A stretch of DNA of 32,494 nucleotides, taken from the IMG/VR virus record IMGVR_UViG_3300014933_000167, positions 1 through 32,494 of that record; one strand, written 5' to 3'. Both the position numbers and the translations under genes were made by a program. The notes beneath the pieces were generated by a model. It was not told the origin of the DNA. It saw only the letters and a list, made by a program, of their open reading frames with translations, and searched no databases. The stretch is from a virus. Below, in pieces: positions 1-32,494 of the stretch (its first letter is position 1; each line of letters starts with the position of its first letter).

Positions 1-1
1 C

Positions 2-73
2 AACTTAACTTGCCTAATAAAGAGACCAAAAAACTGGCGATTCTACGTTGCAGGAATTAAAAGAGCATTGTAG
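2..73 (+). CDS. C-terminal end of a gene cut by the window edge
   Basis: The second frame is open from the window edge to a TAG at 71-73 and reads as a basic, aromatic-containing tail (RPKNWRFYVAGIKRAL). It would be the 3' end of a + strand gene that starts outside the window. The first frame is also open, to a TAA at 58-60, so the choice of frame is uncertain. No function can be given. Confidence 0.3.
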   Translation, partial: NLTCLIKRPKNWRFYVAGIKRAL

Positions 74-96
74 CCGCCGCCGCCGACCAATAAAAA

Positions 97-342
97 ATGA
101 AACAAGAACTAACAGACACCCGAAATTTAATTTCATCCCTTGAACCTTTATTTTATACACTGATCAAAATAGCAGACAGACATGGGGACGATCAAATTCA
201 TATTTCAATCAGTAGGGCAAAAGAAATATCAAGAGACCTCATCTCATTAAAAAGAAAGATGAAGAATCTTCTTGCCAATGAAAATCAAACCGCAAAACCT
301 GCCCACTTCAAGCACCTTGATTTGATGTTTGAGAAACCATAG
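97..342 (+). CDS. Hypothetical helical protein, 81 aa
   Basis: This is a short mostly helical, Lys-rich protein with no motif I recognise. The start follows an A-rich leader (AATAAAAA) just after a GCC-repeat tract at 73-85, and there is no Shine-Dalgarno sequence. It heads the run of small early-type genes on the + strand. Start and frame are well supported because no competing long frame exists and the next genes follow in the same direction. Confidence 0.6.
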   Translation: MKQELTDTRNLISSLEPLFYTLIKIADRHGDDQIHISISRAKEISRDLISLKRKMKNLLANENQTAKPAHFKHLDLMFEKP

Positions 343-368
343 AAACAACCGCCGCAAATTATAAAAAC

Positions 369-557
369 ATGAACGACGAAGACCAGTATTCAACTTGCCT
401 AGCTATCTCATCAAGAAAGCACGATATGGCTTGCATCGAAAAAGAAATTGATGCACTAAAGGAACAAATCGAAAAAATGCACGACGATCTGGAGAAGAAA
501 AAATTGGAACTCGAATACCTTGAAGAATCAATTGAACGATTAGAGCGTGACCTATGA
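369..557 (+). CDS. Small coiled-coil protein, 62 aa
   Basis: From residue 17 to the end the protein is almost continuously charged, with a Leu/Ile/Met heptad-like pattern (EIDALKEQIEKMHDDLEKKK). This strongly suggests a coiled coil and probable oligomerisation. The leader is A/T-rich without an SD and is preceded by a CCGCCGC tract. The stop TGA overlaps the next ATG as ATGA, indicating translational coupling. The specific role is unknown. Confidence 0.6.
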   Translation: MNDEDQYSTCLAISSRKHDMACIEKEIDALKEQIEKMHDDLEKKKLELEYLEESIERLERDL

Positions 558-715
558 AAAAAGAATACTCTGCTAAAGACTACAATGGATGCCGACCCTG
601 CCTTAATTGGTGCGCTTTCCTTCTATTCATGCACGATAAGGGACACCTTAAATCGGCACGAAAATTTCAATCATCATATTTCCCTTCAAAAAAGACTTGC
701 AAGAACCTTCAATAA
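554..715 (+). CDS. Small Cys-rich protein, 53 aa
   Basis: The ATG at 554 overlaps the stop of the preceding gene (ATGA), and the frame runs to a TAA at 713-715. The product begins MKKEYSAKDYNGCRPCLNWC and has Cys at positions 13, 16 and 20 plus one near the C-terminus. That is a CxxCxxxC arrangement that could bind a metal. No family is recognised. Confidence rests on the overlap with the upstream gene and on the Cys pattern. Confidence 0.5.
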   Translation: MKKEYSAKDYNGCRPCLNWCAFLLFMHDKGHLKSARKFQSSYFPSKKTCKNLQ

Positions 716-744
716 TAGAAAAGATCAGAACCTCAAATAAATTT

Positions 745-930
745 ATGACAACCACAGCCACCGCCGACATTAAAGAAAAAACTAAAACCTATCTAGGATT
801 GTATTTTCCTATTGAACTAAAAAACAAAGTTGCCGCCGCCGCAAAAGATCAAGATTGTTCAATGAGCAAATGGCTTTCCCGACTTGTAAAGGCTCACTTT
901 GATGCTCTAAATCAGGAACCACTGCAATGA
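745..930 (+). CDS. Ribbon-helix-helix-type DNA-binding protein, 61 aa
   Basis: Residues about 18-53 fit the ribbon-helix-helix fold: a short strand (YLGLYFPIELKNKVAAAA), a helix, then the segment MSKWLSRLVKAHFD as the second helix. RHH proteins of this size usually act as dimeric repressors or plasmid/phage regulators. I chose the ATG at 745; an in-frame TTG at 697 would add 16 residues but would overlap the previous gene. The stop overlaps the next ATG (ATGA). The Ala run is encoded by a GCC-GCC-GCC tract. Its target site is unknown. Confidence 0.6.
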   Translation: MTTTATADIKEKTKTYLGLYFPIELKNKVAAAAKDQDCSMSKWLSRLVKAHFDALNQEPLQ

Positions 931-1013
931 GTTCTAGGTTTTGCGCCGCACTTATTTTGATTATTGTGTTGATTGTGTTTGCAGCCTTGACCTGTCCCAC
1001 ATTAAGCTACTAA
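927..1013 (+). CDS. Single-pass membrane peptide, 28 aa
   Basis: The ATG at 927 overlaps the stop of the preceding gene, and the frame ends TAA at 1011-1013. The peptide is a short N-terminus followed by one hydrophobic segment (LILIIVLIVFAALTC). Very small one-TM peptides of this kind are common among phage early genes, but the function cannot be told. Overlap with the neighbour and a consistent TM segment are the only support. Confidence 0.35.
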   Translation: MSSRFCAALILIIVLIVFAALTCPTLSY

Positions 1014-1016
1014 TAG

Positions 1017-1079
1017 ATGAAACCTAAAGGTCTTTACGCAAACATTCATGCAAAGCGGGAACGCAATGCAAAGAGATGA
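1017..1079 (+). CDS. N-terminal part of a split conserved small phage protein
   Basis: The 20-residue product contains GLYANIHAKRERNAKR and ends at TGA 1077-1079. From memory, many phages carry a ~50-residue basic protein with a KGLYANIHAKRKR-type N-terminus followed by a MRKPGSKGAPT-type C-terminus. Here both halves occur in the same frame, separated by this TGA and three codons. TGA is a normal stop elsewhere in the window, so global recoding is unlikely. The pair is either a split gene, a pseudogene or a readthrough product. See the next entry. Confidence 0.45.
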   Translation: MKPKGLYANIHAKRERNAKR

Positions 1080-1088
1080 GGGGAGAGT

Positions 1089-1163
1089 ATGAGAAAGGCT
1101 GGAAGCAAGGGTGCCCCGACCGAAAAGGCTTTTAGGGATTCAAAGAAAACCGCAAAGAAATAA
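1089..1163 (+). CDS. C-terminal part of a split conserved small phage protein
   Basis: The 24-residue reading frame (MRKAGSKGAPTEKAFRDSKK and four more residues) starts at ATG 1089, in the same frame as the preceding 20-residue piece. A GGGGAGAG stretch ends one base before the ATG. It is SD-like in sequence but unusually close. This half corresponds to the conserved GSKGAPT segment of the small basic phage family. It could be made by reinitiation after the TGA. The whole locus (1017-1163) lies among other very basic microproteins. Exact function of the family is unknown. Confidence 0.45.
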   Translation: MRKAGSKGAPTEKAFRDSKKTAKK

Positions 1164-1167
1164 CACT

Positions 1168-1428
1168 ATGAGTGAAGCATGGACTAGAAAAGAAGGCAAG
1201 AATCCGAAAGGAGGACTGAATGCCAAAGGACGGGCCTCCTATAACAAGGCTCACGGGGCAAACCTAAAGCCACCCGCCCCATCCCCAAAGACCGCCGCTG
1301 ACTCCGCAAGGAAGAAGTCATTCTGTGCTAGGATGAAAGGGCTAAAGAGCAAACTCACAAGCGCAAAGACCGCAAAAGATCCAGACTCTCGCATTAACAA
1401 GTCCCTCCGGTCTTGGAAATGCAAGTAA
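1168..1428 (+). CDS. DUF6321-like conserved phage protein, 86 aa
   Basis: The product shows AWTRKEGKNPKGGLNAKGRASY near the start, KKSFCARM in the middle and a conserved tail of DPDSRINKSLRSWKC. I recognise these as the DUF6321 phage protein family, which is small, very basic and of unknown role. I use the ATG at 1168; a longer frame would start at a non-ATG codon at 1111 inside the previous gene. It sits in a cluster of Lys-rich small proteins, which suggests nucleic-acid association, but this is inference only. Confidence 0.8.
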   Translation: MSEAWTRKEGKNPKGGLNAKGRASYNKAHGANLKPPAPSPKTAADSARKKSFCARMKGLKSKLTSAKTAKDPDSRINKSLRSWKCK

Positions 1429-1453
1429 AAACAAACCCACAAAAAACAAACAT

Positions 1454-1588
1454 ATGACACTAGCAGAACTTAACAATCTCGCTCAAGAGATTGCCAACAA
1501 ACTCGGACATATCAGTCAGGATCTTCTCAAGAAGATCCATGAGCTTGCTCACTCCGAGGAGAGCAAGACACCTACCGCCGCCGAGTAA
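1454..1588 (+). CDS. Hypothetical helical protein, 44 aa
   Basis: The ATG follows an A-rich, SD-less leader (AAAAAACAAACAT). The 44-residue product is an amphipathic helix (LAELNNLAQEIANKLGHI and following) ending in an acidic TPTAAE tail, the last residues being encoded by an ACC-GCC-GCC-GAG tract. Its stop overlaps the next ATG (TAATG). Function is not recognised. Confidence 0.5.
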   Translation: MTLAELNNLAQEIANKLGHISQDLLKKIHELAHSEESKTPTAAE

Positions 1589-1764
1589 TGTTGAAATCAA
1601 TCGTTGACGCAATCAAGGGGAAGATGCAGACGAAGGCACTTCCTAATGAGACTTTGATCAATACTCGAAAGCTGTCACCAGTTAAGAGGGCTAAGATCAA
1701 ATCCGAGGCTACAACCCCTGTAACCAAGGGTCGTAAACCAAAATCCAAAACCAAAACCAAGTAA
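1588..1764 (+). CDS. Lys-rich basic protein, 58 aa
   Basis: It is translationally coupled to the previous gene by a TAATG overlap. The C-terminal third is nearly all Lys/Thr/Pro/Ser (GRKPKSKTKTK), similar to the disordered basic tails of histone-like or nucleic-acid-condensing proteins. There is no recognisable fold or family. It belongs to the basic microprotein cluster at 1017-1891. Confidence 0.5.
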   Translation: MLKSIVDAIKGKMQTKALPNETLINTRKLSPVKRAKIKSEATTPVTKGRKPKSKTKTK

Positions 1765-1768
1765 TACT

Positions 1769-1891
1769 ATGGCAACTAAGAAAATGATGCCCAAGGGCAA
1801 GATGACAAAGGCAAAGCCAGCAACTAAGGCCACCAAGGTTCCCGCCGCATCTTCCATGATGAACAAAGGAACAAAGAAGAAAGGATACTAA
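1769..1891 (+). CDS. Lys/Met-rich basic protein, 40 aa
   Basis: The frame starts four bases after the previous stop and ends TAA at 1889-1891. The product (MATKKMMPKGKMTKAKPATK and following) is about one third Lys with several Met, and is presumably unstructured. It resembles in style the Met/Lys-rich protein encoded at 19488-19658 on the other strand, but not closely enough to call paralogy. A GC-rich hairpin follows directly. Confidence 0.45.
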   Translation: MATKKMMPKGKMTKAKPATKATKVPAASSMMNKGTKKKGY

Positions 1892-1894
1892 TCC

Positions 1895-1935
1895 AAAAAA
1901 ATGCTGGCGGGAGCCATGAACAAACTCCCGCCAGC
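1895..1935 (-). terminator. Rho-independent-terminator-like hairpin reading on the - strand
   Basis: An 11-bp perfect inverted repeat (GCTGGCGGGAG at 1903-1913 and CTCCCGCCAGC at 1925-1935) encloses an 11-nt loop. On the + strand it is preceded by seven A residues (1895-1901) and followed by no T-run. The canonical stem plus T-tract order therefore holds only on the - strand. It could block antisense transcription into the microprotein cluster, or act as a plain + strand mRNA stem-loop ahead of the ERF gene. Confidence 0.55.
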
Positions 1936-1973
1936 TTCAGCAGTAACAGCAACCACGCATTAACCGCAATTAC

Positions 1974-2651
1974 ATGAATACAACAACCACAGAAACCAGT
2001 CAACTAAATGCTTCATTTGTTAAAGCTTTAGGAGAGCTTAAAAATGTCGCCAAGAATGCAGTCAACCCGCACTTTAGGAACCGATACGCATCTCTGGATG
2101 CCATTCTGGACGATGTTCGTCCTGTCCTAGCGTCTCATAACCTAGCAATTAGCCAAGAACCTCTCTTTGAGGATGGAAAGGCTGGAGTAGTAACCCGAAT
2201 TATCCATGCATCAGGTGGAGTTCGGGAGTCAACCCTTCTCTTGCCACTAAAAGATCAGACTGCACAGGGAGTAGGGTCAGCTTTGACCTATGCAAAGCGT
2301 TATGCCATCAGTTCAATCCTTGGAATCACCGCCGACGATGATGATGATGGAGAGATCGCCAGCAAGCCGATAGCTCAAAAGCCCACCATCAAGGCTGAAC
2401 CACCAAAAGCGAAGCAGGAGACGACTCCAGAGGTTCCAAAAGAGCTTCCTAGCGACCCCCTTACAATGCTGTCCAGCATGATGTGGAGTGATTCAATTAA
2501 AGATGCCCATGTAATTGAATTTCTGATTGCAAACAAGGCGATCACGAATCGTGATGTCACTCTTTCAAAGATTAATGAGACTAACCCCAAACTGATTGAG
2601 CGTCTTGTTTCAGCATGGGACAAGGTTAAGGCATTCAAACCAGCACTATAA
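1974..2651 (+). CDS. erf: ERF-family single-strand annealing recombinase
   Basis: Residues about 10-125 match the ERF superfamily of phage single-strand DNA annealing proteins. Visible landmarks are NPHFRNRYASLDAILDDVRP near the N-terminus, then a QGVGSALTYAKRYA segment followed by the acidic run ADDDDDGE. ERF proteins promote annealing of complementary strands during phage recombination and genome circularisation. The middle (about 130-165) is Lys/Pro/Glu-rich linker and the C-terminus is helical. The 225-residue length is normal for the family. Its stop overlaps a duplicated start of the next nuclease gene, and a nuclease and an SSB-like gene follow, as expected for a recombination module. 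Confidence 0.88.
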   Translation: MNTTTTETSQLNASFVKALGELKNVAKNAVNPHFRNRYASLDAILDDVRPVLASHNLAISQEPLFEDGKAGVVTRIIHASGGVRESTLLLPLKDQTAQGVGSALTYAKRYAISSILGITADDDDDGEIASKPIAQKPTIKAEPPKAKQETTPEVPKELPSDPLTMLSSMMWSDSIKDAHVIEFLIANKAITNRDVTLSKINETNPKLIERLVSAWDKVKAFKPAL

Positions 2652-2653
2652 TG

Positions 2654-2677
2654 GACGAACGCAATGGAAAACCATCA
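2654..2677 (+). repeat. Left copy of a 24-bp direct repeat (duplicated nuclease start)
   Basis: The sequence GACGAACGCAATGGAAAACC plus ATCA recurs at 3052-3075 with a single mismatch. With the ATG at 2651 it encodes MDERNGKPS followed by two residues and a stop, an abortive version of the N-terminus of the nuclease gene at 3046. The ATG overlaps the ERF stop. Confidence 0.75.
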
Positions 2678-2682
2678 ACTGA

Positions 2683-2976
2683 ATGATTAAAAATATAACT
2701 CATCAAGAATTGATTTCAATTTTGATGCAAATCCATGACGAACTTCCTTCAAGGTTTTTACAGCATTGGATGAGAGTAACCATAAATAAACTTAATTCTT
2801 ACGAAGAAGCCTCAAATAACGCAAAAAAAGAATTGGGTTTTTACAAATCTTCTTTTGAAGCAATTCAAAAAAACAAAAAAACATCAGCAAAATGGAGCAG
2901 AGAAACGCACGGAATTTTTTTCATAAAGAAATTTCTTTCATTCTGTAAAAAGAATCTGAAAACTATATTGAATTAG
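2683..2976 (+). CDS. Hypothetical protein in the insert between ERF and nuclease, 97 aa
   Basis: This helical protein is rich in Lys and Asn, with an A/T-rich base composition. It lies wholly inside the 398-bp interval between two copies of the nuclease start. Its C-terminus (about residue 70 on) looks less natural than the N-terminal part. Another frame just downstream reads as a coiled-coil tail (ENYIELEKKADYYKQLSEKL) after a stop at 2946-2948, so a frameshift may have split an originally longer gene. No family is recognised. Confidence 0.45.
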   Translation: MIKNITHQELISILMQIHDELPSRFLQHWMRVTINKLNSYEEASNNAKKELGFYKSSFEAIQKNKKTSAKWSRETHGIFFIKKFLSFCKKNLKTILN

Positions 2977-3045
2977 AAAAAAAAGCAGATTACTACAAGC
3001 AACTTTCTGAAAAACTTTCTAACGAACTAAAAATTACGCAAAAAA

Positions 3046-4107
3046 ATGACTGACGAACGCAACGGAAAACCATCAGCAAGCGGATTCTCCCGCCTTGCCC
3101 TTTGTCCGGGATCTTGGAATCTTGAGCAAACACTTCCTGATCAGGTAGAGAACAAGTACATGGCACTAGGAACAGCAATTCATGCCGTCCTAGCTGGAGA
3201 AGCTGAATATGATACTCTATCAGAGGATGGAAAGGAGATCGCCACACGATGCCTATCCCAATTCTCCGAGATGATCGGTCAACTTGATCTAGGAGAAAGA
3301 ACCAAGGAGGTAATCGAAGAGAGATTCTGGTATGATGATCTCTTCTCTGGAGCCATTGATCGTATCGACTTCTTTGGAGATGATACAGCAGTTGTTACAG
3401 ACTACAAAACAGGTCGTGTAGCACAATCCCATGCCACAGAAAACTATCAGTTAAGGGCATATGCAGTTTTAGTTAAAAGGGCTTATCCTGATCTCAAGAC
3501 TATTTATGTTGCTATCATTCAGCCTATGGCAAGTGGCAAGACCATTGCGGAATATAACGAGACTGACCTTGCCGCCGCCGAAGACGAAATCGTTGGCATT
3601 GTTCGTGCTTCACAAAGGGATGATGCTCCAAGAATTCCTTCTCCAGACGCTTGTAAATGGTGCCGTGCTAAAAGCATATGTCCAGAAATTCGTGGAACTC
3701 ATAAGGAGCTAGAGGTAGTTTCCTCCGCTATTGTTCCTAGACTTTCCAATGATGAGATTTTGGCAATCGACGAAAAGGCAGAAGTTGTTCTTGATTTTAT
3801 TGATGAAATCAGGAAGGAAATGAAAGCCAGAATGATCGCAGGACAAGAATTTGCTGGACGATCACTAACCGAAGGACGTAAAACAAGAAGTATCCATGAT
3901 ACAACCTCCGTTATTAGTGCGCTTTCTGGTATTGTTGAACAATCTGACATTCTTGCTTGCACAAAAATATCTGTTACTTCACTTGAAAAAGCATACGCAA
4001 AGGCAAAAAACCTTAAAGGAAGTGATGCAAAAGAGAAATTTGAAGAATCACTTGGATGGCTTATCGAAACAAAAATTAGTGAGCCTTCCATATCCAGAAC
4101 TAAATGA
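3046..4107 (+). CDS. Cas4/RecB-like PD-(D/E)XK nuclease (DUF2800-type)
   Basis: The 353-residue product has the RecB-family nuclease landmarks in order. GTAIHAV includes His46, then SGAIDRIDFF carries an acidic residue, DYKTG has Asp119 and Lys121, and YQLRAYAV follows. A Cys20 in LALCPGSW and the cluster CKWCRAKSIC (Cys203, 206, 212) resemble the four-Cys iron-sulfur site of Cas4/AddB-type nucleases. Phage members (DUF2800) are thought to resect DNA ends for single-strand annealing recombination, which fits the ERF gene upstream. The start follows an AAAAAA leader and overlaps the stop of a short upstream frame. Confidence 0.85.
   Translation: MTDERNGKPSASGFSRLALCPGSWNLEQTLPDQVENKYMALGTAIHAVLAGEAEYDTLSEDGKEIATRCLSQFSEMIGQLDLGERTKEVIEERFWYDDLFSGAIDRIDFFGDDTAVVTDYKTGRVAQSHATENYQLRAYAVLVKRAYPDLKTIYVAIIQPMASGKTIAEYNETDLAAAEDEIVGIVRASQRDDAPRIPSPDACKWCRAKSICPEIRGTHKELEVVSSAIVPRLSNDEILAIDEKAEVVLDFIDEIRKEMKARMIAGQEFAGRSLTEGRKTRSIHDTTSVISALSGIVEQSDILACTKISVTSLEKAYAKAKNLKGSDAKEKFEESLGWLIETKISEPSISRTK
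3052..3075 (+). repeat. Right copy of a 24-bp direct repeat (functional nuclease start)
   Basis: It matches 2654-2677 at 23 of 24 positions and encodes residues 3-10 of the nuclease (DERNGKPS). The copies flank the ORF at 2683-2976, consistent with an insertion or tandem duplication that displaced the original ERF-nuclease junction. Confidence 0.75.
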
Positions 4108-4300
4108 TGGAGATAATAGGTGTGCATTATTCATCAAATTCAGGGGTCGTGATTGGATCATTATTTCTGAAGGAGAAGGAGACTTTTTAGCAATACCAGC
4201 CAACAACCAACAAGCAAAATTAAAAGAAGCAGAAAATGTAATGAATTACATCATTAAAGAAGGCTTTATTGATGGAAAAGAACCACAAATGTCAGCATAA
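4079..4300 (+). CDS. Hypothetical protein, 73 aa, GTG start inside the nuclease gene
   Basis: The frame ending at 4300 reads as a plausible globular protein (CALFIKFRGRDWIIISEGEG, then a helical C-terminus). It has no ATG downstream of the nuclease stop except deep inside. The best start is a GTG at 4079 (VSLPYPELND), overlapping the nuclease by 29 bases. A competing ATG at 4107 in another frame gives only 27 residues. The role is unknown. A long A-rich tract follows before the SSB-like gene. Confidence 0.5.
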   Translation: MSLPYPELNDGDNRCALFIKFRGRDWIIISEGEGDFLAIPANNQQAKLKEAENVMNYIIKEGFIDGKEPQMSA

Positions 4301-4320
4301 AAAAACAAAAAAACAAAAAA

Positions 4321-4656
4321 ATGATATCTGGAAAAATCGACGTAACGAAAATTGATAAGAATGAACTATACCAAGGCAAAGTTGCCAAGTATTTGGACAT
4401 TGTCCTTTATGCAAATACAGACGAAGCGGGAAATGAGTGTCCTGATAGGTTTGGCAATGATGGAGTAATCAAGCAATGCGTTTCAAAGGAAAGCAAGGCA
4501 GCAGGAAAGAAACAAATCATTCTTGGAAATTACAAGGTTAAGACTCAAGGATCAGGTTCAAGTTTTGTTGATAAGGTTAAGCCAGCACCAGCTTTTCAAA
4601 ATCGACCAAAACCATCACCAGAACCTATTGATAATAACGACGATATTCCTTTTTAA
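4321..4656 (+). CDS. ssb: Single-stranded DNA-binding-like protein
   Basis: The 111-residue protein ends in NNDDIPF, the acidic tip used by bacterial SSB proteins to recruit partner proteins. A Pro-rich flexible linker precedes it (about residues 80-104). The N-terminal part (LYQGKVAKYLDIVLYANTDE and following) fits an OB-fold-like beta-strand domain but is shorter than classical SSB. It probably coats single-stranded DNA for the ERF protein and the replication genes downstream. The leader is an unusual A-tract (A7-C-A7-C-A7) with no SD. The N-terminal assignment is inferred; the tail is directly seen. Confidence 0.75.
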   Translation: MISGKIDVTKIDKNELYQGKVAKYLDIVLYANTDEAGNECPDRFGNDGVIKQCVSKESKAAGKKQIILGNYKVKTQGSGSSFVDKVKPAPAFQNRPKPSPEPIDNNDDIPF

Positions 4657-4681
4657 CCCCTAATATAACTCAACCACGCAT

Positions 4682-4912
4682 ATGCCAACTAAAAAAACAA
4701 AAGAACCTTGTCAGCAATTGTTGCAAGTAGAAGCACAGCTTGATTTCCTTAAAAAGGAAACAACATGGCTTGTAAACGCAACCCATAATCACCATGTAGA
4801 GATCATGGAGCTTGAGGGTGAGTTTGAACAACTCAAGAAAGTATCATGGGCATTGTTTTCAATGGTATTGATTGAACTTGTCGTATTTGGAATTGTAACT
4901 TTCTGCAAATGA
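4682..4912 (+). CDS. Coiled-coil protein with C-terminal membrane anchor, 76 aa
   Basis: Residues about 8-52 are helical and heptad-like. A single C-terminal hydrophobic segment (ALFSMVLIELVVFGIVTF) ends just before the stop, giving a tail-anchored topology. The leader contains AACCACGCAT, also found upstream of the ERF gene. The stop overlaps the next start (ATGA). Function is unknown. Confidence 0.55.
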   Translation: MPTKKTKEPCQQLLQVEAQLDFLKKETTWLVNATHNHHVEIMELEGEFEQLKKVSWALFSMVLIELVVFGIVTFCK

Positions 4913-5133
4913 AACGTAAAAACTGCACCTGTGCTGAAGTGGCTTTTCAGGCCATGGTTCCAGATGAACATAATTGCGAATATATCCGTAAACGCAATGA
5001 ACTAATTCCATTGGCAGAAGCAAAGGCATTGTCTTTGTCTACCTCCCCAAATGGTGAAGTAAATCCTAATCAGTTTACTTATTACTTCAGCAATTTTATG
5101 GATCAAATGGCAATTGAAGCAAAAATCGTATGA
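4909..5133 (+). CDS. Hypothetical protein, 74 aa
   Basis: The gene is coupled to both neighbours by ATGA overlaps. The N-terminus has two Cys residues in NCTCAEVAF and another Cys at about 23 with an adjacent His and Asn, so metal binding is possible but unproven. There is no family I recognise. Confidence 0.55.
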   Translation: MKRKNCTCAEVAFQAMVPDEHNCEYIRKRNELIPLAEAKALSLSTSPNGEVNPNQFTYYFSNFMDQMAIEAKIV

Positions 5134-5330
5134 GCAATTATTCAAAAGAAGCTGAATCTTATTGGCAAGGGGAAGCTATTCGTTTTCTTGGTGATGGGAA
5201 TAGCATTCCCTCACTTGAAGACAGGGTAAAGGGAGCATTTGATGCAGGAGTACGATCAATTCAGCGATCCTATTCCAACCTAGATGTAGTAGGTAATTCT
5301 AAATGCGGAATCAATTTTCCTACGAAATGA
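5130..5330 (+). CDS. Hypothetical protein, 66 aa
   Basis: This small soluble protein (KEAESYWQGEAIRFLGDGNS and following) sits between ATGA overlaps with both flanking genes. Its C-terminal part could be helical. It has no recognised motif and is placed in the replication/recombination operon by position only. Confidence 0.5.
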   Translation: MSNYSKEAESYWQGEAIRFLGDGNSIPSLEDRVKGAFDAGVRSIQRSYSNLDVVGNSKCGINFPTK

Positions 5331-5662
5331 GTGATCAATTCGACTTTGACTTCTCACCTATTGAAGAGGAAATCTTTGATGATATTCAATCAAGGTTTCT
5401 CCGCTTCCATAACAATAACCCTCATGTCTATAGCAACCTTGTTGTTCTAGCTAGGCAGTTTAGGAATAAGCGGCCCGATGCAGTTATTGGAATTCAAATG
5501 CTTTTTGAAGTATTACGATGGCAGTATTTCATCAATGTAGATAGTGATGAGCAGTTTAAGTTTCCAAATGCTTTTGCGGCAGGATACTCTAGGTTGATTA
5601 TGAAACAGGAATCTGATCTTGATGGCATATTCAAACTATGCAAATCAACATTTGATGAATAA
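5327..5662 (+). CDS. Conserved phage protein of unknown function (NPHVY family)
   Basis: The sequence FHNNNPHVYSNLVVLARQF, then IGIQMLFEVLRWQ, then RLIMKQESDLDGIF matches a widespread phage protein that I recognise by its NPHVY...LWEVLRW...RLIM..pdL pattern. I know no function for it. The start at 5327 forms an ATGA overlap with the upstream gene; an in-frame ATG at 5303 would overlap it further. Length (111 residues) is normal for the family as I recall it. Confidence 0.7.
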   Translation: MSDQFDFDFSPIEEEIFDDIQSRFLRFHNNNPHVYSNLVVLARQFRNKRPDAVIGIQMLFEVLRWQYFINVDSDEQFKFPNAFAAGYSRLIMKQESDLDGIFKLCKSTFDE

Positions 5663-5666
5663 AAAA

Positions 5667-5828
5667 ATGGAACAACATGAAGTAAAATCTTATGTCAGCG
5701 TAAATGGAGAATTGGTATCCATGAATCTAGTAGAGTTTGTAAATATTGAAGAAGACTTTCATGGTATTGATCTTGTGACATTTGTTTACAAGGGGGAAAA
5801 ACTTCAATCATACATTATTTTAAAATGA
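5667..5828 (+). CDS. Hypothetical small beta-rich protein, 53 aa
   Basis: The ATG at 5667 follows an AAAAAA leader directly after the preceding gene; a longer frame from 5619 would overlap that gene. The product (YVSVNGELVSMNLVEFVNIE and following) looks like an all-beta mini-domain. The stop overlaps the next ATG. The pattern resembles small conserved phage proteins, but no function is known to me. Confidence 0.5.
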   Translation: MEQHEVKSYVSVNGELVSMNLVEFVNIEEDFHGIDLVTFVYKGEKLQSYIILK

Positions 5829-6166
5829 GAACATTTAGAGCAAAAGGAAGCACTACTCGTAGAGTTGCTGGAAAAATGAACAAGACTGAGGAGGCGTACT
5901 CCAAGGTTCTTGAAGACCAGCGTCTTACTGGTAAGATCCATCATTGGGCATTTGAGTCTATTACACTGCGACTTGCAGATAGAACAACCTACACACCAGA
6001 TTTTCTAGTAATTGATAAAGATGGACTCATCTCATTCATAGAAGTAAAAGGTTTTTGGCATCAAGCGGGTCGTATCAAGATCAAGGTAGCGGCTGAAAAT
6101 CATCCTTGGTTTGAGTTTCAAGCAGTACAACTAAAGAAAAAGGAGTGGATTTATGAGCAGTTCTAA
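5825..6166 (+). CDS. DUF1064-like PD-(D/E)XK endonuclease
   Basis: The 113-residue protein shows the PD-(D/E)XK core: Glu23 in KTEEAYSKVL, Asp59 in YTPDFLVI, and Glu73-Val-Lys75 in FIEVKGFW. This is the layout of the DUF1064 phage nuclease family, related to small structure-specific or T7 endonuclease I-like enzymes. It could resolve branched intermediates produced by the ERF/nuclease/SSB module. It overlaps the following gene by 14 bases. Family assignment is strong; the exact substrate is inference. Confidence 0.8.
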   Translation: MRTFRAKGSTTRRVAGKMNKTEEAYSKVLEDQRLTGKIHHWAFESITLRLADRTTYTPDFLVIDKDGLISFIEVKGFWHQAGRIKIKVAAENHPWFEFQAVQLKKKEWIYEQF

Positions 6167-6623
6167 AGAGGAGATATGCCCATGCTGTGGGCAATCATAC
6201 AATCCAGCAACAGCAACCAAGAATGATTTTGAGATATTCTGGAAAGCATACCCTAGAAAGACAGGAAAGGGTTATTGTCAAGAGATTTGGAAACGGAAAA
6301 AGTTTCCATCTATTGAGATAATGCTTACTGCATTAAAGAAAGCAATAGCATCTCCTGATTGGCAGAAGGAGGGGGGCAAGTTCATTCCTAATCCATCCAC
6401 TTACCTAAACCAAGGTAGATGGGAGGATGAGGGAATTGATTACTCTGTTCTATCTCAAAAGATTTCACGCCCAATATTCAAAGGATCTACATCATCAGTA
6501 GATGAAGAGAAATACAGAGCATGGAAAATAGCGGAGGAATATCCACCTCAGTTCATAGAATCTTCTTTTATAGAAGACCCTGAACCAGTACAAAAGAAAT
6601 ACCTAGCAACCATAAAACAATGA
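6153..6623 (+). CDS. Phage replication protein, helicase-loader/initiator C-terminal type
   Basis: After a short CPCCGQ motif (possible metal site, residues 9-14) comes FEIFWKAYPRKTGKGYCQEIWK. Later the protein has GGKFIPNPSTYLNQGRWEDEG. I recognise this as the C-terminal domain shared by many phage replication initiation/helicase-loading proteins (lambda O, DnaT and replisome-organiser-like). The usual N-terminal DNA-binding winged helix is missing, so the protein is short (156 residues). One of the few clear SD-like sequences (AAAGGAG) lies upstream of the ATG, inside the previous gene. Confidence 0.7.
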   Translation: MSSSKEEICPCCGQSYNPATATKNDFEIFWKAYPRKTGKGYCQEIWKRKKFPSIEIMLTALKKAIASPDWQKEGGKFIPNPSTYLNQGRWEDEGIDYSVLSQKISRPIFKGSTSSVDEEKYRAWKIAEEYPPQFIESSFIEDPEPVQKKYLATIKQ

Positions 6624-6811
6624 TAAACCCATACGAAGACGAACCATGCATTGACAGAGAGAAGGAATCTCTTTGTCAAGAAATATCAATGCTACGCAAT
6701 AAGTTGGATTATGTAGAGAATGTCCTGAGTGAGATCCATATGCTTAATTCACTAGGAAAGACGCTAAAAATCCACGATGCTGTTAATGCGGCAATTGACA
6801 TTCTAAAATGA
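6620..6811 (+). CDS. Small coiled-coil-like protein, 63 aa
   Basis: The central segment (REKESLCQEISMLRNKLDYV) is heptad-like and likely forms a coiled coil. ATGA overlaps link it to the replication protein upstream and to the membrane protein downstream. There is no recognisable family. Confidence 0.5.
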   Translation: MINPYEDEPCIDREKESLCQEISMLRNKLDYVENVLSEIHMLNSLGKTLKIHDAVNAAIDILK

Positions 6812-7152
6812 ACAATCGAATCTTCTTTGCGGTATTCATTCCAATCTTGATTGTTGAGATAGTGGCAAATGCTTCATGGATTGCAATCTCGTATGATTGG
6901 AGGATTAGAGGCAATGTTGGTCTGTCCTATACAATCTCAATCTTTGCTGGAGCATTGTCAGGATGGGCATGGTGCTGGATGGCGCAAGCTATTCGACAAG
7001 ATCAAATGTTCGTAGCAAACATTATGTGGGATATATTGGTAAGCATTGTATTTATTTCATTGCCTATCTTATTTTATGGAATCAAATTAGACATACAAAC
7101 CGCTATTGGGACAGCTATTGCTGTTCTTGGCTTACTTATTATGAAGGCATGA
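6808..7152 (+). CDS. Four-helix membrane protein, 114 aa
   Basis: Four hydrophobic segments are visible at about residues 4-24, 38-60, 72-91 and 97-112, with short charged turns (RIRG, RQDQ). It is an integral inner-membrane protein of unknown role; early phage membrane proteins sometimes serve superinfection exclusion or membrane anchoring of replication. The stop overlaps the next start (ATGA). Confidence 0.6.
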   Translation: MNNRIFFAVFIPILIVEIVANASWIAISYDWRIRGNVGLSYTISIFAGALSGWAWCWMAQAIRQDQMFVANIMWDILVSIVFISLPILFYGIKLDIQTAIGTAIAVLGLLIMKA

Positions 7153-7613
7153 ACTACGACGAAGAATTAGACCCAAATGTAGCAAAAGCTGCCGGGGCAT
7201 ATTACCCAAGTGCAAATTATTTTGTAGAAGCATTTCTTGTAGAAAACAGCAAACAAGAAATTACTATGCAACAAAAACTTGATAAATCAAACGATCAAAG
7301 GGATAGGGCAATTGGAATATGTGATTCAATTATGGCATGGGAATCTTTAGCAGATACCCGAAAGAGCATGAAGGATCTAGCTGCACTTAAAAGCGAAATA
7401 TGTAAAACCGATTGCCATAAATGCAAAGGGACAGGATGGTTTCAGTATAGTTACGATCACTCTACTGTCTGCAATATGTGCTGCAAGCATGATGAAGGAT
7501 GGTGGGATCTCACAGAAGATTATTCAAGGTATAAGAAGGATGCTGACAATGGATGTTGCATTAAAGGATGTGGAACTTTGCGGAGAGATTTAAAAAATAA
7601 AATCAATGAGTAA
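7149..7613 (+). CDS. Zinc-binding-like protein with DnaJ-type Cys motif, 154 aa
   Basis: The N-terminal half is helical. The C-terminal half contains CHKCKGTGWF followed about 15 residues later by CNMCCKHDEGWW, a CxxCxGxG...CxxC pattern like the zinc centres of DnaJ, and then CCIKGCG. Zinc binding is therefore likely. Function is not known. I use the ATG at 7149 (ATGA overlap with the previous stop) rather than the much longer frame starting inside the membrane-protein gene. Confidence 0.6.
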   Translation: MNYDEELDPNVAKAAGAYYPSANYFVEAFLVENSKQEITMQQKLDKSNDQRDRAIGICDSIMAWESLADTRKSMKDLAALKSEICKTDCHKCKGTGWFQYSYDHSTVCNMCCKHDEGWWDLTEDYSRYKKDADNGCCIKGCGTLRRDLKNKINE

Positions 7614-7896
7614 ATCAATTGACGAAATTCTAAGAGAATTGGGAATGGCAACCCCGGATATCCCACCAATTAATAAACACGAAGCTATGGAAATGGGGCT
7701 TATTGAAAAAGTTGATAGTCCCAAAAAATGCGTATGCGGCAAAAGTGCTTATACGTCACAATCAAGATGTGATTCAGCTATCAAACACAGACTTAAATCT
7801 GGATTTGGTGGAACAGGAATGTTAAGGGCATATGAATGTGACATATCAAGGGGAAATTGGCATATGTCGAGCGTAAATAATAAAAAGAAACTATGA
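7606..7896 (+). CDS. Small Cys/His zinc-ribbon-like phage protein, 96 aa
   Basis: The C-terminal half has CVCGKSAYTSQSRCDSAI, then a basic stretch, then AYECDISRGNWHMSS. It resembles a common phage family in which a Cys pair, a K.AY..S..A segment and a YrC..C..WHLTS ending form a small zinc ribbon. Here the final CxxC is replaced by a single Cys, so metal binding may be altered. It overlaps the previous gene by 8 bases and the next by an ATGA. Confidence 0.6.
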   Translation: MSKSIDEILRELGMATPDIPPINKHEAMEMGLIEKVDSPKKCVCGKSAYTSQSRCDSAIKHRLKSGFGGTGMLRAYECDISRGNWHMSSVNNKKKL

Positions 7897-8111
7897 TTAC
7901 ACTACTAGCATTAGCTTATGCATCAATATTGCCAGTACAATATCCCGCACAACAGCAACCTCAAACAATCTATGTTTCCAATCTTTCGGCAACAGATGAA
8001 CGAGATAGCGGGTCTTATTATCAAGTCACCACGCTTCCACAGATGATGCCAATAATCCCACCAGATATGCCAATTGAAAATCAGCAACCAATAAATTACC
8101 AAGATCAATGA
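7893..8111 (+). CDS. Predicted exported Pro/Gln-rich peptide, 72 aa
   Basis: The first ~14 residues (ITLLALAYASILPV) form a short hydrophobic segment like a signal peptide, though without a Lys/Arg after the initiator. The rest is Pro-, Gln- and Tyr-rich with no Cys (LPQMMPIIPPDMPIENQQP) and probably disordered. It is coupled by ATGA overlaps on both sides. Function is not recognised. Confidence 0.5.
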   Translation: MITLLALAYASILPVQYPAQQQPQTIYVSNLSATDERDSGSYYQVTTLPQMMPIIPPDMPIENQQPINYQDQ

Positions 8112-8326
8112 CAACGCAACCACGAACACTAGAGCAGCTTAAAAAACATAAATATGCTGTATCTGAAAGGATGCCAAAGGGACAGGCATATTCACCCGAT
8201 CAATGCGGGTGGATTGTTCACGAGTCCAAGAAGCCTTCAGTTACATGGCAATGCAATCGATCATCAGGATATGGGGAAGGAAAGCTATGGTGCAGTAACC
8301 ATGCGAAAATGGTTCCTGCTAAATAA
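8108..8326 (+). CDS. Small C...C...CxxH metal-binding-like protein, 72 aa
   Basis: It carries QCGWIVHESKKPSVTWQCNR followed by LWCSNHAKM, a three-Cys-plus-His pattern (C...C...CxxH) seen in several small phage and bacterial zinc-binding proteins. It is the last gene of the + strand arm; the convergent glycosyltransferase gene ends one base later. Regulatory or DNA-binding function is possible but not shown. Confidence 0.6.
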   Translation: MTTQPRTLEQLKKHKYAVSERMPKGQAYSPDQCGWIVHESKKPSVTWQCNRSSGYGEGKLWCSNHAKMVPAK

Positions 8327-8327
8327 T

Positions 8328-9854
8328 TTATGTTTTTAACTTACTGAAGTTAGGTTTTTTAAACTTACCTTCATAATTTAAGGTTTCCAATTCTTCAAGA
8401 GGCATTTTTCTTTCGAGCAACCATTCTCTAGCAAGTTTACAATTCCTTAAATTACACATATCCCTATGCAATCCATGCCCTTCCCACAAAGAAGGATGCC
8501 ATTCATGGTAAATTAAATTTTCTATTTCTCTTCCATTAAAGGATTTAAATAGTTCACGCATTATTCGATCCCAAGAGTGCCTTCCAAGCACCATATCAGG
8601 AAATAAATGATGGTTACTTCTCCACCATCCAACCCTCATTACAAATAAATCACATCCTGCATATTTTTTTCCAAGTTCTATTTGTTGGTAAGGAATCGGT
8701 TCTTCTAATGCATTAAAATCATTGCGATAAGAGAATGCAGGTAAATTGCCCTCAAGTCTCTCTATAAAATTAGATGCAACACAAGTATCTGTATTAGTAA
8801 AAACCAAAATGTCGGAATCATTACGACCAAGGCAAGCTAATCGTAACATATCCTTAATCATTGGTATCCTTCGCTTTTCTTCTGGAACAACTTCAGCGGA
8901 ACTTCTTACGAAACAATTGTCATCCAATCCCAAATCAACGCACCCAATAGTTTCCCAAGTTTTTAATGCAAGATCATTTCGCCTTTTCTCATTGCCAGTT
9001 ACCCAAGGCATTTTTTGATAAACATGGACAATATCAGGATAAATGGGTTTTGGTTTTGGGCATCTGATTAGACCAAGCATGCGAGTCACATCCCTTGGAA
9101 AGTTCTTATATCGTGTATAAGACGCATAGGATGGCCTCCAAGCTGTTCCATGCCACATGGAAGGGTAATCTGCCACAATTGCATGAACTGGTTTTTTAGT
9201 GGCATATGATAGGTGCAATGGCCCACTATCCGTAAGAATCATATGAGCAGTATTGGGGTGATCCATAATCCCAAGTAAATCATAAAACTTTTCAGCTTTA
9301 ATATTTGCCAAATCAACAATATGAAAATCTGGCAATGAATAATTAAGAATCTCCATCAAAAGATCCTTGTATTGGAATGGTGACGAATTGCCACCAGTTG
9401 ATACTACAATCCAAGGCTTATCTTTAGGAATGCCCTTAGTGAGCCTTTTTTCTCTTTTTGTATCCCTTTGATCAAATACTAATGAAAGTTGTTTGGGCCA
9501 TAGATCAATTTTCCCAGCGAGTCTCCATGCATCCATTTGGAAACTATCACAAATCATGGGAGGCCCATTATGGTTCCCATATACTTGACTTACTATTACA
9601 TCAGAAATTCCAACAACCTGAGTTGTTGTTACATCCCCTACTGATGTTTTGGCAAAATTTAACGCTCCAGTTATATCGTGGTATGGCCCGTTATAAATAA
9701 TCTTATTTACATAGCTAACGCCATCTAGGATATCTTGAAAATCTTTAGATACGATAAGTTTTGGCTTTTTACCTGTCTGATCGTACTCGTATTTTAATAA
9801 AGGGAGAAATGAACATATATCACCATACCTCCCAAGGTTAAGGTATGTAGCCAT
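8328..9854 (-). CDS. Two-domain glycosyltransferase (GT9-like N-terminus fused to a second transferase-like domain)
   Basis: The first ~270 residues fit the GT9/heptosyltransferase fold: YLNLGRYGDICSFLPLL at the N-terminus and, at about 206-240, the signature LTDSGPLHLSYATKKPV followed by an MWHG turn. The remaining ~230 residues contain ILVFTNTDTCVA (about 349-360), a DxD-like element of GT-A nucleotide-sugar transferases, and a conserved-looking YHEWHPSLWEG segment near 449-459. It may glycosylate the virion or alter host surface sugars; both are inference. It is the last gene of the late - strand arm and converges with the left arm. Confidence 0.7.
   Translation of the reverse strand: MATYLNLGRYGDICSFLPLLKYEYDQTGKKPKLIVSKDFQDILDGVSYVNKIIYNGPYHDITGALNFAKTSVGDVTTTQVVGISDVIVSQVYGNHNGPPMICDSFQMDAWRLAGKIDLWPKQLSLVFDQRDTKREKRLTKGIPKDKPWIVVSTGGNSSPFQYKDLLMEILNYSLPDFHIVDLANIKAEKFYDLLGIMDHPNTAHMILTDSGPLHLSYATKKPVHAIVADYPSMWHGTAWRPSYASYTRYKNFPRDVTRMLGLIRCPKPKPIYPDIVHVYQKMPWVTGNEKRRNDLALKTWETIGCVDLGLDDNCFVRSSAEVVPEEKRRIPMIKDMLRLACLGRNDSDILVFTNTDTCVASNFIERLEGNLPAFSYRNDFNALEEPIPYQQIELGKKYAGCDLFVMRVGWWRSNHHLFPDMVLGRHSWDRIMRELFKSFNGREIENLIYHEWHPSLWEGHGLHRDMCNLRNCKLAREWLLERKMPLEELETLNYEGKFKKPNFSKLKT
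8337..8360 (+). terminator. Possible terminator of the + strand operon
   Basis: An A/T-rich 6-bp stem (TAACTT at 8337-8342, AAGTTA at 8347-8352, 4-nt loop) is followed by GG and six T residues. It lies just after the last + strand stop, inside the 3' end of the opposing gene. The stem is weak, so this is tentative. Confidence 0.35.
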
Positions 9855-9865
9855 CCCTAGCTAAA

Positions 9866-10189
9866 TTAATAAGTCTTACGAAACTTAACAGAATCTTCCT
9901 CTGAAGTAATAACCTTCAGTTCTGGAAATTCTTTCTTATCTTCAACAACTTCAACTTGCTGTTCTTTTTTAGGTTCTTGAAGTGGCTCAAGTGGGCCATG
10001 AGTTTGAAGGTAGCGTCCTAGTTCGATAAAAAGGAACCTACGTTGATCAAGTAAATATGCTGTACAAGCCTGATAAAAGTTAATCTCAGGCATCTTCTTT
10101 TCCTCACCTTCATTCTTAATCTGCTTTAGAATAGGATCTTCTTTAAAGTGGGAACGAAGCTCGATGGGAATAATATATTTTTTGCTCAT
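9866..10189 (-). CDS. Hypothetical protein, 107 aa
   Basis: This soluble charged protein has a helical middle (FYQACTAYLLDQRRFLFIEL) and an acidic, Lys/Glu-rich C-terminal tail. It lies 11 bases upstream of the glycosyltransferase and 54 bases downstream of the giant virion protein gene. The leader (CAACCACT) has no SD. No family is recognised. Confidence 0.6.
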   Translation of the reverse strand: MSKKYIIPIELRSHFKEDPILKQIKNEGEEKKMPEINFYQACTAYLLDQRRFLFIELGRYLQTHGPLEPLQEPKKEQQVEVVEDKKEFPELKVITSEEDSVKFRKTY

Positions 10190-10243
10190 AGTGGTTGCTG
10201 GTTAAAATAAAACCATGCATGAAAGAATTATGTATTGCAAGCG

Positions 10244-13200
10244 TTAAAATCTTCCTGAACTTCTTGAATATGATGTTCTTTTTGATGCATGAGATTTTGC
10301 CCAACTTTCTTCATCTTCTTTAGTTGTATAAGGAACTCCAAAAATTAACGCAGAACCAAGTTTTTCTGCTGCGCCAGCCGATGCCCAATCTTTTTGAGTA
10401 GACGCTTCAGCAAAAGGAATTGGTGAAAACATTCCAGCCAAAAATTGAGGCCAAGTAAGTTTTTCTTTTCCACGCAAAGGAGCAACTGATGACCAAGGAA
10501 CGGCATTTCCAGCAAAGTCTCTTTGATTTACTATAACAGCAATATCTCTAGCAATTGGGCTTAATTTATTGAATGCATAATCTCCTAAATCATGCAAAGC
10601 AAGTTTTACATTATTGCCGGGTGATTTCTCTAGTGGCGTTTTCTTTCCCAATACGGATGGGATATAATCACTAAATAGATCGTGTGTTTCTTTTGCCAAA
10701 AGCCTTCCAATAGAAAGAAAAGGATGCAATGGATTAAATGATCCATCATTTGTCTTGAAAGCAAGCCAATCGTGTTTTTTAGGATCGGTAAAGTTTACTT
10801 TTGCATTGCTACCAGTTGCAGAAAGGATTGCTTGATTTAAAAGAAGCGCACCAGCATAAACTCCAAGGAATTTTGCTTTGTTGACAGCTTCATGCCTTGC
10901 TTGCCAAGCATCAGCAGGAGATACATTTTTCCCTACAGACATTTTAGCCGCTGTGGCAAGCATTTTAGCAGGGTCTCCAACAAGCCATTTGAATTGAGAG
11001 TGGTATAATTTGGGAGCAAATAAAGCAAGTCTTACAATTGGGTGTGAACCAATTTTTGATTCTGCATATCCAGTTGCCGTGTTTGCCGCATCTCCAATAA
11101 TCTTTGCCATTTCTTCATTCTGGAGTGCTGGAGATAACTTTCTCCAATACTTTGAGAAATATTGCATCCTCAACCAATGGAGTGCATCAAATCCCCTGCC
11201 CCCTGTAATAGGATCAAGGGCTTTTGCTAATAAACTATCAGGATTTGATCTTTGTGGTTTTTCTGTTCCATATCTAAAAGGATTAACATCTGCTCCACCT
11301 TTCATAGCCCACTCATAATCTGGATGATTTACAATTGCATGATTATCAATAATCCATTGAGTTCTTCCATTTTTTCCTGTGAAAGTATATCGCATTGCTT
11401 TTAAAAAAGCCTTTGTTCCAATAACAGGATGAGTTACCCAAAGAGGAAGAGCGTGAGTTGTTATGAATGCTGTCCCGTGACCAAGCACGGATAATCTAAA
11501 TGCTTGTTCAGCGGCCTTTCCTGCAATCTTACTAATCATGCTAGAACTTTGATCAATTAACCACCTTTTTGAATTATTAAGAATTTGCTTTCTTTTTTCT
11601 TGTTGATGAAAAAGATCATTTGATGCTTTTTTTGCGCCTTTGGGCATTGCAAATGCATCTCGCACTTGATGTGGCGTAAGTCCAAAATCATCAGCCATAT
11701 CAGAAATCAATCTGTGTTCATCATAGAATGCATCTTTTGTCATTCTTGGTATGTAAAATTTCTTTGCTGATTCCCAAAGTGTCTTTGCTTGTTCTGGATT
11801 TAGCTTCTCACCAACTTTACCTTTTTCAAATAGGTCAGCTTGCTTTGCTTTCAGTCGGGCATTGGAAAGTTCTTGTTTCTTATTCGCAAGATCAGCTTCC
11901 AATCCTTTGATCTCTTCATTTGTTATCTTCTCTACATCTTTTGGAGTTGAAATCTTTCCGCTGTTAATGTCATCAATTTTCTTTTCATATTGAGCAATAC
12001 GCTTACGGAGATTATCAGCAACCTTTTCCTCGCCAATCTTCTCAACTGTTTTTGCTTTAGGTTTTGGTGTACGAGCAGCCTTAACAACTTTAACTGCCTC
12101 TTCTCCACCTGGCTCACCTTTTACTAACTTTTCAGCCTTATCCCATGCTTCTTTAAGGAAGCTTTCTACTTTAGGCCCAAACTGATCTAGAATCATTTTA
12201 GACGATCTGGCAAAATCCAATCCAAGTTCGCTAATATGTCCACGCATGATTCTTGATACAGTGGCAACAATAGAAACATCAGGGAATGAACCTAGTTGTG
12301 ATAATTGCTTTTTTAAAAGTTTCTCTGCCTCAAGACGATCAGCTTTCCATTTATCAACAATTCTTTGAGCTTGATCTAAAACTACTTTTTCAAATTTGGG
12401 AGTTTGTTGATTTTCAAGATCCTTAATCTTGGCCTCATAATAAGCCTTTAACTCTTCAGCAGTCTTACCTTTAGCTAGTTTTATTTCTTCTAAATCCTTT
12501 TTGATCTTTTCATTCTCTTGATTAAGACGATTAATTTCAGCTTTCTGCTTTGCTCCAGATGCATCAGATAAATCTCCAATTTGCTCTCTAGCTTCTTCTA
12601 ATGATTCAGGGGTCTTTACTTCAACATCAGCAAAACCTTTATCACGAATATTGGATAAATCATCTTGTGTTTTTTTTGTTATTTCATCAGCTTTCTTGTT
12701 TCTTTCTGCAAGTTTTGATGCTTTATCTAATTGAGAAAGACTTAAATCGTAACCTTTTGTATCTTCATTAAATTGCCTTTGGAAATCAAAAGCATTATCC
12801 ATTTTTAATTCTGTCCTAAACGCTTGTTGAGCTAATGTTCTACCAGCAACACTTGAAACATTTTGTTCATAACGATCATTGTATTCTTTGTATATTTCGT
12901 TTGCTTCTTTGTATTGCTCTGAATTTGCTCCAAATTTTCTCAATGCCTCATACGCATTAGAAGCAAGGGTTTCAATATGCGCCCTGGCTATCATTGAATT
13001 TTTATCAACTTCAGCAGATTGAATTTTCCTCAATGCCTCTTCTGGATTTGCTCCTTTTGAGATAGCATCCCTTCCTTGTTGGATCATCTCATCACGGGTC
13101 ATTGGCTCAATGGATGGAACTGCCCCTTGTCCTATTCCATATTTTAGCATTTCTTCTTGCGCTGCCCTTGATGTTCCAAATTTTACTGCTTCTCCACCAG

Positions 13201-15754
13201 AAACAGGTTCTTTTCCTTCAGTAAAATTTTGTTCAGAAGCCCCTTTTCCAGAGACTTTAGAGTAAAGATCGCCAGTTTCTTTTGAGGTAATCCCGGGAAA
13301 TTTTCTTGAAACAGCATTTGAAACTTCAGCTTCTGTAGCTTCACGACCATGAACCTTGGTTAACTGATCATAAACTCTTTTTGCGTAAGATTGTTCTGGA
13401 GAAGGAGGCCCATATTTAGCCGCTTCAGCTTCTCTAGCCGCTTTATCAAGGGAACGACCTCCAGTATCAAATCCACCACCAATATCTTTATTCCAAGTTT
13501 CTTTAGCTCTATTCCAAAGATTCTCAAGGTGGGGTTTTACTGCATCACCAAATTCAGAAATCATTTTTGCTGAGAAATCAGAAAACGATTTTACTCCTTT
13601 TGCAATATGATCAGCGGCAATAATACTCCAATCAATAAGATTATCAGGATCAACGCCAATTCCTTGACGGCCTTCATTTTTCCTTTTGGAAATACGTTTT
13701 CTAGCTTCGTTGGCTTTCTTTTCTAATCCAGTTAATTCTAATTGTACTTCTTCGGTTGGCTTTACTTCTTCTTTTTGGGCTTGACCTTCTTTGGTAGGGC
13801 TTTCTGTTTGGTCTTGTCGGCCCACTCCTTCGCCCACGGTTGGTTCGTTGCGAACGCCCACTTCTCTTGCTGACGACTCTTGAACGGCATTTGGTTTTTC
13901 CTTAGTTGGGGTTTGTTTTGCTTTAATAGCATCTACAATCTGTTGATTAGATGCTCCTTCAGATATGCGGACTCCATTATGAGCCGCTGATTCAAGTAGG
14001 GTTGTACGAGAAAGACTATTTGGATCAGTTCCAGAGTTAATTAAATCCAATATATCCTTTGCACCAGTAGTAAGTTCAACTTCTGGTTGTACAACAATAG
14101 GAGCTTCAGCGGTTGGTTCTGCAACAGGGGTTTCTCCAGCACCCGATACAGCTTGTGGGGCTTGCTTGACTACTGAAGGTTCCTGCTTTGGGGGCGTTTC
14201 AGATGATTTAAGAGCATCAATCTGTTTCTGCCTTTTTTTATATTCGTTATCATTTTCATCATACTCAAGCTGTTCAATGGCAAGATCAGTAATCTTTGCT
14301 TCATTTGGATTGGCAACAATAAGAGAAGTAGAAGTAGTGTCTTGAGTTTCTGGAGAAATATTTGGAAGTGTAATTTCTGAAACAGGGGAAAATTGTTCGT
14401 TTGCTCCAGTAGTAATCTGAGCTTCTTTCAAATCAACAACAGGATTTGATGATGGCTCAAGTTTTGGAGGTTCGCTACCAAGTTGGTCATCAGCGGACTT
14501 CTTCGCTTCTGCTTTAGCCTCCAATCCAGCACCCAATCCATGAACAACATTTCCAAAGAAAATATCTGGAACTGCTTGTTCCACATTGGGCAAAAAATTA
14601 CCCCCTTCTGCTTTCCTTAATCCACCAGAAACTCCAAGGTTTACACCAGATGCGGCAGTTCCTCCAACTAATCCCTTTACTAAAGGAGATGCACCTTTAA
14701 GTAGTGCAGATGTTGCGGCAGTAGTTAATGAACCACCAATAGTATATGCCGCAAGCGCAGGGACTTGATTTATAGCGGCTTGACTGCCAGCTTGATGTCC
14801 AGCCTCATCTAATTGCTTTTCATCAGTTACACCCTGTTGTTTAAGTTCTTGAACTTTGGCATCGTAACCTTCGCCATAAGCTTGGCTTCCACCCATTACT
14901 GCCATTGCTGGTAATGCTAAAGGCCCAGCCACCATTGCTGGAGCTAATCCAATAACACCACCAATACCTCTTCCGAGTTGGGCTGAAATAGATGTGTCTT
15001 TTTGAGATACACCCAAAGCAGGGAACATTCCAGCGGCTTTTTCACTTAATGCTCCAGCTTCTTTACCGAGTTGTTGTCTTTGCTGGATTAGTTCTTGTTG
15101 TTGGGCATCAGAAGCATATTGAGGCATTTTAAGCGTCTGCTCTTTCTGTGCCTGAAGATCACCAATCTCCCTTTGAAGATCATTAACCTGATTTCCATAT
15201 TCAGCAGTCGAAAATCCTTGTTTCTTAACAATCCCTTGAATGGAGTCCAATGCGGCCTGTTTGTCAGCAATAGCTTTATCAAAAGCTGTTGTAGCTTCTT
15301 GAGTTGTAGCCCCACGCTGGAATGGTGCATTAACGCCAGAGATATCCATTACGGGTGCGGCTCCTGCTCTTTCAAATCCACCAGCAGTTTGAATTGCTCC
15401 AGAGGCAGTTTGTGCGGCAACAGAAAGAGGTAAATTCTTATACCAAGGAAGTTCTTTTGAACCCCCACTTGCCATTGGAATAAGGTCAGCAAATGGATCT
15501 TCTTCTACATTATTACTATTTTTGCTTTGTTTTGGAATAAGATCAGCAAATGGATCTTGTTGATTTATTTTGTCACCAGAAACAATGGCATTTTGATTAC
15601 CATAAGTATTATTTGCATTAGTATTAGGAGGCAAATTTAATTGCTCTCCTTTTGGGCCAATAAGATCATTTTGATTTGGCGCAACATAAACTGGAGATTC
15701 TGATTGATCTCCAGCCCCATTTTTAGGAATGAGGTCTGCAAATGGATCAGACAT
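10244..15754 (-). CDS. Giant internal virion / DNA-ejection-type protein, 1836 aa
   Basis: The motif DPFADLIP occurs three times near the N-terminus (about residues 3-10, 67-74, 86-93), as in large internal virion proteins of podoviruses. A Gly/Ala-rich hydrophobic stretch (about 256-293) and another near 335-375 could insert in membranes. Residues about 705-751 and 1155-1208 look like two copies of one module (IAKG/RGH..., then FG..V...L...W..A). Coiled coils run at about 1050-1155 and 1240-1310. It is the last and largest of three adjacent candidate ejection proteins, like the T7 gp14-gp15-gp16 order. Presumably it is ejected with the DNA to form a trans-envelope channel. No lysozyme or transglycosylase motif was noticed. 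Confidence 0.75.
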   Translation of the reverse strand: MSDPFADLIPKNGAGDQSESPVYVAPNQNDLIGPKGEQLNLPPNTNANNTYGNQNAIVSGDKINQQDPFADLIPKQSKNSNNVEEDPFADLIPMASGGSKELPWYKNLPLSVAAQTASGAIQTAGGFERAGAAPVMDISGVNAPFQRGATTQEATTAFDKAIADKQAALDSIQGIVKKQGFSTAEYGNQVNDLQREIGDLQAQKEQTLKMPQYASDAQQQELIQQRQQLGKEAGALSEKAAGMFPALGVSQKDTSISAQLGRGIGGVIGLAPAMVAGPLALPAMAVMGGSQAYGEGYDAKVQELKQQGVTDEKQLDEAGHQAGSQAAINQVPALAAYTIGGSLTTAATSALLKGASPLVKGLVGGTAASGVNLGVSGGLRKAEGGNFLPNVEQAVPDIFFGNVVHGLGAGLEAKAEAKKSADDQLGSEPPKLEPSSNPVVDLKEAQITTGANEQFSPVSEITLPNISPETQDTTSTSLIVANPNEAKITDLAIEQLEYDENDNEYKKRQKQIDALKSSETPPKQEPSVVKQAPQAVSGAGETPVAEPTAEAPIVVQPEVELTTGAKDILDLINSGTDPNSLSRTTLLESAAHNGVRISEGASNQQIVDAIKAKQTPTKEKPNAVQESSAREVGVRNEPTVGEGVGRQDQTESPTKEGQAQKEEVKPTEEVQLELTGLEKKANEARKRISKRKNEGRQGIGVDPDNLIDWSIIAADHIAKGVKSFSDFSAKMISEFGDAVKPHLENLWNRAKETWNKDIGGGFDTGGRSLDKAAREAEAAKYGPPSPEQSYAKRVYDQLTKVHGREATEAEVSNAVSRKFPGITSKETGDLYSKVSGKGASEQNFTEGKEPVSGGEAVKFGTSRAAQEEMLKYGIGQGAVPSIEPMTRDEMIQQGRDAISKGANPEEALRKIQSAEVDKNSMIARAHIETLASNAYEALRKFGANSEQYKEANEIYKEYNDRYEQNVSSVAGRTLAQQAFRTELKMDNAFDFQRQFNEDTKGYDLSLSQLDKASKLAERNKKADEITKKTQDDLSNIRDKGFADVEVKTPESLEEAREQIGDLSDASGAKQKAEINRLNQENEKIKKDLEEIKLAKGKTAEELKAYYEAKIKDLENQQTPKFEKVVLDQAQRIVDKWKADRLEAEKLLKKQLSQLGSFPDVSIVATVSRIMRGHISELGLDFARSSKMILDQFGPKVESFLKEAWDKAEKLVKGEPGGEEAVKVVKAARTPKPKAKTVEKIGEEKVADNLRKRIAQYEKKIDDINSGKISTPKDVEKITNEEIKGLEADLANKKQELSNARLKAKQADLFEKGKVGEKLNPEQAKTLWESAKKFYIPRMTKDAFYDEHRLISDMADDFGLTPHQVRDAFAMPKGAKKASNDLFHQQEKRKQILNNSKRWLIDQSSSMISKIAGKAAEQAFRLSVLGHGTAFITTHALPLWVTHPVIGTKAFLKAMRYTFTGKNGRTQWIIDNHAIVNHPDYEWAMKGGADVNPFRYGTEKPQRSNPDSLLAKALDPITGGRGFDALHWLRMQYFSKYWRKLSPALQNEEMAKIIGDAANTATGYAESKIGSHPIVRLALFAPKLYHSQFKWLVGDPAKMLATAAKMSVGKNVSPADAWQARHEAVNKAKFLGVYAGALLLNQAILSATGSNAKVNFTDPKKHDWLAFKTNDGSFNPLHPFLSIGRLLAKETHDLFSDYIPSVLGKKTPLEKSPGNNVKLALHDLGDYAFNKLSPIARDIAVIVNQRDFAGNAVPWSSVAPLRGKEKLTWPQFLAGMFSPIPFAEASTQKDWASAGAAEKLGSALIFGVPYTTKEDEESWAKSHASKRTSYSRSSGRF
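15476..15749 (-). repeat. Three dispersed copies of a DNA repeat encoding DPFADLIP
   Basis: On the + strand, close variants of GGAATAAGGTCAGCAAATGG occur at about 15476, 15535 and 15726. They encode the three DPFADLIP motifs of the giant virion protein. Their DNA-level similarity suggests recent duplication or strong constraint. Confidence 0.7.
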
Positions 15755-15757
15755 AAA

Positions 15758-16882
15758 TTAAACTTCCCCTGTTTCTTCCGCTGTTGGCTGAGTTCCTTCT
15801 TGCTCTTCATTTTCTGAATTAGCCATATTACCTGAAACAGAAGGAAGCATTGCAGTTGTAGGAGGCATAGAAGGAGATGATTTTTGTTGCAATGCAGATG
15901 GATCAGCACCAAGTTGCTTTAGCTTTTTATAAACAGCTTCAGGTGATGCGCCATTTTTAATAGCATTTCTAGCTTTATCAAGTAAAGATGATTGTTGATC
16001 ACCTTGCTCATTTTGAGAAGATGGTTGCTGTTGATTTACTCCAATGGATTGAATCTTTTTAAGGTTATTCAATGTATCATCAACTTTTGCCTTTTCATCC
16101 AAAAGATTCTTTGACCCCCATGATATTCCTAAAAAGCTAGATGATGGAACGCTTGATGGATCTTTCGATTCTTTTATTTTCTTAGCAAGTGATGCCTGTT
16201 GATCTTTAAGGGTTTTCTCAATTTTAACAACAGCATTATCAAAATTAGGATTACTAAAGTCAATTCCTCCACTAGCTAGATTGGCTTTTCGTGTAGCATA
16301 TTGAGCATATGCTTGACCGAATTTTTGCAATTCTTGAGGATCTGTTTCTTTTTCTGGATTAGTAATGTTATCAACTATTGAAGAAATTCCACCGGGATTA
16401 TCTTTATCCCCATTCCAAAGATTGTTTGCCATTTTACCAGACATTCCCAACAACTCTTGCTGTTGATATTGAGTCATTGGCTTTTGAGGTGGATTTCCAT
16501 TGGCATCCAATGGATGAGATAGGTTATATCTATTATTCAAGGCATCTTGAACAGCTTCAGACCTCTTTATGTGTTGAGCCTGAATATTAGCTTCATTAGC
16601 CATAGTGATAGCGTGATTAGCTAATGGAGCAAGAATAGGAAGCTGAGAAGCTGATGTAGCGGCTCCATATACGTCACTTAGTCCACTTGAGTCTCCAGCG
16701 GCAATTTTACCCATGCCTTGCTGTACTTGGCTCTGAAGCGAAGGAAGCATTGCTTGAGCAGCTTGAGTCTGAGCGTGATTTTCAATTGATTGACCAATCT
16801 GTTGTCCAAGGCTCGTAAGAGAATTAGCAATAGTTTGGTTTCCCGCCATAACTGGCGCAAAGTTGTAGTATCCTAGTGCCAT
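15758..16882 (-). CDS. Internal virion protein candidate, 374 aa
   Basis: The product is helical and Gln/Ala-rich, starting MALGYYNFAPVMAGNQTIAN, with no catalytic motif. A helical segment (LLDKARNAIKNGASPEAVYK) near residue 300 resembles short repeats in phage ejection proteins; a similar KGANPEEALRKI element occurs in the giant protein next door. The C-terminal tail is acidic. It sits between the other two ejection-type proteins with gaps of only 3 and 5 bases. The role is inferred from position and composition. Confidence 0.65.
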   Translation of the reverse strand: MALGYYNFAPVMAGNQTIANSLTSLGQQIGQSIENHAQTQAAQAMLPSLQSQVQQGMGKIAAGDSSGLSDVYGAATSASQLPILAPLANHAITMANEANIQAQHIKRSEAVQDALNNRYNLSHPLDANGNPPQKPMTQYQQQELLGMSGKMANNLWNGDKDNPGGISSIVDNITNPEKETDPQELQKFGQAYAQYATRKANLASGGIDFSNPNFDNAVVKIEKTLKDQQASLAKKIKESKDPSSVPSSSFLGISWGSKNLLDEKAKVDDTLNNLKKIQSIGVNQQQPSSQNEQGDQQSSLLDKARNAIKNGASPEAVYKKLKQLGADPSALQQKSSPSMPPTTAMLPSVSGNMANSENEEQEGTQPTAEETGEV

Positions 16883-16887
16883 AATAT

Positions 16888-17934
16888 TTATGCGTTAAAT
16901 CCTTGTCTATAATAACCAGATTGACCACCACCAGAATAATAAGCAGGAATTGCCTTATTTCCATATGCGGCTTGAATGGCAGCGGGGTTTTCAAAAAATC
17001 CACTTGAGCTTTGCATATCATTTCCAAATTGATTTGCATATGCAGAAGTCCCCTGTTGTGGCGATCCAAGACCTCCGTAATAGTTACTCATATTAGCCGC
17101 ATTATACAAACTTGTTCCAGCACTACCCAATCCAGTTAGATCTTGGGCAATGGCCTGATTGGATGCTTGGTTAGCACCATATTGATTCATTCCAGCTTGG
17201 TATTGATTCTCTGCATTAGAAACACCCAATCCAGCGGCTTGCATGCCAAGTTTAGTTGCTTCCATTCCAGATGATGCCCTTCCAAGAACCTGTTGGTTTC
17301 CAAGTTGTCCTGCTTGCATTCCAATTTGTGCGCCAGTTACAGGAGAAACTACCATGCTATTAGCAAGTTGTTGCCAAGTAGGTGCGGCACTCAATCCATA
17401 TTGAGAAAGACCAAGTGAAGTTTGCCCGATATTGCGAGCAAAATTGGCTGGAGCTTGTCCACCTTGATTAAAAAGATTAAACCCACCACCAAGGTTTTGG
17501 GCTACTTGCCTATTAATGTTTTGTTGAACATCAGCAGGAATTTCACCTTTAATATATGAATTAAGCTGATTATTAGCAAGTTCTCTTTGTGCTGAAGATC
17601 CGGGGGTTACTTTGTTCTGAAGATTAATTTGCTGCTGAGTTCCAGCCCTAGCAAATTGTTGAGCAAACCCCTCATTGGGGTTATAATAACTTCCCAATAT
17701 ATTTTTTTCTTGTGCTTGTTGTGCGGAATTAAAGTCAGCAGGGTTTGGGACATATCCTTGAGCTTGCTGTTCAAATTGATTAACACTTTCAGGATTAATA
17801 TATTGTCCTCCTCCATAAGAGGGAAGTCCCTTTTTTGCTTGGCTTGCACTATAAATGGACATTCCAGTTCCAGCGACAGTTCCAGCAATTGCAACACCAG
17901 CGGCAACTGTAGCAAGAGTCTCATATACGGGCAT
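16888..17934 (-). CDS. Internal virion protein candidate with N-terminal hydrophobic helix, 348 aa
   Basis: Near the start there is a Gly/Ala-rich hydrophobic helix (LATVAAGVAIAGTVAGTGMS). The rest is Asn/Gln/Gly-rich and helical, with NPNEGFAQQFARAGTQQQ-like segments typical of phage DNA-injection proteins (T7 gp14-like in position). I prefer the ATG at 17934 because the hydrophobic helix follows directly. An in-frame ATG at 17985 would overlap the cupin gene by 13 bases and is also possible. Confidence 0.65.
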   Translation of the reverse strand: MPVYETLATVAAGVAIAGTVAGTGMSIYSASQAKKGLPSYGGGQYINPESVNQFEQQAQGYVPNPADFNSAQQAQEKNILGSYYNPNEGFAQQFARAGTQQQINLQNKVTPGSSAQRELANNQLNSYIKGEIPADVQQNINRQVAQNLGGGFNLFNQGGQAPANFARNIGQTSLGLSQYGLSAAPTWQQLANSMVVSPVTGAQIGMQAGQLGNQQVLGRASSGMEATKLGMQAAGLGVSNAENQYQAGMNQYGANQASNQAIAQDLTGLGSAGTSLYNAANMSNYYGGLGSPQQGTSAYANQFGNDMQSSSGFFENPAAIQAAYGNKAIPAYYSGGGQSGYYRQGFNA

Positions 17935-17972
17935 TTGTTTGTGCCTATATTCAAAAATAGTTTGTGCTGGAG

Positions 17973-18476
17973 TTAGGAAGCGCATAGCAATTCAATGTCT
18001 TTTTGTGTGTGTATCAAGCTAGGACTGACATCCTTTTTCCAAGAATTAAATCTAGGATCTTCAACATCAATCAATGGATTGTCAGTTCTTTCAGAGATAT
18101 TTAACACTATTTCATCAGGATCTTCAATGTTTTCTGGATTAGAATGACAAGTTACCCATGTAGTATCTTCAATGTTATAAAGAAACCTTTTTGTATTTGG
18201 TTTTGTAATCCCCATATCACCACCAGAGTAAAGCGATTCAGTTTCAAATCCACCATCAATTGCTTCTTTAAGTACCGCAACCTTTCCTTTCAAAATAAAA
18301 AAAGGATGAGTTGTCTTATGTTTCATGGAAACAACCATTGATCCTGCTGGCATAAAGATTTTACGAACATATAGTCCCGGCGGAAAGAAGTGTTCTAGTG
18401 GTAAATCAATCTGTGGGTAATTAGCCAAATCAGCCTCAACCCTATCAATAGCAGAAATTTCAGTAACTTCTTTCAT
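17973..18476 (-). CDS. Phage cupin-fold protein, 167 aa
   Basis: The segment GLYVRKIFMPAGSMVVSMKH, then HPFFILKGKVAVL, then ITKPNTKRFLYNIEDTTWVT has the spacing of a cupin beta-barrel. I recognise it as a cupin-like protein often found in phage structural clusters. Its biochemical function is unknown. The start at 18476 lies one base after the upstream stop; a longer frame from 18512 would overlap the previous gene by 35 bases. Confidence 0.75.
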   Translation of the reverse strand: MKEVTEISAIDRVEADLANYPQIDLPLEHFFPPGLYVRKIFMPAGSMVVSMKHKTTHPFFILKGKVAVLKEAIDGGFETESLYSGGDMGITKPNTKRFLYNIEDTTWVTCHSNPENIEDPDEIVLNISERTDNPLIDVEDPRFNSWKKDVSPSLIHTQKDIELLCAS

Positions 18477-18477
18477 C

Positions 18478-19485
18478 TCAATAAGGCCAAGCAGCACCAT
18501 CATCCCATGCATATGTGGGTATCAATGCATTAAGCATCATGTTATTACTAAATTGGCGTATGACACTTCCTGTAGGTTCCTCTTGATCAGCGGTCTCCCT
18601 ATTGACCTCAAAGATAGCATTCTGAAGTGACGTTGCATACAATTGATCACTTCCTTTGTTCTCACGATAAACAACTGCCATTACAGCAGAGATCATAGCC
18701 TCTGGAGTAAATTCACATTGATCCGTAAGATTTAGAAGGTCTTGATAGTTCTTCTTGCAATAAAGAATAACAGAATCCTTTACCCTTCCTTTAATAGCAT
18801 ACTTACGAAATGATGGATTAATATCATAAGGCTGATATACAGAAAGCAACATCAATGCATTGATATCAGGGTTCCAAGAATAAAGTCTTACTCTTCCATT
18901 AGTTTGAGCTTTCGTACAAGCGAAAACTGTCTTAAAGAAATTAATTGAATAAGTAAATGTAGGAGCAAGACCAATTGTTATGGTTTCGCTAATCCTAGTT
19001 CCATAAGCATTTTCTCCAAAAAAAGTAATCTCTTTACCATTATCAAGTGGAGACTCAGATTCTACGGCAAGCTGATATGGAGCTTGGTCATAGTTTTGGA
19101 AAGTAACGTGTTTACCCCCAATTTCAATGAACTTTTTATTACCACCATTCCATGCATAACCCTGTCCCCATCCGTTGCCATAACCACCACTTGACGCATC
19201 TCCCCATGAATCTTGAGGAATAGATTGATACCATTCATTTCCAAGGGAAACAGGATTCCCATCAATCCAAGCAAGCCTTACTTGTTTGTAAAGGCTAGGA
19301 AGCGTAAGTATATTGCCAACGCATTTGATGCATACATATTCACAAGTTGCATCCGTATCCGTTTTATTCCACAAAAGGCTTCTGGCTTTATTCATGTAGG
19401 AAATAAGTGTAGCTTGATTACAGCTTCCACTATTTCCAGCATAAGGACGGATCGAATTTAAAATGTATGAAACATCAAAAAGCAT
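18478..19485 (-). CDS. Conserved virion/tail-assembly protein candidate, 335 aa
   Basis: The N-terminal part (ILNSIRPYAGNSGSCNQATL, then AGEYV-like CEYVCIKCVGNILTLP) resembles an environmental-phage structural family with a CvgC..LP and R..W.dG.p..l.neWy pattern. The middle is beta-rich and the last ~100 residues are helical (ILYCKKNYQDLLNLTDQCEF). In related gene orders it precedes the cupin and internal virion genes, suggesting a head-tail or tail-hub role. Function is inferred from context. Confidence 0.6.
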   Translation of the reverse strand: MLFDVSYILNSIRPYAGNSGSCNQATLISYMNKARSLLWNKTDTDATCEYVCIKCVGNILTLPSLYKQVRLAWIDGNPVSLGNEWYQSIPQDSWGDASSGGYGNGWGQGYAWNGGNKKFIEIGGKHVTFQNYDQAPYQLAVESESPLDNGKEITFFGENAYGTRISETITIGLAPTFTYSINFFKTVFACTKAQTNGRVRLYSWNPDINALMLLSVYQPYDINPSFRKYAIKGRVKDSVILYCKKNYQDLLNLTDQCEFTPEAMISAVMAVVYRENKGSDQLYATSLQNAIFEVNRETADQEEPTGSVIRQFSNNMMLNALIPTYAWDDGAAWPY

Positions 19486-19487
19486 AA

Positions 19488-19658
19488 TTAAAGCATTTCA
19501 CCACGATTAATCGAATGACCCATAAGTGCATTCGATGGAGATCCAACTTTACTTCCAATTTTGGTTTTCATCCCTCCCATCTTTAATGATGGAAGAGATT
19601 TAACCTTCAGCATCTTGCTTCTCATTGCCCCCATTTTAGGGAGTTTTGGGAGAGCCAT
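19488..19658 (-). CDS. Met/Lys-rich basic microprotein, 56 aa
   Basis: The product has a repetitive basic pattern (MALPKLPKMGAMRSKMLKVK then SLPSLKMGGMKTK), with LPK-type repeats. The longer frame starting at 19868 is a shadow of the neighbouring gene, so I use the ATG at 19658. It starts two bases after the upstream stop. It is possibly a small virion or DNA-binding protein; no family is known to me. Confidence 0.5.
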   Translation of the reverse strand: MALPKLPKMGAMRSKMLKVKSLPSLKMGGMKTKIGSKVGSPSNALMGHSINRGEML

Positions 19659-19659
19659 A

Positions 19660-19905
19660 TTATAGCCAATCCGAATTAAAAGGAGTTCCCCTACCCATTG
19701 CAGTCTCATTAGCAGGGCCACCAACCGAAAATGCGGTTTGTGTTTTCTCGCCAATGGCTTTAATACGAGCAGTACGAGCGTCCTTGTATGCACGAATCGT
19801 AGGAATGTCACCTTTAATTTGAACCCTCTGCATAGGTTGCGGAGTGGCTTTATCAGAGACAATACCACGTTCGGTATTATCGTATGTGTATTGTTCTCCT
19901 GCCAT
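19660..19905 (-). CDS. Hypothetical small virion-cluster protein, 81 aa
   Basis: I use the ATG at 19905 (MAGEQYTYDNTERGIVSDKA); an alternative start at 19929 would overlap the upstream gene. The middle contains an Arg/Lys-rich helix (YKDARTARIKAIGEKT) and the C-terminus is Gly-rich. It is tightly packed between two other small genes of the late operon. The role is unknown. Confidence 0.55.
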   Translation of the reverse strand: MAGEQYTYDNTERGIVSDKATPQPMQRVQIKGDIPTIRAYKDARTARIKAIGEKTQTAFSVGGPANETAMGRGTPFNSDWL

Positions 19906-19909
19906 AATA

Positions 19910-20092
19910 TTACTTTTTGGAAGAACCACGACCGGGGGACGTAGGTTCAGGTTGAAGTTTACCAGAATAGAAAATTCCGCTGAACTCAGTTCCCTTTGGA
20001 TGATTACTCATTCCCTCCTTGATGTCTCCACGAGTAGAGAAACCTTCGGATTGCAGTTTAGGCTCAGTAGCCCTGTTGATGTCTTTAGCCAT
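19910..20092 (-). CDS. Hypothetical small protein, 60 aa
   Basis: The product (MAKDINRATEPKLQSEGFST and following) is hydrophilic, Gly/Pro/Ser-rich at the C-terminus and probably mostly disordered. It is the first of three consecutive small genes between the tail protein genes and the conserved 335-residue protein. The leader (CTAAACAT) lacks an SD. Confidence 0.5.
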   Translation of the reverse strand: MAKDINRATEPKLQSEGFSTRGDIKEGMSNHPKGTEFSGIFYSGKLQPEPTSPGRGSSKK

Positions 20093-20117
20093 ATGTTTAG
20101 TTTGTTGTTAGTTTAGG

Positions 20118-20621
20118 TTAGCTTACTGGAAGCGTATTGACTGACCAATAGAAATTTTGAATATCTGAATTTGCAACAGGATTGAATACCCAAATTTGGA
20201 AAGATGTTGTTGAGATTGTTCCATCAACAACACCCCACGAACAAGAAGCAGTAGATGTTCCAGCGGATGGAATAAAATGCCCAATAATATTGTAATTAGT
20301 GCTACTCATAGCTTTAGGAATAGTAATTGTATACCTTTGAGCAGATGCACTATTAGTAATTCCTTGAACACCAGTTTGAGATGAAAAACCTGCAATTGTT
20401 GCTTCCAATGCCGTAATTGTATTTTGCAAATTAAGAATATTCTGGTTAATTGTAGCAATTTGACTTGGCGTAACATTACCAAGTCCCGGAATATTAATAG
20501 TACCATTATTAAGGTAAAGAGTAATAAAGCTATTAAAAATGTCTGACCATTGTCCCGTGGGGCAATAGTTTGCTGGCACAGAAGGAAACAAAAGTTGTGC
20601 TGGAGACGATTGATTTTGCAT
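20118..20621 (-). CDS. Fibre- or spike-like structural protein, 167 aa
   Basis: The N-terminal part includes a helical trimer-like stretch (QIATINQNILNLQNTITALE). A beta-rich C-terminal domain follows (RYTITIPKAMSSTNYNIIGH, then a Trp-containing ending). Helix-then-beta order is typical of trimeric fibre proteins. Its position directly after the 726-residue tail protein supports a tail role. Specific function is unproven. Confidence 0.55.
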   Translation of the reverse strand: MQNQSSPAQLLFPSVPANYCPTGQWSDIFNSFITLYLNNGTINIPGLGNVTPSQIATINQNILNLQNTITALEATIAGFSSQTGVQGITNSASAQRYTITIPKAMSSTNYNIIGHFIPSAGTSTASCSWGVVDGTISTTSFQIWVFNPVANSDIQNFYWSVNTLPVS

Positions 20622-20643
20622 GATCAGTTAACTTTTACTATAA

Positions 20644-20673
20644 ATTATAAATTGTAGCAATACTTTATGTTGC
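20644..20673 (-). promoter_or_regulatory. Possible internal late promoter (TATAAT box)
   Basis: A perfect TATAAT reads on the - strand at 20649-20644, about 23 bases upstream of the ATG at 20621, in one of the wider gaps of the late operon. The matching -35 region (GCAACA about 18 bases upstream) is poor, and A/T-rich gaps give such boxes by chance. Confidence 0.25.
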
Positions 20674-22845
20674 AGGAACAATTCTATAATAATTTAGATC
20701 ATTTTGAGGGCAACAATCAACGGGAGTGGGGTCATTATAAAATGTATCAGGACAATCCCCCTGTGGCAAATCAAGCAATGAATTAAGATTTGCTGAAACC
20801 CTAACTCTATCAACAATAGCCGACCCTTCTATTTCAACTTTAATCTGAAATTCCGCACCCTCTTGTGGAGATAGTTGACCAAACATTTCACAAGCATTTT
20901 CGTCTGGAGATGGAAATTTTAATTGTTGATATCTAGGTTGAGAAACTACTGGACTACATCCAGTTACATATGGAGGGCATGGATTTATTCCAACTGTGAT
21001 TGGCTCAGAAAGATTAAAATAACATGGATATGAGTCTGGTCTATAATTGCATGAAACTTTTACTGCTTCGTTAAGATTTGAAATCCAAACTTCCCCACCA
21101 GCAAGTTGTTTCCTAATGAATTTACTTGCTCCATCATTTCCAACAAAATCAAATCTTTTGGTTACAAAATATGATTTGATTGGGACATTTCCTAAAGAAA
21201 CTGAATAATCATCATACCCGACAACAAGAGAATTACTAGATTGAAGTTCATAAATCCTATTTACATTATCAGCATCAAATGAAAATGCAAAAGCTCTAAG
21301 AACCCCATTAATTTGGGCTGTTAATAGTTGCGTTGGTTGTGGACCTTCCCATAGCCCATTCCATCGACTAGGCATAGATGCATCAGGAGATATCATGCTT
21401 TCTTTTTCTACGTCCAATACAATCATTGCCCTACTTGGGCGATGCAATCCACATATAGAAGGATTTGGCGGGGCGACAGTAAAAGGAGAAACAGTAGCAA
21501 TAAGCCTATTATCAAAATAAATAGCAGATTCAAATTGCCTTAACCAAGGTGTGTCTTTGTTTACCCAAGGTTGAACTTCTCTGGAAATCCTACGAAATGA
21601 TAGTGCCTCATAAAAGTCTACTTGAGCATTGTTATAAAATGCCCATCCATCGTCAGAACGAAAATAAACATCATTATTAACACCACAAATACTCCAAGGA
21701 GAACGACATCCCCTTCCAATAAGTGATACCTTTTGAATGTTACTTGTCTGCCATGTTGTTCTATCTTGAGAACCATCAATGGTAAATGAACCATTTTCAC
21801 AAAATACAACCAATTCGCCTTGTCCACGGACATTAATATTGAGAGATGGCATTACTCTCATGCCGGTAATTAATCCAAGATTTGCTGGTGGAGTAAATGA
21901 TCCACCTTCTTGCCAATAAGTTTGTTCAGTAAAATTCTGAGTATTAGAAGTAGTAGTAAAACCATTTCCATAAATAATATCTGATGCGTAAATGTTATTA
22001 TTTGCATCACTTACCCAAACTCTTCCATAAGCATATGCCATAATGGTTCCAATCGGCATTTGCTGTTGTACTGGATTAAGCCTAAAAATAGTATTTGGAT
22101 ATGATTGAGTAATTGAAGTAGAGGCAGAAGTAGTTGTAGTTATATTTGACCAAGGGGTTGAAGACCCATCAGGAAAAACACTTCTTACTTGAAATGAATA
22201 AGAAATAGAAGAATCTGATACTAAATATGAATATGAATTACTAGGTGAATTAATAAATGTCGCAGTAACAAATGATGTTGTTCCTGTTTCTACTTGCAAT
22301 TCAGTTTTAACTGAACCCGGAGCATTGATTGTCCAAGTAAGATTAATATTTAAAACTCCATCTCCTTTTGCTTGAAGATTTGTTGGTGATCCGCTTATAT
22401 CCCCATTCCATGCAATTGCGTTTTGATATCCATTTTGGATGTAAATCCAATCTTCTGCCTGAACAAACCATGTATGCATCATGGTAGGATCATTGCCGTC
22501 AATTAATTTATATAATGTGCATTGATTGTTAACTATAGAAAGAAAGTAAATCACTCCAGCTACTGCAACAACAATCCCATCAACTGATCCCTGTTTTATT
22601 GCTTTATAAGGCCAAGCTCCCTGAAAATTTCCAGATTGAAAGTCATCTAAAATTTGTTCATCATAACCATAAGCAACCTGAATTGGAAGCTCTGTAAATG
22701 GAGGACGAGTATTATTAATTCCCTGTCTAAACGATCTATTTACACAAGACGCAACAATTTGCGGGGGAAGATTGCTAGGATGTGTTTCAGCATCCATTGC
22801 AATGGTATTAGTCGTTCCATCATAGACTCTTCCATCTTGAGCCAT
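20665..22845 (-). CDS. Tail hub/tubular-type protein with fibronectin-III-like insert, 726 aa
   Basis: This large beta-rich protein matches a phage tail family I recognise by a run of motifs: IYIQNGYQNAIAWNG, IGTIMAYAYGRVWV, LVVFCENGSFTI, SLIGRGCRSPW, VYFRSDDGWAFY, then SREVQPW and IYFDNRLIATV. The repeats suggest a beta-propeller or tail-tube-B-like architecture. Residues about 152-240 do not belong to that pattern and look like a fibronectin type III domain (LTWTINAPGS, YSFQVRSVFPDGSSTPWS). The C-terminus carries several Cys (NPCPPYVTGC, DCCPQN). Confidence 0.7.
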   Translation of the reverse strand: MAQDGRVYDGTTNTIAMDAETHPSNLPPQIVASCVNRSFRQGINNTRPPFTELPIQVAYGYDEQILDDFQSGNFQGAWPYKAIKQGSVDGIVVAVAGVIYFLSIVNNQCTLYKLIDGNDPTMMHTWFVQAEDWIYIQNGYQNAIAWNGDISGSPTNLQAKGDGVLNINLTWTINAPGSVKTELQVETGTTSFVTATFINSPSNSYSYLVSDSSISYSFQVRSVFPDGSSTPWSNITTTTSASTSITQSYPNTIFRLNPVQQQMPIGTIMAYAYGRVWVSDANNNIYASDIIYGNGFTTTSNTQNFTEQTYWQEGGSFTPPANLGLITGMRVMPSLNINVRGQGELVVFCENGSFTIDGSQDRTTWQTSNIQKVSLIGRGCRSPWSICGVNNDVYFRSDDGWAFYNNAQVDFYEALSFRRISREVQPWVNKDTPWLRQFESAIYFDNRLIATVSPFTVAPPNPSICGLHRPSRAMIVLDVEKESMISPDASMPSRWNGLWEGPQPTQLLTAQINGVLRAFAFSFDADNVNRIYELQSSNSLVVGYDDYSVSLGNVPIKSYFVTKRFDFVGNDGASKFIRKQLAGGEVWISNLNEAVKVSCNYRPDSYPCYFNLSEPITVGINPCPPYVTGCSPVVSQPRYQQLKFPSPDENACEMFGQLSPQEGAEFQIKVEIEGSAIVDRVRVSANLNSLLDLPQGDCPDTFYNDPTPVDCCPQNDLNYYRIVPAT

Positions 22846-22846
22846 A

Positions 22847-24334
22847 TTAGAAAATACTTAGATCGTAACCTTTAATATTAATACTAATAAAATCACCAGA
22901 TGTAGTAAGAGGATAATCAAATGTTACTGAATAAAAAGAATTATTATTTGTTGGCACAAATGTTGGAATAATAACGGATCCAAAACTGGTTGTGCTTGCC
23001 CCAATATCTACCCAAACATTAGAACCATATATTTCAGTAGTTGTTGGGATTGGAGAAATAGTAACTCCATTAGTTCCAACTTGTGTGTTTGTTATTGAAA
23101 CTTGTGCTGCGTTGTAAACATTCGGTTGAGTTGATTGATTAACGTATCTTCTTCCATTAACCCTCAAATATGCCCTATTTACACCAGAAGCATAAGATGA
23201 ACTAAACTGACCAGAAAAATAATTATATGTATTTGTTGGGCTTGATCCTGTTGAGGTAAAAGAAAAAACATTTTGATTGGCAGATGCACCAAGATTTACC
23301 TCTCTTCCATTTTGATTGTAAGCAGGATCAATTTGACCAGTTCCAGTTCCATTCGTTCTAAATAACCCAATTTGCCTATAATAAGTATATCCAGTTGGGA
23401 GTTGTGCTGGAGAAAATGGTTGAATAGAACAAAGGGTAGCAATAGTTAAGGTAGTTGGATTATAAATTGCATACACATAATAATATGTGTTAATTGCAAC
23501 ACTTCCTTGATCTAAACCAAATGCTCCAGTTGCACTAATATTTAGATTAATTGCAGAATTATTTGTATAAACAAAAGTATTAAATTGACCACTTCCATTT
23601 GGGGTGGTTTGAAGAACAATTTGACCAAAGTTTACAGTAAGGTTTGTTGTTCCAGAAATAGCTGCTGGTACAATATTAATTTTTTGAACATCAATAAATG
23701 ATGTAGAAGTTCCAAACAAAGAAGAAGCAGAAACAATAATTGGATCTCCAGTTACTGTATTAAAAGAAACAATTTGATTTGCAGTTGTAGTTGAAAGTGT
23801 TTCAATTGTATTTGCAGGAGAAGAAGAAGAACCAGATTTATAAATCAATCCCTGAGCAGGAATTACTGTTTCAAGGGTTCCATACTTTACAATGCTTCCA
23901 TTATAAATAGGAAATTGGGCTGGAGAAGTATAAGTAACAGGAGTAGAACTAGAGGGCTCAAGCGCAACAAGCTGTCCCGTTCCTGTAGTTGCCTGAATTG
24001 CTCCAGCAGTCAAAGATGAAACCTGTCCCGTTGCTGTTCCATCGGGGTTAGCAATATAAATAGTTCCAGCAGCAGATCCATCACCCCAAGTGACAATCCC
24101 AGTATTATTTGCGCTATATGTTAAAATACTACTTCCTTTAGAATTAGATGAAGTTGCAGAAAACGTGGGGACAGTATATTTGCAATAACTAGAATCCTCA
24201 CCAACTACACGCTGGATTGTTCCCTGTCCAAGTGCAGTACAAGTTGTGGGAAAATTAGGGTTACAAGCGGGAGGGGCAAACTGAACAGTATTGCCACATC
24301 CACATCCTCCCCATCCGTTATTATTGCATGACAT
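22847..24334 (-). CDS. Tail-fibre-like protein with Cys-rich N-terminus, 495 aa
   Basis: The N-terminus is Cys/Gly/Asn-rich (MSCNNNGWGGCGCG), like those of the two adjacent fibre genes. The body is Ser/Thr/Asn/Gly-rich and beta-prone, with segments such as NQIVSFNTVTGDPIIVSASS and a putative C-terminal receptor domain (TTSFGSVIIPTFVP, then a DFISINIKG ending). It is probably a virion fibre or host-recognition protein. It is translated just before the 726-residue tail gene, the two separated by one base. Confidence 0.65.
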   Translation of the reverse strand: MSCNNNGWGGCGCGNTVQFAPPACNPNFPTTCTALGQGTIQRVVGEDSSYCKYTVPTFSATSSNSKGSSILTYSANNTGIVTWGDGSAAGTIYIANPDGTATGQVSSLTAGAIQATTGTGQLVALEPSSSTPVTYTSPAQFPIYNGSIVKYGTLETVIPAQGLIYKSGSSSSPANTIETLSTTTANQIVSFNTVTGDPIIVSASSLFGTSTSFIDVQKINIVPAAISGTTNLTVNFGQIVLQTTPNGSGQFNTFVYTNNSAINLNISATGAFGLDQGSVAINTYYYVYAIYNPTTLTIATLCSIQPFSPAQLPTGYTYYRQIGLFRTNGTGTGQIDPAYNQNGREVNLGASANQNVFSFTSTGSSPTNTYNYFSGQFSSSYASGVNRAYLRVNGRRYVNQSTQPNVYNAAQVSITNTQVGTNGVTISPIPTTTEIYGSNVWVDIGASTTSFGSVIIPTFVPTNNNSFYSVTFDYPLTTSGDFISINIKGYDLSIF

Positions 24335-24380
24335 AGTTTTTAAGGTTTAATTGATTTTTTATTAAATTGCAATCTGTTTA

Positions 24381-25625
24381 TTATCTAACCCTTCTAGCTT
24401 CAATATTTCCATATACCTTCAAAGATCCAGCACCAGTAAAAATAGCATTAATAACAAGATATAAAGTAGTTGTAGTAGTTAATGAAACTCTCATTGTTTT
24501 GCATGACAAACAATCATCGGTATTTCCAAGTGATGTAGATTGATTATTTGCTGGTGAGGTGCTTAATATTGAAGCATAATTATCTAAGGAACCAGATGGA
24601 AGAACAAAAGAAGTTGCGGATGTACTTATTCCACATTTTGCATTTGTTAAGGAGCAATTAGTTAAATTTAACTGTCCAATAGCATTAACTGACCAATCTC
24701 CAGCTGTAAGGGATATAGATCCAATTGCTATTGGTGTATTGGTTACTGGAGTAATAAGAGTTCCACTAGATAAAAGTGAAAAATTTACCCATTCACCAAC
24801 AAATCCAGAAGGAGCAGAAGAACCATCAGTAACTCCTTTAATTCCAGTCTGCCAGATAGGGGCGGTAGCTCCACTATTAACTGAAAGAATCTGATTAGCA
24901 GTGCCAATTGGTAGCGTTGTAGTTGTGCTAGAAGCAGTTTGATATGGAAGTGAACCTTGCGCCCCATCAAATATATTTGTAGCTGTGGTCGCAGTCGTAG
25001 CCAATCCAACAGAAAGTGTAGATTGATTGACCCAACTCGGCGCATTATTTATTCCATTACCAATTAGAACTTGGTTTGGATTTCCAACATTAGTGTATTG
25101 TGTTGTATTAGTGCTATCTTGCCAAATTAAAGAACCACCATTAAATGTATCCCAAGGCACAAGAGTAAGGCTATATGCAGAAATTGAACTTCCAACTGTA
25201 ATAGATCCTTGATCAATCCACGTAGGAGCAGATGGCCCTGTTGATGCAAATAAATAACTTGCTTCTCCCGCAGGAACAAATCCTGTTACTCCAGTATCAA
25301 TTTGATAAGGAACATATCCCGGCGCACCACCAGTTAAATTATTTGTTGTATTAAGAGATGCATTTGTTTTAACAAGTTGATTACTACTATTAACTCCAAT
25401 CAAATATGGAGTATTAGTCGGTTGCTCTTGTAGATTATTTAAAACAATTGGTTGCGAAGCAGATCCGTTTGCCCACCAAGCCTTTGAACCATCATAAAAA
25501 AACAAAGAATTTTGAAGTGGAGTATTAAGTCTAGCCACTTGATTTCCATTAAGCCAAACAAGAGGCCCACCCCCCTGAGATACAGGAGGAATTGGACTAA
25601 TAGGTGCATTTGAACAACAACTCAT
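24381..25625 (-). CDS. Tail-fibre-like protein with APxW repeats, 414 aa
   Basis: The N-terminus is MSCCSNAPISPIPPVSQGGG. The body contains repeats of the form (Q/Y)xL...APxW, for instance YLFASTGPSAPTW, QVLIGNGINNAPSW and QILSVNSGATAPIW. Such repeats are common in phage fibres and adhesins. The C-terminal ~130 residues look like a separate globular beta domain (ITPVTNTPIAIGSISLTAGD onward). It lies between the other two fibre genes and shares their design, implying a duplicated family. Confidence 0.7.
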   Translation of the reverse strand: MSCCSNAPISPIPPVSQGGGPLVWLNGNQVARLNTPLQNSLFFYDGSKAWWANGSASQPIVLNNLQEQPTNTPYLIGVNSSNQLVKTNASLNTTNNLTGGAPGYVPYQIDTGVTGFVPAGEASYLFASTGPSAPTWIDQGSITVGSSISAYSLTLVPWDTFNGGSLIWQDSTNTTQYTNVGNPNQVLIGNGINNAPSWVNQSTLSVGLATTATTATNIFDGAQGSLPYQTASSTTTTLPIGTANQILSVNSGATAPIWQTGIKGVTDGSSAPSGFVGEWVNFSLLSSGTLITPVTNTPIAIGSISLTAGDWSVNAIGQLNLTNCSLTNAKCGISTSATSFVLPSGSLDNYASILSTSPANNQSTSLGNTDDCLSCKTMRVSLTTTTTLYLVINAIFTGAGSLKVYGNIEARRVR

Positions 25626-25628
25626 AAA

Positions 25629-26831
25629 TTATGATCCGTAAACAGCAAAATTAAATGAAGCAACATCATTTGCCGTTTGAACTAATGCAGCTCCACTAAC
25701 TGTTAGTGCATAAGTTTTAATCGTAAATGTAGTAGAATTAACAACATTAACAGTATAATAGATTGTTTTTGATGTAGTATCTCCAATACTAACTACAATA
25801 GAATATGCTGATGACGAAGGAGATAGCGTTGCGGTATAAAGCCCAACACTTGTTCTTACTACAGTTACTCCATATGCAACTGTTTGGGTCAATGTTGTTC
25901 CAGATACTGTTCCAGAATAATATGCTTTTGCAGTATTTCTTGCGGTAATAGAATTTGCCGTAAAATTACCAGATGAATCCCTTTGAACTATTGCAGAAGC
26001 AGTATTTGCATTAGTAGAAACAGTCCAAGTTGGAGCAGAAGTTCCTCCAGAAGTTAAAACATTTCCAGTTCCTCCAACACTTGTAAATGCTGTTGCATTT
26101 GGCGCATTTTGATATGGAATTTGACCAGCAATTCCAAGTTTTAAGTTATTAGCTAGAGTTGAATTTGAAGAAAAAGCTGCCGTAGTTGCTGTTGCAGAAT
26201 TTCCACTAAAATAGTTAGTCCAACTAGGTGCGCTAGTTCCATTAGATTGAAGAATGTATCCAGATGTTCCAGAGGCAGTAAATTGAGTTCCAAAAAATTG
26301 ACTTTGATATGGCAAAGATCCAGCAGTTCCTCCAGATAATCCACCAACTACAAGTGTATTTTGATTTTCCCAAGTTGGAGCAGTAGTTGGATGAGTTATT
26401 AATACCTGTCCATCAATTCCATTATTAATAAATGATGTTACATTTGTATCAGCCTGATAAACCAATTGACCAGTTGCTCCATTTGAAATATTCGCAATAT
26501 TTCCAATTATCGGTTGTGTAAATGTATTGGTGGCAGTAAATGTTTGATCATTATTAAGATATGCCGCACCAATTGGGCTACCCTCTACACTAGAATAGGC
26601 TAATTTACCAACTGAATCACAAGCTATTAAAAATTGAGCATCTCCACTTGGAATAACACGAAGAGCATTTAGCGTAATTGGATTTTGATTAGAACCATCA
26701 GCTACAACAAAGTTTGATCCATTCCATGTTTGAAGAGCATGATTGGTTCCCGGAACAACGGGATATTGATTCCCACATCCACAATAGGAATTACCATTAT
26801 CACAACAAGATTGTCCGTTATTATAATTCAT
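25629..26831 (-). CDS. Tail-fibre-like protein with APxW repeats, 400 aa
   Basis: The N-terminus is Cys-rich (QSCCDNGNSYCGCGNQYP). The body carries the repeats QVLITHPTTAPTW, YILQSNGTSAPSW and NVLTSGGTSAPTW, each followed by a short polar stretch, matching the neighbour at 24381-25625. The C-terminal ~100 residues form a distinct beta-rich tip. Its ATG overlaps the endolysin stop by one base (TAATG). It is likely a fibre subunit or exchangeable host-recognition protein. Confidence 0.7.
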   Translation of the reverse strand: MNYNNGQSCCDNGNSYCGCGNQYPVVPGTNHALQTWNGSNFVVADGSNQNPITLNALRVIPSGDAQFLIACDSVGKLAYSSVEGSPIGAAYLNNDQTFTATNTFTQPIIGNIANISNGATGQLVYQADTNVTSFINNGIDGQVLITHPTTAPTWENQNTLVVGGLSGGTAGSLPYQSQFFGTQFTASGTSGYILQSNGTSAPSWTNYFSGNSATATTAAFSSNSTLANNLKLGIAGQIPYQNAPNATAFTSVGGTGNVLTSGGTSAPTWTVSTNANTASAIVQRDSSGNFTANSITARNTAKAYYSGTVSGTTLTQTVAYGVTVVRTSVGLYTATLSPSSSAYSIVVSIGDTTSKTIYYTVNVVNSTTFTIKTYALTVSGAALVQTANDVASFNFAVYGS

Positions 26832-27388
26832 TAAGCAAAGGTTTGGATCATTTGTTGATCACGATTTAACCAACCTCGTAGATTATTACTCAAATCGGGC
26901 CTTTTGTCAGCTATTTCTTTATAATGCTGATCATTATATTTACCAATCATCAAAGCAAGCTGATGTCTATCCTCTTGAAATGCGGCTTCTTCAGTTTTAG
27001 TCCCAATTTTCCCATCAATAGAAATGTGAATTCCAAGAGCATTAATTGATTGTTGAAGAATCTTATAGGCCGTTCCATATCCCTCATTTACTGCAATATT
27101 TGCAATTTCCTCTCCAACTCCAAGTGGAAGCAAATCAGCACCAGATTCAGACCAGTAATAATCATGGTATGTATCAGCTATCCATTTAGCTGTTGGATCA
27201 TCAGGCAAGTGATCATCTTTTTGATTTAATCCACAAAATGTAATACCAGCACCATCGTGATCATCTTCTTTTAAGATATTGCCATTATTATCAATAGTTG
27301 CTTCTATATCACAAATAAAATGTAACCATTTCACAAATCTCTCAGGATACTTTGTGGTAGCATAATTAAGGATGTCTTGAATTTTCAT
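26831..27388 (-). CDS. GH108-type endolysin (N-acetylmuramidase)
   Basis: The 185-residue protein has the glycoside hydrolase 108 plan: a candidate catalytic Glu29 in CDIEATID, then HDGAGITFCGLN (the usual DpGG.T..Gi motif), and a C-terminal peptidoglycan-binding-3 segment (ILQQSINALG...DGKIGTKT, about 110-131). GH108 enzymes cut the glycan strand of peptidoglycan and are common phage lysins. The usual EGGY context is changed to EATI, with a short insertion before the DGAG motif. No signal peptide is seen, so export would need a holin. It overlaps both neighbours. Confidence 0.82.
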   Translation of the reverse strand: MKIQDILNYATTKYPERFVKWLHFICDIEATIDNNGNILKEDDHDGAGITFCGLNQKDDHLPDDPTAKWIADTYHDYYWSESGADLLPLGVGEEIANIAVNEGYGTAYKILQQSINALGIHISIDGKIGTKTEEAAFQEDRHQLALMIGKYNDQHYKEIADKRPDLSNNLRGWLNRDQQMIQTFA

Positions 27389-27660
27389 AAATCCTTAATT
27401 TGGGGTGATGGAATTGAGTCAGACTCAAATGGCTTCTGGATCAATTTAGAGCCTCTATTAGCCGCAAAAATAGAAGCAACCCAAGTCAGTGCAGAACTAG
27501 GATTAAACTGATCTGCAGGGGTGCTGTAGTGCGAATAAATGGTGTATCCAATAAGAATAGCGAATGCACAAACAAGAGTAATCTCCCACATCAAAAATGA
27601 TATACGAAGACTTGATGGAGTTCCGTTATCCTCACTTACAATTCCTTTTAGGAAATTCAT
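27385..27660 (-). CDS. Holin-like small membrane protein, 91 aa
   Basis: There is one clear transmembrane segment at about residues 22-43 (FLMWEITLVCAFAILIGYTI) and a weaker amphipathic one near 60-70. The C-terminus is charged. It directly precedes the endolysin gene with a 4-base overlap, the classic place for a holin. Sequence family is not recognised, so holin is an inference from size, topology and position. Confidence 0.6.
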   Translation of the reverse strand: MNFLKGIVSEDNGTPSSLRISFLMWEITLVCAFAILIGYTIYSHYSTPADQFNPSSALTWVASIFAANRGSKLIQKPFESDSIPSPQIKDL

Positions 27661-28091
27661 GGAATAAATCTAGCCAAATTAGCCAAAACCAATCGACCCA
27701 ATGTATAACCAGCAATAGCACTTCCCAAATAACAAGCAATAACAGCTATCATTCCATATGGTTCAGCCAATTTACTCAATGGTGCGGCAAACAATGTACC
27801 AATATATACAGAAAATATAGCTGCAAAGAAATAAAGAATTACATCACGTTCTCGTGCATTTTCACTTGCTTGCTTTTGATACTTAATGGCAATTAAAGTT
27901 TGCTCTTTAAGCTGATTTGCCTGTTGTTGGTAATCATAGTTTGCTTTGTCCAACTCATTCTTTTGTTCTTGAGCAATCAATCTAATATGTTTAACTGTAG
28001 CCAAAATATCAGATTTAGTAATTGTTTCGGAATGACCTAAACAAATCATACTTACAAAAAATACTACAATAATGTACAATCTATTCTTCAT
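27657..28091 (-). CDS. Spanin-like coiled-coil membrane protein, 144 aa
   Basis: An N-terminal signal or anchor (LYIIVVFFVSMICLGHS) is followed by a periplasmic-type coiled coil (about 25-80: KNELDKANYDYQQQANQLKE). Two C-terminal transmembrane segments come last (about 86-103 and 112-135). Coiled coil plus membrane anchor next to a small lipoprotein suggests an inner-membrane spanin partner, although the C-terminal position of the TM helices is unlike lambda Rz. It overlaps the lipoprotein stop (TAATG) and the holin-like gene. Confidence 0.6.
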   Translation of the reverse strand: MKNRLYIIVVFFVSMICLGHSETITKSDILATVKHIRLIAQEQKNELDKANYDYQQQANQLKEQTLIAIKYQKQASENARERDVILYFFAAIFSVYIGTLFAAPLSKLAEPYGMIAVIACYLGSAIAGYTLGRLVLANLARFIP

Positions 28092-28249
28092 TATTGAGAA
28101 AGGTACTGCTCTACAATTACAGCTTTATCATCTATGCGTTTGCTATCAGAAATGGCACTTTCAATGTGACCATCAGAAATTGATGATGGCTTTATTTTTG
28201 TAGCGCATCCAGTTATTGTAAAAATCAATACAACAAGTAGAAGTTTCAT
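28091..28249 (-). CDS. Small lipoprotein, o-spanin-like, 52 aa
   Basis: The product begins MKLLLVVLIFTITGCATKIK. It has a short basic N-terminus, a hydrophobic core and a lipobox (TITGC) with the lipidated Cys at residue 15. The mature part is 38 residues. This is the form of outer-membrane spanins such as Rz1. It sits inside the lysis cassette, with its ATG overlapping the upstream stop (ATGA) and its stop overlapping the next ATG (TAATG). It was found by reading the - strand between two longer genes. Confidence 0.75.
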   Translation of the reverse strand: MKLLLVVLIFTITGCATKIKPSSISDGHIESAISDSKRIDDKAVIVEQYLSQ

Positions 28250-28434
28250 TTCTTTTTATTTTTAATACCAGAATAAATAGCAATACAACCAGCAATAAGG
28301 GAAACAAGATAAGTTGTATTTTGGAGCCAAGCATGACTCGAATTAAAAAAAGAAACAGAAAATGTAACAAGTGATACCAATGCCCCAATTATGGTTGTTC
28401 CAGCATCAGAAGATGGAGAGGGGCTATGGCTCAT
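28246..28434 (-). CDS. Holin-like two-TM protein, 62 aa
   Basis: Two hydrophobic helices at about residues 14-31 (TIIGALVSLVTFSVSFF) and 40-57 (TTYLVSLIAGCIAIYSGI) are followed by a Lys-rich tail (KNKKK). Small size, two TMs and a basic C-terminus fit a class II-like holin. It is the first gene of the lysis cassette and overlaps the lipoprotein start. No family was recognised. Confidence 0.6.
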   Translation of the reverse strand: MSHSPSPSSDAGTTIIGALVSLVTFSVSFFNSSHAWLQNTTYLVSLIAGCIAIYSGIKNKKK

Positions 28435-28463
28435 AAAATAAACTTAAAACTTTTTATTATAAG

Positions 28464-28694
28464 TTATTTTATATCAGATGAAGCAACAATCTCTGAAATT
28501 GTTACAAAAGAATCTGGAATATTTGCAACAGCACCAAAATATGGGAAAATAGCGTTATGATATTTTACGCCATCAGTTACTGACGTGTATAAAAGGCTTC
28601 CAACCTCACCATTAATAGATGTAGCAATAGGGCCATATACCTCATCTTCGGTAAAGTTAAATACAATAGAGAATTTTTTCTTAATTTCTTTCAT
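28464..28694 (-). CDS. Hypothetical protein, 76 aa
   Basis: This mixed alpha/beta product starts with a basic stretch (MKEIKKKFSIVFNFTEDEVY). It overlaps the upstream gene by one base (TAATG). It lies between the virion proteins and the lysis cassette, so it may be a minor virion component or a lysis accessory. No motif is recognised. Confidence 0.5.
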   Translation of the reverse strand: MKEIKKKFSIVFNFTEDEVYGPIATSINGEVGSLLYTSVTDGVKYHNAIFPYFGAVANIPDSFVTISEIVASSDIK

Positions 28695-29347
28695 TACATA
28701 TTATTGTTATAAGACCAAAGAATGTTCAAATTCAAATCGCCAGCAGTAACTGACGCAAGAGAAGTTGCGGAGGTTGAAAAAGCAAATGAAAGTCCTGAAT
28801 TAAAAAACATTGGAACTGTTGGAGTAAAAACAATGCTTTGACCAGCAGGAATTGCGAATTTAAGTATTTGCGTTCCATAAACTTGACTAATACTATCAAA
28901 CAAATAAAAATATCTTGCAGTTACAGCAGTATTTGTTATTTGAAATGAATATAATTCAGCTGGAGTTCCAACTGCTGAAGCATTAAATATATTTGTTGAA
29001 TTTGTTCCAGCAGAAGAAGTAAGGGTATAATAACCACCAGCAAAACTTGTAATTCCAGCCTGTCTCTCGGTATTATTCTGCCATGCAATTCCAGAAGGTG
29101 ATACCGTATCGTGAGTATTTAAATTTCCTACCCCATCTGTTTCAACCGTATAACCCGAATCATCTCTAATAGATACATATAAATTTCCAAAATTGGAATT
29201 TGAATTTATTTCATTACCATTAGTGTCTTGAATATTTACTTGAGAAGTACCAGCACTTCCGCTTGTTATGGCATTATAAATTTGCCACCTTTGTTCACTA
29301 TCGGTGGTATCAACAAACTCTGGAAAATCAAGTGGAGTAACAGACAT
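28694..29347 (-). CDS. Virion-associated beta-rich protein, 217 aa
   Basis: The sequence is Ser/Thr/Asn-rich and beta-prone throughout, with no Cys. A Tyr/Phe-rich segment (TARYFYLFDSISQVYGTQIL) and a FAIPAGQSIVFTPTVPMFF stretch at the C-terminal half resemble decoration or fibre-like jelly-roll proteins. It follows the head genes and precedes the lysis cassette. The assignment as a virion protein is by position and composition. Confidence 0.5.
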   Translation of the reverse strand: MSVTPLDFPEFVDTTDSEQRWQIYNAITSGSAGTSQVNIQDTNGNEINSNSNFGNLYVSIRDDSGYTVETDGVGNLNTHDTVSPSGIAWQNNTERQAGITSFAGGYYTLTSSAGTNSTNIFNASAVGTPAELYSFQITNTAVTARYFYLFDSISQVYGTQILKFAIPAGQSIVFTPTVPMFFNSGLSFAFSTSATSLASVTAGDLNLNILWSYNNNM

Positions 29348-29363
29348 GGTAATTTTTTATGGC

Positions 29364-29399
29364 GTGAAAGCATGGAGGGATTGAACCTCCATACTTCAC
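29364..29399 (-). other. Strong intercistronic stem-loop with tRNA T-arm-like loop
   Basis: The inner stem ATGGAGG (29372-29378) pairs with CCTCCAT (29386-29392), and the outer stem GTGAA (29364-29368) pairs with TTCAC (29395-29399). On the - strand the 7-nt loop reads TTCAATC, flanked by GG and CC as in a tRNA T-arm. It lies in the 63-base gap between two late genes. No T-run follows on the - strand; five T follow on the + strand. It may be an mRNA processing or stabilising element. Confidence 0.55.
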
Positions 29400-29410
29400 A
29401 AGGTTTTTAA

Positions 29411-30091
29411 TTACTGAAGAAGACCAAGAACGTACACATCACCATAAATCGCACCAATGCGTCCAGCGGTATCAGCCGTGGAAGCCTCAGTCGTGAGAGA
29501 TGGATTGTAGTACGAGAAGGTCGTGCTGGTGGTCGAAAGAACCTGAACAAGACCATTATAAGCGGCATTTCCAACCGAAAGCACCTTAACCATTACACCA
29601 GCAGTCAACCAAGTTGGAACACTCGAAACAGTGATGGTCGAAATGTTGTTCGTGGTGGAACGATTGGTGGAAGCGAGTGCAGGAATAGCGGGAGTCGTTA
29701 CGTTAATACGAAGCGTCTCAGTTGAAGCGGCTCCAGTATTAGCAGTCGTTGCGTTAGGAAGCCCCCCAAGAACATACCCGTTTGTGGCGGGAGTGAAAAT
29801 GGTTTGCGACAGATTGGCAGCGGAGCTATTTGGCGTTTGAACAGGGGTTGTTGGCAGGGTAGCCGTTGCAATGTTCTCACCATTAGTTCCATTGTCAATT
29901 GCCACAACAGCGGCAGTTCCATTGGTTCCAAGGGCATTCCTGTAAACAACAAACGAAGACGTTGGGATAAACGTCTGCTCATCGTATTCAAGCTGACCAA
30001 GTGTATAGGTTCCTGCGACAGTAAAGTCAACGGCAAGTGGGCCGAACTTTACTAGCGTAAGATTATTAGGAGTAGGTTTAGGGACGGACAT
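29411..30091 (-). CDS. Putative capsid decoration/minor head protein, 226 aa
   Basis: The product is Thr/Ala/Asn-rich and beta-prone with no Cys (GTYTLGQLEYDEQTFIPTSS, then NISTITVSSVPTWLTAGVMV near the C-terminal third). It has higher GC and a cleaner codon pattern than the fibre genes, like the capsid gene, which suggests high expression. Being the second gene after the major capsid candidate, a decoration or head-completion role is plausible. No family was recognised. Confidence 0.55.
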   Translation of the reverse strand: MSVPKPTPNNLTLVKFGPLAVDFTVAGTYTLGQLEYDEQTFIPTSSFVVYRNALGTNGTAAVVAIDNGTNGENIATATLPTTPVQTPNSSAANLSQTIFTPATNGYVLGGLPNATTANTGAASTETLRINVTTPAIPALASTNRSTTNNISTITVSSVPTWLTAGVMVKVLSVGNAAYNGLVQVLSTTSTTFSYYNPSLTTEASTADTAGRIGAIYGDVYVLGLLQ

Positions 30092-30105
30092 AATTTTGTT
30101 TAATT

Positions 30106-30429
30106 TTAGTAGTAACTAGGGGTGTTGTAAATAACATTGTTAAGAGTGTAGTTAACTACAACTGTTTCTGTAGTTGGTGCAACTGTAATAGCATTAGCCA
30201 ATGGGCCATTGCCACTAAGATATGCAGCACCAGTAACAGTAACTCCATTAATAACACACGTTCCACCACCATTGGTAGAAATAGAATAAGTAATAGCTGA
30301 AGTAGGAATGGTAAAAGTATTACCAGTCGTAACTACAACGAAATAAGGAGTCAAGGGTTGCCCCGACCCTGCGTAAAGCAGGGCGGGGGCGTTCAAGACA
30401 CTCGACGGGGCGTAATCAGAAGAGTTCAT
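30106..30429 (-). CDS. Small head-associated beta protein, 107 aa
   Basis: The N-terminus is Pro/Ser/Ala-rich (DYAPSSVLNAPALLYAGSGQ), followed by an immunoglobulin-like beta pattern (TFTIPTSAITYSIS, then ETVVVNYTLNN). It is the first gene after the major capsid candidate, 20 bases downstream. Size and fold would suit a capsid decoration protein. This is inference from position; no family was recognised. A short perfect GC-rich hairpin lies in its 5' coding part (30367-30383). Confidence 0.5.
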   Translation of the reverse strand: MNSSDYAPSSVLNAPALLYAGSGQPLTPYFVVVTTGNTFTIPTSAITYSISTNGGGTCVINGVTVTGAAYLSGNGPLANAITVAPTTETVVVNYTLNNVIYNTPSYY

Positions 30430-30449
30430 CGAAGTGTTTTATTACTTGA

Positions 30450-31859
30450 TTAGATAGGCTGACTAACGGCACTCGAACAAGCATAGCAATCAGGGGTGTA
30501 TTGCGGTGCATAGCTAGGAGTGAGGGGACAAGCGGCAGGGATCACCAACTGAGCATTGTTCAACCTGTGAAGGATGGAGTGCATAAGTGTTGGATCTTGG
30601 AATTGCATACCCATGCGGAACTGGTTCCAGAAGAAACCTTGATCTCGCTTGATGTTGCACTCCCAATCTGGATTCTTCCACTCCCAATCACCAGCGTAGT
30701 TCTGGGTCATGCCTTGAGCTTCACCGATTCCACTCTGGGAAGGAGAAATCCACTTGATCATTGCTTTGTTAACCCAAGGATTGGTGATGCCGAAATCGGC
30801 ATACTGATAGGCTTGGTTCTGGATGTATTTGCAACCAAGTTCCGTGGTAACAGGAATGTAAGGAAGCACACGAACCAGACGAGGCCAAGTCGTAGGATCA
30901 TTGACGTTGAAGGTAGGAAGAGAAGCATTATAAACCCAATCCACATTCAGACGAACACCATTGATGTCGTTACAGAAGGCATAGTTTCCGATAACACGAT
31001 CAATACCAAGAGAGTATTGAAGTTGCTTATCATCAAAGTCACTAACGCTCTCCCACCATCCACCAGACTGCTTGGCATACTGCCAGAGCTGACGAAGGAC
31101 TCGGCTATCAGGAACAACGATCTCAAGGAGAGGACGACCAGCGGCCTCACTCACATCAAGACGATAGGCATCATCTTCACGCTGAAGGTTGATGAGGATG
31201 TCATCAAGGGTATCAAGCGAGAGGAGACCAATGTTGTTAAGTTGAGAAACAGGGAGCTTAACATAGACATAACCCATGTTGAAGCTACCTTCATTCGTCC
31301 CCTCAAAAGGCTGAACGATGAACATTTGGTCATCAGGGGTAACGCAAGAGACAAGGCTCTGTCCGTTAGAAACAGGAACCCACTTGTGTCCAGCACCACC
31401 GATCCAGTTGGAACGAGCAAACTCCTCATGGACATTCTTGGTGATGTTGACATTCGTTGCCATGATGTGATCCATCTCTTCCTGTGGGAACAGACGATAC
31501 ATGAAATCGGTAAGCTGATACCAATCGGTGCGCATTGCCTTGGTGAAGAGGCTGAAGCTGTACGATTCAGTCCCGGGGTGAGCAATGGTCTCAAACTGAA
31601 CGTCATCCGAGTTTTGGATGCAACGTCCACTCTGAACTTGTTGCCAAGGTTGATCAGGATTGTACCATCCACGACCAAAACGGAAAGCCTTTTGGGTTGG
31701 GAGGGTATTCAGAGGCCAAGTCTCAGTTTCGAGACGACCATAATAAATTGAGTTGATCGCCATCTTCTTAATGAAGAAGGGATTGTAATAAGTCCTAGCC
31801 TCACGGAAGAGTGTATCCACATCTTCACAAGCTGAGAACGTAACGCCATTCTGTGCCAT
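30450..31859 (-). CDS. Major capsid protein candidate, 469 aa
   Basis: This is the first full gene of the late arm, of typical capsid length, with a strong promoter-like leader and higher GC than its neighbours. The N-terminus reads MAQNGVTFSACEDVDTLFRE. The rest is mixed alpha/beta with many aromatic residues (KHKW-like AGHKWVPVSNGQ, PWVNKAMIKW), and the C-terminus ends with a Cys-containing DCYACSSAVSQPI. I use the ATG at 31859; the longer frame to 31922 runs through the leader and promoter. I recognise no defined HK97 subfamily, so the call rests on position, length and expression signals. Confidence 0.65.
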   Translation of the reverse strand: MAQNGVTFSACEDVDTLFREARTYYNPFFIKKMAINSIYYGRLETETWPLNTLPTQKAFRFGRGWYNPDQPWQQVQSGRCIQNSDDVQFETIAHPGTESYSFSLFTKAMRTDWYQLTDFMYRLFPQEEMDHIMATNVNITKNVHEEFARSNWIGGAGHKWVPVSNGQSLVSCVTPDDQMFIVQPFEGTNEGSFNMGYVYVKLPVSQLNNIGLLSLDTLDDILINLQREDDAYRLDVSEAAGRPLLEIVVPDSRVLRQLWQYAKQSGGWWESVSDFDDKQLQYSLGIDRVIGNYAFCNDINGVRLNVDWVYNASLPTFNVNDPTTWPRLVRVLPYIPVTTELGCKYIQNQAYQYADFGITNPWVNKAMIKWISPSQSGIGEAQGMTQNYAGDWEWKNPDWECNIKRDQGFFWNQFRMGMQFQDPTLMHSILHRLNNAQLVIPAACPLTPSYAPQYTPDCYACSSAVSQPI

Positions 31860-31903
31860 ATAATTTGGTTGTTGTAGTTTGTTTTTGTGAAACAACAAGG
31901 ATC

Positions 31904-31932
31904 GCTCCCTATTATAACACAATTATTGTGTT
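31904..31932 (-). promoter_or_regulatory. Extended -10 promoter with overlapping palindromic operator candidate
   Basis: On the - strand TGT-TATAAT (TATAAT at 31916-31911) forms a perfect extended -10 about 52 bases upstream of the capsid ATG. No good -35 is seen. Overlapping its upstream edge is a perfect 17-bp inverted repeat, AACACAAT-T-ATTGTGTT (31916-31932), placed like a repressor or activator site. Confidence 0.55.
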
Positions 31933-31949
31933 TAGGTTTTGCGATCTGG

Positions 31950-32034
31950 CAACCATCGCTGGTTGGTGCCCCCACCATACTGCGCTTAAGAATCACACCC
32001 CGCTTTTTTGTTTTTTGTCAGGAGCTACCCTGAC
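31950..32034. other. Leader/intergenic region with two small inverted repeats and an orphan reading frame
   Basis: CAACCA-TCGC-TGGTTG (31950-31965) and GTCAGG-AGCTAC-CCTGAC (32017-32034) are perfect 6-bp stems. Neither is followed by a T-run on either strand, so neither is a convincing terminator. The whole gap between the capsid start and the HNH gene (31860-32114) holds these stems, the promoter and a start-less 30-codon frame at 31993-32085, but no supported gene. Confidence 0.4.
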
Positions 32035-32114
32035 TGGTGCTTCATCCAAGAGCAGTTGGGTAATTACTCCAACTAATCCAGATGACTAATGGTTACTAGA
32101 AAAACAAAAATCCG

Positions 32115-32494
32115 TCAACTATTTTTTTCTAAATAAAAAATTGCCTCTTGTAATAAAAATGGAGAATCCAAAAACATTCCAATTCCTCTATTGCAATTCC
32201 CGCAAAGAAGACCCCTTATTTTTTTTGTTTTATGACAATGATCCACCGAAAGTGCCCTTCCTGTTTTGCATTCATTTTTGCAAATTGCACAAGTTTGATT
32301 TTGTTTTTTTAATAGCAAAGAGTAATCTTTTGCCGTTAATCCATATTGACGCTTTAGTGCTGAATTTCTTCGACTCTCAGGGTTTTTTTTAAACCATTCT
32401 CTTGATTTTAATTTGGCAAGATCAGGGTTTTCTTTTCTCCATAATTTTCTTTTTTGCGCATCTCTATTTCTAATAAAATCAAACTTTTCTTTAG
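32115..32494 (-). CDS. Recombination endonuclease VII (HNH/His-Me finger), 5' end outside the window
   Basis: The frame stays open to the window edge; the apparent start at 32318 is only a TTG inside it. The readable part is an N-terminal basic region (about 45 residues of KRK/KSREW type), then KRQYGLTAKDYSLLLKKQNQ. After this comes CAICKNE, the core LSVDHCHKTKKIRGLLCGNCN and the ending GIGMF. Paired CxxC motifs and the VDHCH...GLLC..CN block are the signature of phage endonuclease VII, which cleaves branched DNA. It may serve in genome maturation or act as a free-standing homing-type nuclease beside the capsid gene. Confidence 0.85.
   Translation of the reverse strand, partial: KEKFDFIRNRDAQKRKLWRKENPDLAKLKSREWFKKNPESRRNSALKRQYGLTAKDYSLLLKKQNQTCAICKNECKTGRALSVDHCHKTKKIRGLLCGNCNRGIGMFLDSPFLLQEAIFYLEKNS

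Follow-up and report, generated by a model that had tools for sequence, protein, structure and literature searches.

In this family of uncultured phages, the boundary between the annealase gene and the nuclease gene is probably a gene-exchange slot, in which cassettes are swapped by inter-phage recombination at shared flanks and stubs of the nuclease start are left as scars of the joins. We put the probability of this reading at roughly 80%. The boundary occurs in empty and occupied states, the cassette families searched for are specific to it, stubs are present in three contigs, and stub and living nuclease start mismatch in their 5' contexts.

The window, i.e., the whole stretch of DNA analysed, is a virus record of 32,494 bases. 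Its relevant features are listed in Table 1; loci of relatives are designated by L numbers and cassette families by letters. The ERF stop codon is at 2649-2651 and the nuclease ATG at 3046. The gene downstream of the nuclease, which has no Pfam match, is likely to encode an SSB-like protein, as its C-terminus is DDIPF. No DNA match was found among isolated phages, and no relative of the nuclease was found among bacterial genomes. By nuclease, the top-listed isolated phage is an Akkermansia phage (L148, CP084202.1) with 28% identity, and the host of that phage hints at a Verrucomicrobiota host for the phage family.

Table 1. Features around the annealase-nuclease boundary of the window.
Feature	Position	Strand	Evidence
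ERF-family single-strand annealing protein of 225 aa, bordering the slot on the left	1974..2651	+	PF04404, E 1.8e-26; phrog_2324 "Erf-like ssDNA annealing protein", 5e-42
11-codon stub MDERNGKPSTE*, probable scar of an old nuclease start	2651..2686	+	23/24 repeat; TAATGGACGAGCG coupling as in L003 and L028
24-nt repeat, upstream copy	2654..2677	+	Repeat comparison
Cargo gene, cassette family A, apparently cut to 97 codons by a one-base deletion	2683..2976	+	Relatives in the same slot of L013, L015 and L039; dN/dS 0.20-0.28 vs L015 and L039
Out-of-frame remainder of the cargo gene, ESENYIELEKK...KITQKND*	2952..3053	+	Alignment to the intact L039 copy
PD-(D/E)XK exonuclease (DUF2800/PDDEXK_1) of 353 aa, bordering the slot on the right	3046..4107	+	PF10926, 1.6e-32; PF12705, 1.9e-21; phrog_69 exonuclease, 2e-47
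24-nt repeat, downstream copy, functional nuclease start	3052..3075	+	Repeat comparison
Putative SSB-like protein, marker of the control boundary	4321..4656	+	Acidic ...DDIPF C-terminus; spacing kept in relatives

Empty and occupied states of the boundary

Scanning IMG/VR with the nuclease yielded 36 relatives, and more were added by two further scans, one alignment-based and one for a motif. The set compared here consists of 34 distinct annealase-nuclease junctions. Nine of them are empty, with the two genes overlapping at TAATG (L003, L017, and L028) or separated by one base between stop and start (L018, L024-26, L069, and L081). The remaining 25/34 are occupied by small-ORF cassettes of about 18 families and 67-866 bp, with a membrane-like peptide of 21 codons as the smallest cargo and a protein of 153 aa as the largest. 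Many cassettes overlap the start and stop codons of the neighbouring genes and thus look co-translated; their expression is probably coupled to that of the neighbours. This comparison of related phages had been proposed in an earlier sequence-only reading of the window, which held that ERF was once directly coupled to the nuclease and that the segment between them is an insert. Both points are borne out by the nine empty relatives, two of which (L003 and L028) share the TAATGGACGA overlap seen at the window stub.

The distance from the nuclease to the SSB-like gene served as a control boundary. It is 191-241 bp in 31/33 loci, which indicates that the variability is concentrated at the annealase-nuclease boundary. 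The exceptions are L017 (650 bp) and L067 (775 bp), where the enlarged boundary suggests that a second, rarer insertion site may exist.

The contents of the slot turn over among close relatives. The nuclease DNAs of L073, L075, L081, and L082 are ~94-97% identical (pairs compared with L075 or L082). L073 carries D, L075 carries P and C, L081 is empty, and L082 carries O, a scar, and B. Three different contents are likewise observed in L007, L008, and L016, whose nucleases are nearly identical. On the nuclease tree of 34 rows, 22 changes of cassette state are required.

When 2.9 M IMG/VR viral contigs were searched at a sensitivity for close relatives, this slot was the only site of families A, C, and F; the search for other insertion sites of the segment, which the sequence-only reading had suggested, gave none for cargo A. 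In the compared loci, which mostly reach 4-5 kb either side of the slot, and in the whole 32-kb window, searches that detect close relatives only gave no match outside the slot for 16 cassette queries. Family searches recognised no transposase, homing nuclease, or other recombinase in the cassettes.

Two cargoes were noted in passing. In L082 (3478-3702) the slot carries a 74-aa sigma-70 region 4 protein (PF04545, E 2e-13). The smallest cargo seen is a 67-bp cassette in L029 (4928-4994) and L067 (3934-4000), which encodes a hydrophobic peptide of ~21 residues (MELIATATIAITALVQFYLITKK-like).

Nuclease-start stubs at the joints

The direct repeat in the window is as the sequence-only reading had located it, with 23/24 identical positions and a spacing of 398 bp. 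The window insert and 25 other inserts were shuffled under a dinucleotide model, and the best match to any nuclease start was recorded. The shuffles reach at most 19/24 over all inserts, and 17/24 for the window's own insert, so the 23/24 repeat is not due to chance. The upstream ORF stops two codons after the repeated stretch, as had been described (T, E, stop). It overlaps its neighbours at both ends: its ATG at 2651 shares TAATG with the ERF stop, and its own stop shares ATGA with the start of the 97-codon ORF. Because L003 and L028 share its TAATGGACGAGCG coupling, the stub is interpreted as the remnant nuclease start of an empty, directly coupled ancestor. The 5' contexts of stub and living start differ in the window (MDER vs MTDER). 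The possibility raised earlier that the repeat is a common N-terminal coding motif holds for the nuclease family; the upstream copy is a dead stub of that motif and not a separate gene.

Significant internal nuclease starts are present in only three inserts, those of the window, L082, and L039, and each of these scars comes from one assembled contig. In L082, the stub lies between the sigma-like gene and the B cassette and reads ATGACTGATGAGCGAAACGGAAAACCTTCA and then CTCTAACATGACTC. The sequence ATGACTGATGAGCGAAACGGAAAACCTTCA matches the nuclease start of the near-identical sister L075 at 29/30 positions but not L082's own start; the stub has MTDER and the living start MENER. The stub continues into CTC-TAA-C-ATG, that is, an annealase-type last codon, a stop, and the cassette start. 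An arrangement like the right half of this joint is observed in L032, where the B cassette directly follows the annealase. In L039, the stub comes after cargo A and leads into an annealase end, TTCAAACCAATCCTTTGATATGA, which matches that of L081 at 27/30 positions by eye and 18/21 as computed. The joint passes through the 11-nt GAAAGCCTTCA, which is found in both the annealase end and the nuclease start of L081.

A candidate sequence shared by the two parents at the joint is 11 nt long in the L039 type (seen in L081) and 6-9 nt long, at K-P codons, in L082 and the window. Over the 34 loci, annealase ends and nuclease starts show no enrichment of microhomology (mean longest match 6.0 nt vs 5.3 nt in controls). 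It was therefore rejected as a general driver and is retained for single cases only. In the window, stub and cargo ATG are separated by five bases, ACTGA, which differ from what a clean annealase end would give (ATCTA in L013, CTCTAAT in L015), and the right-hand partner is not identifiable from them. An exact fusion of nuclease start and annealase end was rejected for the window stub on the same mismatch, although the register fits. A candidate fourth stub, ATGAGCAACGAACGCAAAG at a cassette boundary of L022 (about 4315-4345), matches at 16/24, within the shuffle range, and is not counted. This possible degenerate nuclease start forms the N-terminus of a cassette gene, MSNERKETT....

Cassettes other than those of family B travel with the first codons of the nuclease. 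When family B is left out, an exclusion chosen after seeing the data, 9/10 same-family cassette pairs share the nuclease-start type against 2.2 expected; with family B the test is weaker (9/20 pairs, p 0.009).

Probable cassette exchange and its alternatives

The exchange probably proceeds as follows. Small, translationally coupled cassettes would be replaced by recombination between related phages, the flanks being conserved ends of the two bordering genes, 3' for the annealase and 5' for the nuclease. The majority of exchanges would be clean, but some would be misaligned, joining the nuclease start of one parent to the annealase end or cassette start of the other. The cassette of the right parent would then lie behind the content of the left parent, with a nuclease-start stub at the joint, so that ERF-X-nuclease and ERF-Y-nuclease would yield ERF-X-stub-Y-nuclease. 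The stubs of L082 and L039, both joined to the end of an annealase gene, conform to this expectation. For the window, X would be empty and Y would be cargo A: the left parent would have had an empty junction, ERF-TAATG-GACGAACGC..., and the right parent cargo A with its own nuclease start (MTDER...). The resulting mini-ORF would still tie ERF termination to cargo initiation.

The sequence-only reading had offered two origins for the repeat: a recombination scar, which is retained here, and a target duplicated by a small mobile unit, which is given up. A unit inserted 24 bp inside the nuclease start, duplicating its target, would explain why the insert is flanked by a near-perfect 24-bp direct repeat. 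Against this, 24 bp is long for a target duplication, L013, L014, L034, and L015 hold cargo A in the slot without the left repeat, and searches for close relatives gave no other IMG/VR sites for families A, C, and F. The inserts are unlike one another in sequence and in length, family searches of the cassettes recognised no recombinase, and the L082 stub matches the nuclease start of another lineage rather than its own. Target-site duplication was rejected on the slot specificity and the repeat-free copies, which together favour inter-phage recombination at shared flanks over a mobile element; we regard the mobile unit as very improbable. Relatives that all carry the same gene without any repeat had been named as evidence against an insertion; this holds only among the relatives with this gene, and most relatives carry other genes or none.

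The order of stub, cargo, and nuclease would also result if, in a single genome, the ERF-nuclease region had been duplicated in tandem and a deletion inside it had then left the stub. The 5' contexts of stub and living start, however, differ in the window and in L082, and each context has its match in a different lineage or cassette. This difference indicates two parents and makes the duplication improbable, if somewhat less so than a mobile unit. It is also conceivable that the stub is a selected leader peptide that couples ERF termination to cargo translation, with its origin being secondary. The overlaps TAATG and ATGA are intact at the two ends of the window stub, and the L082 stub likewise begins in an overlap with the preceding stop codon, while a single base separates its end from the ATG that follows. 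Yet no stub lies left of the cargo in most occupied junctions, three of those with cargo A among them, and on the three stubs known we regard a leader role as very improbable.

Among known systems, gene 68 of the mycobacteriophage Island3 is a close precedent. This small orphan gene is absent in the near-identical Brujita, and at its border lies a copy, ~60 bp long, of a neighbouring gene's end. Pope et al. (2011, PMC3029335) attributed this to recombination at short shared sequences. Here too, part of a neighbouring gene is duplicated at one insert border and is single-copy in relatives without the insert. The Island3 repeat copies the end of a gene and lies on the 3' side, in one phage pair, whereas the present one copies the start of a gene and lies on the 5' side. 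The event is of the same kind, but in a slot with many states, comprising about 18 cassette families and nine empty cases. A moron is an additional gene inserted where relatives have two neighbouring genes side by side (Juhala et al. 2000, as described in PMC3029335), and the slot cassettes also sit between genes that are contiguous in the nine empty relatives. Morons further have a promoter and a terminator of their own, whereas the slot cassettes overlap the start and stop codons of their neighbours. In a consensus scan, to which other promoter types are invisible, the window insert has no terminator-like site on the plus strand and only two promoter-like sites, both on the minus strand, against 5.1 expected by chance. 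Transposable elements place the same element at unrelated sites with a duplication at each insertion, whereas A, C, and F were found in the slot only, in IMG/VR searches for close relatives, and the duplication is absent for cargo A in L013 and L015. Thus, the window insert is neither a classical moron nor a transposon.

The slot is a well-resolved variant of known phage mosaicism. The joints of such mosaics are usually too old to read, but here steps of gene gain can be read directly, owing to near-identical phages with empty, single, and multiple fillings and to the three stubs. Lambda Red, an annealase with an exonuclease, recombines diverged sequences at high efficiency and is a source of mosaicism (Martinsohn et al. 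2008, PMC2327257). The genes on either side of the slot encode a pair of this kind, and it is plausible that the phage's own annealase and exonuclease perform the joining, although general microhomology is not enriched. A more speculative extension, which we consider rather doubtful, is that the operon is a self-serving site of gene capture, whose enzymes recombine their own gene ends and whose arrays grow unit by unit, a readable stub marking the joint and its direction. If this is true, the slot is the most exchangeable point of the early region. The slot also provides a bounded set of small, fast-changing genes of the recombination operon, which can be screened for counter-defence or accessory recombination roles.

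The cargo gene and the annealase C-terminus

Family A cargo is also present in L013, L014, L034, L015, and L039, with 59-88% protein identity over the aligned part. It occupies the same slot in three further lineages without a left stub, and in L013 and L015 it lies flush against the annealase stop. The suspicion that the coiled-coil tail in the window is frameshifted is supported by the 88% identical copy in L039, which has one extra C (GTAAAAACGAATC vs GTAAAAA-GAATC in the window). In this copy the frame stays open, giving a 123-aa protein whose end, ...TQKND*, corresponds to the out-of-frame tail of the window. One base thus appears to have been lost at 2951/2952 of the window, although the missing base may be a base-calling or assembly error. 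The stop of the out-of-frame remainder falls within the nuclease start. The forms in L013 and L015 are shorter and are without the coiled tail of ~28 residues.

The dN/dS values of cargo A, 0.28 against L039 and 0.20 against L015, indicate purifying selection. Family searches gave sub-threshold matches only (Ebp2, 0.003; phrog_21710, 0.03), and the structure model, built from four sequences, is helical with low confidence (mean pLDDT 69). Small genes adjoin erf in P22 and bet in lambda. By this analogy, our tentative best guess is that the cargo could be an accessory recombination or counter-nuclease protein.

The annealase itself shows swapped cores, which are RecT-like in L004, L013, L018, and L073 and Erf-like in the window and L024. 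Across the core types, homology is retained in the C-terminal ~95 residues (2349-2648 in the window), which end in W-D-x-V-K-x-F-K-P-x-L. A helical domain of ~60 residues is predicted in this tail, and a fold search with it gave no PDB match. The conservation fits a domain that contacts a constant partner, the nuclease or the SSB. C-terminal domains common to different annealase families have been reported (PMC8093625).
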